From Micromonospora echinospora (GTDB lineage: Bacteria; Actinomycetota; Actinomycetes; Mycobacteriales; Micromonosporaceae), in the NCBI RefSeq assembly GCF_900091495.1, contig NZ_LT607413.1:3534001-3598000 (forward strand): 64,000 bases of DNA. Reading direction: 5' to 3'. Below are positions 1-64,000 of the stretch, piece by piece (position 1 is the stretch's first letter; every line of letters starts with the position of its first letter). The position numbers and the translations under genes are program-made. The notes beneath the pieces are model-generated. The model saw nothing but the letters and a program-made list of their open reading frames with translations. It made no database searches and was not told the origin of the DNA.

Positions 1-396
1 TACCAGGCCCGGGTCGACGCCATCGAGGGTGGCATCAAGCGTGCCGAGGCCGCCCAGGCCGAGGCGAACCAGCTCCTTGAGCAGTACCGCGCGCAGCTCG
101 CGGAGGCGCGCACCGACGCTGCCAAGATCCGGGACGACGCCCGGGCCGACGCGGAGGGCATCCGGCAGGACGTCCTCGCCAAGGCGCGGGAGGAGTCCGA
201 CCGGATCATCGCGGCCGGCAAGGAGCAGCTCGCCGCCGAGCGGGCCACCATCGTGCGCGAGCTGCGTACCGAGGTCGGCACCATCGCGGTCGAGCTGGCC
301 AGCAAGATCGTCGGGGAGTCGCTGGCCGACGAGGCCCGTCGCAAGGGCACCGTCGAGCGGTTCCTCACCGACCTCGAGAGCACGGGGGCCCGCTGA
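1..396 (+). CDS. atpF: ATP synthase F0 subunit b, 3' part (5' end outside window)
   Basis: The window opens inside this gene; 131 codons remain before the TGA. What is left is a highly charged, Ala/Glu/Arg-rich helix rich in AEA and KA repeats, as expected of the peripheral-stalk dimerisation region of subunit b, ending in the short C-terminal part that contacts subunit delta. The membrane anchor that would lie at the N-terminus is off the window. The stop codon overlaps the next start by one base (TGATG at 394-398), so translation is probably coupled to atpH. The identification rests on this composition and on the atpH-A-G-D genes that follow; no frameshift is visible. Confidence 0.9.
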
Positions 397-1217
397 TGCA
401 GGCCGCCAGCCGGGAGTCGTACCGCGCCGCCGTCGAGCACCTGACGACGCACACGCGCGGCGCGCAGCCGGACGCCGTGGTCGCCACCGCGAACGACCTG
501 CTCGCCGTGGCGGGTCTGCTGCGGCGGGAGCCCCGGCTGCGCCGGGCGCTCTCCGAGCCGGCCCGGTCCGGCGCGGACCGGGCCGGGCTCCTCGGCGACA
601 TGCTGCGGGGCAAGATCGACGCGGCCGCCCTCGACCTGCTGGCCACCCTGGTCTCCGGCCGCTGGTCGGCACCGTCGGAACTGCTCGACGGCGCCGAGCG
701 GCTCGGGGTGGAGGCGCTGCTCGCCAGCGCCGACGCCGCCGGTGACCTGGGCGAGGTCGAGGACGAGCTGTTCCGCTTCGGTCAGGTCGTCGCCGCCGAG
801 CCGGCGCTCGCCGCAGCGCTGGGCGACGCGACGGCCCCGGTCGAGCAGCGGGCCGCCCTGGCCCGGGACCTGCTCGCCGGCAAGGCCCGCCCGATTACCG
901 TCCGCCTCGTCGAGGTGGCGCTGAGCGGGTTCGGCGGGCGCTCCCTGGCCGGCTCGCTCAGCCGGTTGGTCGAGCTGGTCGGCGAGCGTCGCGACCGGCA
1001 GATCGCCTACGTGACCGTGGCCGCCCCGTTGACCGAGGACGAGGAGCGCCGACTGGGTGCCCGCCTCGCCGCGATATACGGTCGGGAGGTCTCCGTCAAG
1101 CAGACGGTGGATCCCGGAGTCCTCGGTGGGGCGAGCGTGCGGGTCGGCTCCGACCTGTACGACGGCACCGTCCTGCGCCGCCTCAACGAGACCCGCAACG
1201 CGCTCGCGAAGCGCTGA
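396..1217 (+). CDS. atpH: ATP synthase F1 subunit delta
   Basis: 273-residue OSCP/delta subunit, the part of the peripheral stalk that sits on top of the F1 hexamer. The N-terminal half is an all-helical domain; the C-terminal part carries the family hallmark region with GRSLAGSLSRLVEL, then YVTVAAPLTEDEERRL and DPGVLGGASVRVGSDLYDGTV near the end. It is about 90 residues longer than the E. coli protein, as in other actinomycetes. The ATG overlaps the atpF stop (TGATG). A 93-bp gap with AAGGAAGCAGAGG before the next ATG separates it from atpA; the same strand and gene order indicate one operon. Confidence 0.96.
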   Translation: MQAASRESYRAAVEHLTTHTRGAQPDAVVATANDLLAVAGLLRREPRLRRALSEPARSGADRAGLLGDMLRGKIDAAALDLLATLVSGRWSAPSELLDGAERLGVEALLASADAAGDLGEVEDELFRFGQVVAAEPALAAALGDATAPVEQRAALARDLLAGKARPITVRLVEVALSGFGGRSLAGSLSRLVELVGERRDRQIAYVTVAAPLTEDEERRLGARLAAIYGREVSVKQTVDPGVLGGASVRVGSDLYDGTVLRRLNETRNALAKR

Positions 1218-1310
1218 CCAGCCCAACCGCTCAGCGCCCTGAATGACATACGCCATTCGGACCGGTCGGTACTAGGTATCCCGGGCCCCTGATACTTAAG
1301 GAAGCAGAGG

Positions 1311-2954
1311 ATGGCCGAGCTGACCATCTCGACGGAGGAGATCCGCGGCGCCCTGGAGCGCTACGTCTCCTCCTACTCGCCCGACGTCTCCCGCGAGGAG
1401 GTCGGCACCGTCGCCGACACCGGTGACGGCATCGCCCACGTCGAGGGCCTCCCCTCGACCATGACCAACGAGCTCCTGGAGTTCGAGGACGGCACGCTCG
1501 GCGTGGCGCTGAACCTCGACGTCCGGGAGATCGGTGTCGTCGTCCTCGGCGACTCCGCCAAGCTCGAGGAGGGGCAGCGCGTCAAGCGCACCGGCCGGGT
1601 GCTCTCGGTGCCGGTCGGCGACGCCTTCCTCGGCCGCGTGGTCAACGCCCTGGGCCAGCCGATCGACGGCCTCGGCGACATCGCCAACGAGGGCTTCCGT
1701 GAGCTGGAGCTCCAGGCCCCGAACGTGATGTCCCGGCAGTCGGTGGAGGAGCCGCTCCAGACCGGTATCAAGGCGGTCGACGCCATGACGCCGATCGGTC
1801 GGGGCCAGCGGCAGCTGATCATCGGTGACCGGAAGACCGGCAAGACCACGGTCGCCCTGGACACCATCCTCAACCAGCGGGACAACTGGCGCACCGGCGA
1901 CCCGAAGAAGCAGGTCCGCTGCATCTACGTCGCCATCGGGCAGAAGGCCTCCACGATCGCCTCGATCAAGGGCATCCTGGAGGAGGCGGGCGCGATGGAG
2001 TACACCACCATCGTCGCGTCGCCCGCCTCCGACCCGGCCGGCTTCAAGTACCTCGCCCCCTACACCGGCTCGTCCATCGGGCAGCACTGGATGTACGGCG
2101 GCAAGCACGTCCTGATCGTCTTCGACGACCTGAGCAAGCAGGCCGAGGCCTACCGCGCGGTCTCGCTGCTGCTGCGCCGCCCGCCGGGCCGTGAGGCGTA
2201 CCCGGGTGACGTCTTCTACCTGCACTCCCGGCTGCTGGAGCGCTGCGCGAAGCTCTCCGACGAGCTGGGTGGCGGCTCGATGACCGGTCTGCCGATCATC
2301 GAGACGAAGGCCAACGACATCTCGGCCTTCATCCCGACCAACGTCATCTCGATCACCGACGGTCAGATCTTCCTCGAGACCGACCTGTTCAACCAGGGCG
2401 TCCGCCCGGCGATCAACGTCGGTACCTCGGTCTCCCGGGTGGGTGGCGCCGCGCAGGTCAAGCCGATGAAGAAGGTCGCCGGCTCGCTGCGGCTCAACCT
2501 GGCGCAGTACCGCGAGCTGGAGGCGTTCGCCGCCTTCGCCTCCGACCTGGACCGGGCCTCCCGGGCCCAGCTGGAGCGCGGTGCCCGCCTGGTCGAGCTG
2601 CTCAAGCAGCCGAACTACTCGCCGTACGCGGTGCAGGAGCAGGTCGTCTCGGTCTGGGCCGGCACCGAGGGCAAGCTGGACGACGTCCCGGTCGGCGAGA
2701 TCCGCCGCTTCGAGTCGGAGTTCCTCCAGCACCTGCGGCACCGGCACGAGGGTGTCCTGGCCGGCATCGCCGACAACAAGTGGGACGACGAGATCATCGG
2801 TTCGCTCGACCGGGCTATCAGCGAGTTCAAGCAGTCCTTCCTCAGCAAGGCGGACGAGCCCCGGATCAACGAGGCCCCGGCCAAGCCGATGGAGGGCGAG
2901 GTGGACCGCGAGAAGGTCACCCGCTACAGCGGCGACGACGTCGAGAAGCAGTAG
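1311..2954 (+). CDS. atpA: ATP synthase F1 subunit alpha
   Basis: 547-residue non-catalytic nucleotide-binding subunit of F1. The beta-barrel domain comes first, then the Walker A motif GDRKTGKT at about residues 172-179, the Walker B segment [18 protein letters not shown], and the alpha signature [14 protein letters not shown]. The C-terminus has an acidic/basic tail (about 30 residues ending YSGDDVEKQ), similar to the extended tails of actinobacterial alpha subunits, which in mycobacteria help suppress ATP hydrolysis (family knowledge; not shown here). The ATG follows a purine-rich ribosome site (AGGAAGCAGAGG). The next gene starts 9 bp after the stop. Confidence 0.98.
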
Positions 2955-2963
2955 GGCTGACTC

Positions 2964-5332
<2,369 letters not shown>

Positions 5333-5366
5333 TCCGCGATCAGCCTGACTCTCCAGTCAGCTTTGT

Positions 5367-5400
5367 CCGAGGCCGTCCCGGTTCGCCGGGGCGGCCTCGG
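5367..5400 (+). terminator. Intrinsic-type hairpin after atpD
   Basis: Arms CCGAGGCCGTCCCGG and CCGGGGCGGCCTCGG pair over 15 bp with one T-G wobble around a TTCG tetraloop, 34 bp after the atpD stop. There is only a weak T-run after it (TCGTT), as is usual for high-GC actinomycete terminators. It separates the atpF-D transcription unit from the LCP gene and atpC. Confidence 0.75.
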
Positions 5401-5561
5401 TCGTTGCGCGTGTCGGCTTGACGGGCCCACGCCGCTCGATGCGACAGTTGCCGTGCCGGCGAGGTACCTTCGATCCGCAGCACGTGTCGAGCTTGACTTC
5501 CGCAGGCAACAGGTGGCTCGCGCCCGTCTCCTCCTCATGGGCGTGATGAATGGAGATGTAC

Positions 5562-6698
5562 GTGGCTCGGAGCGGTAAGCGGGGCGCGAGGTCGTCCGTG
5601 TGGGCGGGGGTGCCCCGGTGGGCCCGGTTGTGCACGGTGTTCGGCACCGTGCTGCTGATGCTCAGCGGTGCGGTGCTGGTGGGCTACGAGGCCCTGCTCA
5701 GCCGCTACGAAGGCTCGGTCGGCAAGGGTGACCTCTTCGGCGACCAGGCAGCCGGCGCGCAGGAGAAGCGCAAGGAGATCAAGGGCCCGCTCAACATCCT
5801 GCTGGTCGGCGTGGACCCGCGCAAGCCGGAGGACCCGCCGCTCGCCGACTCGATCATGATCATGCACATCCCGGTCGAGATGGACCGGGCGTACCTCTTC
5901 TCGATGCCGCGCGACCTGCGGGTGGAGATTCCCGCGTTCGCCAAGTCCGGATTCGACGGGGGCACCGACAAGCTCAACGCCGCGATGTCGTACGGCAGCC
6001 GGGTCTCCGGTCGGAACCCGGACGCGAACCTCGGCTTCGAGCTGCTCGCCACCACCATCCAGAAGGAGACCGGCATCGCCCGCTTCGACGCCGGGGCGAT
6101 CATCAACTTCAACGGGTTCAAGAAGATCGTCGACGCGATGGGCGGCGTCGAGATGTACATCGAGCGGGAGGTGCGCTCCGAGCACCGCGAGCCGGACGGC
6201 ACCCACCGTGAACCCCGGCCGGGCGGCGGGGGTTACCTCGGTCCGCAGGCGGTCTACCCGAAGGGCACCCAGCGGCTGGAGGGGTGGCAGGCGCTCGACT
6301 ACGTCCGGCAGCGTTACCCGAAGAACGGCGTGCCCGACGGCGACTACGGCCGCCAGCGCCACCAGCAGCAGTTCGTCAAGGCCATGGCGGGTCAGGCGTT
6401 CAGCGCGGACGTGGTGACCAACCCGATCAAGCTGGACCGGGTGCTCCGGGCCGCCGGCGAGTCGCTGGTCTTCAGCGGTCGCGGGAACAGCATCGTCGAC
6501 TTCGCGTTCGCCCTCAAGGACCTGCGGCCGGACGCGATCCAGATGGTCAAGCTGCCGGCGGAGGGCATCGGCACCGGGTCGGCCTACCGGGGCGAACGGT
6601 TCCTGCCCGAGGCGGCCGAGTTCTTCACCTCGCTGCACAACGGGACGGTCGACGCGTTCATGCTCGAACACCCCGATTTCCAGAACAAGACCAAGTAG
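5562..6698 (+). CDS. LytR-CpsA-Psr (LCP) family cell-wall glycopolymer ligase
   Basis: About 378 residues. LCP enzymes transfer undecaprenyl-linked glycopolymers to peptidoglycan on the outer face of the membrane. An N-terminal membrane anchor (LCTVFGTVLLMLSGAVLVGY) follows a basic stretch; the LCP core has LNILLVGVDPR, then DSIMIMHIPVEMDRAYLFSM with PRDLRVEIP, then DKLNAAMSYG, and later RQRYPKNGVPDGDYGRQRHQQQF, which are the recognisable ligand-binding and Arg-rich segments of the family. The GTG at 5562 has the only good ribosome site (GGAG 6 nt upstream); in-frame ATGs lie at 5550 and 5556. It sits alone between atpD and atpC, an odd place for a wall enzyme. The exact glycopolymer cannot be told. 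Confidence 0.9.
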   Translation: MARSGKRGARSSVWAGVPRWARLCTVFGTVLLMLSGAVLVGYEALLSRYEGSVGKGDLFGDQAAGAQEKRKEIKGPLNILLVGVDPRKPEDPPLADSIMIMHIPVEMDRAYLFSMPRDLRVEIPAFAKSGFDGGTDKLNAAMSYGSRVSGRNPDANLGFELLATTIQKETGIARFDAGAIINFNGFKKIVDAMGGVEMYIEREVRSEHREPDGTHREPRPGGGGYLGPQAVYPKGTQRLEGWQALDYVRQRYPKNGVPDGDYGRQRHQQQFVKAMAGQAFSADVVTNPIKLDRVLRAAGESLVFSGRGNSIVDFAFALKDLRPDAIQMVKLPAEGIGTGSAYRGERFLPEAAEFFTSLHNGTVDAFMLEHPDFQNKTK

Positions 6699-6788
6699 GG
6701 AGTGTCGCAGCTCTCGGTACCCGCGTTAGTGGGTCAGGGGGCGCGCGACTAGACTTCTGCCAACCGCCCGCCGCAGCAAGGAGACAGC

Positions 6789-7073
6789 GTGGCACAGCAG
6801 CTTCACGTCGAGCTCGTAGCCGTCGAGGAGAAGGTCTGGTCCGGCGAGGCCGAGATGGTCGTCGCCCGGACGACCGAGGGTGAGCTGGGTGTCCTGGCCG
6901 GCCACGCACCGCTGCTCGGCCAGCTCGCCGAGCCCGGTCAGGTCCGGATCAAGCTGCCCGGCGGCGGACAGGTCGCCTACGAGGTGGCCGGCGGCTTCCT
7001 CTCGGTGTCCCGCGAGGGCGTCACGGTGCTCGCGGAGAGCGCCACCCCGGTCTCCGGCGCGCAGAGCCACTGA
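6789..7073 (+). CDS. atpC: ATP synthase F1 subunit epsilon, short form lacking C-terminal helices
   Basis: 94 residues covering only the N-terminal beta-sandwich of epsilon ([18 protein letters not shown], then [15 protein letters not shown], then [16 protein letters not shown]). The two C-terminal helices found in E. coli (about 138 residues) and in longer actinobacterial forms (about 120) are missing. The stop is followed after only 12 bp by the next gene, so there is no room for a frameshifted remainder. The beta-sandwich is enough to couple gamma to the c-ring; the missing helices normally serve to inhibit ATP hydrolysis. It is separated from atpD by the LCP gene and a terminator, so it probably has its own promoter, or shares that of the LCP gene. 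Confidence 0.93.
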
Positions 7074-7085
7074 GCCGTACCGCCG

Positions 7086-7541
7086 ATGGAGATCGTGGAA
7101 GGGATCGGAATCGGCCTCGCCGTCTTCGTCGTGGCGGTTCTGATCCTCTTCCTCCGGCGGGCCCTGGTGACCCGCACCGGCGGCACCATCCGGCTCCACG
7201 TCCGGGTCTCCACCCTGCTTGACGGTCGGGGCTGGTCGCCCGGATTCGGTCGGTTCGCCGGTGACGAACTCCGGTGGTACCGGATGTTCAGCTTCGCCAT
7301 CCGCCCCAAGCGGGTGCTCTCTCGGGAGACCCTGGTGGTGCGCCGACGGCGGCTCCCCGAGGGCCAGGAGCGCTTCTCCATGCCCGCCGACTGGGTGATC
7401 CTGAACTGTACGAGCCAGCAGACCCCGATCGAGATCGCCATGGAGCGTTCCACGGTCACCGGATTCCTTTCCTGGCTCGAGGCCGCCCCGCCCGGGGCGG
7501 TCTCGCCGCGTCTGGCCCACCAGGACTGGCCCGCCGCCTGA
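7086..7541 (+). CDS. DUF2550 membrane-anchored protein
   Basis: 151 residues. One N-terminal transmembrane helix (about residues 5-25, IGIGLAVFVVAVLILFL) followed by a cytoplasmic domain with WSPGFGRFAGDELRWYRMF and VLSRETLVVRRRR. This matches DUF2550, a family known mainly from actinobacteria and regularly found next to atpC (as Rv1312 in M. tuberculosis, from memory). Function is unknown. It starts 12 bp after atpC and is very likely co-transcribed with it. The domain looks PH-like, but that is only an impression. Confidence 0.85.
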   Translation: MEIVEGIGIGLAVFVVAVLILFLRRALVTRTGGTIRLHVRVSTLLDGRGWSPGFGRFAGDELRWYRMFSFAIRPKRVLSRETLVVRRRRLPEGQERFSMPADWVILNCTSQQTPIEIAMERSTVTGFLSWLEAAPPGAVSPRLAHQDWPAA

Positions 7542-7617
7542 CCGGGCGCCGGCGCGGGTCGGTGTGACCCGACCACGAGGAATCCGGCCGGGCCGGTGAC
7601 GTCGGCACCGGGAGCGG

Positions 7618-8091
7618 TCATCCCTGGGCGCTGACCCGGAACGTGGGACCGTCGCTGACCATCGTCGAGCCCTCGTAGTTGCGGGGGACCAGCTCGATGT
7701 AGCCGGACTCGGCGATGTCCAGGTCGATGTCCCGGCAGTTGCCGTTGCCCAGGTCGTAGTCGCGGTAGACCCAGGAGCCACCGTTGACGCGGTAGGCCAC
7801 CCCCGGATGGTGCCCGTCGGCCCGGGTGTCGCAGACCCAGAGGTGCTCGCCGTACGGGACGAAGCAGGCCAGCGCGCCGCCGTCCCGGGAGTATCCGCCG
7901 TGGCAGTCGGGGGCGGTCCCGGTGGTGGCCGTGCCGGTGGCGGACGGGCCGACCGGTCGGGGGAGCGCGGCCGGGGCGGGTGTGCCGACGGCGAGGAGCG
8001 CGCCTGCCGTGACGGCGGTCAGGGCGACACGGACGCCGACCGCCGTGCGGACGGTCCGGACGGCACGGGCGCCGATCGTGGTGACGGACAT
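7618..8091 (-). CDS. Small secreted protein of unknown function
   Basis: 157 residues from the ATG at 8091, which has a strong ribosome site (GAAGGAG, 7 nt upstream). An Arg-rich N-terminus leads into a hydrophobic stretch with ALTAVTAGALLAVGTPAPA, a likely Sec or Tat signal peptide. The mature part (CHGGYSRDGGALACF, then VPYGEHLWVCDTRADGHH, then GNGNCRDIDLD) has four Cys, probably two disulfides, and a beta-rich look. I do not recognise a named domain, but this type of short Cys-containing exported protein is common in actinomycetes. It converges on the DUF2550 gene; upstream lies a 550-bp gap with tandem repeats. Confidence 0.75.
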   Translation of the reverse strand: MSVTTIGARAVRTVRTAVGVRVALTAVTAGALLAVGTPAPAALPRPVGPSATGTATTGTAPDCHGGYSRDGGALACFVPYGEHLWVCDTRADGHHPGVAYRVNGGSWVYRDYDLGNGNCRDIDLDIAESGYIELVPRNYEGSTMVSDGPTFRVSAQG

Positions 8092-8324
8092 GGTCGCTCC
8101 TTCGGCAGAACCGGTGGTGCGGCGGACCGGTGGAGCGGGAACGGTTCGGTTCCGTCCGGTGACCGGTCGGCCCGGACCCGTCGCGCGGGTGGTCCGATCC
8201 GGGTGCGACAACGTGGCCCGACCTGCCCTCCACCAGGGTGTCCGCCGCCTTCTGCCGTCATGAAAGCGCAGGTCAGCGGGGGTGGCAATGCGCATGTCGG
8301 CCCCAGGACAGAACGGCCGCGCGG

Positions 8325-8510
8325 CCGTGGAGCGGCGTCACCGGCTGTCGCCGTGTGGGGCGTGCGCCGCGTCCGCTGTCGCCGTGGAGCGGCCTCACCG
8401 CCCGTCGCCGTGTGGGGCGTGCGCCGCGTCCGCTGCCGCCGTGGAGCGGCCTCACCGCCCGTCGCCGTGAGGGGCGTGCGCCGCGTCCGCTGCCACCGTG
8501 AAGGGCGTGC
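8325..8510. repeat. 57-bp tandem repeat, about 3.2 copies
   Basis: Units begin CCGTGGAGCGGC at 8325, 8382 and 8439, with a decayed fourth start at 8496, giving an exact 57-bp period. Within units, GGGGCGTGCGCCGCGTCCGC is repeated nearly unchanged. They lie in the 548-bp gap between two minus-strand genes (8092-8639). The period is a multiple of three, so open frames run through it, but no frame has a convincing start or protein; I treat it as non-coding. Nothing else is visible in this gap. Confidence 0.8.
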
Positions 8511-8639
8511 ACGGCGTCCGGCCGGCGCCGAAGGTCGTCGGTGGGAACGGCGTAAACCCGGGGTGGGCGGATGGGACCGGCCAGGTCGGGTACCCGGACC
8601 CCGACGGGATGGGGTGCCCGACCCGGCTGGGAACGTCGG

Positions 8640-9212
8640 TCAGCGCTTACCGCCGGGAACCCATAGCACATCGCCGTCCGGATTTGCCGTTCTTGCCAGG
8701 ATGAAGAGCAGATCGGAGAGCCGGTTGAGATACTTTGCCGGAAGAGTGCTGGTTCGTTCGGGATCGTGGCTGACCAAGCCCCATGCCGCCCGCTCTGCGC
8801 GCCGGGCGACGGTCCGAGCCACGTGCAGCAACGCCGCGCCGGCGGTTCCGCCGGGGAGAATGAAGGAGTCGAGCTTGCCCAGGCGTGCGTTGAACTCGTC
8901 GCACCAGCCCTCCAAGCGCTCCACGTACCCCTCGGTCACCCGGAGCGGTGGGTACTCCGGCTCCGGTTCGACCGGGGTGGCCAGGTCGGCGCCGACGTCG
9001 AAGAGGTCGTTCTGGATCGAGGCCAGGACCGACCGCAGTTCCTCCGACAGCTGGCCCAGGGCCAGCGCCACCCCGATCGCCGCGTTGCACTCGTCGACGT
9101 CGGCGTACGCCGCGATCCGCGGATCGGTCTTCGCTACCTGCTCGTTGTTGCTCAGCCTGGTCGTGCCGGCGTCGCCGGCCCTGGTGTAGATGCGCGTGAG
9201 GTGGACGGCCAT
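8640..9212 (-). CDS. Cob(I)yrinic acid a,c-diamide/cob(I)alamin adenosyltransferase, PduO type
   Basis: 190 residues. Makes adenosylcobalamin from ATP and cob(I)alamin. The PduO/MMAB-type motifs are present: [20 protein letters not shown] at the N-terminus (ATP-binding TxxGDxGxT), [10 protein letters not shown] in the first helix, SFILPGGT, and the C-terminal [12 protein letters not shown] with LNRLSDLLF. Length is normal. The ATG at 9212 follows a TAGGCT box by 7 nt, so the mRNA is probably leaderless. It fits the neighbourhood: the window contains a B12-dependent acyl-CoA mutase and its chaperone MeaB, which need adenosylcobalamin. Its start codon overlaps the possible murA start on the other strand. 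Confidence 0.93.
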
Positions 9213-10653
9213 GACGCACAGCCTACGGATACCTGACCTGACGATGCCGGCCCGACCGGAGCCGATCGTCCCGACCCGGACGGGCCCGGGGCCCGGTGAC
9301 GCGGGCGATCTGGCCCTCCGGGACGTCGATGTGATCCGGGTCCGGGGCGGCGCCCGGCTCGCCGGCACGGTGCACGTCGTCGGGGCGAAGAACTCCGCCC
9401 TGAAGCTGATGGCCGCCGCGCTGCTCGCCCCCGGACGAAGCGTGATCACCAACGTTCCCCGGATCACCGACATCGCGATCATGGGGGAGGTGCTGCGCCG
9501 GCTCGGCTGCGACGTCCGTTTCGACGACGACGATCCGGTCGATCCGATGGTCGCGCACGGCGGGGTGGCCCGGTCCCGCTCGGTCACCATCGACGTGCCG
9601 GACCAGCCCGGCTCCGAAGCCGACTACGACCTGGTACGCCGCCTGCGCGCCTCCATCTGCGTGCTCGGCCCGCTGCTCGCCCGCCGGGGGTACGTGCGGG
9701 TCGCGCACCCGGGCGGGGACGCGATCGGCTCCCGGGGGCTCGACATGCACGTCTCCGGGCTCACCCGGATGGGTGCCGAGATCTCCGGCGAGCACGGGTT
9801 CGTCATCGCCTCCGCGCCGGACGGACTGCACGGTGCCGAGATCGTCCTCGACTTCCCCAGCGTCGGCGCGACCGAGAACCTGTTGATGGCCGCGGTGCTC
9901 GCCCGGGGCGGGACGGTGATCGAGAACGCCGCCCGTGAGCCGGAGATCGTCGACATCTGCTCGATGCTGATCCGGATGGGCGCGCGGATCTCCGGCGAGG
10001 GGACCTCGACCATCGAGATCGAGGGCGTACCGGACCTGGCCCCGGTCCGGCACGCCACGGTGGGGGACCGGATCGTCGCCGGGACGTGGGCGTTCGGCGC
10101 CGCGATGACCCGGGGGGACGTCACGGTCACCGGGGTCGACCCGGCCTTCCTGGAGATCGCGCTGGACAAGCTGGTCTCCGCCGGGAGCCTGGTGGAGACC
10201 CGGCCGGACGCCTTCCGCGTCCGGACGGACGACCGGCCGGCCGCGGTGGACGTGGTGACCCTGCCGTATCCGGGTTTCGCCACCGACCTGCTGCCGATGG
10301 CGATCGGACTCGCCTCGGTCAGCGACGGGGCGTCCCTGATCACCGAGAACATCTTCGACGGCCGGTTCATGTTCGCCAACGAGATGATGCGGCTCGGCGC
10401 GGACATCAAGACCGACGGCCACCACGCGGTGGTCCGTGGCCGGGAACGGCTCTCCGGAGCACCGGTCCGGGCCACCGACATCCGGGCCGGAGCCGGCCTG
10501 ATCATCGCGGGACTCTGCGCCGACGGGGACACTGAGGTCTCCCACGTGCACCACGTGGACCGGGGCTACCCCGACTTCGTCGCCGACCTGCGGGCCCTCG
10601 GGGTCGAGGTGGAACGGGACCGGACACCGGAGGAGCCCGCGCTTACCATCTGA
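9211..10653 (+). CDS. murA: UDP-N-acetylglucosamine 1-carboxyvinyltransferase (MurA), Asp in place of catalytic Cys
   Basis: First committed step of peptidoglycan synthesis: adds enolpyruvate from PEP to UDP-GlcNAc. The core begins [20 protein letters not shown] with the conserved Lys of GAKN, then [15 protein letters not shown] and [19 protein letters not shown]. In most bacteria the latter reads PGGC; here the codon at 9718-9720 is GAC, so the residue that fosfomycin alkylates is Asp, as in M. tuberculosis and Chlamydia. Start is uncertain: ATG 9211 gives 480 residues with a roughly 40-residue non-conserved extension; ATG 9244 or GTG 9331 are alternatives, the last giving the usual family length. 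Confidence 0.93.
9220..9225 (-). promoter_or_regulatory. -10 box of the adenosyltransferase (leaderless)
   Basis: On the minus strand TAGGCT lies 7 nt before the ATG at 9212, the spacing typical of leaderless actinomycete genes (TANNNT box). No Shine-Dalgarno sequence is present. A -35 box is not clear. Confidence 0.55.
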
Positions 10654-10675
10654 CGACCGTTCCGCGACCGGTCGG

Positions 10676-10693
10676 CCTTAACCTTCGCTAAGG
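10676..10693 (+). promoter_or_regulatory. Putative acyl-CoA regulon operator ahead of 3-hydroxybutyryl-CoA dehydrogenase
   Basis: CCTTAACCTTCGCTAAGG, an imperfect 18-bp palindrome, one of four matching sites in the window (others at 19718, 28241, 30985). A TAGGGT -10 box lies at 10702-10707, so the palindrome covers the expected -35 region, a good place for a repressor. The binding protein is not encoded here. Confidence 0.55.
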
Positions 10694-10748
10694 AGCCCCA
10701 CTAGGGTGCTGGGAGAAGCACTCAACACCAGGCGAGGGAGAAAAGCAG

Positions 10749-11597
10749 ATGGCGGGTCGACTCGCGGTCGTCGGGGCCGGACTGATGGGTTCGGGCATCG
10801 CCCAGGTGGCGGCGCAGGCGGGCTGGCAGGTGACCCTGCGGGACCTGGACGACGCGGCCACCACGCGCGGCGTCGCCGGTATCCGCAAGTCGCTGGAGAA
10901 GTTCGCCGAGAAGGGCCGGATCGAGGCGTCGGACGTCGAGGCGACGCTCGGCCGGATCACCCCGACCACCGACCTGGAGGCCGTGGCCGACGCGGACATC
11001 GTCGTCGAGGCGGTCTTCGAGCGGCTGGAGATCAAGCACGAGGTCTTCCGGGCGCTGGACAAGATCTGCAAGGCGGACGCGGTGCTGGCCACCAACACCT
11101 CGGCCATCCCGGTGACCCAGATCGCCGCGGTCACCGAGCGGCCGGAGTCGGTGGTCGGGACGCACTTCTTCTCGCCGGTGCCGATGATGCGGCTCTGCGA
11201 GCTGGTCCGGGGCTACAAGACCAGCGACGAGACCCTGGCCACCGCGCGGGCGTTCGCCGAGGAGGTCGGCAAGACGGTGGTGGTGGTCAACCGGGACATC
11301 GCCGGTTTCGTCACCACCCGGCTGATCGCCGCCCTGGTGGTCGAGGCGGTCAAGCTGGTCGAGTCCGGCGTGGTGTCCGCCGAGGACCTGGACACGGCAT
11401 GCCGGCTCGGCTTCGGGCACGCCATGGGGCCGCTGGCCACCACCGACCTGACCGGCGTGGACGTGCTGATGCACGCGGCGAAGAACATCTACACCGACAC
11501 CGCCGACGAGAAGTTCTTCCCGCCGGAGTTGCTCCAGCGCATGGTCACCGCCGGCGACCTGGGCCGCAAGAGCGGCAAGGGCTTCTACACGTACTGA
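10749..11597 (+). CDS. 3-hydroxybutyryl-CoA dehydrogenase
   Basis: 282 residues, normal for the single-module FadB2/Hbd family. Oxidises (S)-3-hydroxyacyl-CoA with NAD(P), or runs in reverse. The Rossmann motif VVGAGLMGSGIAQ is at residues 6-18; NTSAIPVTQIA and the catalytic-His segment VVGTHFFSPVPMM follow; the C-terminal dimerisation domain has NRDIAGFVTTRLI and the closing GRKSGKGFYTY. The ATG follows GGGAGAAAAGCAG. It stands alone between murA and a palindromic repeat, and carries the shared acyl-CoA operator upstream. Close in sequence to the first half of the didomain enzyme at 19766. Confidence 0.93.
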   Translation: MAGRLAVVGAGLMGSGIAQVAAQAGWQVTLRDLDDAATTRGVAGIRKSLEKFAEKGRIEASDVEATLGRITPTTDLEAVADADIVVEAVFERLEIKHEVFRALDKICKADAVLATNTSAIPVTQIAAVTERPESVVGTHFFSPVPMMRLCELVRGYKTSDETLATARAFAEEVGKTVVVVNRDIAGFVTTRLIAALVVEAVKLVESGVVSAEDLDTACRLGFGHAMGPLATTDLTGVDVLMHAAKNIYTDTADEKFFPPELLQRMVTAGDLGRKSGKGFYTY

Positions 11598-11620
11598 GGG
11601 TGGTCGCGGGCGGCTTGAGT

Positions 11621-11674
11621 GGTAGCAGGGGTCCCCTCCTCATCGGAAAGCGGTAACAGGGGACCCCTGCTACC
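11621..11674. repeat. Dispersed palindromic repeat, copy 1
   Basis: Perfect 17-bp arms GGTAGCAGGGGTCCCCT (11621-11637) and AGGGGACCCCTGCTACC (11658-11674) around a loop containing GAAAGCGGTAAC. It lies between two convergent gene ends and could act as a bidirectional terminator. Related copies are at 27709 and 35265; loop and right arm are the most conserved parts. Confidence 0.85.
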
Positions 11675-11737
11675 ACCTCAGCCCGGTCCTCAGCTACCAC
11701 CCCAGCTCTGGCCGAGGCCTGAGCTTCGGCCCCGGCG

Positions 11738-12586
11738 TCAGCCGTCGCGGCGGGTGGTCCAGCGGAAGGTGCCGAGGCAGAGCAGCAGGCCGATCACGCA
11801 CCACGCGACGAGCACCAGGGCGACCCGGTCCAGCTCGAAGGAGCCGCCCGGCTCGCGGGCGGCGAAGCTCTCCGGCAGGAAGACCGAGCGCAGCCCCTGA
11901 CACATCCACTTGAGCGGGAAGAGCGCCGCCACCTGCTGCATCCAGGCCGGCAGGTTGGTGAAGACGAAGAAGACCCCGGAGATGAACTGGAGCACCAGGG
12001 CCACCGGGGTCACCACGGCGGAGCCGCTGCGGGCGGTGCGGGCCAACGACGAGATGGCGATGCCGCACAGGGTGCAGGCGGTCACCCCGAGCACCGAGAC
12101 CCAGGCGAAGGTGAGCCACTTGCCGGCGGTGCCCGGCAGGTCCAGGTCGAACAGCGCCACCGAGACGGCGAGCAGCAGCGCGGTCTCGGCGATGCCGATC
12201 ACCACCACCATGATCACCTTGCCGGCGAAGTAGACCCACTTCGGCATCGGGGTGCCCCGGTACCGCTTGAGCACGCCCCGGTCCCGCTCGATCGGGATCC
12301 AGATGCCGAGGTTCTGGAAGCTCACCGTCATCAGCCCGGCCGCGATCATGCCGGTGATGAAGTACTGCGTGTAGCTGACGCCGGGGGCGATCTCGTCGTC
12401 GAAGATCGACGCGAAGATCAGGATCATGATGATCGGGAAGCCCATCGTGAACACGACCGACTCCCGGCTGCGCAGGAACTGCGTGATCTCCAGCCGCCCC
12501 TGACGCAGCCCGAGGGCGAGCGCCCCGGTCCGCCGGGTCCGGGTCGCGTCGGCGGTGGGCGTGGCCGGCTTCGTCGTGGTGGTCAT
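11738..12586 (-). CDS. ABC-2 type exporter permease
   Basis: 282 residues from the ATG at 12586 (a TTG just upstream is less likely). Six membrane helices are visible, starting FTMGFPIIMILIFASIF and YFITGMIAAGLMTVSF and ending VALVLVAWCVIGLLLCLG; the N-terminus is cytoplasmic and basic. This is the ABC2_membrane family used by drug, lipid and polysaccharide exporters. It overlaps the ATPase gene by one base (TGATG on the minus strand), so the two proteins form one transporter. The substrate cannot be predicted; no regulator gene adjoins it. Confidence 0.9.
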   Translation of the reverse strand: MTTTTKPATPTADATRTRRTGALALGLRQGRLEITQFLRSRESVVFTMGFPIIMILIFASIFDDEIAPGVSYTQYFITGMIAAGLMTVSFQNLGIWIPIERDRGVLKRYRGTPMPKWVYFAGKVIMVVVIGIAETALLLAVSVALFDLDLPGTAGKWLTFAWVSVLGVTACTLCGIAISSLARTARSGSAVVTPVALVLQFISGVFFVFTNLPAWMQQVAALFPLKWMCQGLRSVFLPESFAAREPGGSFELDRVALVLVAWCVIGLLLCLGTFRWTTRRDG

Positions 12587-13431
12587 CAATGTCCGATCAT
12601 CCGCAGGTAGACGTCTTCCAGGGTCGGCCGGGTCACGGTGAGACCGGGCACCTCGCCGCCGTACCGCGTGGCCAACTCGGCCACCAGCGCCGTCGGCGTG
12701 GCGCTCTCCGCGCTCTCCACCACGCCGTCCGGGGTACGCCAGGAGACCGTCGCCACGGCCTCCTGCCGGTTGCCCAGCCGGCTCGGGGGAGCGACCTCGA
12801 CCACCCGGCCTGCGGCGATCACCCCGACCCGGTCGGCGAGCGCCTCCGCCTCGTCCAGGTAGTGCGTGGTCAGCAGGATGGTGGTGCCGGCGGCGTTCAG
12901 ATCGCGGATCAGCTCCCAGAACTCGCGCCGGGCCTCCGGGTCGAAACCGGTGGTCGGTTCGTCGAGGAAGAGCAGCTCGGGTCGACCCACGATGCCGAGC
13001 GCCACGTCGAGTCGACGCTTCTGTCCGCCGGAGAGCGTGTGCGTGCGGGCCTTCGCCTTGCCGGTCAGCCCGACCCGCTCGATGACCTTCACCGGGTCGT
13101 CGGCATCCGGGTAGAACGCGGCGAAGTGCCCGACCACCTCGGCGACGGTCAGCTCGTCGAACTCCCCGGTGCCCTGGAGCACCATGCCGATCCGGGACCG
13201 CCAGTCCGGGGTCGGGTGCGCCGGGTCGACCCCGAGGACGTGCACCTCGCCCGCGTCCCGCTGCCGGTAGCCCTCCAGGATCTCCACGGTGGTGGTCTTG
13301 CCCGCGCCGTTCGGACCGAGCAACGCGAACACCTCACCGCGCCGGACGGCCAGGTCCACGCCGGCCACCGCGACGTTGCCGCCGTACGCCTTGCGCAGCC
13401 CCCGTACCGAGATCGCCAGCTCGTCATCCAT
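12586..13431 (-). CDS. ABC transporter ATP-binding protein (drug/lipid export type)
   Basis: 281 residues. Walker A GPNGAGKTT at about residues 39-47, Q-loop VLQGTGEF, signature LSGGQKRRLDVALG, Walker B LLFLDEPTTGFD and H-loop TTHYLDEAEALADR are all intact. The roughly 60 C-terminal residues beyond the ATPase core (AVATVSWRTPDGVV, then PTLEDVYLRMIGH) are typical of DrrA/CcmA-like export ATPases. First gene of a two-gene unit with the permease. No Shine-Dalgarno site is seen before the ATG, so it may be leaderless. Substrate unknown. Confidence 0.93.
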   Translation of the reverse strand: MDDELAISVRGLRKAYGGNVAVAGVDLAVRRGEVFALLGPNGAGKTTTVEILEGYRQRDAGEVHVLGVDPAHPTPDWRSRIGMVLQGTGEFDELTVAEVVGHFAAFYPDADDPVKVIERVGLTGKAKARTHTLSGGQKRRLDVALGIVGRPELLFLDEPTTGFDPEARREFWELIRDLNAAGTTILLTTHYLDEAEALADRVGVIAAGRVVEVAPPSRLGNRQEAVATVSWRTPDGVVESAESATPTALVAELATRYGGEVPGLTVTRPTLEDVYLRMIGH

Positions 13432-13644
13432 GCCGTCAAGTGTGCGACCTGCGCCGACCGGGCCGACCGCCGGGCACGGCCGGTCCGGTGCCGTTCGTGC
13501 CCGGTGTCCGGCAGACGACGCCGCGCCGGGCTGTGTGGTTTTTCACCGGCCCCGGTGACTCGCCGGTAACTCGGACTCCCCGGCCCTGGACGAGGCGCCC
13601 TGACGACCGGTGACCGGGGTGGCCGGCCCGGGCCGGTGGGTGGC

Positions 13645-13932
13645 TCAGGCCGGGGCGTAGGTCAGGCAGTCGGCGCTCTCCTCGCCGACCCGGATGCCCG
13701 GGGCGTGGCACTCGAGTTCGGAGTTGTGCCGACAGTCGGCCCGCTGGCACGCGCCCACCTGGGCGACCAGCATCTCGATGCCACCGCGTACCGGCATCTC
13801 CACGAACGTGTGGCAGCGGGCGTGGGCGCTGCTGCCCACCGTGATCGCGAACGCCCGGCAGCCGTTCTCGTTGTACGAGCACCGGGTGACGGTGCACTCC
13901 TCGACGGGGGGCATCTGGACGGCGCTGGTCAT
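13645..13932 (-). CDS. DUF1540 Cys-rich protein, two repeats
   Basis: 95 residues from the ATG at 13932, which has GAGGAG 7 nt upstream (a GTG sits directly before it). It has two DUF1540 repeats: CTVTRCSYNENGCRAFAITV ending with CHTF, and CQRADCRHNSELECHAPGIR ending with CLTY. The Cys spacing suggests a small metal-binding fold; function is unknown, although such proteins are widespread in Gram-positive bacteria. A palindrome lies directly upstream and may control it. Confidence 0.85.
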   Translation of the reverse strand: MTSAVQMPPVEECTVTRCSYNENGCRAFAITVGSSAHARCHTFVEMPVRGGIEMLVAQVGACQRADCRHNSELECHAPGIRVGEESADCLTYAPA

Positions 13933-13942
13933 CACGGTCTCC

Positions 13943-13961
13943 TCTGGTCGTTATGACCAGA
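13943..13961 (-). promoter_or_regulatory. Palindrome in the DUF1540 leader (possible operator)
   Basis: TCTGGTC-GTTAT-GACCAGA, perfect 7-bp arms. It lies immediately upstream of the ribosome site of the DUF1540 gene, and a possible -10 box (TAAAAT on the minus strand) abuts it, so a bound repressor would block transcription start. The binding protein is unknown. Confidence 0.4.
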
Positions 13962-13985
13962 TTTTATGTCTTTGGCGACTTTCGT

Positions 13986-14927
13986 TCAGGCGGGATCGGC
14001 GGGAAGTCCGTCCCCGAGCACCTCGGAGAGCGGAGCCGGGGTCAGATTGCGTTCGGCCAGCCCGGCGAGGATGTGCGGGAGCGCCTCGTCGGTCATGGCG
14101 GCGTTGGCCTCGGTGACGTGCAGGACGATCACCGAACCCGGCTTCACCTGGCTGAGCACGGCCCGGACGATCGGACGCCAGGCGGTGGCGAACGGATCTC
14201 CGCTCACCACGTCCCCGTCGACCACGGTCGTACCCAGCGGCGCGAGCGCGGCCAGCGCCGGGCCGTCGTGGCAGAGCCCGGGAAAGCGGAAGTACCGCGT
14301 CTGTCGTCCGCCGTACGCCGCCACGACCTCGAACGTCCGCGCCACGTCCGAGGTCATCCCTGCGGCGGGGAGCCGGGGCAGGTTGTAGCAGTCCGACGTG
14401 AAGGCCAGGTGCCCGTAGCTGTGGTTGGCCAGCTCGAAGCGCGGGTTTCCGGCCAGCCGCCGGGTCACCTCGGGATACCGCTCCACCCACTTGCCGGTGA
14501 GGAAGAAGGTGGCCGGCACCTCCTCCCGCTCCAGCAGCTCGATGATCCGCATGTTCGCGTACGACCGCACCCGTCCGGTCCGCAACTGGTACAGCATCGC
14601 GTCCGTCATGTCCGCGTCGAAGGTGAGTGCGACCTTGTTGCCCGTGCGGGGTCCGTGGTCGACGACCGGCGGGCGGGTCCCGGGCCGCGTCGCACCGGGG
14701 ATCCGTCCCGGGGTTCCGGTCGAGTCGCCCGGTCGACCCGGGGCGTCCGGGGTCGATGGCGTGGCGGAGACATCCGGGCCGCCCGGGCCGGGCGTCGCCG
14801 GTGCCCGGGTGACCCAGGCTCCCGCCTCGGTGAGCCTCTGACCACCGTCCCAGGCCAGGATGGCGACACCGGCCCCGGCGACCAGAGCGGCGACGAGCAG
14901 GAAGACGTGGAACTTCTTCAGGAACAC
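13986..14927 (-). CDS. Membrane-anchored polysaccharide deacetylase (NodB/CE4)
   Basis: 313 residues. An N-terminal anchor (VFLLVAALVAGAGVAILAW) is followed by a Pro/Thr/Gly-rich linker (about residues 40-95) and a CE4 domain. Motif 1 reads ALTFDADMTD, motif 2 NHSYGHLAF (metal-binding His pair), motif 3 YFRFPG. The usual TFDDGP is replaced by TFDAD, a variant seen in a subgroup of Gram-positive enzymes. Likely removes acetyl groups from a cell-wall glycan outside the membrane; the substrate is not clear. It stands alone downstream of the DUF1540 gene on the same strand. Confidence 0.88.
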   Translation of the reverse strand: MFLKKFHVFLLVAALVAGAGVAILAWDGGQRLTEAGAWVTRAPATPGPGGPDVSATPSTPDAPGRPGDSTGTPGRIPGATRPGTRPPVVDHGPRTGNKVALTFDADMTDAMLYQLRTGRVRSYANMRIIELLEREEVPATFFLTGKWVERYPEVTRRLAGNPRFELANHSYGHLAFTSDCYNLPRLPAAGMTSDVARTFEVVAAYGGRQTRYFRFPGLCHDGPALAALAPLGTTVVDGDVVSGDPFATAWRPIVRAVLSQVKPGSVIVLHVTEANAAMTDEALPHILAGLAERNLTPAPLSEVLGDGLPADPA

Positions 14928-15309
14928 CAGGAGATGATCGCAGTGTCGGTTTGGCCCGTACGCCGGACATCCGGCCAGGAATCATGTCCGGTCTGTGCCC
15001 ATTCGTCGCGGGTGTCGGGGTCGCTTTGGTCGGGTTGGCGGTCGGGGAATGGTGGGGGTGGGCCGGTGGTTGTACCGGGTCGACGGCCGAGGAAGGCGCC
15101 CTGCTGGTGGGTGGGGTGCGCGGGCCTGGTCGGTGGAATGCCGGCGGGTGGCGGGTCGTTGTACATGGTTCGCCGGCGTGGACGGGCAGCGTGAGGGCCT
15201 TCCGCCGGTGCGAGTGATCCCCTTCTGACTTTTGTTCGGGTGCCTGACGGTGCTCGTGTGCCCGGTGTCCCCTACGCCGGGGTGTCGATCCCCCGATTGG
15301 AGTTCCCCC
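14928..15309. other. Intergenic region, 382 bp
   Basis: Leader region between two divergent genes. It is G/T-rich on the plus strand, which differs from the flanking coding DNA. I see no RNA gene and no clear match to the c-di-AMP riboswitch often found before wall-related exported genes. A small hairpin CCCGGTG/CGCCGGG (one wobble) lies near 15260-15285 ahead of the exported-protein gene. Confidence 0.5.
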
Positions 15310-15903
15310 ATGAACACGATGCTGCGTAAGACTGTTCTCGGTGTGGCTGGTCTGGCGTTCGCCGGTGGTGTGGTCGGTGGTCCGGTCGGCACCGTGCTGG
15401 ACGGCCCCGCCCAGGCTGCCCCGGCCACCCCTGTGGCCGTGGTGCAGGCGGAGAAGCCGGATGCCGGGAAGCTGATGCCGAACGGTGTGCCGGGCGGGCA
15501 GTCGCGGATTCCGCTGGACGCCGAGCAGACGGCGAACGTGAAGGCGATCGTCGCGGCGACGAAGAAGGCCGGGATGGACGAGCGGGCTGCCGTGGTCGCG
15601 ATCGCGACGAGTCTGCAGGAGTCGAAGCTGGAGAACCTGGGTCATCTGGGTGACCGCAACGACCACGACTCGCAGGGCCTGTTCCAGCAGCGTCCGTCGT
15701 CGGGTTGGGGCACGGTCGAGCAGATCACCGACCCGGAGTACTCGACGACGGCGTTCCTGAAGGGCCTGAAGCAGGTCGAGGGTTGGAAGGACATGCCGCT
15801 GACCCGGGCCGCGCAGACGGTGCAGGTGTCGGCGTACCCCGACCACTACGCGCAGTGGGAGAAGCAGGCCGCCGACCTGGTCGCCGAGCACTGGAACAGC
15901 TGA
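15310..15903 (+). CDS. Exported protein, actinobacterial lysozyme-like fold suspected
   Basis: 197 residues from the ATG at 15310 (TTGGAG 8 nt upstream). A signal peptide (VLGVAGLAFAGGVVGG, cleavage probably after AQA) precedes a domain with NVKAIVAATKKAGMDERAAV, then IATSLQESKLENLGHLGDRN, then DSQGLFQQRPSSGWG and SAYPDHYAQWEKQAADLV. The Glu in SLQESKLEN followed by QGLFQQRPSSGWG resembles the arrangement of catalytic-Glu and substrate-cleft segments in transglycosylases, so muralytic activity is plausible but unproven. The family is common in Micromonosporaceae and Streptomyces as a hypothetical. A perfect terminator follows. Confidence 0.75.
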   Translation: MNTMLRKTVLGVAGLAFAGGVVGGPVGTVLDGPAQAAPATPVAVVQAEKPDAGKLMPNGVPGGQSRIPLDAEQTANVKAIVAATKKAGMDERAAVVAIATSLQESKLENLGHLGDRNDHDSQGLFQQRPSSGWGTVEQITDPEYSTTAFLKGLKQVEGWKDMPLTRAAQTVQVSAYPDHYAQWEKQAADLVAEHWNS

Positions 15904-15914
15904 CCCTGATCACA

Positions 15915-15956
15915 CGTGTGGGCCGGCACCCCGAACCCGGGGTGCCGGCCCACACG
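15915..15956 (+). terminator. Strong hairpin after the exported-protein gene
   Basis: An 18-bp perfect stem (left arm core GTGTGGGCCGGCACCCC, loop GAACCC) begins 12 bp after the stop. It lies between convergent genes, so it can serve both. Confidence 0.85.
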
Positions 15957-15989
15957 CCTGTCCGCGTCCGTCCGGGCGGGACGTCGCTG

Positions 15990-16589
15990 TCAGAGCGGGA
16001 CCCGACGTCTTCGGCGACGGTCGGCGCGCCGACGCAGGAACCAGAAGACGAAGACGACCAGCCCGACCAGGAGGACCAGCACCAGTACCGGTAGGAGGAT
16101 CGCCACCAGGGACATCACCACGCTGGTGGCGTCCTCGGCGGTGCTGGCGACCGGAGCGCCGACGCCGGCCGTGCTGGCGTTGACGATCGGCCGAGCCGCC
16201 GACTTCAGCAGGTGCACCCCGAGGGCGATCAGCACGCCCACCACCACCGGCACCCAGTCGCTGGACGAGAAGAACTGGCCGGGATCGCTGACGGTGACCG
16301 TCTCCGAACTGGAGCCGGCCCCGAAGGCGAGCCCACCGGCGGTCGGACGGACCACCGTCTGGACGACGTCGTTGACGTGGTCGACCACCGGCACCTTGTC
16401 CGCGACCACCTCCACGGCGAGCAGCACGACCAGGATCGCGATGACCCATCCGTCGCCGAGCCACTGCCAACCCGCCGGCAGGGTGATGACGTCGGTGTAG
16501 CGGGCCAGCAGCCCCATGGTGAGCAGGGGGATGTAGGCGTTCAGGCCGGCCGAGGCGGCCAACCCGGATCCGGTGAGGATTTCGAACAC
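15990..16589 (-). CDS. DUF4126 integral membrane protein
   Basis: 199 residues with the family start [20 protein letters not shown], four to five hydrophobic segments (for example [53 protein letters not shown]) and a strongly basic C-terminus ([11 protein letters not shown]). DUF4126 proteins are small membrane proteins without a defined role. The ATG at 16589 is the only good start. It is divergent from nucS. Confidence 0.82.
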
Positions 16590-16648
16590 CCGTCCAGGAT
16601 CGCACCGGCGCGCCAGCGGTGCTCGGTGGCGACGGCCGGTCGCTCCGC

Positions 16649-16654
16649 TACCCT
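16649..16654 (+). promoter_or_regulatory. -10 box of nucS (leaderless)
   Basis: TACCCT lies 6 nt before the GTG start of nucS, and no Shine-Dalgarno sequence is present, which together suggest a leaderless transcript. Confidence 0.5.
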
Positions 16655-16660
16655 CGTCGG

Positions 16661-17320
16661 GTGCGTCTGGTGATTGCGAAGTGCTCGGTGGACTACGTCG
16701 GACGGCTCTCGGCCCATCTGCCGCCGGCCACCCGGCTGCTGATGGTGAAGGCGGACGGGTCGGTCTCCATCCACGCCGACGACCGGGCGTACAAGCCCCT
16801 GAACTGGATGAGCCCGCCCTGCCGGCTGCAGGAGGCCCCCGGGGTGTGGCGGGTGGTCAACAAGGCCGGTGAGGAACTACGGATCACCCTGGAGGAGATC
16901 TTCCAGGACACCTCGTACGAGCTGGGTGTCGACCCGGGGCTGCGCAAGGACGGGGTGGAGGCGCACCTCCAGGAGCTGCTCGCCGCCAACCCGGAGACCC
17001 TGGGGGAGGGGTACACCCTGGTCCGCCGCGAGTACATGACCGCGATCGGTCCGGTCGACCTGCTCTGCCGGGACGCCGACCAGGGCACCGTGGCGGTCGA
17101 GGTCAAGCGACGCGGTGAGATCGACGGGGTCGAGCAGCTCACCCGGTACCTGGAACTGCTCAACCGGGACCCGCTCCTCGCTCCGGTGGCCGGTGTCTTC
17201 GCCGCCCAGGAGATCAAGCCCCAGGCACGGGTGCTCGCCACCGACCGGGGCATCCGCTGCGTGGTCGTCGACTACGACAAGCTGCGCGGCATCGAGCGCG
17301 ACGAGCTGACCCTCTTCTGA
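16661..17320 (+). CDS. nucS: Endonuclease NucS/EndoMS (mismatch repair)
   Basis: 219 residues, close to the mycobacterial protein. NucS replaces MutS-MutL in many actinobacteria: it cuts both strands at G-T, G-G and T-T mismatches, working with the sliding clamp. The N-terminal dimerisation domain opens [20 protein letters not shown] and includes [15 protein letters not shown]. The C-terminal PD-(D/E)XK nuclease has the Asp of AIGPVDLLC and the Glu and Lys of [10 protein letters not shown], with [13 protein letters not shown] after it. The GTG start lies just after a -10 box. No mutS or mutL gene is in view. Confidence 0.96.
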
Positions 17321-17331
17321 ACCGACCGACC

Positions 17332-17357
17332 GGCCGGTCCGCCACAGCGGGCCGGCC
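17332..17357 (+). terminator. Hairpin after nucS
   Basis: GGCCGGTCCGC and GCGGGCCGGCC pair with one wobble around a CACA loop, between the convergent nucS and aldehyde dehydrogenase genes. A second short hairpin, GCCCGCC/GGCGGGC, follows at 17378-17393. Confidence 0.65.
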
Positions 17358-17393
17358 TGTGCGGTGACGGGACGCCGGCCCGCCCCGGCGGGC

Positions 17394-18890
17394 TCAGCGG
17401 CCGTACATCATCTTTGCCGCCTTGACCATGCGGGCGACGTCCCGTGGGGTCCGCTCGAAGGTCATCGCGGGGAGCAGCGACGGGCCGCGCCGCCGGGTGA
17501 CCGACTTCGGTCGGCCGAACTCGCGGAGGCCGTCCTCGCCGTGGATCCGGCCGAAGCCGGACTCGCCCACCCCACCGAAGGGGAGGGTGGACATGCCGGC
17601 GAAGGAGAGCACCGAGTTCACCGAGGCCATCCCGGACCGCAGTCGCCGCGCGACGGCCACCGCCCGCCGCCGGCCGAAGACCGCGCCACCCAGGCCGTAC
17701 GGGACGGCGTTGGCGCGGGCCACCGCCTCGTCGACGTCGGGCACCCGGTTGATGGTCAGGGTCGGGCCGAAGGTCTCCTCCCGCACGGCGGCCGAGTCCT
17801 CCGGCACGTCCACCAGCACGGTCGGGTGGACGAAGGGCGGCTGGACGGCGTCCGCGCCACCGAGCACGGCCCGGCCGCCCCGGGCGAGCGCGTCGTCGAT
17901 GTGCCGGCGGATGACGTCGAGCTGGGCGGGCATGGTGATCGGGCCGATGTCCGCGCCGTCCGCGCCGACGGTCAGCCGGCCGGCGCGCTCCACCACCTTC
18001 GCCACGAAGGCGTCGAAGACCGGCTCGACCGCGTACACCCGCTCGATGCCGATGCAGGTCTGACCCGCGTTCATGAACGCGCCCCAGACGCAGGCCTCGG
18101 CCGCCGCGTCCAGGTCGGCGTCACCGTCCACGATCATCGCGTCCTTGCCGCCCGCCTCCACCAGCACCGGGGTCAGCGACTCGGCGCAGGCCGCCATCAC
18201 CTTCTTCGCGGTGGCGGCGGAGCCGGTGAAGGCCAGCTTGTCCACCCCGGAACGGCAGAGCGCCGCGCCGACGTCGCCGAACCCGTGCACGGCGGTGAGG
18301 ACCGACTGTTCGCCGACCGCCTCGGCGAAGGTGTCGACCAGCCACTGCCCGACCAGGGGGGTGTACTCGCTGGGCTTGAACACCACGGCGTTCCCGGCCG
18401 CCAGGGCGTACGCGATGGAGCCGACCGGGGTGAAGACCGGGTAGTTCCACGGGCCGATGACGCCGACCACGCCGTACGGCTGGTATTCCAGGTGGCCGGA
18501 GAACTCGGCGAGGATCAGCCGGGACCGGACCCGGCGCGGCCCGAGCACCCGGGCGGCGTTGCGGGCGGCCCAGTCGACGTGCTCGATGGCGGTGACCGCC
18601 TCGACGACAGCGTCGGCGACCGGCTTGCCGCCCTCGGCGTGCACCAGCTCGGCGAGCTGCTCGACGCGCTGGGCCAGCAGCGTCCGCCAGCGCAACAGCC
18701 GGGCGCGACGGCCGGTGAAACCGAGCCCCGCCCACCGGGCGCCCGCGGCGCGGCCCCGCTCCACGGCGCGGCGGACGTCCTCTGTGGTGGCCAGTGGGAG
18801 GCGACCCACTTCGACACCGGTCGCGGGGCTGGTCGAGACGAGTCGGCCGTCGTCGAGGAGCGGCGTCCCCGGTGCGTTCGCAACCGTCAT
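17394..18890 (-). CDS. NAD(P)-dependent aldehyde dehydrogenase
   Basis: 498 residues. The catalytic Cys is at about residue 279 in NAGQTCIGIERVY and the general-base Glu at about 245 in PVLVEAGGKDAMIV (most families have ELGGK). The cofactor segment GPWNYPVFTPVGSIAYALAA and KPSEYTP are clear, as is ETFGPTLTI. The sequence is nearest to the medium-chain/fatty aldehyde and succinate-semialdehyde type without a strong substrate signature. The minus-strand TAGACT box lies 6 nt before the ATG, so the gene is probably leaderless, and a palindrome overlaps its -35 zone. Single-gene unit. Confidence 0.92.
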   Translation of the reverse strand: MTVANAPGTPLLDDGRLVSTSPATGVEVGRLPLATTEDVRRAVERGRAAGARWAGLGFTGRRARLLRWRTLLAQRVEQLAELVHAEGGKPVADAVVEAVTAIEHVDWAARNAARVLGPRRVRSRLILAEFSGHLEYQPYGVVGVIGPWNYPVFTPVGSIAYALAAGNAVVFKPSEYTPLVGQWLVDTFAEAVGEQSVLTAVHGFGDVGAALCRSGVDKLAFTGSAATAKKVMAACAESLTPVLVEAGGKDAMIVDGDADLDAAAEACVWGAFMNAGQTCIGIERVYAVEPVFDAFVAKVVERAGRLTVGADGADIGPITMPAQLDVIRRHIDDALARGGRAVLGGADAVQPPFVHPTVLVDVPEDSAAVREETFGPTLTINRVPDVDEAVARANAVPYGLGGAVFGRRRAVAVARRLRSGMASVNSVLSFAGMSTLPFGGVGESGFGRIHGEDGLREFGRPKSVTRRRGPSLLPAMTFERTPRDVARMVKAAKMMYGR

Positions 18891-18896
18891 GGAGGA

Positions 18897-18927
18897 AGTC
18901 TAGACCGGGGGCTTACCGACCGGTAGG
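18897..18927 (-). promoter_or_regulatory. Aldehyde dehydrogenase promoter with TetR-like palindrome
   Basis: The -10 box is TAGACT (plus-strand 18897-18902). CTTACCGACCGGTAGG at 18912-18927 is an imperfect palindrome with an ACCGACCGGT-type centre, a pattern common for TetR-family repressors, placed over the -35 zone. Further upstream in the 304-bp gap is a separate inverted repeat, GCGGTGACAC (18944-18953) with GTGTCACCGC (18991-19000); I see nothing else in that gap. Confidence 0.45.
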
Positions 18928-19194
18928 GTCACGTTCCGGAGCTGCGGTGACACGTTCGGTGTTCCGGCTCCGAGGTGTGCCCATCGTGGGGTGTCACCGC
19001 GCTCCCCGGTTCCGGCTCACGGTAACGTCGCCCCGTCCCAACTGTCCGACGGCGGCGCCCCGGTCGGCCGAATCGGTGAACGTGAGGTGGCCGGCCGTGG
19101 CCGGCGAGGTGACCGGCCGGCGGTGGAGCCGACGGCCGTTTGGTGGCAACCTGTGTCACGGGGTGTGCCGGTGGGGTAGAGGGGCGGATTGTCC

Positions 19195-19662
19195 ATGGAG
19201 GATCACCCGGAGCTTCTGCCAGTACTGACGGTGGCTGGTGGGCCGATGCGGGGTGCCCGCTTCCGGCTCCGGCCGGGTCCACTGGTGATCGGCCGAGCGC
19301 CGACCGTGGACATCGTCGTCGACGACCCGCACCTGAGCCGGCGGCACGCCGTGGTGCGGAGCGAGGGCGACATGGTCATCCTGAACGACCTCGGGTCGAC
19401 GAACGGCACCTGGCTCAACGACCGCCGGATCTTCGACGTGGAGCCGCTCACGGACGGCGACGTCATCCGGCTCGGCCGCACGGAACTGCGTTTCTTCGAT
19501 CCGGGTGTGGCTCTGACCGACCCGGTGGGGCTGAGCTTCGGCGTGATGCGCCGGCACCAGCGCGCGACGCTGCCGCTGCCGGTCGCCAATCCGCCGTCCC
19601 TGTCGGCCGGTGGCCCACCGGCCCTGCGCGCCGCAGCCGAGGCGGTCGACGGGACCCGGTGA
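19195..19662 (+). CDS. FHA-domain protein
   Basis: 155 residues. Residues about 28-105 form a forkhead-associated domain that binds phosphothreonine peptides: VIGRAPTVDIVVDDPHLSRR with the HAVV strand and DLGSTNGTWLNDR carry the conserved Gly-Arg, Ser, His and Asn. The C-terminal 45 residues are Pro/Ala-rich and probably disordered. The protein therefore reads Ser/Thr kinase signals, but no kinase is nearby. ATG 19195 is preferred; a TTG at 19189 is possible because of AGAGGGG upstream. Confidence 0.85.
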   Translation: MEDHPELLPVLTVAGGPMRGARFRLRPGPLVIGRAPTVDIVVDDPHLSRRHAVVRSEGDMVILNDLGSTNGTWLNDRRIFDVEPLTDGDVIRLGRTELRFFDPGVALTDPVGLSFGVMRRHQRATLPLPVANPPSLSAGGPPALRAAAEAVDGTR

Positions 19663-19717
19663 CAGGTCCCACCACGTGTCGCGGACCCGGCGTCACGTGG
19701 CAGACTCGCGCGCAGAA

Positions 19718-19735
19718 CCTTAGCGACCGTTCAAG
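19718..19735 (+). promoter_or_regulatory. Putative acyl-CoA regulon operator ahead of the didomain dehydrogenase
   Basis: CCTTAGCGACCGTTCAAG, 30 bp before the GTG start. It aligns without gaps to the sites at 10676, 28241 (minus strand) and 30985. Confidence 0.55.
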
Positions 19736-19765
19736 CGGCGGTCCGGGAGCGACGGGAGGCCGGTC

Positions 19766-21553
19766 GTGGCGCGCGAGTTCACCAGCGTGGGCGTTGTCGG
19801 ACTGGGCACCATGGGTGCCGGGATCGTCGAGGTGTTCGCCCGCAACGGCATCGACGTCGTGGCGGTGGAGATCGCCGAGGACGCGCTGGAGCGCGGTCGC
19901 CGGACGCTGACCGGTTCGACCGATCGGGCCGTGGCCCGGGGGAAGCTCGCCCCGGCCGACCGGGACGCCCTGCTGGGGCGGGTGAACTTCGCCGTCGGGC
20001 TGGCCGCCCTGGACTCGGTGGACCTGGTGATCGAGGCCGTTCCCGAGCGTCTCGACCTGAAGCAGCGGCTCTTCGCCGAGCTGGACCGGATCTGCCGGCC
20101 CGAGGCCGTCCTCGCCACCAACACCTCGTCGCTGAGCGTCACCGACATCGCGGTCGCCACCGGGCGTCCCCAGCAGGTCGTCGGCGTTCACTTCTTCAAC
20201 CCGGCGCCGGTCATGAAGCTGGTCGAGGTGGTCCGGACGGTGGTCACCGCCCCCGAGGTGGTGGCCGATGTCGAAGCGCTCTGCGTCCGCCTGGGCAAGG
20301 TCGGCGTCACCATCGGCGACCGGGCCGGCTTCATCGCCAACCACCTGCTCTTCGGCTACCTCAACCAGGCCGTCGGGATGGTCGAGGCGCGCTACGCCAC
20401 CCGCGAGGACATCGACGCCGCGATGAAGCTCGGCGGTGGACTGCCGATGGGGCCGCTGACGCTGCTGGACCTGATCGGCCTGGACACCGCGTACGAGATC
20501 CTGGACACGATGTACCGGCGGGGCGGGCGGGACCGCCGGCACGCGCCGGCGCCGCTGCTGCGGCAGATGGTGACGGCAGGACTGCTCGGCCGGAAGTCCG
20601 GCCGGGGCTTCTACACCTACGAGCGTCCGGGGTCGCCGGTGGTCGTACCGGACGAGCGGACGCCGGTGGTGGCGGAGACCGCGCTCCTCGACGGCGCGCG
20701 GGCGGTCGACACGGTCGGCGTGGTCGGCGGTGGGACGACGGCCGGCGGGATCGTCGAGGCCCTGGCGCGCGCCGGGTACCGGGTGGTGTCGGTGGCCCGG
20801 GGCGAGGAGGACGCCCGGGTCCGGGAGACGGTCACCACGTCGTTGGCCGAGGACGTGCTCCGGGGCCGGCTCGACGAGGCCGGGCGGGACGCCGCCCTCG
20901 GCCGGATCACCTGGTCGGCGGCGCTCGACCACCTCGCCGACGTCGACCTGGTGGTCGAGGCGGTGGCCGAGGACCCGGGCACGAAGAAGGCCCTCTTCGC
21001 CGACCTCGACGAGATCTGCAAGCCGGGCGTGGTGCTGGCCACCACCACCGCCACCCTGCCGGTGATCGACCTGGCGATGGCCACCCAGCGCCCCGCCGAC
21101 GTGGTGGGGGTGCACGTCTTCGACCCGGTGCCGGCGACGTCGCTGGTGGAGATCGTCCGGACCATCCGCACCTCGCCGGACGCGGTGGCCACCGCCCGCG
21201 CCGTCGCCGCCCGGCTCGACAAGACCGCCGTGGTCTGCGGGGACCGCGCCGGCTTCATCGTCAACGCGCTGCTCTTCCCGTACCTCAACGACGCGGTGAA
21301 GATGCTGGAGGCGGGTTACTCCACCACCGACGACATCGACCACGCGATGACGCTCGGCTGCGCCTACCCGACGGGTCCGTTCGCGCTGCTCGACAGGGTC
21401 GGGCTGGACGTCGCCCTGGCCGTCGAGCGCACGCTCTACCGCGAACTGCGTGATCCCGGATTCGCGCCCGCGCCGCTGCTGGAACACCTGGTCACCGCCG
21501 GTTACCTGGGCCGCGGGAGCGGCCGGGGATTCCGCGACCACACGTCCCACTGA
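19766..21553 (+). CDS. Tandem 3-hydroxyacyl-CoA dehydrogenase (two-module fusion)
   Basis: 595 residues, GTG start. Module 1 (about 1-290) has an intact Rossmann motif VGLGTMGAGI, NTSSLSVTDIA and catalytic-His segment GVHFFNPAPVMKLVEVV, and ends GRKSGRGFYTYERPG. Module 2 (about 310-590) repeats the whole plan but is degenerate: VGGGTTAGGI loses the last Gly of GxGxxG, and TTATLPVIDLA replaces NTSSLS, while the His of GVHVFDPVP and GFIVNALLFPYLND remain. So only the first half looks fully competent. Didomain enzymes of this length are known in actinomycetes and in phenylacetate and beta-oxidation pathways. Not followed by a hydratase gene. Confidence 0.9.
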   Translation: MAREFTSVGVVGLGTMGAGIVEVFARNGIDVVAVEIAEDALERGRRTLTGSTDRAVARGKLAPADRDALLGRVNFAVGLAALDSVDLVIEAVPERLDLKQRLFAELDRICRPEAVLATNTSSLSVTDIAVATGRPQQVVGVHFFNPAPVMKLVEVVRTVVTAPEVVADVEALCVRLGKVGVTIGDRAGFIANHLLFGYLNQAVGMVEARYATREDIDAAMKLGGGLPMGPLTLLDLIGLDTAYEILDTMYRRGGRDRRHAPAPLLRQMVTAGLLGRKSGRGFYTYERPGSPVVVPDERTPVVAETALLDGARAVDTVGVVGGGTTAGGIVEALARAGYRVVSVARGEEDARVRETVTTSLAEDVLRGRLDEAGRDAALGRITWSAALDHLADVDLVVEAVAEDPGTKKALFADLDEICKPGVVLATTTATLPVIDLAMATQRPADVVGVHVFDPVPATSLVEIVRTIRTSPDAVATARAVAARLDKTAVVCGDRAGFIVNALLFPYLNDAVKMLEAGYSTTDDIDHAMTLGCAYPTGPFALLDRVGLDVALAVERTLYRELRDPGFAPAPLLEHLVTAGYLGRGSGRGFRDHTSH

Positions 21554-21672
21554 CCGCCCTCGCCGGAGTCACCGCGCCGGCCCGGACCGCCGCCCGGGCA
21601 CCGGTCGCCGCCGTGTCGAACCGGCGGTGGCCGGAGCGCCGACGACCCGCGAGCGCCCGTACGCTGGATGGC

Positions 21673-21999
21673 GTGAGCCCTCGTCGCAACCGCCCCCGCC
21701 GGGACGACACCGCCCACCTGGACGCCGAGCGGGCCCGCCACGGCGTCCCCACGGTCGAGCGGTGGCGGGACGGCGAGTGGCAGGTGCGCGGCATCAGCGG
21801 TGGCGCGTCGAGCAAGACGTACCGCTGTCCCGGATGTGACCAGGAGATCCGTCCGGGGGTGGCGCACCTGGTGGCCTGGCCGGCGGACGGGTGGGGCGAC
21901 CTGACCGACCGCCGGCACTGGCACAACGGGTGCTGGCGGGCGCGGGATCGGCGGGGCCCGGCCGTCCAGCGCGGTCGCGGCGCCCCGCGACACGGTTGA
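21673..21999 (+). CDS. Small Cys/His protein, actinobacterial conserved hypothetical
   Basis: 108 residues from the GTG at 21673, with a TACGCT box 7 nt upstream, suggesting a leaderless gene. A basic N-terminus (SPRRNRPRRDD) precedes RYGVP-like HGVPTVERWRDGEWQVRGI and a putative zinc site made of CPGCDQEI and HWHNGC. The C-terminus is again Arg-rich. This resembles a short actinobacterial protein often annotated without firm basis as ATP/GTP-binding. It may bind nucleic acid, given charge and zinc ligands; that is inference. Confidence 0.7.
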   Translation: MSPRRNRPRRDDTAHLDAERARHGVPTVERWRDGEWQVRGISGGASSKTYRCPGCDQEIRPGVAHLVAWPADGWGDLTDRRHWHNGCWRARDRRGPAVQRGRGAPRHG

Positions 22000-22066
22000 G
22001 CGATCTCGGTCACCCCGAAGTCGCCCCCGGCCGGCGCGCGGACCGCCGAGGCGGGAGACTGGACCG

Positions 22067-22879
22067 GTGAGCACCCCGATCCGCGCCTCCTCGATCCTGC
22101 CCGGACACCGCGAGGACATCGAACTGCACACCGCGGACGGCCTGACCCTCGTCGGCGAGCTGGCCCGGCCGCTCGACCGCGAGCCGGTGGCCACCCTGGT
22201 CTGCCTGCATCCGCTCCCCACCCACGGCGGGATGATGGACAGCCACGTCCTCCGCAAGGCCGCCTGGCGGCTGCCGGCCCTGGCCGACCTGGCCGTGCTC
22301 CGCTTCAACACCCGGGGCACCACCAGCGTCCGCGGCACCAGCGGGGGCGAGTTCGACAACGCGGTCGGCGAGCGGTACGACGTCGCCGCCGCCGTCGAGT
22401 ACGCCGAGTTCGCCGAGTTGCCGAACGTCTGGCTGCTCGGCTGGTCGTTCGGCACCGACCTGGCGCTGAAGCACGGCTGCGACCCGACGGTCACCGGGGC
22501 CGTCCTGCTCTCCCCGCCGTTGCGCTACTCCACCCCGGAGGACCTGGCGGTCTGGGCCGACAGCGGCAAGCCCCTGGTCGCGCTGGTGCCCGAGTTCGAC
22601 GACTACCTCCGCCCCGACGAGGCCCGGCAGCGCTTCGCCGCGATCCCGCAGGCCGAAGTGATCGGAGTGCCGGGGGCGAAGCACCTCTGGGTCGGTGACG
22701 CCGAGACCGTCCTCGACGAGGTGGTCCGCCGGGTGAACCCGGCGGTGCCGGTGCCGCTGCCCACCACCTGGGACGGCCCGATGGAGACCGGGGACGTCAG
22801 CGCGTACGCCGACCGGACGGTGGCCTCGTTCGCCGACCGGCCGGTCCCCGGCCCGCCCGCGAACCGAGCCGACCTCTGA
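22067..22879 (+). CDS. Alpha/beta hydrolase (serine esterase type)
   Basis: 270 residues, GTG start with GGGAGA upstream. Alpha/beta-hydrolase landmarks: oxyanion segment VCLHPLPTHGGMMDSHV, nucleophile elbow GWSFGTD (Ser), a likely acid residue near EFDDYLRPDE and the catalytic His in VPGAKHLWVGD. FNTRGTTSVRGTSGG is a feature of the YfhR/YheT-like dienelactone-type esterase group. Cytoplasmic, since no signal is present. Substrate unknown. Followed by short direct repeats. Confidence 0.82.
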   Translation: MSTPIRASSILPGHREDIELHTADGLTLVGELARPLDREPVATLVCLHPLPTHGGMMDSHVLRKAAWRLPALADLAVLRFNTRGTTSVRGTSGGEFDNAVGERYDVAAAVEYAEFAELPNVWLLGWSFGTDLALKHGCDPTVTGAVLLSPPLRYSTPEDLAVWADSGKPLVALVPEFDDYLRPDEARQRFAAIPQAEVIGVPGAKHLWVGDAETVLDEVVRRVNPAVPVPLPTTWDGPMETGDVSAYADRTVASFADRPVPGPPANRADL

Positions 22880-22990
22880 CCTGGCCCGGCCCCCTGAGTC
22901 GACCCCTGAGCCGCCCTTCGACCTGGCCCGGCCTTTGAACTGACCTTCGACCTGGCCCGGCCTTTGAACTGACCTTCGGCCTGGCCTGGA
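22879..22990. repeat. 29-bp direct repeats at gene end
   Basis: ACCTGGCCCGGCCTTTGAAC occurs at 22921 and 22950 (29-bp period, followed by TGACCTTCG both times), with a diverged copy starting at 22879 and a partial copy near 22979. They fill the gap between the convergent hydrolase and beta-lactamase genes. Probably replication-slippage DNA. Confidence 0.75.
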
Positions 22991-23029
22991 CTCCTGCGCC
23001 GACCTGCGCCGGGCCACCCCGGCCGGGGG

Positions 23030-23965
23030 TCAGCGGCCCAGGGCGTCGAGCGTCACCCGGGTGGCCTCGGCGATCAGCGCGTCGTCGTGTTCCGCGTCCT
23101 CGGCGGCCCGGCTGGAGAGCACCGCCAGCACGATCGGGGCGCCCTCGGGCGGCCAGAGCACCGCGATGTCGTTGCGGGTGCCGTAGGCCGCCGTGCCCGT
23201 CTTGTCGCCGACCGTCCAGCCGGCCGGCACACCGGCCCGGATCAACGCGTCGCCGGTGGTGTTGCGGCGCAGCCAGTCGGTGAGCAACGCGCGGTCCCCG
23301 GCGTCCAGCGCGTCGCCCAGCACGTACGCCCGCAGGTCGGTGGCGAGCGCCCGGGGCGTGCTGGTGTCCCGCTCGTCGCCCGGCGTGGCCTCGTTGAGGG
23401 CGGGCTCGGTGCGTACCGGCTTCGTGGTCCGGTCGCCGAGGGCCCGCAGGTGCCGGGCGAGCCCGGCCGGGCCGCCGAGTTCGGCCAGGATCAGGTTGGC
23501 CGCGGTGTTGTCGCTGTACCGGACCGCCGCGTCGGCGAGGTCGCGCAGCGACATCCCGGTCCCGACGTGCTCCCGGGTGACCGGCGCGTGCGCCAGCAGG
23601 TCGGCCCGGGTGTAGCGGACGACCCGGTCGAGCTGCGCGGGCGTGGTCGCGTCCAGCAGGGCGGCGGCGATCAGCGCCTTGAACGTGGAGGCGTAGGCGA
23701 AGCGCTCGTCGGCGCGGTGGGTGACCGTGGCGCCGGAGCCCGTGTCGATCGCGAAGACACCGAGCCGGGCCGCGAACCGCGCCTCCAGCGCGTCGAAGCT
23801 CCGGTCCGCTGCCGAGGGGGCGGCGGCCGTCGGAGTCGACGCGACAGCGCCGGTCGGTGCCGGAACGGGAGACGAGGGCTCCCCGGAGCCGCAGGCGGCC
23901 AACCCGAGGAGCCCGGTCACGACGACACCCGCCACGGCCCGTCGGACACGTCCCGTCAGAGCCAT
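23030..23965 (-). CDS. bla: Class A beta-lactamase, lipoprotein
   Basis: 311 residues. A lipobox LAAC places the lipid-anchored Cys at residue 25, followed by a Pro/Ala/Thr linker. All class A motifs are intact: S93-TFK (S70 to K73), S151-D-N (SDN loop), E187 in [12 protein letters not shown] (E166 with the omega loop), and K255-TG (KTG). It should hydrolyse penicillins; spectrum cannot be told. It begins 11 bp after the coiled-coil gene on the same strand and is probably co-transcribed with it. No regulator of the BlaI/AmpR type adjoins it. Confidence 0.93.
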
Positions 23966-23976
23966 ACCGGTGCCGT

Positions 23977-25965
23977 CTACTCCGAGTCGACGCGAACCTT
24001 GGTGGGCTTCGCGCTGCGCTCGTCGGTGGTCGGCTTGGTCGGACGCTTCCCGCCCTCACCGGTGCTGGTGATCTTCGTCGGGGTGGCGCCCCGGCCCCCC
24101 GAGCCGGGGACCGCCGCCACCGTCGGTTCCCCGTCGACGCCCGCGCTGGCGGCGCCACCGTCCAGGGTGGTGACTGGCTCGGCGACCGGCCGGGTCTTCG
24201 GCTTGCCGCCGTCGCCGTCGGCGGCCACGTCGGCCAACCGGCGGGCCTCCGCCTGGGCCAGGGCCACCGACTCGCCGGCCTGCCGGACCGAGGTGTCCGT
24301 CTCGTCCAGCCGGGACCGCTCGGCACCGAGCTGCTGGCGGATCTCCTCCAGGGTCCACTGGAGGTCGTCCGACTCCTGTCGGGACTTCCAGGTCTCCTGC
24401 CGCAGGTCGGCCAGTTCCTGCTGGGCCTGGGCGATCTCCGTCATGACCTGGGCCAACTGCTGCCGGCCGGCGGCCACCTCCTGCTGGGTGGCGGCGAGGT
24501 GCTGCTGGGTCGTCGCCAGGTGCTGCTGGGTGGTGGCGGCGTACTCCTCGAACTGCCGCCGCGAGGTCGACACGTGCTCGTCGGCCTTGCGCCGCTTCGC
24601 GGTGGCCTCCGCCTCGGCCTTGCTCAGCAGCTCCGTGGCCCGCTCCTCGGCCTCCCGGAGCAGTGTCGTCACCTGCTCCTCGGTCTCCCGGCGCAGCGCG
24701 GCGACCTCCTGCTCGGTGGTCTGCCGCAGGGCTGCCGCAGCCCGCTCGGCCTCCTCGCGGATCCCGGCGGCACCCTGTTCGATCTCGTCCCGGCGGGCGG
24801 TGTACGCCCGCTCCAGTTCGTCCTGCCGGGCGGTGTGCTGCTGCTCCAACTCCTCGCGGCGGCTGGTGAACTTCCGGTCGGCGGTCTCCCGCAGCCGGGT
24901 CAGCTCCCGCTCGGCCGCCTCCCGCTGCGCCGCGACCTCCTTCTCCACCCCGGCCCGCCAGGTGCCCAGTTCCTGCTGGGTCTGCGCCCGCGCCTGCTGC
25001 ACGTACGCCTCGGTCTCGGAGCGCATGCGCTGCACGTACGCCTCGGTCTCGGCCCGGCTGCGCTTGGCCGCCTCGGCGGCCTGCGTGGTGAGCTGGTTCG
25101 CCTCCTGCTGGGCCTTGGTCCGGGTGGCCTGCGCCGCCTCGGCCGCCTGGTCGGTCAGCTTCTTGGCGTCCTGCTGTGCCCGGGCGTGTGTCGCCCGGCC
25201 CGCCTCGGTGGCCTGGTCGGTCAGGCGCTTCGCCTCCTGCTGCGCCTTGAGGTGCACCTCCTTGGCGGCGTCGCGGAGCTGGGCGGCCTCCTGCTGGGCC
25301 TTGGCATGCGCCTCCCGGGCCGCCTCGCGCAGCTTCGTGGCCTCCTGCTGGGCCCGGTTGTGGATCTCCTTGGCGGCGTCGCGGAGCTGGGTGGCCTCCT
25401 GCTGGGCCTTGGCCAGCGCGGTCTGCGCCGCCTCGCGGATCCGGGCGGCCTCCTCCTTGGCGGCGGTGACGGTCGCCGCCGCCTCGGCCCGTCGGGCGGC
25501 GCTGTGCCGCTCCTCCTCGGCCCGTCGGGCGGCGAGGGCGAGTTCGAAGTCCTTCAGCGCCTTGGCGGCCTGTTCGCGGGCTTCCTCGATGATGTGCTCG
25601 GCCGCCGCGCGGCGCGCCTCGATCTCCTCGCTGGCCGCCGCGAGGATGTCGTCGGCCTGCTCCTCGGCGAGGGTGAGGATCTGCTCCACCCGGGGCCCCA
25701 GATGCCGGAACGAGGCCCGGTCGACCACGGTGCCCTGCTTGCGCACGTGTGCCAGGTCGCGCTGGAGCACCTCCACCTGGCCCGCGAGCTTGTGTATCTG
25801 GGTGTACGCCTGTTCCCGCTCGGCTGTCAGTGCCGCGATCTCGTGTTCGGCACGGGCTACGTACCGGTCGACCTGTCGTTTCTCGTACCCCCGCAGGGCG
25901 GACTCGAAGCTGGGCTCCGTGGTCACTTCCCCGCCGAGAGCGAACAGTTCCTCGCCGTGCGACAT
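23977..25965 (-). CDS. DivIVA-like long coiled-coil protein (FilP/Scy family)
   Basis: 662 residues from ATG 25965. Residues about 18-40 ([18 protein letters not shown]) form a DivIVA-like N-terminal element, then comes [20 protein letters not shown], then roughly 450 residues of continuous coiled coil built from 18-residue-like repeats (for example [16 protein letters not shown]) and a disordered Pro/Thr/Lys tail ending [10 protein letters not shown]. FilP and Scy assemble filaments and organise polar growth in Streptomyces, where filP and scy lie next to mce, thiolase and meaB, the same order as here (from memory). Which family member this is remains open. The gene precedes a beta-lactamase. 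Confidence 0.82.
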
Positions 25966-26147
25966 ACCCCCATCCTCACACGCGGTCGCCCCCGGTGCGG
26001 CGATACGCACGGCGACGATGGGACCCAGTTCACCCGGTGCGGGGGACGCGTCGATCGGCTTCGGTGGGCAGCGTATTGCGCGGGGCGCACCCGTTCAAGG
26101 TGACACCCCGCGCGACACGACTCATGCCCCGGACGACGCGCGGGCCG

Positions 26148-27407
26148 TCAGTTGGACTTCTCCGCGGGAACCCGCTCGGCGGCGGCCTCCTCGGCCTTTG
26201 CCGGCGCCGCCGGCTCGGCCTTCTGCTGCGGCACCCCCGGCACGATGCCGGCCAGGCCGGAGAGCATCTGCCCGAGCTGCGAAGTGACCGCGTCCTTCTG
26301 GCGGGTGAGGTCGTCGACCTCGCGCCGGGCGGCCTGGGTGGTCAGCTCCGCCTCGGTGCGGGCCTCGTTCAGCAGGCGCTGCGACTCGGCCTTGGCCTCG
26401 GCGAGCGTCTTCTCGGCCAGCGACTTGGCCTTCTCGACGGTCTCGGTGGCGGTGCGCTCCGACTCGACCCGCCGGGCCTCGGCGCGCTGCTCGATCTCCT
26501 TGGCGCGCTCCTGCGCGGCGCGGGCCCGCTGCTCGGCCTCGCCGACCAGCTTCTGGGTCTGCGCGACCTGCGCGGCGTGCCGCTCGGACTCCTCGCGCTC
26601 GGCCTTCTCCCGCCGCTCGGCGAGCTGGAGCTCCAGGGCCTGGAGGTCCTTGTCCCGCTTGTCGCGGGCGTCGGTGAGCAGCTTGGTCGCCTCGGCGCGC
26701 TTCTCCTCGGCCTCGCGGGCGGCCTTGGCCCGCTGCTGGGTGATCTCCCGCTCGGCGGTGGCCCGCAGGGTGGCCACCTCACGCTCGACAGTCGACTTCA
26801 GCTCGGCCACCTCGTGCGCGGTGACCGTGCGGAGCTGCTTGGTCTCCCGCTCGGCGTCGGCCCGCAGCGTGTCGGCCTCCCGCCGGGCCTGCACCCGGAC
26901 CTCGGCCGCCTCCCGCTCGGCGGTGGTGCGGACGCTGCCCGCCTCGCGCTCCGCGGTGGCCTTCATGGCCGCCGCCTCGGCCCGCGCCTTGTCGGTGATC
27001 TCGCGGGCCTCCAGGCGGGCCGCGGAGAGGATGCCCTCGGACTCGCGCTTGGCCTCGTTGCGGTGGTCGTTGGCCTGCTCCTCGGCCAGCCGCAGGATCT
27101 GCTCGACCCGGGTGCCGAGACCGGAGAGGGTCGGCCGGCTGTTCTCCTCGAGCTGCTTGTTGGTCTCGGCGAGCTTCTGCTCCAGCGCCGCGAGGCGCTG
27201 CTCAGCCTGCCGGAGCCGGCGCTGCGCGTCGTTCATCCGCTGCTCGGCCTCGGCGCGGGCCTGCTCGGACTGGGTCAGCGCGGCGGTCAGCCGCCCGATG
27301 AAGTCGTCGACCTGACCGGTGTTGTATCCGCGCAGGCCAACGGTGAAATCCGGCTGGGAGTTCGCGTTATCGAAGAACGCGAGAGGGGAGGACTGCTGCT
27401 GGGGCAT
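26148..27407 (-). CDS. FilP-like DivIVA-domain coiled-coil protein
   Basis: 419 residues. N-terminal DivIVA-like element DFTVGLRGYNTGQVDDFIGR, then LGTRVEQILRLAEEQANDHR and almost unbroken coiled coil to LTRQKDAVTSQLGQMLSGL near the C-terminus, which closely resembles the ends I recall for Streptomyces FilP. The last 35 residues are Pro/Ala/Glu-rich. Likely a cytoskeletal element at growing hyphal tips. The 182-bp gap to the second coiled-coil gene and the same orientation suggest a common cluster. Glu/Ala/Arg codon bias is strong but typical of coiled coils. Confidence 0.82.
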   Translation of the reverse strand: MPQQQSSPLAFFDNANSQPDFTVGLRGYNTGQVDDFIGRLTAALTQSEQARAEAEQRMNDAQRRLRQAEQRLAALEQKLAETNKQLEENSRPTLSGLGTRVEQILRLAEEQANDHRNEAKRESEGILSAARLEAREITDKARAEAAAMKATAEREAGSVRTTAEREAAEVRVQARREADTLRADAERETKQLRTVTAHEVAELKSTVEREVATLRATAEREITQQRAKAAREAEEKRAEATKLLTDARDKRDKDLQALELQLAERREKAEREESERHAAQVAQTQKLVGEAEQRARAAQERAKEIEQRAEARRVESERTATETVEKAKSLAEKTLAEAKAESQRLLNEARTEAELTTQAARREVDDLTRQKDAVTSQLGQMLSGLAGIVPGVPQQKAEPAAPAKAEEAAAERVPAEKSN

Positions 27408-27559
27408 TGGCCCATACTCGCAGACGCACCGGGGTGCTTCGCAAGAGCGGTGCGGAGCTTTCGTGTCCTCTTTACATGGTCACGTCCGGGGGGCCCGGAG
27501 CCCGTCCGGGCAGGCGATCTTGGCAGGTCCGAGCCGGGGCGCGGAGCGTGCCCGCCGGG

Positions 27560-27599
27560 CCGGAAAAGGACGCCCGCCGGCCGGGCCGCCCTTTTCCGG
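27560..27599. repeat. Inverted repeat in the 356-bp gap (27408-27763)
   Basis: CCGGAAAAGG and CCTTTTCCGG, 10-bp perfect arms 20 bp apart. It lies between the epimerase 3' end and the coiled-coil gene start, and could be a second terminator stem or an operator. Apart from this and the palindromic repeat at 27709 I see no gene in this gap. Confidence 0.5.
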
Positions 27600-27708
27600 G
27601 CCACCGATGCGCATCGATGGAATCGGCGTCCGCCGAGCACCGACGAAAGCCAATGCCGGTCGCGGCAATCACGATCCGTCCGGTTGCGACGGGCCGGCGC
27701 CCGGGTGT

Positions 27709-27766
27709 GTGCAGGGGCCCCCTGTTCGGCAAAAAGCGGTAACCGGGGGCCCCTGCTACCACCTCA
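27709..27766. repeat. Dispersed palindromic repeat, copy 2
   Basis: Arms GCAGGGGCCCCC (27711-27722) and GGGGGCCCCTGC (27745-27756), loop containing AAAGCGGTAACC, followed by TACCACCTCA as in copy 1. The right edge overlaps the stop codon of the epimerase gene, so it probably serves as its terminator. Confidence 0.85.
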
Positions 27767-28228
27767 GGCGGGCTGGACCAGTTCGACGAGGACGCCGCCG
27801 GCGTCCTTCGGGTGGACGAAGTTGACCCGGGACCCGGCGGTGCCCCGGCGCGGGGTCTCGTAGAGCACCCGCATGCCGCGCTCGCGCAGCGCCGCGCAGG
27901 CCGCGTCGATGTCGGTGACGGTGTACGCGACCTGCTGCACCCCCGGGCCGTTGCGGTCCAGGAACTTCGCGATCGTCGACTCGGGGGTGAGCGGGGCGAG
28001 CAGTTGCAGGCAGCCGCCCTCGGTGGTCGGGCCGACCGCCAGCATCGCCTCGCGGACACCCTGTTCGGTGTTGGTCTCGGTGTGCACACAGCGCATGCCG
28101 AAGGTGCGCTGGTAGAAGTCGATCGCCGCGTCCAGGTCCGCGACCGCCACGCCGACGTGGTCGATTCGGCGGATACCGATGTCTGTGACGTAGTCCGCAG
28201 CGGGCTCGACGGGGGAGTTCTCAGCCAT
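27764..28228 (-). CDS. mce: Methylmalonyl-CoA epimerase
   Basis: 154 residues from ATG 28228, a vicinal-oxygen-chelate protein. Metal-ligand segments are [20 protein letters not shown] (His), [20 protein letters not shown] (Gln/Glu), [13 protein letters not shown] and the C-terminal [12 protein letters not shown] (Glu). Interconverts (2R)- and (2S)-methylmalonyl-CoA, linking propionyl-CoA carboxylase to the B12 mutase. A CAGACT box lies 6 nt before the ATG, so it may be leaderless. It is divergent from the thiolase gene, and a shared operator lies between them. Confidence 0.93.
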
Positions 28229-28240
28229 GGCGCTAGTCTG

Positions 28241-28258
28241 ACCGAACAAACGTTAAGG
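28241..28258 (-). promoter_or_regulatory. Putative acyl-CoA regulon operator between mce and thiolase
   Basis: Minus strand CCTTAACGTTTGTTCGGT. It lies in the 63-bp divergent gap and could control both genes. Aligns to the sites at 10676, 19718 and 30985. Confidence 0.55.
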
Positions 28259-28291
28259 CGTACAGGTTCGGCACCCCTACGGAGGCAGACC

Positions 28292-29491
28292 ATGGCTTCG
28301 GTGATCGTCAGCGGCGCGCGGACCCCGATGGGCCGCCTGCTGGGCAACCTCAAGGACCTCTCCGCGACCCAGCTCGGCGGCGTGGCGATCAAGGCCGCCC
28401 TGGAGCGCGCCGGGGTGGCCCCGGAGCAGGTGCAGTACGTGATCATGGGCCAGGTGCTCCAGGCCGGCGCCGGCCAGATCCCCGCCCGGCAGGCGGCGGT
28501 CGAGGCGGGCATCCCGATGTCGGTGCCGGCCCTGACCATCAACAAGGTATGCCTCTCCGGCCTCGACGCGATCGCCCTGGCCGACCAGCTCATCCGGGCC
28601 GGCGAGTTCGACATCGTGGTCGCGGGCGGCATGGAGTCGATGACCAACGCCCCGCACCTGCTGCTCGGCCAGCGCGCCGGCTACAAGTACGGTGACGTGA
28701 CCATCAAGGACCACATGGCCCTGGACGGGCTGACCGACGCCTGGGACTGCTGCTCGATGGGCGAGTCCACCGAGCGGCACGGCGTGCGGCACGGCATCAC
28801 CCGCGAGGAGCAGGACGCCTTCGCCGCGGCCAGCCACACCCGGGCCGCCGCCGCGCAGAAGAACGGCCACTTCGCCGACGAGATCACGCCGGTGCTGATC
28901 CCGCAGCGCAAGGGCGACCCGTTGGTGATCAGCGAGGACGAGGGCATCCGGCCGGACACCACCGTCGAGTCGCTGGCCAAGCTCCGTCCGGCGTTCGCCA
29001 AGGACGGCACGATCACCGCGGGCAGCGCGTCGCCGATCTCCGACGGGGCCGCCGCCGTGGTGGTGATGAGCAAGGCGAAGGCCAAGGAGCTGGGTCTGAC
29101 CTGGCTGGCCGAGGTCGGCGCGCACGGCAACGTGGCCGGCCCGGACAACTCCCTGCACTCGCAGCCGTCGAACGCGATCGTGCACGCCCTGAAGAAGGGT
29201 GGGCTGAGCATCGAGGATCTCGACCTCATCGAGATCAACGAGGCGTTCGCCGCGGTCGGCATCCAGTCCACCCGCGATCTCGGCGTCGACCCGGCGATCG
29301 TCAACCCGAACGGTGGGGCGATCGCGCTCGGCCACCCGATCGGCATGTCCGGTGCCCGACTGGTGCTCACCCTCGCGCTGGAGCTGAAGCGGCGTGGCGG
29401 CGGGACCGGAGCGGCGGCGCTCTGCGGCGGTGGCGGCCAGGGCGACGCGCTGATCATCCACGTTCCCGGTGCCGGAGAGAACGCCCAGTGA
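28292..29491 (+). CDS. Acetyl-CoA acetyltransferase (thiolase II)
   Basis: 399 residues. Condenses two acetyl-CoA or cleaves acetoacetyl-CoA. Nucleophile Cys87 in [12 protein letters not shown], catalytic His348 in [16 protein letters not shown] and acid/base Cys378 in [12 protein letters not shown] are intact. The start ATG 28292 has GGAGG 7 nt upstream. Its stop overlaps the GTG of meaB (GTGA), so the two are coupled. Gene order mce-thiolase-meaB matches the Streptomyces locus from memory. The Met-rich [11 protein letters not shown] loop fits biosynthetic thiolases. Confidence 0.94.
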
Positions 29492-30477
29492 GCGAGCCGG
29501 CCACCGCCGTCCCGTCGATCCGGCGCAGTCGGGACATACCGATGCTGGTGGAGCGGGCCCGGGCGGGTGACCCCCGTGCGGTGGCCCGGCTGATCACCCT
29601 GGTCGAGTCCGGCGACGAGGTGCTGCCGCAGGTCGCGGCGGCCCTCGCGCCGTACGCCGGGCAGGCCCAGGTGGTGGGGCTGACCGGTTCGCCCGGGGTG
29701 GGCAAGTCGACCACCACCAACGAACTGGTCCGGGCGCTGCGGGCCCGGGGGCACCGGGTCGGCGTGCTCGCCGTCGACCCGTCCAGCCCGTTCACCGGCG
29801 GGGCGATCCTCGGCGACCGGGTCCGGATGCAGGACCATGCCACCGACCCCGGCGTCTACATCCGGTCGATGTCCAGCCGGGGGCACCTCGGCGGGCTCTC
29901 GGCGGCCACCCCGCAGGCGGTCCGCGTGCTGGAGGGCGCGGGCTGTGACGTGGTGCTGGTGGAGACGGTCGGGGTCGGGCAGGCCGAGGTCGAGGTGGCC
30001 TCGCTCGCCGACACCACGCTGGTGCTGCTCGCCCCCGGCATGGGCGACGCGATCCAGGCGGTCAAGGCCGGCATCCTGGAGATCGCCGACGTCTTCGTGG
30101 TCAACAAAGCCGACCGGGACGGCGCCGACGCCACGGTCCGTGACATCCAGGGCATGATCGCGCTGGGCGAGCGTGGGCCGGGCGAGTGGCGGCCCCAGGT
30201 GGTGCGCGCGATCGCCGCGCGCGGCGAGGGGATCGACGACATCGCCGCCGCCATCGACAAGCACCGGGGCTGGCTGGTCGAGCACGACGAGCTGCGCCGC
30301 CGCCGTGAGGCGCGGGCCGCCGCCGAGATCGAGGCGATCGCGCTCGGCGTGCTCCGCGCCCGGATCGGTTCGCTGCGCGACGGTACGGAGCTGCCGACGC
30401 TCGCCGCCCGGGTGGCCGAGGGGGTGCTGGACCCGTACGCGGCGGCGGACGAGTTGCTGTCCCAGCTCGGCGCCTGA
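29488..30477 (+). CDS. meaB: MeaB/ArgK-type GTPase, chaperone of B12 acyl-CoA mutase
   Basis: 329 residues, GTG start overlapping the thiolase stop by 4 bp. G3E-family P-loop GTPase: Walker [10 protein letters not shown] at residues 67-75, [38 protein letters not shown] (switch/DxxG-like) and [11 protein letters not shown] (NKxD). MeaB gates cofactor loading and protects adenosylcobalamin mutases from inactivation. The natural partner in this window is the mutase large subunit encoded 576 bp downstream. Confidence 0.95.
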
Positions 30478-30554
30478 GGGCCCACCGGGGACCCGTCCGG
30501 CCTAGTACGCTCGCACGGCCGGCGTGGGGCGGTACGAGTGTCTGTGGGGAGAGC

Positions 30555-30968
30555 ATGGCTGACGAGGCGACACAGGAGCTGACCGTGACGCCGGGCGCGG
30601 TGGCGGGTGGCACGACCGTCGTCTCCGACGAGGTGGTGGAGAAGATCGCGGTGGCCGCCGCGAAGTCCGTACCCGGGGTGACCGAGCTGGGCGGTGACGT
30701 GGCCCGGTTCTTCAACGCCGTGCTCGACCGGGTCGGTCTGGACCAGGTCGGCGACGCCCGGCGCGGCTGCTCCGCGCACGTCACCGACGGTGCGGCGGTG
30801 GTGAACCTGGTGATCGTGATCGACGCCGGCCGCCCGGTGCCGCAGGTGACCGACGGGGTCCGGGCCGCCGTCACCCAGGCTGTCGAGGCGTACGGGCTGC
30901 GGGTCGACGAGGTCAACATCCGGGTCGACGACGTGGCCCTGGGCGACCCTGCGACGCCGCCGGCCTGA
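30555..30968 (+). CDS. Asp23/Gls24 family envelope stress protein
   Basis: 137 residues. The family core is TTVVSDEVVEKIAVAAAKSV with PGVTELGGD, then GCSAHVTDGAAVVNLVIVID and VRAAVTQAVEAYGLRVDEVN. In Gram-positives these small proteins associate with the membrane through partners and respond to envelope stress; actinobacterial roles are unclear. GGGGAGAGC precedes the ATG. It sits between meaB and the mutase gene without obvious functional link. Confidence 0.85.
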   Translation: MADEATQELTVTPGAVAGGTTVVSDEVVEKIAVAAAKSVPGVTELGGDVARFFNAVLDRVGLDQVGDARRGCSAHVTDGAAVVNLVIVIDAGRPVPQVTDGVRAAVTQAVEAYGLRVDEVNIRVDDVALGDPATPPA

Positions 30969-30984
30969 CGGGGCGGGGCGACTT

Positions 30985-31016
30985 CCTTAGCCATCGTTCA
31001 GGATGGGCTCTACACT
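30985..31016 (+). promoter_or_regulatory. Mutase promoter with putative acyl-CoA regulon operator
   Basis: The operator CCTTAGCCATCGTTCAGG is at 30985-31002 and a -10 box TACACT at 31011-31016, so the palindrome overlies the -35 zone. Matches the sites at 10676, 19718 and 28241. The start codon lies 37 bp after the -10 box. Confidence 0.55.
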
Positions 31017-31053
31017 CGACGTGCAGTCGAGGACTCGAGGAGGAGCCCTGCGC

Positions 31054-32742
31054 ATGAACGCCGACGAGATCGCCGCCGGCCGGGCCCGCTGGCAGGCCCG
31101 GTACGACGCCGCGCGCAAGCGGGACGCGGACTTCACCACGCTCTCCGGGCTGGAGGTCGAGCCGGTGTACGGCCCGCCGGAGGGGGTCGCCCACCCGGGC
31201 TTCGAGCGCATCGGCTGGCCGGGGGAGTACCCGTACACCCGGGGCCTGTACCCGACCGGCTACCGGGGCCGCACCTGGACGATCCGGCAGTTCGCCGGCT
31301 TCGGCAACGCCCAGCAGACCAACGAGCGCTACAAGATGATCCTCGGCGCGGGTGGCGGCGGCCTCTCCGTGGCCTTCGACATGCCCACCCTGATGGGGCG
31401 GGACTCCGACGACCCGCAGTCGCTCGGCGAGGTCGGCCACTGCGGCGTCGCCATCGACAGCGCCGCCGACATGGAGGCGCTCTTCGACGGCATCGACCTG
31501 GCCGGGGTCACCACCAGCATGACCATCTCCGGCCCTGCCGTGCCGGTGTTCTGCATGTACCTGGTCGCCGCCGAGCGGCAGGGCGCCGACATCGGCAAGC
31601 TCGACGGCACGCTCCAGACCGACATCTTCAAGGAGTACATCGCGCAGAAGGAGTGGCTCTTCGACCCCGAGCCGCACCTGCGCCTGATCGGCGACCTGAT
31701 GGAGTACTGCGCCCGGGACATCCCGCGCTACAAGCCGCTGTCGGTCTCCGGTTACCACATCCGCGAGGCCGGCTCGACCGCCGCGCAGGAGCTGGCGTAC
31801 ACCCTCGCCGACGGGTTCGGTTACGTCGAGCTGGGCCTCTCCCGGGGCCTGGACGTCAACGTCTTCGCCCCCGGACTGAGCTTCTTCTTCGACTCGCACG
31901 TCGACTTCTTCGAGGAGATCGCCAAGTTCCGGGCCGCCCGCCGGATCTGGGCCCGTTGGCTGAAGGAGGTCTACGGCGCCACCAGCGAGAAGGCGATGTG
32001 GATGCGGTTCCACACCCAGACCGCCGGGGTGTCGCTGACCGCCCAGCAGCCGGTGAACAACGTGGTCCGTACGGCGGTGGAGGCCCTCGCGGCGGTGCTC
32101 GGCGGCACCAACTCGCTGCACACCAACGCCCTGGACGAGACCCTCGCGCTGCCCACCGACGAGTCGGCCGAGATCGCCCTGCGGACGCAGCAGGTGCTGA
32201 TGGAGGAGATCGGCGTCACCAACGTCGCCGACCCGCTCGGCGGCTCCTGGTACGTCGAGGCGCTGACCGACCGAATCGAGGCCGAGGCAGAGGAGATCTT
32301 CGCCCGGATCCGGCAGCTCGGCGGGGACGGCCCGCACGCCATCGGCCCGATGACCTCCGGCATCCTGCGGGGCATCGAGGACGGCTGGTTCACCGGGCAC
32401 ATCGCCGAGGCGGCCTTCGTCTACCAGCAGGCGCTAGAGAAGGGCGAGAAGAAGATCGTCGGCGTCAACTGCCACACCGGCACGGTCGCCAAGGACCTGG
32501 AGATCCTGCGTATCTCCCACGAGGTGGAGCTGGAGCAGCGCAAGCTGCTCGCCGAGCGCAAGGCCGGCCGGGACAACGACGCCGTCAAGAGCGCGATCGA
32601 GCGGATGGTGGCGGTCAGCCGTACCGACGAGAACATGATCCCGGCGATGCTCGACGCGGTCCGCGCCGAGGCCACGCTCGGCGAGATCTGCGACGCGCTG
32701 CGTGCCGAGTGGGGCGTCTACCGCGAGCCGGCCCGGTTCTGA
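31054..32742 (+). CDS. icmA: Isobutyryl-CoA mutase large subunit (IcmA-like)
   Basis: 562 residues from ATG 31054 (GAGGAGG upstream); only the substrate-binding barrel, without the C-terminal B12 domain, so a separate small subunit is needed and is not in the window. The residues that set substrate are those of isobutyryl-CoA mutase, not methylmalonyl-CoA mutase: Phe80 in WTIRQFAGF (Tyr in the latter) and Gln198 in [12 protein letters not shown] (Arg in the latter). The rest ([39 protein letters not shown]) is standard. It would interconvert isobutyryl- and butyryl-CoA, linking valine breakdown to polyketide precursors. The generic methylmalonyl-CoA mutase label would probably be wrong. Confidence 0.88.
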
Positions 32743-32750
32743 ATCCCGGC

Positions 32751-32790
32751 GCGGGCGGTGCGGGGCCGGTGGAGTCCCCGCACCGCCCGC
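32751..32790 (+). terminator. Hairpin after the mutase gene
   Basis: Perfect 15-bp arms GCGGGCGGTGCGGGG and CCCCGCACCGCCCGC around a 10-nt loop, 8 bp after the stop. Confidence 0.8.
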
Positions 32791-32867
32791 GACCAGCCGT
32801 GGAAGTCACATGTGTCGGCACGTCGGCTGATCTGTTCCGGACCGGGTACGTGCGAGACTAGATAACC

Positions 32868-33785
32868 ATGAGCGACCCACGGATCACCTCGTCGATCTTC
32901 ACCCGTGGCGCGGTCGACCTCAGCGCGCTGCGCCCGTCCGCCCCTGCCCGTCCCGCCGCCCCCGCCCAGGGCGGTCCGCCCGCCGGCGTGCCGGGCGGTG
33001 CCACACCGGGCGCCGGGGTCGCGGTGATCGACGTTACCGAGGCCACCTTCCAGTCCGAGGTGCTGGAACGGTCCCTCAGCACGCCGGTCGTGGTCGACTT
33101 CTGGGCCGAGTGGTGCGAGCCCTGCAAGCAGCTCTCCCCGGTGCTGGAGAAGCTCGCCGCCGAGGGCGGGGGCGCGTGGGTGCTCGCCAAGGTCGACGTC
33201 GAGGCCAATCCCCGCCTGGCCCAGATGTTCCGGGTGCAGGGCATCCCGATGGTCTTCGCGGTCGTCGGCGGACAGCCGATCGACGCCTTCTCCGGCGTGG
33301 TGCCGGAGGCGCAGCTGCGGCAGTGGATCCAGGCCGTGCTCAAGGCCGCCGGCGTCACCGTCGAGCCGGCGGGCGACCCCCGCCTCGACGAGGCCGACGA
33401 CGCGCTGATGGTCGGCGACCTCGACGCGGCCGAGGCGGCGTACCGGAAGATCCTGGCCGAGACCCCGGCGGACGCCGCGGCCGAGGCGGGGCTGGCCCAG
33501 GTGGGGCTGGTCCGTCGGGTCGGCGCGGCCGACCCGGTCGCCGTGTTCGCCGCCGCCGAGGCCAACCACGACGACGTGGACGCGCAACTTCTCGCCGCCG
33601 ACGTCGAGGTGCTCAGCGGTCAGGCCGAGGCGGCGTACGCTCGGCTGGTCGCCCTGGTCAAGCGGTCGGCCGGCGACGACCGGGAGAAGGCCCGCCAGCA
33701 CCTGGTCTCGCTGTTCACCGTCGCCGGCCCGGACGACCCCGCGGTCGCCAAGGCCCGCCGAGCCCTGGCGAGCGCCCTGTTCTGA
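32868..33785 (+). CDS. YbbN-like thioredoxin with TPR-type C-terminus (co-chaperone)
   Basis: 305 residues. A disordered Pro/Ala-rich N-terminus (about residues 20-50) precedes a thioredoxin domain with [20 protein letters not shown], active-site Cys83 and Cys86, then the cis-Pro loop [10 protein letters not shown]. The last 120 residues are helical repeats ([33 protein letters not shown]), as in CnoX/YbbN, which holds and protects oxidised clients for chaperonins. The WCEPC sequence differs from classic WCGPC. TAGATA directly before the ATG suggests a short or absent leader. Confidence 0.88.
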
Positions 33786-33802
33786 CCACCCCCCACGCCA
33801 GC

Positions 33803-33826
33803 GCGGGCCGGCGGTGGCCGGCCCGC
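33803..33826 (+). terminator. Hairpin after the YbbN-like gene
   Basis: GCGGGCCGGC and GCCGGCCCGC, perfect 10-bp stem with loop GGTG, 18 bp after the stop. Confidence 0.6.
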
Positions 33827-33851
33827 CCGACCCTCACGAGGACGGGAGCCC

Positions 33852-34952
33852 ATGATGCGCCGAATCGCCGTCCTCGACGCGCCGACGAATCTCGGCCTGC
33901 GCCCACCCACGCTCACCAGCGTGCCGGGCTGCGCCAAGGCGCCGGGGGCGTTGCGCGACCACGGGCTCCTCGCCCGGCTGCGGGCCCGGGACGCCGGCTG
34001 CCTGACCCCACCCCGGTACGACCCGAGCGACTGGCGTCCCGGCGACGGCGTCTGCCACTCGTTCGAGATCGCGGATTACTCGGTGGCGCTGGCCGGGCGG
34101 ATCGGGGACATCATCGACCGGGGTGAGTTCCCGGTGGTGCTCGGCGGGGACTGCTCGGTCCTGCTCGGCTCCGCCCTGGCCATGCACCGCCTCGGCGAGT
34201 CGGTCGGCGGCCGGATCGGTCTGGTCTTCGTCGACGGGCACTCCGACTTCCGCCACCCCGGCAACGCCTCCTACGTGGGGGCCGCCGCCGGGGAGGACCT
34301 CGCCCTGGTGACCGGGCGGGGGCAGGCCGACCTGGCCGCGATCGAGGGCCGCCGGCCGTACTTCCGGGACGTCGACGTGGTGGTGCTCGGCATCCGGGCC
34401 CAGGACGAGTACCGTCTCGACCTCCAGGCGGCCGGCATCGTCACCCGGCCGGTGCCGGCGCTGCGGGCCGAGGGGGCGGCCCGGACCGCGCAGTGGGCTC
34501 ACGAGCAGCTCGCCGACTGCGCCGGCTACTGGCTGCACGTCGACGTGGACGTGCTCGACCCGGCGGTGATGCCGGCGGTGGACGCCCCCGACCCGGGTGG
34601 CATCGCCTTCGCCGAGCTGGAGATCCTCATCGCCGGGCTGGTCGACACCCCGCACTGCCTCGGCGTCGAACTCACCGTCTTCGACCCCGACTACGACCCG
34701 GACGGCGCGTACGCCGCCGAGATCGTCAACACCTTGGTCGCCGGGCTGGCCCCGGTCACCGCCCCGGGCGCGGTCCCGCCCAAGCTGCTGCCGCCCCGGC
34801 CCGTCCCGCCGCCCCGGTCGGCCGTCCCCGCGCTCACCGAGGCTGCCCCCGAGCAGTCGCTGTCATCCGTCGCCGACCCGGCGGCTGCCGGCGTCCCGGG
34901 CCGGTCGTTTCCCGGGGACGCCGAGGACCTGGGTCCGGCCGCCGCCGGCTGA
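33852..34952 (+). CDS. Arginase/agmatinase/formiminoglutamase family hydrolase
   Basis: 366 residues. Binuclear-Mn ureohydrolase motifs are present: VVLGGDCSVLLGSALAM (usual GGDHS, here Cys), VFVDGHSDFRHPGNAS (DxHxD-like, with Gly for the usual Ala) and HVDVDVLDPAVMPAVDAPDP. Because the first metal-ligand His is replaced by Cys, activity on arginine is doubtful; a related set of actinobacterial proteins shares this form. The last 60 residues are Pro/Ala-rich and outside the fold. GGGAG precedes the tandem ATG pair. It stands alone; no arginine pathway genes are near. Confidence 0.8.
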   Translation: MMRRIAVLDAPTNLGLRPPTLTSVPGCAKAPGALRDHGLLARLRARDAGCLTPPRYDPSDWRPGDGVCHSFEIADYSVALAGRIGDIIDRGEFPVVLGGDCSVLLGSALAMHRLGESVGGRIGLVFVDGHSDFRHPGNASYVGAAAGEDLALVTGRGQADLAAIEGRRPYFRDVDVVVLGIRAQDEYRLDLQAAGIVTRPVPALRAEGAARTAQWAHEQLADCAGYWLHVDVDVLDPAVMPAVDAPDPGGIAFAELEILIAGLVDTPHCLGVELTVFDPDYDPDGAYAAEIVNTLVAGLAPVTAPGAVPPKLLPPRPVPPPRSAVPALTEAAPEQSLSSVADPAAAGVPGRSFPGDAEDLGPAAAG

Positions 34953-35133
34953 CTCACGGCCGACCGCCCGGCCTCGCACCGGGTCGAGGAGCGCGACGTG
35001 GCGCCGGTCCGAGGAGCGACGGCGAGGCGGGTCAGGGGCGCGGTGGCGAGGTCCATGGCGACCGCGCCGACCTTGTGTCGCGTGGCGGCCGGTGGCACAG
35101 GGCCGAGAAGGTGGGACGGTTCCTACCTGGACG

Positions 35134-35241
35134 CTGTAGAGCTGCCCCGTCTGTGCGCCCAGCCCCGAAGGCATCATCCTGGTGGACCGCCAGCGCGCGA
35201 GATCGCGTCGGCCTGCCCCGCCGGTGCGGGCAGCTCTACAG
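35134..35241. repeat. Long-spaced inverted repeat in the 500-bp gap (34953-35452)
   Basis: CTGTAGAGCTGCCC (35134-35147) and GGGCAGCTCTACAG (35228-35241), perfect 14-bp arms 80 bp apart. No coding sequence is convincing inside. It could be a small non-autonomous element or a structured RNA. It lies next to copy 3 of the palindromic repeat; nothing else is evident in this gap. Confidence 0.65.
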
Positions 35242-35264
35242 GCTCCGCACGTCACACCTCTGCC

Positions 35265-35330
35265 GAGGTGGTTGCAGGGGACCCCTGCTACGCAGAAAGC
35301 GGTAACAAGGGGCCCCTGCTACCACCGAGT
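35265..35330. repeat. Dispersed palindromic repeat, copy 3
   Basis: Arms GGTTGCAGGGGACCCCT (35270-35286) and AGGGGCCCCTGCTACC (35308-35323), loop with GAAAGCGGTAAC. It lies between the converging arginase-family and penicillin-binding protein genes. Confidence 0.85.
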
Positions 35331-35452
35331 GGCCTCCCGGACACAAGCTGCCGTCGACCAAGGCGCTCGCCGAGATGTACGAGGTGGGAAGCCGGCGGTG
35401 GACAGCGCGGGATCGGCGGAACAGGGTGGATCATGCGGGCGTGGACCGCAGG

Positions 35453-37408
35453 TCAGGCGAGGGCGCGCAGGAAACGGGCGGTGATCGGGACGGCCGACTC
35501 GGTGCTGGAGCCGCCCTTCTCGACGAAGACGGCGACGGCGACGTCGCCCTGCCAGCCGACGAACCAGGAGTGCGTGTTCGCCGGGTTGTCGTCGTACTCG
35601 GCGGTGCCGGTCTTGCCGTGCACGGGTTTGCCGGGGACGCCGCGCAGGACGGTGGCGGTGCCCTTGGTGACCACCTCGCGCATCATCGTGCGCAGCGGCT
35701 CGACATGTTCGGGCGTGAGCTGCGGACCGGCCGGCGCGGGCTGTCCGGGGGCCGGGTCGAGCAGCAGTTTCGGCTGTTCCCAGCGGCCCCGGGCGACGGC
35801 GGCGGTGGCGGCGGCCATGGCGACCGGGCTGACCAGGGTGGTGCCCTGACCGAACGCGGCGGCGGCCAGCTCGGCGGGGGAGCCGCCGGTGGAGACCTTG
35901 CCGGTGAAGGCGTCCACGCCGAGGTTCCAGGTGGCCTCCAGGCCGAGCGCCCGGCCGGTGTCGGCGAGGCCGGCGTCGCCGAGTTTCGGGGCGAGCGCGG
36001 CGAAGGCGGTGTTGCAGGACTTCGCGAAGTTGGTCCGGAAGGGCACCGGGCCCAGGGCGAAGTTGTCCGAGTTCTTGAAGGACCGGCCGTCGACGGTGAA
36101 CGTCTTCGGACAGTCGACGGTGCCGTCCAGGGTCACCGCGCCCCGGTCGAGCAGGCCGAGCGTGCTGACCATCTTGAAGGTCGAGCCGGGCGGCACCTGG
36201 GCGGTGAACGCGAGGTTCTCCCCGGCCGCTCCGGGGCCGTTCGCCACGGCGAGCAGCGCGCCGTCGCTGATCCGGATCGCGACCAGGGCGGAACGGCGTC
36301 GTTCGCTCCGCAGGGCGGCGTCCGCCGCGTTCTGCACCGCCGGGTCGAGGGTGGTCTGCACGGTCTGGCCGGGCTGCGGGTCCTTCCGGAACACCTCGGT
36401 GCCCGTCGGCGCCCAGGTGCCCTCCGGCCCCAGGCGTTCGGTGACCACGCTGATCCCGGGAGCACCGCGCAGCCGCTCGTCGTACCGGCCCTGGAGGCCG
36501 CCGTGGCCGACCTGGTCGCCGTCGGCGTACACGTCGGGCTTGGCGGTGAGGTCCTCGGCGGTGGCCGGGTCGACCGAGCCGAGCAGGGCTCGGGCGAACT
36601 CCCGGGTGGGCGCCAGCTCCAGCTTCTCGCTGCGGAACTTCGTGCCGGGCAGGTCGTAGACGCGGTCCCGGATCTGCCGGTACGCCTCGTCCCGCAGGGT
36701 GACCACCTCGACGAAGGCGTCCGGTCTGGCGTCCGAAAGCCGTTTCGGCAGGTCGGACAGGTCGACCGGCGGGGTGATCGCCGGGCGTACCGCCCGGAAC
36801 GCGGCGTCCAGCCGGCGGGCCAGCCCGGCCGCGTCGGTGACCTCGCTCGGCTGCACCCCGACCCGGACCACGGGGCGGGGCGCGACGATCGGCGCGCCGG
36901 TGCCGTCGAGGACCCCGGCGCGGGGCGCGGCGACCCGGCGTACGGCCAGCCGGTCCCCGCGCAGCAGCGCCTCCTGGACCAGGGCGGGCTCCCAGATCAC
37001 CTGCCACGCGCCGTCCCCGGTGCGGGCCAGTCGGATCGGGCGCTCGTAGCGCCACCGGGTGTCGCCGGGCAGCGTCCACTCCACGCTGATCCGTCCCTCG
37101 GCGGAGTCCCGGGTGATCGTGGGTTCCCCGGACCGGCGCAGGGTCGGTGGCTGGTCGGCCAGTTCGCCGGAGAGTGTCCGGATCTCCTCGGTCACCCGCT
37201 CCGCCGGCACCCGCGCCCCGGTCGGGTCGCGGAACCCGACCGCGTGGAGGTCGCCGGAACGCCAGCCGGCGAGGAAGGCGTCGACGCTCTTCTCCGGTCC
37301 GTCGCCGCCGGAACACCCCACCAGCGTGGTGGCGGTGACGACCACCGCGAAAAGGGCGTTACGGATACGGCGGGTACGCCGGTGACGGGGCGGGTAGGAC
37401 AGGGGCAT
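35453..37408 (-). CDS. Penicillin-binding lipoprotein (class B transpeptidase with NTF2-like N-domain)
   Basis: 651 residues from ATG 37408 (GGAGGG upstream). A lipobox LVGC puts the lipidated Cys at residue 32. Residues about 40-150 form an NTF2-like MecA-N domain, followed by the PBP dimerisation domain and the transpeptidase with Ser409 in STFK, Ser464 in SCN and Lys599 in KTGTAEYDD. This plan is that of M. tuberculosis Rv2864c and the staphylococcal PBP2a group. It makes peptidoglycan cross-links outside the membrane. Active-site motifs are all intact. Single gene, transcribed toward the palindromic repeat. Confidence 0.93.
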   Translation of the reverse strand: MPLSYPPRHRRTRRIRNALFAVVVTATTLVGCSGGDGPEKSVDAFLAGWRSGDLHAVGFRDPTGARVPAERVTEEIRTLSGELADQPPTLRRSGEPTITRDSAEGRISVEWTLPGDTRWRYERPIRLARTGDGAWQVIWEPALVQEALLRGDRLAVRRVAAPRAGVLDGTGAPIVAPRPVVRVGVQPSEVTDAAGLARRLDAAFRAVRPAITPPVDLSDLPKRLSDARPDAFVEVVTLRDEAYRQIRDRVYDLPGTKFRSEKLELAPTREFARALLGSVDPATAEDLTAKPDVYADGDQVGHGGLQGRYDERLRGAPGISVVTERLGPEGTWAPTGTEVFRKDPQPGQTVQTTLDPAVQNAADAALRSERRRSALVAIRISDGALLAVANGPGAAGENLAFTAQVPPGSTFKMVSTLGLLDRGAVTLDGTVDCPKTFTVDGRSFKNSDNFALGPVPFRTNFAKSCNTAFAALAPKLGDAGLADTGRALGLEATWNLGVDAFTGKVSTGGSPAELAAAAFGQGTTLVSPVAMAAATAAVARGRWEQPKLLLDPAPGQPAPAGPQLTPEHVEPLRTMMREVVTKGTATVLRGVPGKPVHGKTGTAEYDDNPANTHSWFVGWQGDVAVAVFVEKGGSSTESAVPITARFLRALA

Positions 37409-37683
37409 GGACCCTCCGATCTCGGCCTGACCTGCACGGTAGTACGCGGACCGTCCACCTGTGGTCCCGCGCCCGGCCCACGAAGTCGGACGCGGGGTGG
37501 TGTGATGAACATCGCCTGTCGGGGTACTCCTGCCCCGGCCACCTCGAACCCGCAACGGGTGGATGGGCGACAGTCCCGAACCGGAAGTCCAGCCAGTGGT
37601 CCGCCGAGGAGCAACGTGATCGACAGGGCCTAGGCTGGACGGTGAGTGACCCACAACGCGGTGGGTCGAGGGGAGTGGCACCG

Positions 37684-40600
37684 ATGGACCGGCGTCCGGC
37701 GATCAAACCGGGTCCCGACCTCCGGCCGGATGACTCCGGCCGTGACGACAGTTTCGAGTCGGCGACCGACCGTGATGGTTTCGGCCGTCTTCATGCAGGA
37801 GTGACCGGGATGTCCGGCGCGAGTATCGACACCTTGTACGATCTGGGCCTGCCGGCCGAGGCGCTCGGCGACGACGTGGAGGACGCCGAGCTCGACGAGC
37901 CGGTGCCCAACGCGGAGCGCCTGGTCGCCCAGGCGGTGGCGTTGGCCGGTGACGACCACGGCGCGGCCACCCTGGTCGACCGGTTCTGGCGGTTCGCGCC
38001 GGACGAGGAGCTGATCGGCTTCACCGCCGAGGAGATGCTCGACGCGGCCCGGGCCCACCGCGAGTTGGCCGAGCAGCGGGTTCCGGGCGAGTTGAAGCTG
38101 CGGATCCACGAGCCGGACGCCGAGCAGCACCACACGGTCGTCGAGATCGTCACCGACGACATGCCGTTCCTGGTCGACTCGGTGACCTCCCTGCTCAACT
38201 CCCACCACCTCGACGTGCACCTGCTCGTACACCCGCTGGTGGTGGTCCGGCGCGAGCCGCTGGGCCGGCTCGCCGAGGTGGCGGCGGACGTCGAGCCGGA
38301 CGACGCGATCGACGGCGACATCGTCGAGAGCTGGATGCACATCGAGATCGACCCGATCCGGGACGCGGCCCAGCGGGACCGGCTGCGCACCGAGTTGCAG
38401 CGGGTGCTCACCGACGTCCGGGAGGCTGTCGAGGACTGGCCGAAGATGCGCCAGCAGGCCCTCGACCTCGCCGAGGAGCTCTCCGCGGCGCGGACCTCGG
38501 AGCACCGGCCGCCGGTGCCGGAGAAGGACATCACCGACTCGGTGGAGCTGCTGCGCTGGCTGGCCCACGACCACTTCACCTTCCTCGGCTACCGCGAGTA
38601 CCGCCTGGTCGAGGTGGGCGAGGGCGGCGCCGGCGACCCGTCGGGCGGCCAGGCGCTGGAGGCGGTGCTCGGCACCGGCCTGGGCATCCTGCGGTCCGAC
38701 CGCACCGAGCCCCGGACGCTGTCGTCGATGACGCCGGAGGCGCACGAGAAGGTGCTGGAGAAGCGCCTGCTGATCATCACCAAGGCGAACTCCCGGGCGA
38801 CCGTGCACCGCTCGGCGTACCTCGACTACATCGGCTTCAAGATCTTCAACGAGCACGGTGAGGTGGTCGGGGAGCGTCGCTTCCTCGGGCTCTTCTCCAC
38901 CGCCGCGTACCGGACCAGCGTGCGCGAGCTGCCGGTGGTCCGCCGCAAGGTGGCCGAGGTGCTGGAGCGGTCCGGGCTGAGCCCGCGCAGCCACTCCGGC
39001 AAGGACCTGCTCCAGATCCTGGAGACCTACCCGCGCGACGAGCTGTTCCAGATCAAGACCGACGACCTCTACCACGCGGTGATCGGCGTGCTCCGGATGG
39101 CCGGACGCCGTCAGCTGCGGGTGTTCCTGCGCCGGGACGGCTACGGCCGGTTCATCTCCTGCCTGATCTACCTGCCCCGGGACCGGTTCACCACGCAGAA
39201 CCGGCTGCGGATGCAGGACATCCTGCTGCGTGAGCTGAACGGGGTCGGGGTGGACTACACCACCCGGGTCACCGAGTCGATGCTGGCCCGGGTGCACTTC
39301 ATCGTCCGGACCGACCCGACCGACCCGCCCGGTGACGTCGACGCCGACCTGCTCGCCGAGGAACTGGCCGACGCGACCCGGCTCTGGGACGACGACTACC
39401 GGCTGGTGCTGGAGCGCAAGCTCGGTGACGAGCAGGCCAAGCACCTGTTCACCCGGTACGCCGACGCCTTCCCGGAGGGCTACAAGGACGGGCACACGCC
39501 GTACGAGGCGATGAAGGACCTGGCCAAGCTGGAGCTGCTGGAGGAACCTGGCCAGCTCGAGATGCACCTGTTCCGCAAGCAGCTCGCCCCGCGCAACGGC
39601 GCGCGGGTCGCGGGCGACGCGGCCGAGGCGATGGACGTCCGCTTCAAGGTCTACCGCAACGCCGAGCCGATGCTCCTGTCCGACGTGCTGCCGGTGCTGC
39701 ACTCCCTCGGCGTCCGGGTGGTCGACGAGCACCCGTACGAGGTGGACCGGATCGACGGGCGGATCTACCTCTACGACTTCGGCCTGCAACTGCCCGAGGG
39801 GCACCAGGAGCTGTCCGAGGTGCGCCCGCACGTGGAGAACGCCTTCGCCGCCGCGTGGCGGGGCGAGGCCGAGGTGGACGGCTTCAACGAGCTGGTGCTG
39901 CGGGCCGGGCTCACCTGGCGGCAGGTGGTGGTGCTGCGCGCGTACGCGAAGTACCTGCGTCAGGCGGGCACGGTCTTCTCCCAGGACTACATGGAGTCCA
40001 CCTTCATCGCCTACCCGAAGATCGCCACCCTGCTGGTGGAACTCTTCGAGGTGCGCTTCGACCCGGCCGCCGGGCTGACGCCCGAGGAACGGGAACGGCG
40101 CGGGGCGGAACTGGCCGACACCATCAGCGCCGCCCTGGACGACGTGTCCAGTCTGGACCAGGACCGCATCCTGCGGTCGTACCTGACGCTGATCCGGGCG
40201 ACCCTGCGGACCAGCTTCTTCCAGAAGATGGAGGACGGCGGGCGGCCGAAGTCGTACGTGGCGTTCAAGCTGGACCCGCAGGCCATCCCGGACCTGCCCG
40301 CGCCCCGCCCGAAGTACGAGATCTTCGTCTACTCGCCCCGGTTCGAGGGCGTGCACCTGCGGTACGGTCCGGTGGCCCGGGGCGGGCTGCGCTGGTCCGA
40401 CCGGCGGGAGGACTTCCGTACCGAGGTGCTCGGCCTGGTCAAGGCGCAGATGGTCAAGAACGCCGTGATCGTGCCGGTGGGCGCCAAGGGCGGCTTCGTG
40501 CTCAAGCAGAAGCCGGGGGACCGGGACGAGGCGGTCGCCTGCTACCAGGAGTTCATCTCGGCCCTGCTGGACGTCACCGACAACATCGTCAGCGGCGACG

Positions 40601-42765
40601 TGGTGCCGCCGACCGACGTGGTCCGGCACGACGGCGACGACCCGTACCTGGTGGTCGCGGCGGACAAGGGGACGGCGACGTTCTCCGACATCGCCAACGA
40701 GATCTCCACCGCGCACCGGTTCTGGCTGGGCGACGCGTTCGCCTCCGGGGGCTCGGCCGGCTACGACCACAAGAAGATGGGCATCACCGCCCGGGGCGCC
40801 TGGGAGTCGGTCAAGCGGCACTTCCGGGAGCTGGGGCACGACACCCAGTCCGAGGACTTCACCGTGGTGGGCGTGGGCGACATGTCCGGTGACGTGTTCG
40901 GCAACGGGATGCTGCTCAGCGAGCACATCCGCCTGGTGGCCGCCTTCGACCACCGGCACATCTTCCTCGACCCGGACCCGGACGCGGCCTCCTCGTACGC
41001 CGAGCGGAAGCGGCTGTTCGAGCTGTCCCGGTCGTCGTGGCAGGACTACGACCAGAAGCTGATCTCCGCCGGCGGTGGGGTGTTCCCGCGTACCGCCAAG
41101 TCGGTGCCGGTCTCGCCGCAGGTCCGCGCGGTGCTCGGCCTGGACGGCGACGTCACCCAGATGTCGCCGGCGGAGCTGATGAAGGCGATCCTGACCGCCC
41201 CGGTGGACCTCTTCTGGAACGGCGGCATCGGCACCTACGTCAAGGCCTCCAGCGAGACCAACGCCGAGGTGGGGGACAAGTCCAACGACGCGATCCGGGT
41301 CAACGGGAAGGACCTGCGCTGCCGGGTGGCAGGCGAGGGCGGGAACCTGGGCTGGACCCAGGCCGGCCGGATCGAGTACGCCCAGGCCGGCGGGCGGATC
41401 TACACCGACTTCATCGACAACGCGGCCGGGGTGGACTGCTCCGACCACGAGGTGAACATCAAGATCCTGCTCAACACGGCGGTCGCCGACGGCGAGCTGA
41501 CCGTCCCGGAGCGGGACGAGCTGCTCGCCGAGATGACCGACGAGGTCGCCGAGCTGGTGCTGCGCGACAACTACGACCAGGCACGGGCGCTGAACAACGC
41601 CCAGGCCCAGTCCGCGTCGCTACTGCCGGTGCACCGCCGGATGATCAGCGACCTGGAGCGCTCCGGGGTGCTGAACCGGGCGTTGGAGGCGCTCCCGTCC
41701 GACGAGGAGCTGGCCGCCCGGACCGAGTCCGGGCTGACCGCGCCGGAGTTCGCGGTGTTGCTCGCGTACGTGAAGATCGCCCTGGAACGGGAGATCCTCG
41801 CCGACGGGCTGCCCGACGAGGAGTGGACGACCGACGTCCTGGTCAACTACTTCCCCACGCCGATGCGGCAGCGATTCGCCGACCGGATGGGGCAGCACCG
41901 GCTGCGCCGGGACATCGTCACCACCGTGCTGGTCAACGAGGCGATCAACCGGGGCGGCATCACGTTCGTCTTCCGGGTGGTCGAGGAGACGGCGGCTTCC
42001 CCGGCGGACGTGATCCGCGCGTACCTGGTGGTCCGGGAGGTCTTCGGGCTCCGGGAGCTGTGGGACGCGATCGAGGCGCTGGACAACCGGGTCGCCCCGG
42101 AGTTGCAGACCAGCGGCTACCTGGACACCCGGCGGCTGCTGGACCGGGCGGTGCGCTGGCTGGTCACCAACCGGCGTTCGCCGATCGACGTGCCGGCCGA
42201 GATCGCCCGGCTGCGCGACGGGGTGGCCCGGCTCCTGCCGGAGCTGGACAGCCTCTTCTACGGGGCCGAGCGGGAGGCGCTGGCCGCGCACGTCGACATG
42301 ATGAGCAAGCGGGGACTGCCCCGGGACCTGGCCGAGCGGGCCACCCGGCTGATGTACAGCTTCGGCCTGCTGGATGTGGTGGAGACGGCGGCGCAGACCG
42401 GCAAGGATGTCGGCGAGGTGGCTTCGGTCTACTTCGTCCTCTCCGACCGGTTCCGGGTCGACTCGCTGCTGTCGAAGATCTCCCTGCTGCCCCGGGAGGA
42501 CCGCTGGCAGACCCTGGCCCGGATGGCGTTGCGGTACGACCTCTACGCCGCCCTGGCCGCGCTCACCAGCGAGGTGCTCGACTCCACCGACGCGGCCCTG
42601 TCCCCGCAGGACCGGGTGCAGGTCTGGGAGCAGTCCAACGCCGTGTCGATCCACCGGGCCCACCGGGCGATGGGGGAGTTCGACGAGTCCCGGGCGGACC
42701 TGGCCGCGCTCTCGGTCCTGCTCCGGCAGATCCGGACGCTGGTGCGTACCTCCTCGGCGAGCTGA
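37684..42765 (+). CDS. gdh: NAD-specific glutamate dehydrogenase, giant (L-180) class
   Basis: 1693 residues. Converts glutamate to 2-oxoglutarate with NAD. The roughly 700-residue N-terminal region has ACT-like parts (VTDDMPFLVDSVTSLLNSHH), the catalytic core has PVARGGLRWSDRREDFRTEV and KNAVIVPVGAKGGFV and the NAD-binding core with VVGVGDMSGDVFGNGML, and the C-terminal helical domain follows. Length matches Streptomyces clavuligerus-type enzymes (about 1650). Start: ATG 37684 has GAGGGGAG upstream; an in-frame GTG at 37642 lies 5 nt after a TAGGCT box and might be a leaderless start. It is followed by a perfect terminator. Confidence 0.95.
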   Translation: MDRRPAIKPGPDLRPDDSGRDDSFESATDRDGFGRLHAGVTGMSGASIDTLYDLGLPAEALGDDVEDAELDEPVPNAERLVAQAVALAGDDHGAATLVDRFWRFAPDEELIGFTAEEMLDAARAHRELAEQRVPGELKLRIHEPDAEQHHTVVEIVTDDMPFLVDSVTSLLNSHHLDVHLLVHPLVVVRREPLGRLAEVAADVEPDDAIDGDIVESWMHIEIDPIRDAAQRDRLRTELQRVLTDVREAVEDWPKMRQQALDLAEELSAARTSEHRPPVPEKDITDSVELLRWLAHDHFTFLGYREYRLVEVGEGGAGDPSGGQALEAVLGTGLGILRSDRTEPRTLSSMTPEAHEKVLEKRLLIITKANSRATVHRSAYLDYIGFKIFNEHGEVVGERRFLGLFSTAAYRTSVRELPVVRRKVAEVLERSGLSPRSHSGKDLLQILETYPRDELFQIKTDDLYHAVIGVLRMAGRRQLRVFLRRDGYGRFISCLIYLPRDRFTTQNRLRMQDILLRELNGVGVDYTTRVTESMLARVHFIVRTDPTDPPGDVDADLLAEELADATRLWDDDYRLVLERKLGDEQAKHLFTRYADAFPEGYKDGHTPYEAMKDLAKLELLEEPGQLEMHLFRKQLAPRNGARVAGDAAEAMDVRFKVYRNAEPMLLSDVLPVLHSLGVRVVDEHPYEVDRIDGRIYLYDFGLQLPEGHQELSEVRPHVENAFAAAWRGEAEVDGFNELVLRAGLTWRQVVVLRAYAKYLRQAGTVFSQDYMESTFIAYPKIATLLVELFEVRFDPAAGLTPEERERRGAELADTISAALDDVSSLDQDRILRSYLTLIRATLRTSFFQKMEDGGRPKSYVAFKLDPQAIPDLPAPRPKYEIFVYSPRFEGVHLRYGPVARGGLRWSDRREDFRTEVLGLVKAQMVKNAVIVPVGAKGGFVLKQKPGDRDEAVACYQEFISALLDVTDNIVSGDVVPPTDVVRHDGDDPYLVVAADKGTATFSDIANEISTAHRFWLGDAFASGGSAGYDHKKMGITARGAWESVKRHFRELGHDTQSEDFTVVGVGDMSGDVFGNGMLLSEHIRLVAAFDHRHIFLDPDPDAASSYAERKRLFELSRSSWQDYDQKLISAGGGVFPRTAKSVPVSPQVRAVLGLDGDVTQMSPAELMKAILTAPVDLFWNGGIGTYVKASSETNAEVGDKSNDAIRVNGKDLRCRVAGEGGNLGWTQAGRIEYAQAGGRIYTDFIDNAAGVDCSDHEVNIKILLNTAVADGELTVPERDELLAEMTDEVAELVLRDNYDQARALNNAQAQSASLLPVHRRMISDLERSGVLNRALEALPSDEELAARTESGLTAPEFAVLLAYVKIALEREILADGLPDEEWTTDVLVNYFPTPMRQRFADRMGQHRLRRDIVTTVLVNEAINRGGITFVFRVVEETAASPADVIRAYLVVREVFGLRELWDAIEALDNRVAPELQTSGYLDTRRLLDRAVRWLVTNRRSPIDVPAEIARLRDGVARLLPELDSLFYGAEREALAAHVDMMSKRGLPRDLAERATRLMYSFGLLDVVETAAQTGKDVGEVASVYFVLSDRFRVDSLLSKISLLPREDRWQTLARMALRYDLYAALAALTSEVLDSTDAALSPQDRVQVWEQSNAVSIHRAHRAMGEFDESRADLAALSVLLRQIRTLVRTSSAS

Positions 42766-42780
42766 GGACGTCGGCACGCC

Positions 42781-42813
42781 GCGCGCCCGGTGGGACGTTC
42801 CCACCGGGCGCGC
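42781..42813. terminator. Bidirectional hairpin between gdh and sortase
   Basis: Perfect 15-bp arms GCGCGCCCGGTGGGA and TCCCACCGGGCGCGC with a 3-nt centre, between convergent genes. Confidence 0.85.
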
Positions 42814-42838
42814 GGGGCGCTCCGCCCGCCATCCCGCC

Positions 42839-43564
42839 TCAGATCACCAGGGTGGCGAAGACGATCACGTTGTCCAGGTAGTCACGGGCCTTCTCGTCGA
42901 ACTTCCCACCGCAGGTGACCACCCGTAGCGCGGCCCGGTCGTTCGGACCGTAGACCAGCTCCGTGGGGAACTCCGTCTTCGGGTACGACCGCACCGCGTC
43001 GACCCGGAACGTGGCGGTGCTGCCGTCCTGCCGCGCGACGTTGATGGTGTCGCCGGGCAGCAGCGCGCCGAGGTCGTAGAAGACGGCGGGTCCGATGTAA
43101 CTGGAGTCGACGTGCCCGACGATCACCGCGTTGCCGACCTCGCCGGGGGCGGCGCCGAGCCGGTACCAGCCGGCGAGCTGGGCCTGCTGCAACGGAGGCA
43201 CCTGGACGGTCCCGTCCGCCTCCACGCCCAGCGACATGATCGAGGCGTCCACGCCGATCCGGGGAATGGTGATGGTGGTCGGCTCGGAACGGGCCATCCC
43301 GACCGTCTCGCCCGAGTCGTCGGACTCCGGCGCGACGTCCACGTCGGGGTCGATCCCGGTGACGTCCGGGTACGCCGTCGCCGGCAGGGTGCCGGCCCCG
43401 ACGATCGGCTGCGGTGGCCGGGCCGGTTCCGACCCGGTGAGCCCCACGCCGAGCAGCCCGACACCGAGGACGCCGGTCAGCGCCACCGCGGCCGCGCCGG
43501 CGGCGCGCCACGGTCTCCCGTGACGGCCGCCGGCACGTGTCCCCGCGTCAGACCAGCGACTCAT
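42839..43564 (-). CDS. srtF: Class F sortase
   Basis: 241 residues. One N-terminal membrane helix (AAAVALTGVLGVGLLGVGL), a Pro/Asp-rich stretch, then the sortase barrel opening TTITIPRIGVDASIMSLGV. Catalytic His151 in VIVGHVDSS, Cys218 in LRVVTCGGKFD and Arg227 in EKARDYLDNVIVF are intact. The TCGG and C-terminal layout are typical of class F, common in actinobacteria, whose substrates are poorly known. Its ATG lies inside the 3' end of the upstream surface-protein gene (17-bp overlap), so that protein is the obvious substrate. Confidence 0.92.
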   Translation of the reverse strand: MSRWSDAGTRAGGRHGRPWRAAGAAAVALTGVLGVGLLGVGLTGSEPARPPQPIVGAGTLPATAYPDVTGIDPDVDVAPESDDSGETVGMARSEPTTITIPRIGVDASIMSLGVEADGTVQVPPLQQAQLAGWYRLGAAPGEVGNAVIVGHVDSSYIGPAVFYDLGALLPGDTINVARQDGSTATFRVDAVRSYPKTEFPTELVYGPNDRAALRVVTCGGKFDEKARDYLDNVIVFATLVI

Positions 43565-44750
43565 CGGTCCGACGGCGCCGCATCAGCACGATGCCGCCCA
43601 GCGCCGCAGCACCGAGCATCGCCGCTCCACCGACCGTCGCCTCACGGTCGGTGCTGGTGGCGCCCCCGTCGCCGCCCTTGACGTGTCCCCTGGGCAGGAC
43701 GATCAGGGTGCCCTCGCCGCAGGAGCCCTTGAGCTCGTACTTGCCGGGCTCGGCGTCCCACGGGATCTCGGCTTCGCCGTAGTACACGAACCGCGGTCCC
43801 CGGTCCTTCGCCCCCTCCTCGGCGGACTCCTCCTCGGCGCCCCGGTCCTCGTGGGCCTTCTCCTCCTCGGCGGTGGCCTCGGCCTCGGCCTTCTTCCGCG
43901 CGGCCTCCTCGTCGGCCTTCTTCTTCGCGGCCTCTTCGTCGGCCTTCTTCTTGGCCTCGTCCTTGGCCTCGTCGCCGGCACCCCAGCCGCCGTTGTTCAT
44001 GCCCGGCTGTCCGGTCTCGTCGGACTGCTGGGTGGACGGACCGGTCCCGGACTGCTGGCGGTTCTCCGAGGTGTTGCCCGGGGCGTTGGTGCCGTTGCCG
44101 GCGGTGTTGCCCGGGGCGTTGGTGCCGTTGCCGGCGGTGTTGCCCGGGGCGGTGGTGCCCGGGGCGTTGGTGCCGTTCTCGGCGGTGTTGCCCGGGGCGT
44201 TGTTGTTGCCGTTGCCCCAGCTGTTGCCGTTCTCGGAGCTGTTGCCGTTGCCCCAGCTGTTGCCGTTGCCGGAGTCGCTGCCGTTGCCCCAGTCGTTGCC
44301 GTTGCCGGAGTCGCTGCCGTTGCCCCAGTCGTTGCCGGAGTCGCCGTCCTTGCCCCAGTCGTGGTCCTTCCTGGAGTCGTGGTCCTTCTTGGAGTCGTGG
44401 TCCTTCTTCGAGTCGTGGTCCTTCTTCGAACCGTGACCCTTCTCCCCGCTCTCGGACTCCTCGCCCCGCCAGTCGTGGTCCTTCTTGTGGTGGTCCCGGG
44501 GGTGGAGCTTGACCTTCCCGGTCACCTTCGACCAGACGTAGGCGTGCTCCTGGCGCTCCGCGCAGACCTCGATGAGCTTGACCTCGTGACCCGGCCGCAC
44601 GGCGTACGGGTCGGCGTAGACCTTGCCCTTGTGGTGGTCGTCGTGTCCGCCGCCGTTGTCGGCGAAGGCGATGCCCGGCGTGAAGACCAGCAAGGAGGCC
44701 CCGCCGAGGGCAGCGCCAGCGACGACCTTCCCGAGCTTGTTGGTAGCCAT
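43548..44750 (-). CDS. Cell-surface protein with low-complexity insert, likely sortase substrate
   Basis: 400 residues (ATG 44750; GTG 44762 possible). Signal peptide VVAGAALGGASLLVFTPGIAFA, then VYADPYAVRPGHEVKLIEVC with KVTGKVKL, then about 250 residues of low complexity: KKDHDSKKDHDS heptad-like repeats, DSGNGNDWGNGS repeats, NGTNAPGNTA repeats and an Ala/Lys/Glu helix. After it come FVYYGEAEIPWDAEPGKYEL with KGSCGEGTLIVLPRG, then a membrane helix (VGGAAMLGAAALGGIVL) and RRRR tail. The two flanks look like the halves of one Ig-like domain (PGxxVxLxxxC and EPGxYxLxGxC). No LPxTG is seen; LPRGH, 49 residues from the end, is the nearest. Confidence 0.82.
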   Translation of the reverse strand: MATNKLGKVVAGAALGGASLLVFTPGIAFADNGGGHDDHHKGKVYADPYAVRPGHEVKLIEVCAERQEHAYVWSKVTGKVKLHPRDHHKKDHDWRGEESESGEKGHGSKKDHDSKKDHDSKKDHDSRKDHDWGKDGDSGNDWGNGSDSGNGNDWGNGSDSGNGNSWGNGNSSENGNSWGNGNNNAPGNTAENGTNAPGTTAPGNTAGNGTNAPGNTAGNGTNAPGNTSENRQQSGTGPSTQQSDETGQPGMNNGGWGAGDEAKDEAKKKADEEAAKKKADEEAARKKAEAEATAEEEKAHEDRGAEEESAEEGAKDRGPRFVYYGEAEIPWDAEPGKYELKGSCGEGTLIVLPRGHVKGGDGGATSTDREATVGGAAMLGAAALGGIVLMRRRRTDESLV

Positions 44751-44983
44751 GACCTGCGTCACTCCATCCCTTTTCGTCCTGACCCGGCGGAAGCCGAGCT
44801 AGGTCAGACGTTAGACCGATTCGCGACCTATGAGAGGAAAGATTCGTGTTTAGGAGTGTGTCGGTGAAGCGGCTTCGCCGGGTGGTAAGCGGGGTTAGCG
44901 ACCTCTCCGGTCGCCGCGCGTCGTTACCGGCTCATCACCCGGAAATTCCCGGTCAGTGACGTGCAGGTATCGAGAGGTTGTCA

Positions 44984-44997
44984 TGGAAGCGCTCCCA
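44984..44997 (+). promoter_or_regulatory. CebR-like operator upstream of the GH6 cellulase
   Basis: TGGAAGCGCTCCCA differs at one position from the known CebR box TGGGAGCGCTCCCA, the cellobiose-responsive repressor site of actinomycete cellulase genes. It lies about 255 bp before the cellulase start in the 502-bp divergent gap (44751-45252). The rest of the gap holds a short CCGCA repeat and likely promoters of both genes. Confidence 0.75.
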
Positions 44998-45110
44998 TGC
45001 AAGAATCACTGCACTGCGTACGAGGAGCCACACCGCGCAGCCGGAGCGTCGAGGGCAGCCGGTCCCCACCGGACGACGTCGAGGCCGCACCGTCGGTCGG
45101 CTCCGCTCGG

Positions 45111-45130
45111 CCGCACCGCACCGCACCGCA
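45111..45130. repeat. CCGCA microrepeat in the cellulase leader
   Basis: Four consecutive CCGCA units. They lie between the CebR-like site and the start codon. Length could vary by slippage; no effect can be inferred. Confidence 0.7.
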
Positions 45131-45252
45131 CCGCTGCCCGTCCGGGTCGGGCATCCCCATCACCCCCGAGGGCCTCTGTGGAACGACGTTTCCAGGGCCT
45201 GAAAGCAGCCGGGCCGTTCCCTGGTCCGGTATCGCCCAAGGAGATCAGTGGC

Positions 45253-47031
45253 ATGAATCTGTGGAGAAGTCTGTCCGCCAGGCGGCGGGCACTCGCGCTG
45301 ACCGGCGCGAGCGCCCTGGTCGCCGGCGGCCTGGTGACCATCCCGGTCACCGTGGCGCACGCCGCGACCCAGTGCGACGTCAGCTACACGTCCAGCGACT
45401 GGCAGGGCGGGTTCACCGCCTCCATCACCATCAAGAACCTCGGCGACCCGCTGACCGGCTGGACGCTCGGCTTCGCCTTCCCGGACGCCAACCAGCGGGT
45501 GCAGCAGGGCTGGTCGGCACGCTGGTCGCAGTCGGGCCGGAACGTCACCGCGCAGAGCGAGTCCTACAACGGCGCGCTCGCCACCGGCGCCAGCACGAGC
45601 GTCGGGTTCAACGGCTCCTGGAGCGGCAGCAACCCGAAGCCGACGTCGTTCACCATCAACGGCACGGCCTGCAACGGCGGGACGCCGCCCACCACGCCGC
45701 CCCCCACCACCCCGCCGCCGACCACGCCGCCCCCCACGACGCCGCCGCCCACCACGCCGCCGCCCGGTGGCCCCAAGGTGGACAACCCGTACGCCGGGGT
45801 GAAGGGCTACGTCAACCCGGAGTGGAAGGCGAAGGCGGAGCGGGAGCCGGGCGGTAACCGGATCTCCAACAACCCGACCGCCGTCTGGCTGGACCGGATC
45901 GCCGCCATCGAGGGCACCGACGACAGCAGCTCGAACGGTTCGATGGGCGTACGGGACCACCTGGACACTGCTCTCGCCCAGGGCGCGGGCTACATCCAGT
46001 TCGTCATCTACAACCTGCCCGGCCGCGACTGCGCCGCGCTCGCGTCCAACGGCGAGCTGAAGGCGGACGAACTGCCGAAGTACAAGGCGCAGTACATCGA
46101 CCCGATCGCGGCGATCCAGGCCGACCCGAAGTACGCGGGTCTGCGGATCATCAACATCATCGAGATCGACTCGCTGCCCAACCTGGTGACCAACACCTCG
46201 GGCAACCCGGGTGGCACCGCGGCCTGTGACGTCGTGAAGGCGAACGGCGCGTACGTCCAGGGTGTCGGCTACGCCCTGGCCAAGCTGGGCGCGCTCGGCA
46301 ACGTCTACAACTACATCGACGCCGCTCACCACGGCTGGATCGGCTGGGACAGCAACTTCACCCCGACCGCCAACCAGCTCAAGGAGGCCGCCGTCGCCTC
46401 CGGCAGCACGGTGAACAACGTGCACGGCTTCATCGTGAACACGGCGAACTACTCCGCGCTCAAGGAGCCGTACGTCAAGATCACTGACACGGTGAACGGT
46501 CAGTCCGTGCGCCAGTCCAAGTGGATCGACTGGAACCAGTACACCGACGAGCTCACCTTCGCCCAGGCGTTCCGCAACGAGCTGGTCCGGGTCGGCTTCA
46601 ACTCCGGCATCGGCATGCTGATCGACACCTCCCGCAACGGTTGGGGCGGCGCCGCCCGGCCCACCGGCCCGGGTGCGACGACCAACGTGGACACCTACGT
46701 CAACGGTGGCCGCATGGACCGCCGGATCCACGCCGGCAACTGGTGCAACCAGGCCGGTGCGGGCCTCGGCGAGCGGCCGACGGTCGCCCCCGAGCCGGGC
46801 ATCGACGCCTACGTCTGGGTGAAGCCTCCGGGCGAGTCGGACGGCTCCAGCAAGTACATCCCGAACGACGAGGGCAAGGGCTTCGACCGGATGTGCGACC
46901 CGACCTACACCGGTAACGCCCGCAACGGCAACAACATGAGCGGCGCCCTGGACAACGCGCCGATCTCCGGTGCCTGGTTCTCCGCCCAGTTCCAGGAGCT
47001 CATGCGCAACGCGTACCCGCCGCTGTCCTGA
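45253..47031 (+). CDS. Secreted GH6 cellulase (cellobiohydrolase type) with N-terminal CBM2
   Basis: 592 residues, AAGGAGATC before the ATG. Signal peptide with a twin-Arg-like start (SARRRALALTGASALVAGG, cut after AHA). CBM2 at about 37-140 (CDVSYTSSDWQGGFTASITI, WTLGFAFP, a second Cys near its end), then a PTTPP linker (about 145-172), then GH6 from VDNPYAGVKGYVNPEW. GH6 landmarks are IEIDSLPNL (catalytic-acid region), YIDAAHHGWIGW and AYVWVKPPGESDG. Length and loops suggest an exo-acting enzyme like Cel6B of Thermobifida, but that is a guess. Control by CebR is suggested upstream and a hairpin terminator follows. Confidence 0.95.
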   Translation: MNLWRSLSARRRALALTGASALVAGGLVTIPVTVAHAATQCDVSYTSSDWQGGFTASITIKNLGDPLTGWTLGFAFPDANQRVQQGWSARWSQSGRNVTAQSESYNGALATGASTSVGFNGSWSGSNPKPTSFTINGTACNGGTPPTTPPPTTPPPTTPPPTTPPPTTPPPGGPKVDNPYAGVKGYVNPEWKAKAEREPGGNRISNNPTAVWLDRIAAIEGTDDSSSNGSMGVRDHLDTALAQGAGYIQFVIYNLPGRDCAALASNGELKADELPKYKAQYIDPIAAIQADPKYAGLRIINIIEIDSLPNLVTNTSGNPGGTAACDVVKANGAYVQGVGYALAKLGALGNVYNYIDAAHHGWIGWDSNFTPTANQLKEAAVASGSTVNNVHGFIVNTANYSALKEPYVKITDTVNGQSVRQSKWIDWNQYTDELTFAQAFRNELVRVGFNSGIGMLIDTSRNGWGGAARPTGPGATTNVDTYVNGGRMDRRIHAGNWCNQAGAGLGERPTVAPEPGIDAYVWVKPPGESDGSSKYIPNDEGKGFDRMCDPTYTGNARNGNNMSGALDNAPISGAWFSAQFQELMRNAYPPLS

Positions 47032-47091
47032 TCTCCACAACCTGCCCGCCGCCCTCCGGTTGTGAGGCGCCGGAGGCGGCAGGCCTCCCCT

Positions 47092-47131
47092 GGGGCCCCC
47101 GGCCCGACCCACGTGGTCGGCCGGGGGCCCT
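47092..47131 (+). terminator. Hairpin after the cellulase gene
   Basis: GGCCCCCGGCC (47094-47104) and GGCCGGGGGCC (47119-47129) form an 11-bp stem whose loop can pair further (GACC/GGTC). Confidence 0.7.
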
Positions 47132-47143
47132 GCCCCGTGCCGG

Positions 47144-47512
47144 TCAGGGCACCGTGCGCTCGACCGCCGCCCGTCCCTCCCGCTCCAGGTCGCGCCGCGC
47201 CCGTTCGACGTTCGCCGGATCCGGGTCCTGACCCCGGGCCACCGCCAGGTCCTCCGGCTCCCAGGGCTGCTCCGCGCCGGTACGGACGGTCGTACGGTCC
47301 CCGCCGCCGGTGCTCCGGTACGGGTCGCCGATCAGCTCGTCGGTGCCACCGCGCTCCGCCGGGGACTCGCCCGGGGCCACGAAGTCCGGGTTCTCGTCGT
47401 CCGGGCCGCCGCCGGTCACCAACTGCGGCACGGTCGTCTCGTCGTCCGCCGCGGCGGCCATCTCGGGGCTCTCCTCCAGCGGCCGGTCGGCATTGCGGTC
47501 GCGATCCGTCAT
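47144..47512 (-). CDS. Acidic hypothetical protein
   Basis: 122 residues from ATG 47512, with GGAGGG 8 nt upstream. Very rich in Asp, Glu, Pro and Arg, without hydrophobic core or signal peptide; likely intrinsically disordered (for example DRDRNADRPLEESPEMAAAA and PQLVTGGGPDDENPDFVAPG). I do not recognise a family. It is the last of three small minus-strand hypothetical genes, but a terminator separates it from the next one. Confidence 0.6.
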   Translation of the reverse strand: MTDRDRNADRPLEESPEMAAAADDETTVPQLVTGGGPDDENPDFVAPGESPAERGGTDELIGDPYRSTGGGDRTTVRTGAEQPWEPEDLAVARGQDPDPANVERARRDLEREGRAAVERTVP

Positions 47513-47629
47513 CGTTGCTGCCCTCCTGTCCCCAGGCGCGTTCCGTGATCCCTCTCGCGTACCCCGCAGAACCCACCCCATGCGCCCGACCGGTTCGCGC
47601 GACCGGTCCGTCCTGCGCGCTGCGCACGG

Positions 47630-47666
47630 CGGAACACCCCGGACGCGACGCGTCCGGGGTGTTCCG
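47630..47666 (-). terminator. Hairpin after the 329-residue gene
   Basis: Inverted repeat CGGAACACCCCGGACGCG / CGCGTCCGGGGTGTTCCG with a 1-nt centre (about 16 bp stem with a 5-nt loop in RNA), 20 bp past the stop on the minus strand. Confidence 0.85.
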
Positions 47667-47686
47667 GAGGTGCCGGGTCCGCCGGT

Positions 47687-48676
47687 TCAGCGGCCGAGGA
47701 CCCGGTCGAGGAAGTCGCGGTACTGGCGCACCGCCTGGCGGAGCTGCTCGGTGTCGGCGGAGCCGTCGTCCTGCCAGCCGCCGATCCGGTTCTTCTGCTC
47801 GGCCAGGGCCGCGGCGAGCGCGTGGATCGCCTCCTCCACCAGGCCCTGGGCCTGCCCGGCCGCCGCCTTGGGATCGTCGACGAAGCGGAGCTGGACGTCC
47901 CGCCAGCGGTCCCGGAAGCCCTGCGCGGTCCCCGGGTCGAAGAGCGTCGCCGGCTCGGCGAGGGCGGACGCGGAGGAGCCGGTCGTGCCGGCGGCGGTGA
48001 GCGTGTCCGGGGCGCCGTCGGTGGACACCGGCACCGGGGCGGCGTCCGGGTCCACCATCGCCGGGGCCGGGCTGCCGTAGCCGGCACCAGCGCCGGTGGC
48101 GGTGGCGGTGCCGGTGGCGGCGTCCGGGCGTACCCCGGTCTCCCGGCGGTCGTCGGTCCGGTCGCTGCCGGGTGCCTCGCCCCGGTGCCGACCGGCCGGC
48201 TCGGCCTCGTCGATGGTCTGCGCGCGGTGGTGTCCGTGCAGCAGCGCGGTGGGGTCCGCCCGGCGGTCGGACCCCTGCTCGCCGGTGGTGCCGTCGCCCG
48301 GGCGGGCGGTGCGTTCCTCACGCGGGTCCGGCTCGTCGGCCGGGATCGGGCTGGCCAGCGCCGAGGCGGCCACCGCACCGCCGACCGTGGTCGCGCCGAA
48401 GGCGGTCGGCACCGGGCCGGGCTGGTGGAAGTCCGTCCGGTCCACGTCGACCCCGTCCGGGTCGTTCCGTCGTTCCGTGGCCCGGTCGTGGCCCTGGCCG
48501 TCCCGGCGCGCGGACGGGTCGTCGAAGGTGCCCCGGTCGTCGAGCGCGTCCTCGGGCACCTCGGTCCGCCCGGCGCGGTCCCCGCGCCGGGCCGCCGTGC
48601 CGTCCGGCGACGGCACCGGTACGGGCTCCGAGCGGACCACCTCGGTCTGGTCGGTCTGCTGCTCCTGCTGGCGCAT
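47687..48676 (-). CDS. Hypothetical protein with C-terminal domain shared with its neighbour
   Basis: 329 residues, GAGGAGG before the ATG. The first 230 residues are disordered, rich in Asp, Arg, Pro, Thr and Ala. The last 95 (FRDRWRDVQLRFVDDPKAAA, then LVEEAIHALAAALAEQKN and DTEQLRQAVRQYRDFLDRVL) match the C-terminal part of the protein encoded just upstream (AWEEVQLRFVDTPAEAVGDA, TEELRQAVVHYRALVADLLG). So the pair arose by duplication of this domain. The genes are 12 bp apart and form an operon. Function unknown; no signal peptide. Confidence 0.75.
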   Translation of the reverse strand: MRQQEQQTDQTEVVRSEPVPVPSPDGTAARRGDRAGRTEVPEDALDDRGTFDDPSARRDGQGHDRATERRNDPDGVDVDRTDFHQPGPVPTAFGATTVGGAVAASALASPIPADEPDPREERTARPGDGTTGEQGSDRRADPTALLHGHHRAQTIDEAEPAGRHRGEAPGSDRTDDRRETGVRPDAATGTATATGAGAGYGSPAPAMVDPDAAPVPVSTDGAPDTLTAAGTTGSSASALAEPATLFDPGTAQGFRDRWRDVQLRFVDDPKAAAGQAQGLVEEAIHALAAALAEQKNRIGGWQDDGSADTEQLRQAVRQYRDFLDRVLGR

Positions 48677-48688
48677 GCGGCGGCCTCC

Positions 48689-49291
48689 TCAGCGGCTCGT
48701 GACGTCGTGTGGGGTCTCGGTCTCCTCGGCGCGGCGCGGTGCCGGCGGCTGGGCCGCGACCGGCTCGCCACCGAGCAGGTCGGCGACGAGCGCCCGGTAG
48801 TGGACGACCGCCTGCCGCAACTCCTCGGTGCTGGCCTCGCCGCGCTCGTTGCGCAGGTGGATCTCGTGGGCCTCCCGGTAGCGGGTGAGCGTGCGGGCGT
48901 GCTCGACGGAGAGGTGGGCGGCCTGCTGGTCGAAGTCCCCGGTCGGGTAACCGCGCTCGGCGACCAGCCGGGACACGAGCGCGTCGGCGTCGCCGACCGC
49001 CTCGGCGGGGGTGTCGACGAAGCGGAGCTGGACCTCCTCCCACGCGGTGGCGTAACGGGCGCGCGACTCGGGGTCGAGCGGGGTCAGGGTCAGCTCGGCG
49101 TGCCGGCGCTCGCGCTCGCGGAGTTCCTTCTCCGCCTCGCTGCGACTGGCCCGCTCGGCGACCACCCGGTCGTACTCGGGTCCGAACCGCTGGCGCAGCT
49201 GACGGCGGCGCGCGGCGGTCACGGCCAGCGTGATTCCGGCGGCGATCACAAGTACGACGAGAACGATGACGACTACCTGCGTGGGCGACAT
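48689..49291 (-). CDS. Membrane-anchored hypothetical protein sharing a domain with its neighbour
   Basis: 200 residues from ATG 49291 (AAGGAGGAGG). One N-terminal membrane helix (VVVIVLVVLVIAAGITLAV), then a basic/charged helix (EYDRVVAERASRSEAEKELR) and the domain also found at the C-terminus of the 329-residue protein: RYATAWEEVQLRFVDTPAEA, HARTLTRYREAHEIHLRNER and TEELRQAVVHYRALVADL. The C-terminal 25 residues are disordered. The family is known to me only as actinobacterial hypotheticals. First gene of the pair. Confidence 0.75.
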   Translation of the reverse strand: MSPTQVVVIVLVVLVIAAGITLAVTAARRRQLRQRFGPEYDRVVAERASRSEAEKELRERERRHAELTLTPLDPESRARYATAWEEVQLRFVDTPAEAVGDADALVSRLVAERGYPTGDFDQQAAHLSVEHARTLTRYREAHEIHLRNERGEASTEELRQAVVHYRALVADLLGGEPVAAQPPAPRRAEETETPHDVTSR

Positions 49292-49443
49292 GGCCTCCTC
49301 CTTCGTCACCTGCTATTCCCGCGTCGACCTGATCGCCAATCCCGATTGCGCCTACTTTCCCGCTGACGCGCCCGACATGACCGGGCCCACGTGGTGATCT
49401 TCGCCAGAAACTTGACTCGATCCAGGAAACGATTTTGCTGGGG

Positions 49444-50124
49444 TTAGTGCTGGTTTGCCCCACGCCGACCGTCGGACGAGGGGTCGCCCAGTCCCTCGTC
49501 CCGGGCCGCGGTGATCGCCTCGGCGCGGCTGTTCACCTGGAGCTTCACCAGGATGGCGGAGACGTTGTTCCGCACCGTCTTGGGACTCAGCCCGAGCCGC
49601 TGCGCGATCCCGGCGTTGGGCAGGCCCCGGGCCAGCAGCCCGAGGATCTCCCGTTCCCGATCGGTGAGCTGCGGGAACGGCTCCGGGCGGTCGGAACCGG
49701 CGCGGAACAGCAGCGCGGCCCGACCCGCGACGGCGGCCCCGAGGACCAGGTCGCCGCTGGCCACCGCCCGGATACTGCGCTCCACGTCGGCGGCGCTGGC
49801 GCCCTTGAGCAGGTAGCCACGGGCCCCGGCGCGCATCGCCGCGACCAGCGACGCGTCGTCGGAGAGCATGGTCACGACCAGCACGCCGACGTCGGGGTGG
49901 TCGCGGGTGAGCACCCGGGTCGCCTCGACGCCGGAGCCCTGCCCGAAGTGCAGGTCCATCAGCACGACCGAGGGCCGTACGCGCGTGACGACCTGCAACG
50001 CGGTCGCCACGTCGGCGGCCTCGCCCACGCACTCGATGCCGTCGAGCGTGGACAGCAACGCCGTCATGCCGAGCCGGAAGACAGGGTGGTCGTCCACCAC
50101 GACGACCTGGATCGGTGCGCTCAC
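49444..50124 (-). CDS. NarL/LuxR-type response regulator
   Basis: 226 residues, GTG start overlapping the kinase stop by 4 bp. Receiver domain at 1-120: acidic pair in VVVVDDHPVFR, phosphorylated Asp57 in VVLMDLHFGQGSG, Lys in YLLKGAS. LuxR-type helix-turn-helix at about 150-210 (LTDREREILGLLARGLPNAG, LGLSPKTVRNNVSAILVKL). Partner of the kinase encoded just upstream in the same unit. Targets unknown. The 152-bp gap downstream (49292-49443) is upstream of the next gene; it is less GC-rich and likely contains that promoter. Confidence 0.94.
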   Translation of the reverse strand: MSAPIQVVVVDDHPVFRLGMTALLSTLDGIECVGEAADVATALQVVTRVRPSVVLMDLHFGQGSGVEATRVLTRDHPDVGVLVVTMLSDDASLVAAMRAGARGYLLKGASAADVERSIRAVASGDLVLGAAVAGRAALLFRAGSDRPEPFPQLTDREREILGLLARGLPNAGIAQRLGLSPKTVRNNVSAILVKLQVNSRAEAITAARDEGLGDPSSDGRRGANQH

Positions 50125-52058
50125 GGCAGCTCCAGGGGGATGGTCAGCCGCACCATGGTGCCGCGTGGGTCGGCCGGGCCGATGGTGAGGGTTCCACCGA
50201 TGCCGTCGGCCCGTTCCCGCATCGCGTGCAGGCCGACGCCCCGGGTCGACCCGACGGGCGGGCCCTGACCGTGGTCGGTGACGACGACCCGCAGCAGGTC
50301 CGGCCGCCGCTCCAGGGTGACCGTGCAGTGGTTCACCCCGGCGTGCCGGTGCACGTTGCGCACCGCCTCGGCGGTCACTCCGTAGGCGGCGGTGGCGACC
50401 GAGCCGGGCAGCGGGTCGAGCGGCACCGGGACGTGCACGGCGATGTCCAGCCCGGCCCGCGCGTACTGGTCGCGCAGGGTGCCCACCGCGGGTTCCAGGC
50501 CGCCGTCGGCGAGCACCGGCGGCAACAGGCCGTGCGCCAGGTCCCGGACGTCCTCGGCGCGCGTGGTCAGCTCGGCGATCAGCCGCTCCAGCAGGTCGTC
50601 CGCGCGGGCCGGGTCGCGGTGCAGCAGGTTGCGGGTGGCGGCGAGGCCGAGACCGATGCCGCTCAGCGCCGGGCCGAGCCCGTCGTGCAGGTCCCGACGC
50701 AGGGCCCGGCGCTCCTCGTCGCGGGCCTCGGCGAGCCGTCGCCGCGAGCGGGTCAGCTCCTCGTTGGTCCGGGCGAGATCCACCACGGCGGCGACCACCG
50801 GGGCGAGCCCGGTGAGCGCGTCGGTGACCCGGCCGCCGAGCAGTTCCCCCGGACGCGGCCAGGCGTGCAGGTACCCGACCGGGCGACCTCCACTGGTCAG
50901 CGGCACGGTCACCGGCGTGCCCCCGGCACGCGGGGGCGGCTCGGGCCCGTCGGCGGTGACCAGCACCTCGGCGAGGCGCAGCGCGGCGGCGATCACCGGC
51001 CCCAGCTCGGCGGAGCTGTGCAGGCTGTGGGCGACCCGGCGCATCAGGGGCTCCGGGCTGTCGCCGTGCACCAGCCGGTCCACGCCACGCTGCACCCACT
51101 GCCGCACCGGCTGGAAGGCGACCGCGATGGCGGCGGTCACCACGATCCGGGGCGCGGACGACGCGTCCGGCAGCACCCGGTCGAGCACGGTGACCCCGGC
51201 GCTGTACCCGGCGATCACCCCGGCGGTCATCAGGTACCAGACCAGGGCCCGCCGCACCGCCAACCGCAGCCCCCACATCTGCTGGCGGAGCACCACCACG
51301 GCGACCGCCGCCGGGAAGAACGCCTGCGAGGCGAGCATCAGCAGGGCGGGCACCGAGGCGGGCAACACCGGCGGCAGCACGGTGACCAGGAACGCGAGGG
51401 TCAGCAGCGTACTGCCCGCGGTCGCCCAGCCCATGCCGTGCCGCTGCTGGCGCGGGCCGTGCCTCCAGCGCCACGCGCAGGCCGCCGCGGCGAGCAGACC
51501 GAGCAGCACCAGGGCGTACCCGACCGACCCGGCGAGCGCGGCGCGGACCGCCGTGGCGGTGGGCCCGAGCGGGACCAGGCCGCGTGGTGGCGGCGCGGTC
51601 AGCACGAGGACCCACATCAGCGCCACGTATCCGAGCCCGACGGCGACCGCGACCCGCTCGACGCGGGTCGGCGTCCGTTCCGGCAGCAGCCACGGCATCA
51701 CCACGACCAGCGCGTACAGGCCGGGAACCCAGGCCCAGTGATGCGCGGACAGCAACCAGTACGGGCCGTCGGCCAGCAGGTCCCACTGGGCGGCGAACGC
51801 GGACAGGGACCCGCCGACCCCGGCGGCCGCGACGATCCACCCGGCGAGCCGACCGCCGGTGCGTCGCCGGCTCAGCACGAGCCATGCGACGCCGCCGTAG
51901 ACGATCCCGTCCATGAGGTCCACCAGCGAGTACAGCTGGGTGTCGGTGAACGCCGGCAGCGCGACACACCACATCACGATCGCGGCGGTGGTGCACCCGG
52001 TGGTGACGGCGAGGACCACCCAGGCGGCGATCCGGTCGGGCGGGCGGGGAGTCGACAT
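50121..52058 (-). CDS. Multi-pass sensor histidine kinase (NarL-pair type)
   Basis: 645 residues. About nine N-terminal membrane helices (for example AGWIVAAAGVGGSLSAFAAQ and VPALLMLASQAFFPAAVAVV) form the sensor region; no large extracellular domain, so it probably senses something in the membrane. Then a GAF-like segment (about 325-440) and HisKA_3 with the phosphorylated His458 in RRDLHDGLGPALSGIG, and HATPase_c with AVRNVHRHAGVNHC and DHGQGPPVGSTRGVGL. Coupled to the response regulator gene by a 4-bp overlap. The signal is not known. Confidence 0.92.
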   Translation of the reverse strand: MSTPRPPDRIAAWVVLAVTTGCTTAAIVMWCVALPAFTDTQLYSLVDLMDGIVYGGVAWLVLSRRRTGGRLAGWIVAAAGVGGSLSAFAAQWDLLADGPYWLLSAHHWAWVPGLYALVVVMPWLLPERTPTRVERVAVAVGLGYVALMWVLVLTAPPPRGLVPLGPTATAVRAALAGSVGYALVLLGLLAAAACAWRWRHGPRQQRHGMGWATAGSTLLTLAFLVTVLPPVLPASVPALLMLASQAFFPAAVAVVVLRQQMWGLRLAVRRALVWYLMTAGVIAGYSAGVTVLDRVLPDASSAPRIVVTAAIAVAFQPVRQWVQRGVDRLVHGDSPEPLMRRVAHSLHSSAELGPVIAAALRLAEVLVTADGPEPPPRAGGTPVTVPLTSGGRPVGYLHAWPRPGELLGGRVTDALTGLAPVVAAVVDLARTNEELTRSRRRLAEARDEERRALRRDLHDGLGPALSGIGLGLAATRNLLHRDPARADDLLERLIAELTTRAEDVRDLAHGLLPPVLADGGLEPAVGTLRDQYARAGLDIAVHVPVPLDPLPGSVATAAYGVTAEAVRNVHRHAGVNHCTVTLERRPDLLRVVVTDHGQGPPVGSTRGVGLHAMRERADGIGGTLTIGPADPRGTMVRLTIPLELP

Positions 52059-52118
52059 GATCCATCCACTGTGTCAGTCGTCGCCGACGGCGGCGGACCA
52101 CCGTTCGGCCGGACATGC

Positions 52119-52154
52119 GCGCAGGGTCGGGCCGGTCCCGGCCCGACCCTGCGC
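52119..52154 (-). terminator. Hairpin after the large secreted-protein gene
   Basis: Perfect 15-bp arms GCGCAGGGTCGGGCC and GGCCCGACCCTGCGC around a 6-nt loop, 9 bp past the stop on the minus strand. It separates this gene from the two-component genes. Confidence 0.85.
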
Positions 52155-52162
52155 ACGCGTGC

Positions 52163-55100
52163 TCAGCTCGCCGTCACCGCCGCGCCGGTGACCCTGATCT
52201 GGTCGATCACCGAGGCGACCTCCGGCAGCCGTTCGGTGTAGACGTTCGCGGCCAGGCGCTGCGAGTGCGTCTCGTACAGTGCGCCGAGGGCGTCGGCCCG
52301 TTCGATGGCGACCGCGTGGATGCAGTTGCCCAGGTACTCGTTCGGCGAGCCGGGGCTGTCCGCGCCCGAGCAGGCCGGTGAGTAGATGGGCGTCTGCCCG
52401 GCCCGGGGGTCGATCTCGGTCATCCCGTCCGGGCACGGGTCACCGGCAGCGCTTTGCGTACATGGGGCGTAGTTCGCCTCGGCGACGACGTACGCCCGGC
52501 TGATGTTCGTCTGCGGCAGCTCCCGCCCCACCGGGGCGGCCGGGTGCCGGTAGTCGCTGGGCAGCGGCGTGTCCCCGAACAGGTGGCCGCTGAGCGACCC
52601 GTCGTTCTCCAGGGCGACCGGGAACCCGAGTCTGGTGTACGCCTGGAGCAGCCGCACCATCTCGGTGATCTTCTTGTTCTTCGCCCGCAGCTGCGACGTC
52701 GGGTCCGCGAACGCGTCGTTGACCACCTGGTGGTACTGCTTCTGCTTGCCCCACAGCATGCGGTCGGCCTTGGTCCGGGCGATGGTGAGCCGTTCCGGGT
52801 TGTCGGCCGAACCGGCTCCGCTCTCGAACGCGGTCCGGTGCCCACCGTCCTCGTACCTCATCACGTACGTCTCGTCGTGGCAGTAGCCGGTGGGCGGGTT
52901 CTCCCGGGTGCTCCAGGAGCAGATGATTCCGGCGCTGTGCGTGTTGCGGTGGCTCCGCACGTCCATCCAGAAGTCGCCCTGGTTCAGGCTCATCTGTTGG
53001 CGCACGGTGAGCTGGAGGTCCGCCGTGGTGGTCTCCAGGCGCGGTCCGGTGGTGGTCCGGAAGTTGACGAAGACGGCGTCGTAGCAGATCCGGAAGTGGG
53101 GCTGGAACTGCTCCTTCGTCCCGTAGGTGAGGAGCTGCAACGCATTCGGCAGGTCGGCGAGCTGGACGTTGGCCGGAATCTGGACCCGGGGCAGCCCGTC
53201 CTGCCCGCAGCCGTTCATCTTGCCATCGGCGTTGTACGACTTCTCGTCCTTGCCCTGCGCGTTGGGAACGGCTGACCAGTACGAGCGGGTGTTGGTGAGC
53301 CGCACCGGCGGTGCCTGGTCCGGGCCGTACCACGGGTTGTAGCCGCCGCCGGTGACCGAGTCCCGCAACCGCCGGAGTTCGGCCGACTGGGCGTTGACCG
53401 CGCTCCGGTAGCCGTCGACGAGGCCGGTGAACAACGCGTTGCGGTGCCCGTCCGGACCGGGCTGGCTGAACCGGCTGCCGGCGTCCAGGATGCTCTGGCC
53501 GGAGCGGCGAAGCCGGACGGCGAACGAGTTCTCGCTGGTCATGTCGCCGGCGAGCGCGGGATTCTCCAGGGCGAGGGCGTTGTACGCGCGCGCGGACATC
53601 GTCCACACCCCGGCGTGCGGCACCCGGTTCGTCGCCGGGAAGGTCGGGTCCCACGTCCGGGCCAGGTGGGACAAATAGTCGACGGCGCCGTACGGGCCCT
53701 TCTCGTCGAGCACCCGTGCCGGGTCGGTGCCGGGCTGCGCCCACTCGGTGGGGGTGAGCACGAACGGCGCGCCGGTGCTGGTGGACGTGGCGGTGGTGAA
53801 CAACCGGCCCTCGGCCTCGTCGTACTGCGCGACGCCGAGCGTGCGCCCGTTCCGCGCCCGGTAACCGACGTACGTGTTGATCACATACTCGGTGTCGCTG
53901 AGGGCGCTCTTCTTCAACGCCTCCTGCATGGACAGGCTGAGCTGGTCCACTCGGCTCTCCAGGCCGCCGATCTGGCGCTTCACCGCGTCGATGTCGCGGA
54001 TGATCCCGTCGAGGTCGGTGCTCATCTTCAACATGATCGACATCACGTCGTCGTAGATCGCCGTCAACATCGCCTCGACCCGGTCGAACCGGTCGTGCAT
54101 CTCGGTGCGCAGGGCGGCCACCTGTTCCCGGAGCTTGCCGATCTCCTGCATGACCAGTTCGTGCTCGGACGGACCGGAACCGAAGAAGAGCGGCGCGAGC
54201 GTCATCACCGCGCCGAGCACGTTGCCGGTGAGCACGATCGTGCTCAGCGAGCCGAGCGCCTCGCTGAGCCCGAGGCCGGCGACCGTGGGCAGGTACTGGT
54301 TGATCGCGGTGGCGATGCCGACGGCGGCCTTGCCGAGCGCCAGCACCTCCTTGCCGGCCTTCTCGTCGGCGAAGCCGGCGAGCGTGGCGAGGATGCTGAC
54401 GGCGGACCCGGCCGCGTCGATGGCGACCTGTCGGCTCGCGGCCTCGGCGAGCGCGTTCGTGTAGTCCTGTGGGGTGGGCTTCGGGCCCGGACCGACCGGG
54501 TACTTCAGGTCCGCCGCCGCGAGCCGCTCGATGATCTCCGCGTTCTGCCCGGAGACCTTGTCGAGGGCCGTGGTGAGCTGGGTACGCAGCGCGGCCAGGT
54601 ACGCCTGCTCGTTCCCGAGGTGCTCCAGGATGGCCTCGGTGTTGATGAACGAGGCGAGCACCGGGTCGGCGAGCAGCTGCTCCGTGGTGGCTGTGGCCCG
54701 CACGTTGACCTGCGCGCCGATCGTGCCGTCCCACGCGGCGGCCAGGTCCGCGTCCTGGGCGGCGGCGCGGGTGAGCTGTCCCCAGGCCCGTTCCTGCACC
54801 CCGTACAGCGCGTCCATCCAGCGGTAGTGCTGGTAGGCGCTGGTGACCGCGTCCTCGACCTCGGCGGACGCCGTCACCGTCCCGCCGATGGTGGCGTCCA
54901 GCAGTGCCTTGACCATCGGCGCGCCGATCGACACCCCGGGTACGCCGGACAACGCGTCGATGACCTTGATCGTGGTGGCGTACGTGGTCCGGGCGGTGGT
55001 GTCGGAGACGCCGGCCGCGTCCACGGCCTGCCGGGTGGCGACCAGGTGCCGCACCACATCGTCCCGGGAGGCGCCCCGGTTGGCCGTCCGCCAGTCCAAC

Positions 55101-55324
55101 AGCTCCGCGGTGAGGACCAGGTTCTTCAGCCCGGCTACGCCACCGTTGTGGGCCCGCATGTAGGCCGCGAACACCCCGTCGTGGAACTTCGCGGCCTGGT
55201 AGTCCACCGGGTCGGTGGCGACCGCCGGGCTGGGTGCCAGCGCCACGACCGCCGCGACGGCTGCGGCGATCAGCGGGCGTAGCCACGCCCGGCGACGCCG
55301 GACGCGTCTGGGAAACACACGCAC
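52163..55324 (-). CDS. Large secreted protein of unknown function with helical hydrophobic and coiled-coil regions
   Basis: 1053 residues from GTG 55324, the start with a good site (CAGGAGGATCCC). Arg-rich signal peptide (PLIAAAVAAVVALAPSPAVA). Residues about 30-330 are helical; about 330-390 hold hydrophobic segments (AAGSAVSILATLAGFADEKA, STIVLTGNVLGAVMTLAPLF). Residues about 400-490 are a predicted coiled coil (EIGKLREQVAALRTEMHDRF, VKRQIGGLESRVDQLSLSMQ). The rest is a mixed domain with several Cys pairs, such as IICSWSTRENPPTGYCHDE and CTQSAAGDPCPDG. I recognise no named family; the hydrophobic-then-coiled-coil plan recalls alpha-helical pore-forming proteins, which is only an analogy. 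Divergent from the peptide/JmjC genes. Confidence 0.75.
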   Translation of the reverse strand: MRVFPRRVRRRRAWLRPLIAAAVAAVVALAPSPAVATDPVDYQAAKFHDGVFAAYMRAHNGGVAGLKNLVLTAELLDWRTANRGASRDDVVRHLVATRQAVDAAGVSDTTARTTYATTIKVIDALSGVPGVSIGAPMVKALLDATIGGTVTASAEVEDAVTSAYQHYRWMDALYGVQERAWGQLTRAAAQDADLAAAWDGTIGAQVNVRATATTEQLLADPVLASFINTEAILEHLGNEQAYLAALRTQLTTALDKVSGQNAEIIERLAAADLKYPVGPGPKPTPQDYTNALAEAASRQVAIDAAGSAVSILATLAGFADEKAGKEVLALGKAAVGIATAINQYLPTVAGLGLSEALGSLSTIVLTGNVLGAVMTLAPLFFGSGPSEHELVMQEIGKLREQVAALRTEMHDRFDRVEAMLTAIYDDVMSIMLKMSTDLDGIIRDIDAVKRQIGGLESRVDQLSLSMQEALKKSALSDTEYVINTYVGYRARNGRTLGVAQYDEAEGRLFTTATSTSTGAPFVLTPTEWAQPGTDPARVLDEKGPYGAVDYLSHLARTWDPTFPATNRVPHAGVWTMSARAYNALALENPALAGDMTSENSFAVRLRRSGQSILDAGSRFSQPGPDGHRNALFTGLVDGYRSAVNAQSAELRRLRDSVTGGGYNPWYGPDQAPPVRLTNTRSYWSAVPNAQGKDEKSYNADGKMNGCGQDGLPRVQIPANVQLADLPNALQLLTYGTKEQFQPHFRICYDAVFVNFRTTTGPRLETTTADLQLTVRQQMSLNQGDFWMDVRSHRNTHSAGIICSWSTRENPPTGYCHDETYVMRYEDGGHRTAFESGAGSADNPERLTIARTKADRMLWGKQKQYHQVVNDAFADPTSQLRAKNKKITEMVRLLQAYTRLGFPVALENDGSLSGHLFGDTPLPSDYRHPAAPVGRELPQTNISRAYVVAEANYAPCTQSAAGDPCPDGMTEIDPRAGQTPIYSPACSGADSPGSPNEYLGNCIHAVAIERADALGALYETHSQRLAANVYTERLPEVASVIDQIRVTGAAVTAS

Positions 55325-55427
55325 GTCGGGATCCTCCTGATCCGTCCGCGCCAACCGGTCGGCAGGCGCGGACGGCAGTGTGCGGGTGGCGCGGTCCCGG
55401 CCAGCAGAGGCGGGAGTCCCGGGACGG

Positions 55428-55488
55428 CCGGGACACGGTGGTACCGCCGTTCGGGTGATCCCGGGTGTCCCGGCCGGGTCGGGACACC
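55428..55488. promoter_or_regulatory. Triple half-site cluster in the divergent promoter region
   Basis: CCGGGACAC at 55428-55436, and a palindrome GGTGTCCCG (55464-55472) / CGGGACACC (55480-55488) 28 bp further on. The three related half-sites lie between the secreted-protein gene and the repeat peptide gene and may be a common operator. The binding protein is unknown. Confidence 0.4.
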
Positions 55489-55531
55489 GGCCCCTGGCGA
55501 CCGGGACGGCGCGGCCCGTTGACTGTCGGTC

Positions 55532-55813
55532 ATGACCTCTTCTCCGGACCACATCCCGGCCCACGTCAAGGGTTCCTACGTCAACTGCGACCAGTACACC
55601 CGCGAGGCGCGGCTCACCCCGCCGCCGGTCACCGACCACTTCCCGGCGCACGTCAAGAACTCGTACGTCAACTGCTCCGAGTACGCCCGCGAGGCGCGGC
55701 TCACTCCGCCGCCGGCCGCCGAGCACTTCCCGGCGCACGTCAAGAACTCGTACCCGACCTGCCAGGAAAGGGTGCGGACGGCCCAGCTCACCGCCGTGCC
55801 GGCAGCGGCATGA
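55532..55813 (+). CDS. Triple-repeat peptide, probable precursor/substrate of the JmjC oxygenase
   Basis: 93 residues: a 5-residue start, then three 29-residue repeats at 6-34, 35-63 and 64-93. The common part is H-[IF]-PAHVK-x-SY-x-x-C; repeats 1 and 2 also share REARLTPPP, while repeat 3 diverges after its Cys. Each repeat has one Cys (19, 48, 77) and two His. No signal peptide, no membrane helix, no known domain. The stop overlaps the start of the JmjC gene (ATGA). This is the pattern of multi-core modified peptides, or of a tandem hydroxylation substrate. No ribosome site is clear before the ATG, so it may be leaderless. No protease, transporter or other maturation gene is adjacent. Confidence 0.75.
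   Translation: MTSSPDHIPAHVKGSYVNCDQYTREARLTPPPVTDHFPAHVKNSYVNCSEYAREARLTPPPAAEHFPAHVKNSYPTCQERVRTAQLTAVPAAA
55547..55810. repeat. Three in-frame 87-bp direct repeats
   Basis: Units 55547-55633, 55634-55720 and 55721-55810 encode the peptide repeats. Units 1 and 2 are most similar and differ in part by synonymous changes (for example GCCCACGTCAAG versus GCGCACGTCAAG), which points to selection on the amino acids rather than very recent copying. Confidence 0.85.
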
Positions 55814-56826
55814 CGACGCTGCACGCCCCGACCCGGCTCGGCGACACCTGGCGGGAGTGGCTCGCCGAGAACCTGGCCATGGGCGCCTCCGTCGACGAGG
55901 CGCGGGCGGCCGCCGTCGCCGGGTGCGGGGACGCCGACGCGGTCGACGCGGAACTGGCCGAACTCACCGGCCACCCGTACTTCGCCGTGTGCCGCCGGCT
56001 CGCGCTGCGCTACGACTGGATGGAGTCCGTGCTGGACACCTACCGGGCGCTGCGCAACAGCGACGGGGGCGGCACGCTGGAGCGTCGCGCCGACCTCACG
56101 CCGGAGGAGTTCTTCTCCCGGTACTACTTCGGGAACCGGCCGGTCGTGATCGAGGGCCTGATGACGGACTGGCCCGCCCTGGAGTGGACGCTGGAGAGCC
56201 TGGCCACGAAGTGCGGCGACGCCCAGGTCGAGGTGATGACCGGTCGGGACGCCAACCCGGACCACGCCTGGCAGTACGACCGGCACCGCACCACCATGCC
56301 GTTCCGCGACTACCTGACGGCCCTCGGTTCCGGCGTCCGCACCAACGACTACTACATGGTCCCCCGCAACGAGAACTGGTCCGGACCGCTGCGGCCACTC
56401 GCCGCCGACGTACGGCCCCCGGCGGGGATCGTGGACCCGTCGGCCGTCGGGCACCTGCTGCTCGGCCCGGCCGGCACGGTCACGCCGCTGCACGTGGACA
56501 ACAGCAGCGTGCTGCTCTGTCAGGTGCTCGGCCGCAAACACGTCCGGCTCGTGCCGTCGTACGAACGACACCTCGTCTACCCCCGGGGCGGCACGTTCAG
56601 CGCGGTCGACGCGGCCGACCCGGACCCCGTCCGGCATCCACGGTTCGCCGAGGCGACCGTGCTGGAAACCGTCCTGGAACCCGGTCAGATGCTGCTCGTC
56701 CCGGTGGGCTGGTGGCACTGGGTGGAGGCCCTGGACGTCAGCGCCACGGTCACGTTCCACCATTTCTGCACGCCGGGGCAGAACCACAAGATGGCGACGC
56801 CGCCCGCCGCGGGCCAGGACGACTGA
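55810..56826 (+). CDS. JmjC/cupin-8 family Fe(II)/2-oxoglutarate oxygenase
   Basis: 338 residues. An N-terminal helical module (WREWLAENLAMGASVDEARA, HPYFAVCRRLALRYDWMESV) leads into the JmjC barrel: FGNRPVVIEGLMTDWPALEW at the start, HLLLGPAGTVTPLHVDNSS with iron ligands His228 and Asp230, and PVGWWHWVEALD with His303. Proteins of this group (as human FIH) hydroxylate Asn, Asp, His, Arg or Lys side chains. The ATG overlaps the stop of the repeat peptide and a terminator follows directly, so the two genes form a closed unit and the peptide is the most likely substrate. Known family, inferred substrate. Confidence 0.88.
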   Translation: MTTLHAPTRLGDTWREWLAENLAMGASVDEARAAAVAGCGDADAVDAELAELTGHPYFAVCRRLALRYDWMESVLDTYRALRNSDGGGTLERRADLTPEEFFSRYYFGNRPVVIEGLMTDWPALEWTLESLATKCGDAQVEVMTGRDANPDHAWQYDRHRTTMPFRDYLTALGSGVRTNDYYMVPRNENWSGPLRPLAADVRPPAGIVDPSAVGHLLLGPAGTVTPLHVDNSSVLLCQVLGRKHVRLVPSYERHLVYPRGGTFSAVDAADPDPVRHPRFAEATVLETVLEPGQMLLVPVGWWHWVEALDVSATVTFHHFCTPGQNHKMATPPAAGQDD

Positions 56827-56859
56827 CCAGCACCCGTACGCCCGACCGTGACGTGTCAC

Positions 56860-56893
56860 CGGACACCCCGTCGCACCCGCGACGGGGTGTCCG
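56860..56893 (+). terminator. Hairpin after the JmjC gene
   Basis: 14-bp perfect stem, CGGACACCCCGTCG and CGACGGGGTGTCCG, loop CACCCG, 34 bp after the stop. It closes the peptide/oxygenase unit before the conservon. Confidence 0.85.
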
Positions 56894-57075
56894 CGTACGT
56901 TCGTCCACCGTGGATGGAACCGCGCCGAACCCCGGCGGACGGAACGGACGGTAGTGCATCAGCGCACGATTACGTATCCTGCCCAAGGCGCTCGTACCGG
57001 TGCCCGGTGCGCCGGGCGTCGCTGCCCGGCCGGCTGCCGGCGCCACTCCTGCCACACCTTCCGGGCGAGGTGCTG

Positions 57076-59496
57076 ATGAACTCCCACGACTGGCCGATCC
57101 GCACCAAGCTGACCGCGCTGGTCGTCGTCCCGGTGGCCGCCCTCCTGGCACTGTGGATCTTCGCCACCACACTGGCCCTCGGGCCGGCCCTCGACCTGCT
57201 CGCCGCCCGCACCCTGCTGCGGGACCTGGGCCTGCCCGGTGACCGGGTGGTGGTCGAGCTGCAACGGGAGCGCCGGCTCTCGGTGGTGCACCTCGCCGGC
57301 CCCGGCGAGGTGACCGGGCTGTCCGAGCAGCGGCAGCGGACCGACGAGGCGGTGGCCGAGCTGCGGAGCCGGGCCGGCGGCCGGGACCTGCGGGACGCCG
57401 CCGACGACCTGGTCGACGCCCGCCTCGACCGGCTGTTCACCGCCCTGGAGGCGCTGCCCGCCGGGCGGAGGTACATCGACCGGCGGCAGGTGGACCGGAC
57501 CGGCGCGCACGGTCTCTACACCGACATGCTCGACACCCTGTTCCAGACCTACTCCGCCATGGCCACCGGTCCGGACGTCGACCTGACCCGGCAGGCGCGG
57601 GCGATCAGCACTCTCGGCCAGGCCCGGGAACTGCTCGGCCAGGCCGACTCGCTCGCCGCCGGGGCGTTCACCGCCGGCCGGTTCGCCCGGGGCGAGCACG
57701 CCGCCCTCGTGCAGACCATCGGCAACCAGCGGTACGTCACCGCCGTCGCCGTCGACGACCTGCCGGCGGCCACCCACACCGCCTTCCAGCGGCTGACCGA
57801 GGGGGCGGACTTCCTCCGGCTGCGGCGCATGCAGGACGAGCTGGTCGCCGCCGATCCCGGCGACCCGCCGTCGGTGGACGCCCGGACCTGGCAGACCACC
57901 CACGACGTCGTGCAGCGCCAGCTGCGGGACTTCGAGCTGGCCGAGGCGGAGGCGCTGACCGAGCGGTCGGTGCCGGCGGCCCTCGGCATCCTCGGTCGGC
58001 TCGCCGCCGCCGGACTGCTCGGCCTGGTGGCCGTGGTGGTCTCCCTGGTGGTGGCGTTGCGGGTCGGCCGTTCCCTGGTGCGGCGGCTGACCGGGGTCCG
58101 GACGGCCGCGACCGAACTGGCCGAACGGCGACTGCCCGACGTGGTGGCCCGACTGCGTCGGGGCGCGGAGGTCGACGTCGCCCGGGAGGCCCCGCTCCTG
58201 GAGTTCGGCACCGACGAGATCGGTCAGGTCGGGCAGGCGTTCGCCGCCGTCCAGCGGACCGCGGTCCAGTCGGCCGTGGACGAGGCGGCCCTGCGGCACG
58301 GGCTCAACCAGGTCTTCCTCAACATCGCCCGGCGCACCCAGGGGCTGGTGCACCGGCAGCTCGCCCTGCTCGACCGGATGGAACGTCGTACCGAGGACCC
58401 GGAGGAGCTGGCCGAGCTGTTCGGCGTCGACCACCTCGCCACCCGGATGCGTCGGCACGCCGAGGCCCTGGTCATCCTCGCCGGGGCGGCGCCCGGGCGG
58501 GGCTGGCGCAACCCGGTCGCCGTGCTCGACGTCGTCCGGGGGGCGATCTCGGAGGTCGAGGCGTACGACCGGGTGGACATCGCCCCGGTGCGGCCGGCGG
58601 CGGTGGTCGGCCGGGCCGTCGGCGACGTGATCCACCTGCTGGCCGAGCTGATCGAGAACGCCACCGCCTTCTCCTCTCCGGAGAGCCGGGTGCGGGTCCA
58701 CGGCGAGATGCTGCCCAACGGGTACGCCGTGGAGATCTCCGACCGGGGCCTCGGGATGACCGCCGACGCGATCGAGGAGGCCAACCGCCGACTCGCCCGG
58801 TCCCCGGAGTTCGACCCGGCGACCAGCGCCCGCCTGGGTCACTTCGTGGTGGCCCGGCTCGCGGCCCGACACGGTGTCCGGGTCCGGCTGACCGCCGGCG
58901 CGCAGGGCGGGACGACCGCCGTGGTGCTCCTACCGCCCGACCTGATGACCACCGAGCCGCCGCGACCGACCGTCGACCGGTCCGGCGACCGGATGGCCAA
59001 GGTGACGAAGCTGAGCACGCTGCCCCGTCCCCGCTCGATCCGCTCGGCGCGCCGGCGGCCGGAGCCGCCCTCGGTGGTGCCGCTGACCGCGGCGCGGTCG
59101 GGGCCGGCCGAGATCCCGGTCGGCCCGGACGGGCTGCCCCGGCGGGTCCGGCAGCGGGGCCCGGCCCGGCAGTCCCGCCGTCCGGTTCCCGTCGAACCGT
59201 CGCCGCGCACGCCCGAGCAGGTGCGGGCGGCGATGGCGGCGCTCCAGTCGGGCACCGCCCGGGGCCGGCGCGCGGGCGCATACCCGGCCGAGTCCACCCC
59301 CGCGCCGTCGGCGGTGGACGGGCCTGCCGCCGGGCCGTCCGCCACCGGCGCCGGGCCGGTCGACGCCCCCACGGTGCCGGCCGCCCCGGCCGTGCCGGCC
59401 GAGGCGACGGCGGACCAACCGACCACGGAGCTACCCCGGGTGCGGCCCGGTGGAGCGTCCGTCGAAACTGTCACCGGACGTGGAAGGGACGGGTAG
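57076..59496 (+). CDS. Conservon sensor, CvnA-type histidine-kinase-like protein
   Basis: 806 residues from ATG 57076. First membrane helix (LTALVVVPVAALLALWIFAT), an extracellular nitrate/nitrite-sensor-like helical domain (about 45-310), second helix (LLGLVAVVVSLVVALRVG), HAMP-like linker, then a kinase-like core with FLNIARRTQGLVHRQLALLD in place of a normal dimerisation His motif and HATPase_c with LLAELIENATAFSSPESRVR and DRGLGM. The C-terminal 170 residues are disordered, Pro/Ala/Arg-rich. Such proteins head the four-gene conservons of actinomycetes and scaffold a Roadblock protein, a DUF742 protein and a small GTPase, all of which follow here. Confidence 0.93.
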   Translation: MNSHDWPIRTKLTALVVVPVAALLALWIFATTLALGPALDLLAARTLLRDLGLPGDRVVVELQRERRLSVVHLAGPGEVTGLSEQRQRTDEAVAELRSRAGGRDLRDAADDLVDARLDRLFTALEALPAGRRYIDRRQVDRTGAHGLYTDMLDTLFQTYSAMATGPDVDLTRQARAISTLGQARELLGQADSLAAGAFTAGRFARGEHAALVQTIGNQRYVTAVAVDDLPAATHTAFQRLTEGADFLRLRRMQDELVAADPGDPPSVDARTWQTTHDVVQRQLRDFELAEAEALTERSVPAALGILGRLAAAGLLGLVAVVVSLVVALRVGRSLVRRLTGVRTAATELAERRLPDVVARLRRGAEVDVAREAPLLEFGTDEIGQVGQAFAAVQRTAVQSAVDEAALRHGLNQVFLNIARRTQGLVHRQLALLDRMERRTEDPEELAELFGVDHLATRMRRHAEALVILAGAAPGRGWRNPVAVLDVVRGAISEVEAYDRVDIAPVRPAAVVGRAVGDVIHLLAELIENATAFSSPESRVRVHGEMLPNGYAVEISDRGLGMTADAIEEANRRLARSPEFDPATSARLGHFVVARLAARHGVRVRLTAGAQGGTTAVVLLPPDLMTTEPPRPTVDRSGDRMAKVTKLSTLPRPRSIRSARRRPEPPSVVPLTAARSGPAEIPVGPDGLPRRVRQRGPARQSRRPVPVEPSPRTPEQVRAAMAALQSGTARGRRAGAYPAESTPAPSAVDGPAAGPSATGAGPVDAPTVPAAPAVPAEATADQPTTELPRVRPGGASVETVTGRGRDG

Positions 59497-59918
59497 TGGT
59501 GCAACCCACGAGGCAGGCCACCGATCTCGACTGGCTGCTCGACGAACTGGTGGACCGGGTGCCGGCCGCCCAGCAGGCGGTGGTCCTCTCCGCGGACGGG
59601 TTGCTCATGGGAGCCTCCGCCGGGCTGGAACGGGACGCGGCCGAGCACTTCTGCGCCATGGCGTCCGGCTTCGCCAGCCTGGCGAAGGGGGCCAGCCGGC
59701 ACTTCGCCGCCGGACCGGTGCGTCAGACGGTGGTCGAGATGGAGTCGGCGTACCTCTTCGTCACCTCCGCCGGCCAGGGCGCTTGCCTGGCCGTGCTCAG
59801 CGACGCCGACTCGGACATCGGCCTGGTGGCGTACGAGATGGCCATGCTGGTGACCCGGGTCGGCGAGACACTCAGCGCCCCGTCCCGGGCCTCGACGGGC
59901 GTGGCCGATGCAGGCTGA
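59496..59918 (+). CDS. Conservon Roadblock/LC7 protein, CvnB type
   Basis: 140 residues, GTG start overlapping the previous stop by one base (TAGTG). Roadblock fold: ATDLDWLLDELVDRVPAAQQ, AVVLSADGLLMGASAGL, then EMESAYLFVTSAGQGACLAV with IGLVAYEMAMLV. In the conservon it joins the GTPase and the kinase-like protein at the membrane, possibly as a GTPase regulator like MglB. It overlaps the next gene by 11 bp. Confidence 0.93.
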   Translation: MVQPTRQATDLDWLLDELVDRVPAAQQAVVLSADGLLMGASAGLERDAAEHFCAMASGFASLAKGASRHFAAGPVRQTVVEMESAYLFVTSAGQGACLAVLSDADSDIGLVAYEMAMLVTRVGETLSAPSRASTGVADAG

Positions 59919-60297
59919 GCCGCCGGGGCCCCGGCACGAGTGGCTGGACGACGAGGCCGGCCCGGTCGTCCGCCCGTACGCCGTCACCGGTGGACGGGTG
60001 AGCCCGGCCGCCGGTGACTTCGACCTGGTCGCGTTCGTGCTGGCCACCCGGGACACCGACCCGGACGACCACCCCCACCTGCACCCGGAGCACCGGCACC
60101 TGGTCGAGCTGGCCGTCGAGCCGGTGTCGGTGGCGGAACTCGCCGCCCACCTCGACCTTGCCATCGGCGTGGTCCGGGTGCTCCTCGGTGACCTGCTCAC
60201 CGGCGGACTCGTCACCGTGCACGAGCCGCCGTCCACTGCGTACCTTCCCGACGACAACATCCTCAAGGCGGTGGCGAATGGACTCCGTGCACTCTGA
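59908..60297 (+). CDS. Conservon DUF742 protein, CvnC type
   Basis: 129 residues. Family start WLDDEAGPVVRPYAVTGGRV, later EHRHLVELAVEPVSVAELAA and LDLAIGVVRVLLGDLLTGGL, a winged-helix-like stretch with helix-turn-helix character. Overlaps neighbours at both ends (11 and 20 bp), showing a tightly coupled operon. Confidence 0.93.
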   Translation: MQAEPPGPRHEWLDDEAGPVVRPYAVTGGRVSPAAGDFDLVAFVLATRDTDPDDHPHLHPEHRHLVELAVEPVSVAELAAHLDLAIGVVRVLLGDLLTGGLVTVHEPPSTAYLPDDNILKAVANGLRAL

Positions 60298-60874
60298 CCG
60301 TGACGGATCCGGCCAGCGGGTTCCGCTGGCACTGAAGATCCTGATCGCCGGGGGCTTCGGGGCCGGCAAGACGACCCTGGTGAGTGCGCTGAGCGAGGTC
60401 CGTCCGTTGCAGACCGAGGAAGTGCTCACCAGTGCCGGCGTCGGCACCGACGACACCTTCGGCGTGGAGGGCAAGTCCACCACCACGGTTGCCATGGACT
60501 TCGGTCGGATCACCATCAACGAGGACCTCCAGGTCTACCTCTTCGGCACGCCGGGGCAGGACCGGTTCTGGTTCCTCTGGGACGAGCTGGCCTTCGGCGC
60601 GCTGGGCGCGGTGGTGCTCGCCGACACCCGTCGGCTGGCCGACTGCTTCCCCTCGGTGGACTACTTCGAGCAGCGCGGCATCCCGTTCGTGGTCGGGGTG
60701 AACTGCTTCGACGGCTCCCGCCGGTTCAGCCTCAACTCGGTGCGGCACGCGCTGGACCTCGACCCGGACGTGCCGCTGGTGCTCTGCGACGCCCGCGACC
60801 GCCAGTCCGGCAAGCTGGTGCTGGTCGCCCTGGTGGAGCACGTCGCCGCGCAGCGCGGCGAGCCGGCCGCCTGA
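60278..60874 (+). CDS. Conservon small Ras-like GTPase, CvnD type
   Basis: 198 residues from ATG 60278. P-loop ILIAGGFGAGKTTLVSALSE (G1), TTTVAMDFG (G2 region), VYLFGTPGQDRFWFLWDELA (G3, TPGQ in place of DxxG), and GVNCFDGSRRF (G4, NxxD). This is the MglA-related GTPase of conservons. It ends the operon. The combination of exact order and overlaps makes the assignment secure; the signal and output are unknown. Confidence 0.94.
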   Translation: MDSVHSDRDGSGQRVPLALKILIAGGFGAGKTTLVSALSEVRPLQTEEVLTSAGVGTDDTFGVEGKSTTTVAMDFGRITINEDLQVYLFGTPGQDRFWFLWDELAFGALGAVVLADTRRLADCFPSVDYFEQRGIPFVVGVNCFDGSRRFSLNSVRHALDLDPDVPLVLCDARDRQSGKLVLVALVEHVAAQRGEPAA

Positions 60875-60981
60875 CCTCGCTCCGCCCGGGGCGGACGGAA
60901 AAGTCCGGCGAAGCGGGTTCACCGGCGGGTGATCGCGGGAAGGCTGGTGGGATCGACCCGGACGAGAGGAGAGGCGACGCC

Positions 60982-62019
60982 GTGACCGACCAGGGGGACG
61001 TCGTCCACATCGGCGGCTACACCAGGGAGAGCGACGGGACGGGCGACGGCATCGTCGCGGCCCGCCGCGACCCGGAGACGGGAGCGCTGACGCCGCTCGG
61101 CACGGTGGCGGTCACCGCGTCGCCGTCGTTCCTGGTCCGGCATCCGACCCTGCCGGTGCTCTACGCGGTGAACGAACTTCCCGAGGGGCAGGTCAGCGCC
61201 TGGCGGATCGGACCGGACGGCGACCTGACCCCGCTGGGCACCGGCGACACGGGCGGGGCGGAGCCCTGCCACCTGGCGGTCACGCCGGACGGCCGTCACC
61301 TGGTCGCCGCCAACTACGGCGGGGGGAGCGTGGCGGTCTTCCCGCTCGACGGGGCGGGGGCGCCGGCCGGGCGCAGCGACCTGGTGGTGCACTCCGGGCA
61401 CGGCCCGGACCCGGAACGGCAGGAGAAGGCCCACGCGCACATGGTCTCGCCGGACCCCGACGGCGGGCCGCTCTACGTCGTCGACCTGGGCGCCGACGCG
61501 GTGTACGGGTACGACCTGGACGCCGTCACCGGCCGGCTGACGCCGCGCACGCCCGAGATGCGGACCCAGCCCGGAACCGGCCCCCGGCACCTGGCCCGCC
61601 ACCCTGACGGCCGTCGGGTCTACCTGGTCGGCGAGCTGGACGGTGCGGTGACCGCCCTGGCGCGGGACGCCGAGGGGGCGCTGCGCCAACAGGGGCGGGT
61701 GCCGGCGAGCGGCCGGACCGGGCACGTCCAGCCGTCGGAGATCGCGGTGGGTCCGCAGGGCCGGTTCCTCTACGTCGCCAACCGGGGCGTCGGCACGCTG
61801 GCGGTCTTCGCCATCGACGGCGAGCTTCCGGAACTCGTCGCCGAGGTGGACACCGGCGGGGAGTGGCCCCGGCACTTCGCCTGGTCCGGGCGGGACCTCT
61901 ACCTGGCCGACCAGCGGGCCGACATGGTCCGGGCCTTCCGCGTCGACCCGGCCACCGGCGTGCCCGAGCCGGCCGGCGAACCGGTGCCGGTGCCGAGCCC
62001 GAGCTGCGTCCTGCTGTGA
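60982..62019 (+). CDS. Lactonase family seven-bladed beta-propeller (6-phosphogluconolactonase-like)
   Basis: 345 residues, GTG start with GAGAGGAGAGG upstream. Repeating blade pattern with AEPCHLAVTPDGRHLVAANY, GGSVAVFPLDG, HAHMVSPDPDGGPLYVVDLG, GPRHLARHPDGRRVYLVGEL and PSEIAVGPQGRFLYVANRGV, matching the Pgl/YbhE-type propeller. It would hydrolyse 6-phosphogluconolactone or another cyclic ester; the family also has lactonases of other substrates. No signal peptide, so cytoplasmic. Alone between the conservon and the VWA gene. Confidence 0.9.
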   Translation: MTDQGDVVHIGGYTRESDGTGDGIVAARRDPETGALTPLGTVAVTASPSFLVRHPTLPVLYAVNELPEGQVSAWRIGPDGDLTPLGTGDTGGAEPCHLAVTPDGRHLVAANYGGGSVAVFPLDGAGAPAGRSDLVVHSGHGPDPERQEKAHAHMVSPDPDGGPLYVVDLGADAVYGYDLDAVTGRLTPRTPEMRTQPGTGPRHLARHPDGRRVYLVGELDGAVTALARDAEGALRQQGRVPASGRTGHVQPSEIAVGPQGRFLYVANRGVGTLAVFAIDGELPELVAEVDTGGEWPRHFAWSGRDLYLADQRADMVRAFRVDPATGVPEPAGEPVPVPSPSCVLL

Positions 62020-62092
62020 CCCGTCACCATCTGTTCGTGACCCTGCGTGAAGGATTGTGAATAACCGCAGGTCAACTGTTCATCCTGTGTAA

Positions 62093-62106
62093 CGTTCGTC
62101 CGAACG
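62093..62106. promoter_or_regulatory. Palindrome upstream of the VWA gene
   Basis: CGTTCG-TC-CGAACG, a perfect 6-bp-arm palindrome 31 bp before the start of the VWA gene, in a comparatively AT-rich leader. It reads in the opposite sense to the actinobacterial SOS box (CGAAC...GTTCG), so I do not call it LexA. Confidence 0.4.
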
Positions 62107-62137
62107 GTGGTAGCCGCGTCGTTCATCGTTCCGCAAC

Positions 62138-63898
62138 ATGGTCAGGGTGTCGGGCCGCCATCGCATGCGTTCGGGTTTTCGCGGAGCAGGCGCCGTCGCC
62201 TCAGCGACGGCGCTTGTTGTCGTCGTCGCCGGGTCGTGGTTCGGCTACCGGCAACTGGCCCGACCGGGCTGCTCCGGACAGGTCGAGCTGACCGTCGCGG
62301 CGGCCCCCGAGATCGCCCCCGCGGTGCAGGCGGCGGCCGCGCAGTGGGCGGACGAGGGCGCGACGTCCGGGGGCACCTGCATCACCGTCCAGGTCTCGGC
62401 GCAGGAGCCGGTCGAGGTCGCGGCGGCGGTCGCCGGCAAGCACGGCGTCACCCTGCCCGGCGTGGGTCAGGCCAGCGGTACGGCGATCACCCCCGACGTC
62501 TGGGTGCCGGACTCGTCGACCTGGCTGCTGCGGATCAGGAACAGCGGGGCCACCGCCTTCGCCCCCGGCAACGGCGGGTCGATCGCCCGTAGCCCCGTCG
62601 TGGTCGCCATGCCGGAGCCGGTCGCCAACCGGCTGGGCTGGCCGCAGCAGAAGCTGACCTGGGCCGACCTGGTCCGGCAGATGACCACCGACACGAAGCT
62701 GCGGACCGGGATCGTCGAACCGACCCGGGACGCCGCCGGACTCGCCGGGCTGCTCGCCCTCACCGCGGCGGCGGGCGCGGGCGGGGGAGACAGCCAGCAG
62801 GCCAAGACGGCGGCCCTGCGGGCCCTGGCCACCGGCCGGTCCGCGCTGCGGCAGGACCTGCTCGCCCGGTTCCCCCGCTCCACCGATCCGGCCGCCCTCG
62901 CCGCCGGTCTCGGTGCCGCCGCCCTCTCCGAAGAGGACGTGATCGCCTACAACCGGACCCAGCCGCCGGTGCCGCTCGCCGCGCTCTACCTGGACCCCTC
63001 GCCGCCGCCACTGGACTACCCGTACGCGGTGCTGCCCGGGATCGAGCCGGCCAAGGCGTCCGCCGCGGAGGTGCTGTTCGGGGCGCTCACCGCCCCGGCG
63101 TTCCGGGACCGGTTGGCCGGAGCGGCGCTGCGCGGGCCGGACGGGGTCGGTGGGGCCGGCTTCGACGCCCCGGCGGGGGCGCCGGCCGGGGGCGTCGTCC
63201 CACAGGGCAGCGGCGGCACAGCGGCCGGTGGGCCGGATCCCTCGGCGCTCGACGCCGCCGTGTCGGGGTGGTCGATCGCCACCCAGTCCGGTCGGATGCT
63301 CTGCGTCATCGACGTCTCCGGCTCGATGAAACAGCCGGTCCCGACCGCCGGCAACGCCACCCGCGAGCAGGTCACCGTCGCCGCCGCCCTCCGGGGGATG
63401 GAGCTCGTCGACGACTCGTGGGCGGTCGGGCTGTGGACCTTCTCCACCGAGATGGTCGGCCGCCGCGACTACCGGGAGTTGGTGCCGATCGGGCCGCTCT
63501 CCAACCAGCGGAGCCAGCTGAGGACCGCGCTCGAGGCGATCCGCCCCACGCCGGACGGGGACACCGGCCTCTACGACACGGTGCTCGCCGCCTACCGGAC
63601 GGTCCAGGACGACTGGGAGCCCGGCCGGGTCAACTCGCTGGTGCTCTTCACCGATGGCAAGAACGAGGACGCCGACGGGATCAGCCAGCGGGAACTGCTC
63701 ACCGAGCTGACCCGGATCGCCGACCCGGAACGACCCGTCCAGGTCGTGATCATCGGGATCGGCGGGGACGTCAGCCGTGCCGAGTTGGAGGCGATCACCA
63801 AGGTCACCGGTGGCGGGGTCTTCGTCACCGAGGATCCGAACAGGATCGGCGAGATCTTCCTCCGGGCGGTCGCGCTCCGGCCGAACGCACCGCGCTGA
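62138..63898 (+). CDS. Membrane-anchored substrate-binding and VWA-domain protein
   Basis: 586 residues (ATG 62138; ATG 62165 possible). N-terminal membrane anchor (ATALVVVVAGSWFGYRQLA), then a periplasmic-binding-protein-like domain (about 45-330: LTVAAAPEIAPAVQAAAAQW, DVWVPDSSTWLLRIRNSGAT, SPVVVAMPEPVANRLGWPQQ), a Gly/Pro-rich linker (about 340-365) and a VWA domain with an intact MIDAS motif CVIDVSGSMK, plus LVLFTDGKNEDADGI. This two-domain layout is known in actinobacteria but the role is open; it faces outside and may bind a ligand and a partner protein. Confidence 0.85.
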   Translation: MVRVSGRHRMRSGFRGAGAVASATALVVVVAGSWFGYRQLARPGCSGQVELTVAAAPEIAPAVQAAAAQWADEGATSGGTCITVQVSAQEPVEVAAAVAGKHGVTLPGVGQASGTAITPDVWVPDSSTWLLRIRNSGATAFAPGNGGSIARSPVVVAMPEPVANRLGWPQQKLTWADLVRQMTTDTKLRTGIVEPTRDAAGLAGLLALTAAAGAGGGDSQQAKTAALRALATGRSALRQDLLARFPRSTDPAALAAGLGAAALSEEDVIAYNRTQPPVPLAALYLDPSPPPLDYPYAVLPGIEPAKASAAEVLFGALTAPAFRDRLAGAALRGPDGVGGAGFDAPAGAPAGGVVPQGSGGTAAGGPDPSALDAAVSGWSIATQSGRMLCVIDVSGSMKQPVPTAGNATREQVTVAAALRGMELVDDSWAVGLWTFSTEMVGRRDYRELVPIGPLSNQRSQLRTALEAIRPTPDGDTGLYDTVLAAYRTVQDDWEPGRVNSLVLFTDGKNEDADGISQRELLTELTRIADPERPVQVVIIGIGGDVSRAELEAITKVTGGGVFVTEDPNRIGEIFLRAVALRPNAPR

Positions 63899-64000
63899 CC
63901 GGCCGGACAGGTGACGGGCGGCTTCGAGGCGTCAGGCGCGGAAAGCGCGCCAAGGTCCACATCGGACACTGTTACTGACGGCATTCCGTCCGTGGCTACC

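Follow-up and report, generated by a model that had tools for sequence, protein, structure and literature searches.

A repeated-core peptide gene coupled to a JmjC oxygenase in Micromonospora and myxobacteria: a candidate two-gene RiPP-like module

We analyzed a 64-kb stretch of Micromonospora echinospora DNA (the window) in which a short peptide gene and an oxygenase gene lie in tandem between a promoter-like array and a perfect hairpin, next to a set of genes on the opposite strand:

49444..50124, minus strand: response regulator with a LuxR-type (GerE) domain (Pfam)
50121..52058, minus strand: histidine kinase, HisKA_3 (Pfam)
52163..55324, minus strand: large protein with a signal-peptide-like N-terminus (by eye; start codon by eye; scanned as 52163-55336)
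55468..55524, plus strand: promoter-like array TCCCGG-N6-CGGGAC-N7-CCTGG-N4-CGGGAC-N11-TTGACT, 7 nt before the ATG (19 of 19 aligned Micromonospora peptide genes)
55532..55813, plus strand: peptide gene, 93 aa, with the three cores VKGSYVNC, VKNSYVNC and VKNSYPTC (ORF and translation)
55810..56826, plus strand: JmjC/Cupin_8 oxygenase, 338 aa, with an N-terminal four-helix domain at residues 12-84 (Pfam, alignment, fold comparison)
56860..56893, plus strand: perfect hairpin with 15-bp arms, a 4-nt loop and no T-run (sequence; folding)

A sequence-only reading of this locus had described a 93-residue protein of three 29-residue repeats, an ATGA overlap with the oxygenase gene and a perfect hairpin closing the unit. 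All three held: the open reading frame and its translation match the description, the oxygenase start codon (55810) overlaps the peptide stop codon, and the hairpin is present. At the DNA level, the peptide gene is built from an 87-nt unit that occurs three times, with starts exactly 87 nt apart (55547-55633, 55634-55720 and 55721-55807); the second and third copies are 85% and 61% identical to the first, and each repeat has one Cys. The core pattern [VIL][KR]x[STN]YxxC matched three times in six frames of the window and nowhere outside 55400-57000; in Markov shuffles of seven 1.6-kb regions upstream of oxygenases it matched 0-0.005 times each. No leader was recognized in the peptide by eye, and an NCBIfam search returned no family up to E 1. 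Membership in the Pfam family Exc was dismissed, the score of 17.3 bits falling below the cut-off of 23. The region 56827-56910 folds better than 200 of 200 shuffles (z -4.68); a terminator scan did not call the hairpin. Downstream genes on the plus strand (56848-60874), which the hairpin separates from the pair, resemble a conservon by eye (sensor, roadblock-like and further proteins).

Searching 354 Micromonosporaceae genomes with the peptide (E ≤ 0.01) gave matches in 25, of which 18 were kept, with 23 peptide genes. Seven genomes (G151, G234, G294, G299, G024, G306 and G315) were rejected as peptide carriers on account of E > 0.0018, internal stops and no core, and a weak match at G244:C107 (E 0.006) was left out of the locus set. 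The number of cores per peptide gene is three in eight genes, two in three and one in twelve. Eighteen of the 23 genes have an oxygenase gene within 1.5 kb. The remaining five (L018, L026-L029) are additional copies, each from a genome with a linked pair elsewhere: two are some 4 kb away from it, separated by kinase and regulator genes, and no oxygenase was found in the 16 kb surrounding each of the other three. The sequence-only reading would have been refuted by peptide homologues regularly lacking the oxygenase. At the level of genomes this is not the case, since every one of the 18 peptide-bearing genomes holds a linked oxygenase, though the five extra copies have none within 1.5 kb.

The oxygenase query (E 1e-30) found 25 genes in 23 of the 354 genomes, and a core-bearing peptide adjoins all 25. 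Five of these 23 genomes had been missed by the peptide query; their peptides diverge outside the core. A frame break splits two of the oxygenase genes (L062:11308-12329 and G313:C1:4923818-4924833) and could reflect either decay or an error in sequencing. The source genome itself contains a second pair (G000:C1:4867953-4870101; L139:7954-10101, minus strand), where a BTAD/SARP regulator and the oxygenase occupy one 715-codon open frame and the core-bearing peptide lies between them in another frame. By translation, G219 (L140) has the same BTAD-oxygenase open frame.

In the wider genome collection, the core adjoins 25 of 27 oxygenase relatives, some of them apparently already covered by the family search (e.g., L031-L039). 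Over 25 relative loci totaling 314,628 bases, it occurs at most 1.5 kb upstream of the oxygenase in every locus and elsewhere once, in a second real peptide gene. Fourteen of the core-bearing loci are additional to the family search, 13 of them myxobacterial and one labeled Comamonas, and the peptide gene is divergent from the oxygenase in 13 of these 14. Minicystis has six single-core peptide genes in tandem upstream of the oxygenase. The locus labeled Comamonas (L041) falls inside the Myxococcus clade of the oxygenase tree and has the gene order found in Myxococcus, so the label is probably wrong. No core was found near two cyanobacterial relatives (L056, L057), two actinobacterial relatives (G638, G540), or two weak Minicystis relatives and one fragment in G752. 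A class-wide search (E 1e-40) matched three of 394 genomes, namely the source genome and two without the core; a plasmid search with the oxygenase gave one distant match (31%) and a phage search none. Upstream of one cyanobacterial relative, an ORF with repeated GV[LM]PI[DE] units and a proline-rich stretch (L057:1116-1637) is possibly another repeated partner.

The homologue search proposed in the sequence-only reading, extended here beyond Micromonosporaceae, showed the pairing to recur in two phyla and the repeat number to vary, which strongly supports the view that a peptide with repeated cores is coupled to a single oxygenase. At all 25 oxygenase genes found in the 354 family genomes, a small genetically encoded candidate precursor is linked to a putative modifying enzyme, one of the features that define a RiPP.

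A second cluster of tandem oxygenases with the same architecture was present in six of 12 genomes searched, all Myxococcaceae. In all five second clusters examined, a small ORF between the oxygenases, on the opposite strand, encodes IVPNP once to three times, together with a tail rich in proline:

L131:8128-8298, opposite to the tandem oxygenases: IVPNP ORF
L132:7127-7372, opposite to the tandem oxygenases: IVPNP ORF
L133:9050-9217, opposite to the tandem oxygenases: IVPNP ORF
L134:8102-8272, opposite to the tandem oxygenases: IVPNP ORF
L130 near 8832-8877, opposite to the tandem oxygenases: IVPNP ORF

In a tree of 46 oxygenases, built without the two split genes and with group labels that we assigned, the IVPNP-associated enzymes grouped in a single clade (99/95), separate from the VKxSYxxC enzymes (98/93). 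The myxobacterial VKxSYxxC enzymes are not a single clade, nor is the one-core group. That the core changes along with the enzyme clade is what would be expected of a substrate.

We aligned the upstream regions of 19 of the 23 family peptide genes, all from Micromonospora and three of them unlinked; the four from other genera (L011, L018, L028 and L030) were left out. These regions share the array CCCGG-N5/6-CGGGAC-N7-CCTGG-N4/5-CGGGAC-N10/11-TTGACT-N6/7-ATG, with its two CGGGAC boxes 22-23 bp apart. Fifteen fit this pattern strictly and 18 with one-letter leeway, L017 being the exception. Invariant columns number 25 of 89 over the array, compared with 0 of 142 further upstream. Among the other genera, L011 has the array boxes, and parts alone occur in L030 and in the unlinked copies L018 and L028. 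A search of 160 Micromonospora genomes with part of the array gave 16 matches in 13 genomes, 15 of them directly upstream of peptide genes by coordinates and one (G189) away from any peptide gene; a reversed control of the pattern matched in three of the 160. Another part of the array, in the source genome (L159 near 8263-8291; G000:C1:5172262), lies between a HisKA_3 kinase/response-regulator pair like the window's and a BTAD (SARP-type) gene. Given this copy and the G189 match, we relaxed the proposal that the array is unique to peptide genes. Around positions 8001-8100 of L058, L059 and L060 are unlinked peptide genes with the same array, the one in L058 following an apparent aminolevulinate-synthase/acyl-ligase cluster (by eye). 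A standard promoter scan found nothing at the locus. TTGACT would occupy the -10 position if the message began at the ATG, and transcription in Micromonospora apparently starts from a shared, perhaps leaderless promoter. Such a shared promoter would allow unlinked peptide genes to feed the same enzyme.

The oxygenase matched Cupin_8 (E 5.2e-35, 122 bits; cut-off 27.4) and JmjC_2 (E 3.8e-9, 36.6 bits; cut-off 22) in Pfam. Its iron ligands H228, D230 and H303, called intact in the sequence-only reading, do not vary among the 37 aligned sequences, one of which is the window's, nor when two cyanobacterial relatives are added. The predicted 2-oxoglutarate-site residues K243, Y182 and T225, matched to JMJD5, are likewise invariant in 37 of 37. 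Judged from this alignment, the iron and 2-oxoglutarate sites are complete. Human JMJD5 is the closest solved relative. Its Arg-binding residues E238 and Y243 align with M143 and N149 of the oxygenase (phmmer alignment), so the basic-residue pocket of JMJD5 is not plainly conserved; E141, two residues from M143 on the same strand, is invariant. The oxygenase further differs from JMJD5/KDM8 in its N-terminal four-helix domain, which gave no clear fold match when searched alone, and in the small peptide gene that adjoins it. The animal enzymes JMJD7 and FIH are not known to have a linked peptide gene.

Taken as a whole, the locus is probably a RiPP-like module of two genes, with the oxygenase hydroxylating every core of the peptide. 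The enzyme would bind the peptide, perhaps helped by its N-terminal helical domain, and use Fe(II), O2 and 2-oxoglutarate to hydroxylate each HVKxSYxxC core, most likely on the side chain of the near-invariant Lys. Multiplied cores in Micromonospora, or tandem genes in Minicystis, would give more yield or variety of modified units per enzyme. The residue statistics cover 68 cores from 44 loci; because the search pattern demanded V/I/L, K/R, S/T/N, Y and C, the constancy of those positions is partly by construction, and the open positions are free of that bias. The sequence-only reading had suggested His, Asn or Lys as the target. Within the demanded K/R position, Lys occurs in 66 cores and Arg in two. 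The residue preceding Val, which is the second His of the repeat, is His in 56 cores and Asn in 12, and the first His is not conserved (Gln in one L008 repeat; Ser in L050, L053, L089-L091 and L095). Among related enzymes, JMJD5 is an arginyl C-3 hydroxylase, JMJD7 acts on Lys, and the biphenomycin-type JmjC enzyme acts on Orn. On these grounds we tentatively favor Lys as the hydroxylated residue. Asn or Asp has a smaller chance, and Tyr, Val and Cys are further possible sites.

An Asn/Asp site would follow the example of FIH, which is among the closest folds to the oxygenase and modifies ankyrin repeats: the enzyme would hydroxylate the beta carbon of the residue before Cys. VN, VD or VE is found in 49 of 68 cores, recalling the V-N site of FIH, and Thr, which on this reading already carries the beta-hydroxyl, fills the position before Cys in 16 others. 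We nevertheless regard such a site as rather unlikely, since the position varies (Asn 34, Thr 16, Asp 15, Glu 2, Val 1), making a fixed target there less likely than at Lys, Tyr or Cys.

If the peptide is the substrate of the oxygenase, its later fate might be cleavage, export or intracellular action. The sequence-only reading had reported no adjacent protease or exporter. This stands for the window, where none was recognized by eye, and neighbor clustering found no protease or exporter common to all loci. It does not carry over to the other loci unchanged: a CHAT (caspase-like) gene adjoins the pair in all three Myxococcaceae loci scanned (L054, L044 and L046), and an MFS gene lies about 4 kb off in several. 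CHAT was also found beside three of four second clusters scanned, the exception being a TPR-like protein with no Pfam match (L133:2619-5405). Neighbor clustering placed the MFS transporter gene near the pair in L031 and in six myxobacterial loci, at a distance of about 4-5 kb past the oxygenase in the myxobacterial ones, and Pfam confirmed it in the two loci scanned. Examples of the gene are L046:11403-12941 and L031:2924-4552; its product may be an exporter, or the gene a chance neighbor. Six loci, including the window, also have a large putatively secreted protein next to the pair; the window's copy, encoded divergently (52163..55324), matched nothing in Pfam or PDB.

Several lineages have regulators next to the pair. 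Among loci of the window's subtype, kinase homologues (HisKA_3) occur in 10 of 18, the window being one of the 10 (Pfam confirmed for the two scanned), a BTAD/SARP regulator occurs at L050 and L053 as well as in the second pair of the source genome, and the Myxococcaceae locus L054, scanned in full, has an ECF sigma factor, a zf-HC2/TPR protein and a TPR-CHAT protein. Along with the lack of a common exporter, this would suit a peptide that serves as a control element inside the cell, either a partner or a sensor, and that tunes the adjacent regulator through its own oxygen-dependent hydroxylation, be that regulator a two-component system, a SARP or an ECF sigma factor. We consider this role unlikely: the type of regulator differs among lineages, no kinase was found within the 6-8 kb flanks of the other eight subtype loci, and regulators are common beside any biosynthetic cluster. 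More doubtful still is a new class of peptide signal, in which a stand-alone JmjC oxygenase would hydroxylate core units that are freed from multi-core precursors and read by the adjacent two-component system or linked regulator, which would in turn drive the array before the peptide genes, unlinked ones included.

The location of some peptide copies away from the enzyme, and the action of JMJD5 on proteins, might also suggest that the oxygenase has some other protein as its real substrate and that the peptide activates it, inhibits it or acts as its scaffold. We think this improbable, as the variation of core number within one gene and the different core beside a different enzyme clade fit a substrate better. 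The modest excess of third-codon-position differences between close relatives (e.g., 4, 6 and 9 by codon position against L002) lends a little to the idea that the small ORF is a DNA or RNA element open by chance, which we dismiss because the same amino acid core occurs in two phyla and on either strand relative to the enzyme, and because a conserved promoter-like array precedes the ATG.

The hydroxylated-core module can be set against known systems. Multi-core RiPP systems likewise place several cores in a single precursor next to a modifying enzyme; they differ in that here there is no leader by eye, no protease or exporter common to all loci, and another enzyme class. The nearest precedent for the enzyme is the biphenomycin JmjC ornithine hydroxylase. 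As described in the papers on biphenomycin/pbs RiPP clusters, a JmjC/cupin-like oxygenase (BipG, BpmG, PbsQ) modifies a ribosomal precursor peptide, as is proposed for the present pair (PMC12257519, PMC12707348). There, however, it acts on Orn as one of several enzymes (MNIO, arginase, B12-rSAM, TldD), whereas here it is the sole enzyme kept with the peptide, and the motif of those clusters, FHAFRF, differs from the HVKxSYxxC core. An RRE survey reports PF08007 JmjC proteins with an RRE-like domain and bacterial homologues in RiPP-like contexts (PMC12710340). No peptide-JmjC oxygenase pair of the present kind was found among the matches listed from open-licence full texts, where absence is no proof. 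Set against the papers cited, the present pair would be a RiPP-like system with a JmjC enzyme as its sole conserved enzyme.

These results suggest that soil actinobacteria and predatory myxobacteria share a family of enzyme-modified peptides not described before. If this is true, a ribosomal peptide family would be defined by a single JmjC hydroxylase, an enzyme type that appears in the RiPP papers cited as one tailoring step among several. The natural variation, with one to three cores, six tandem genes, two core types and two phyla, would make substrate choice directly testable, and the conserved upstream array would provide a handle on regulation. Bacterial relatives of JMJD5 with a likely substrate encoded next door may also help to show how such hydroxylases pick their target residue.
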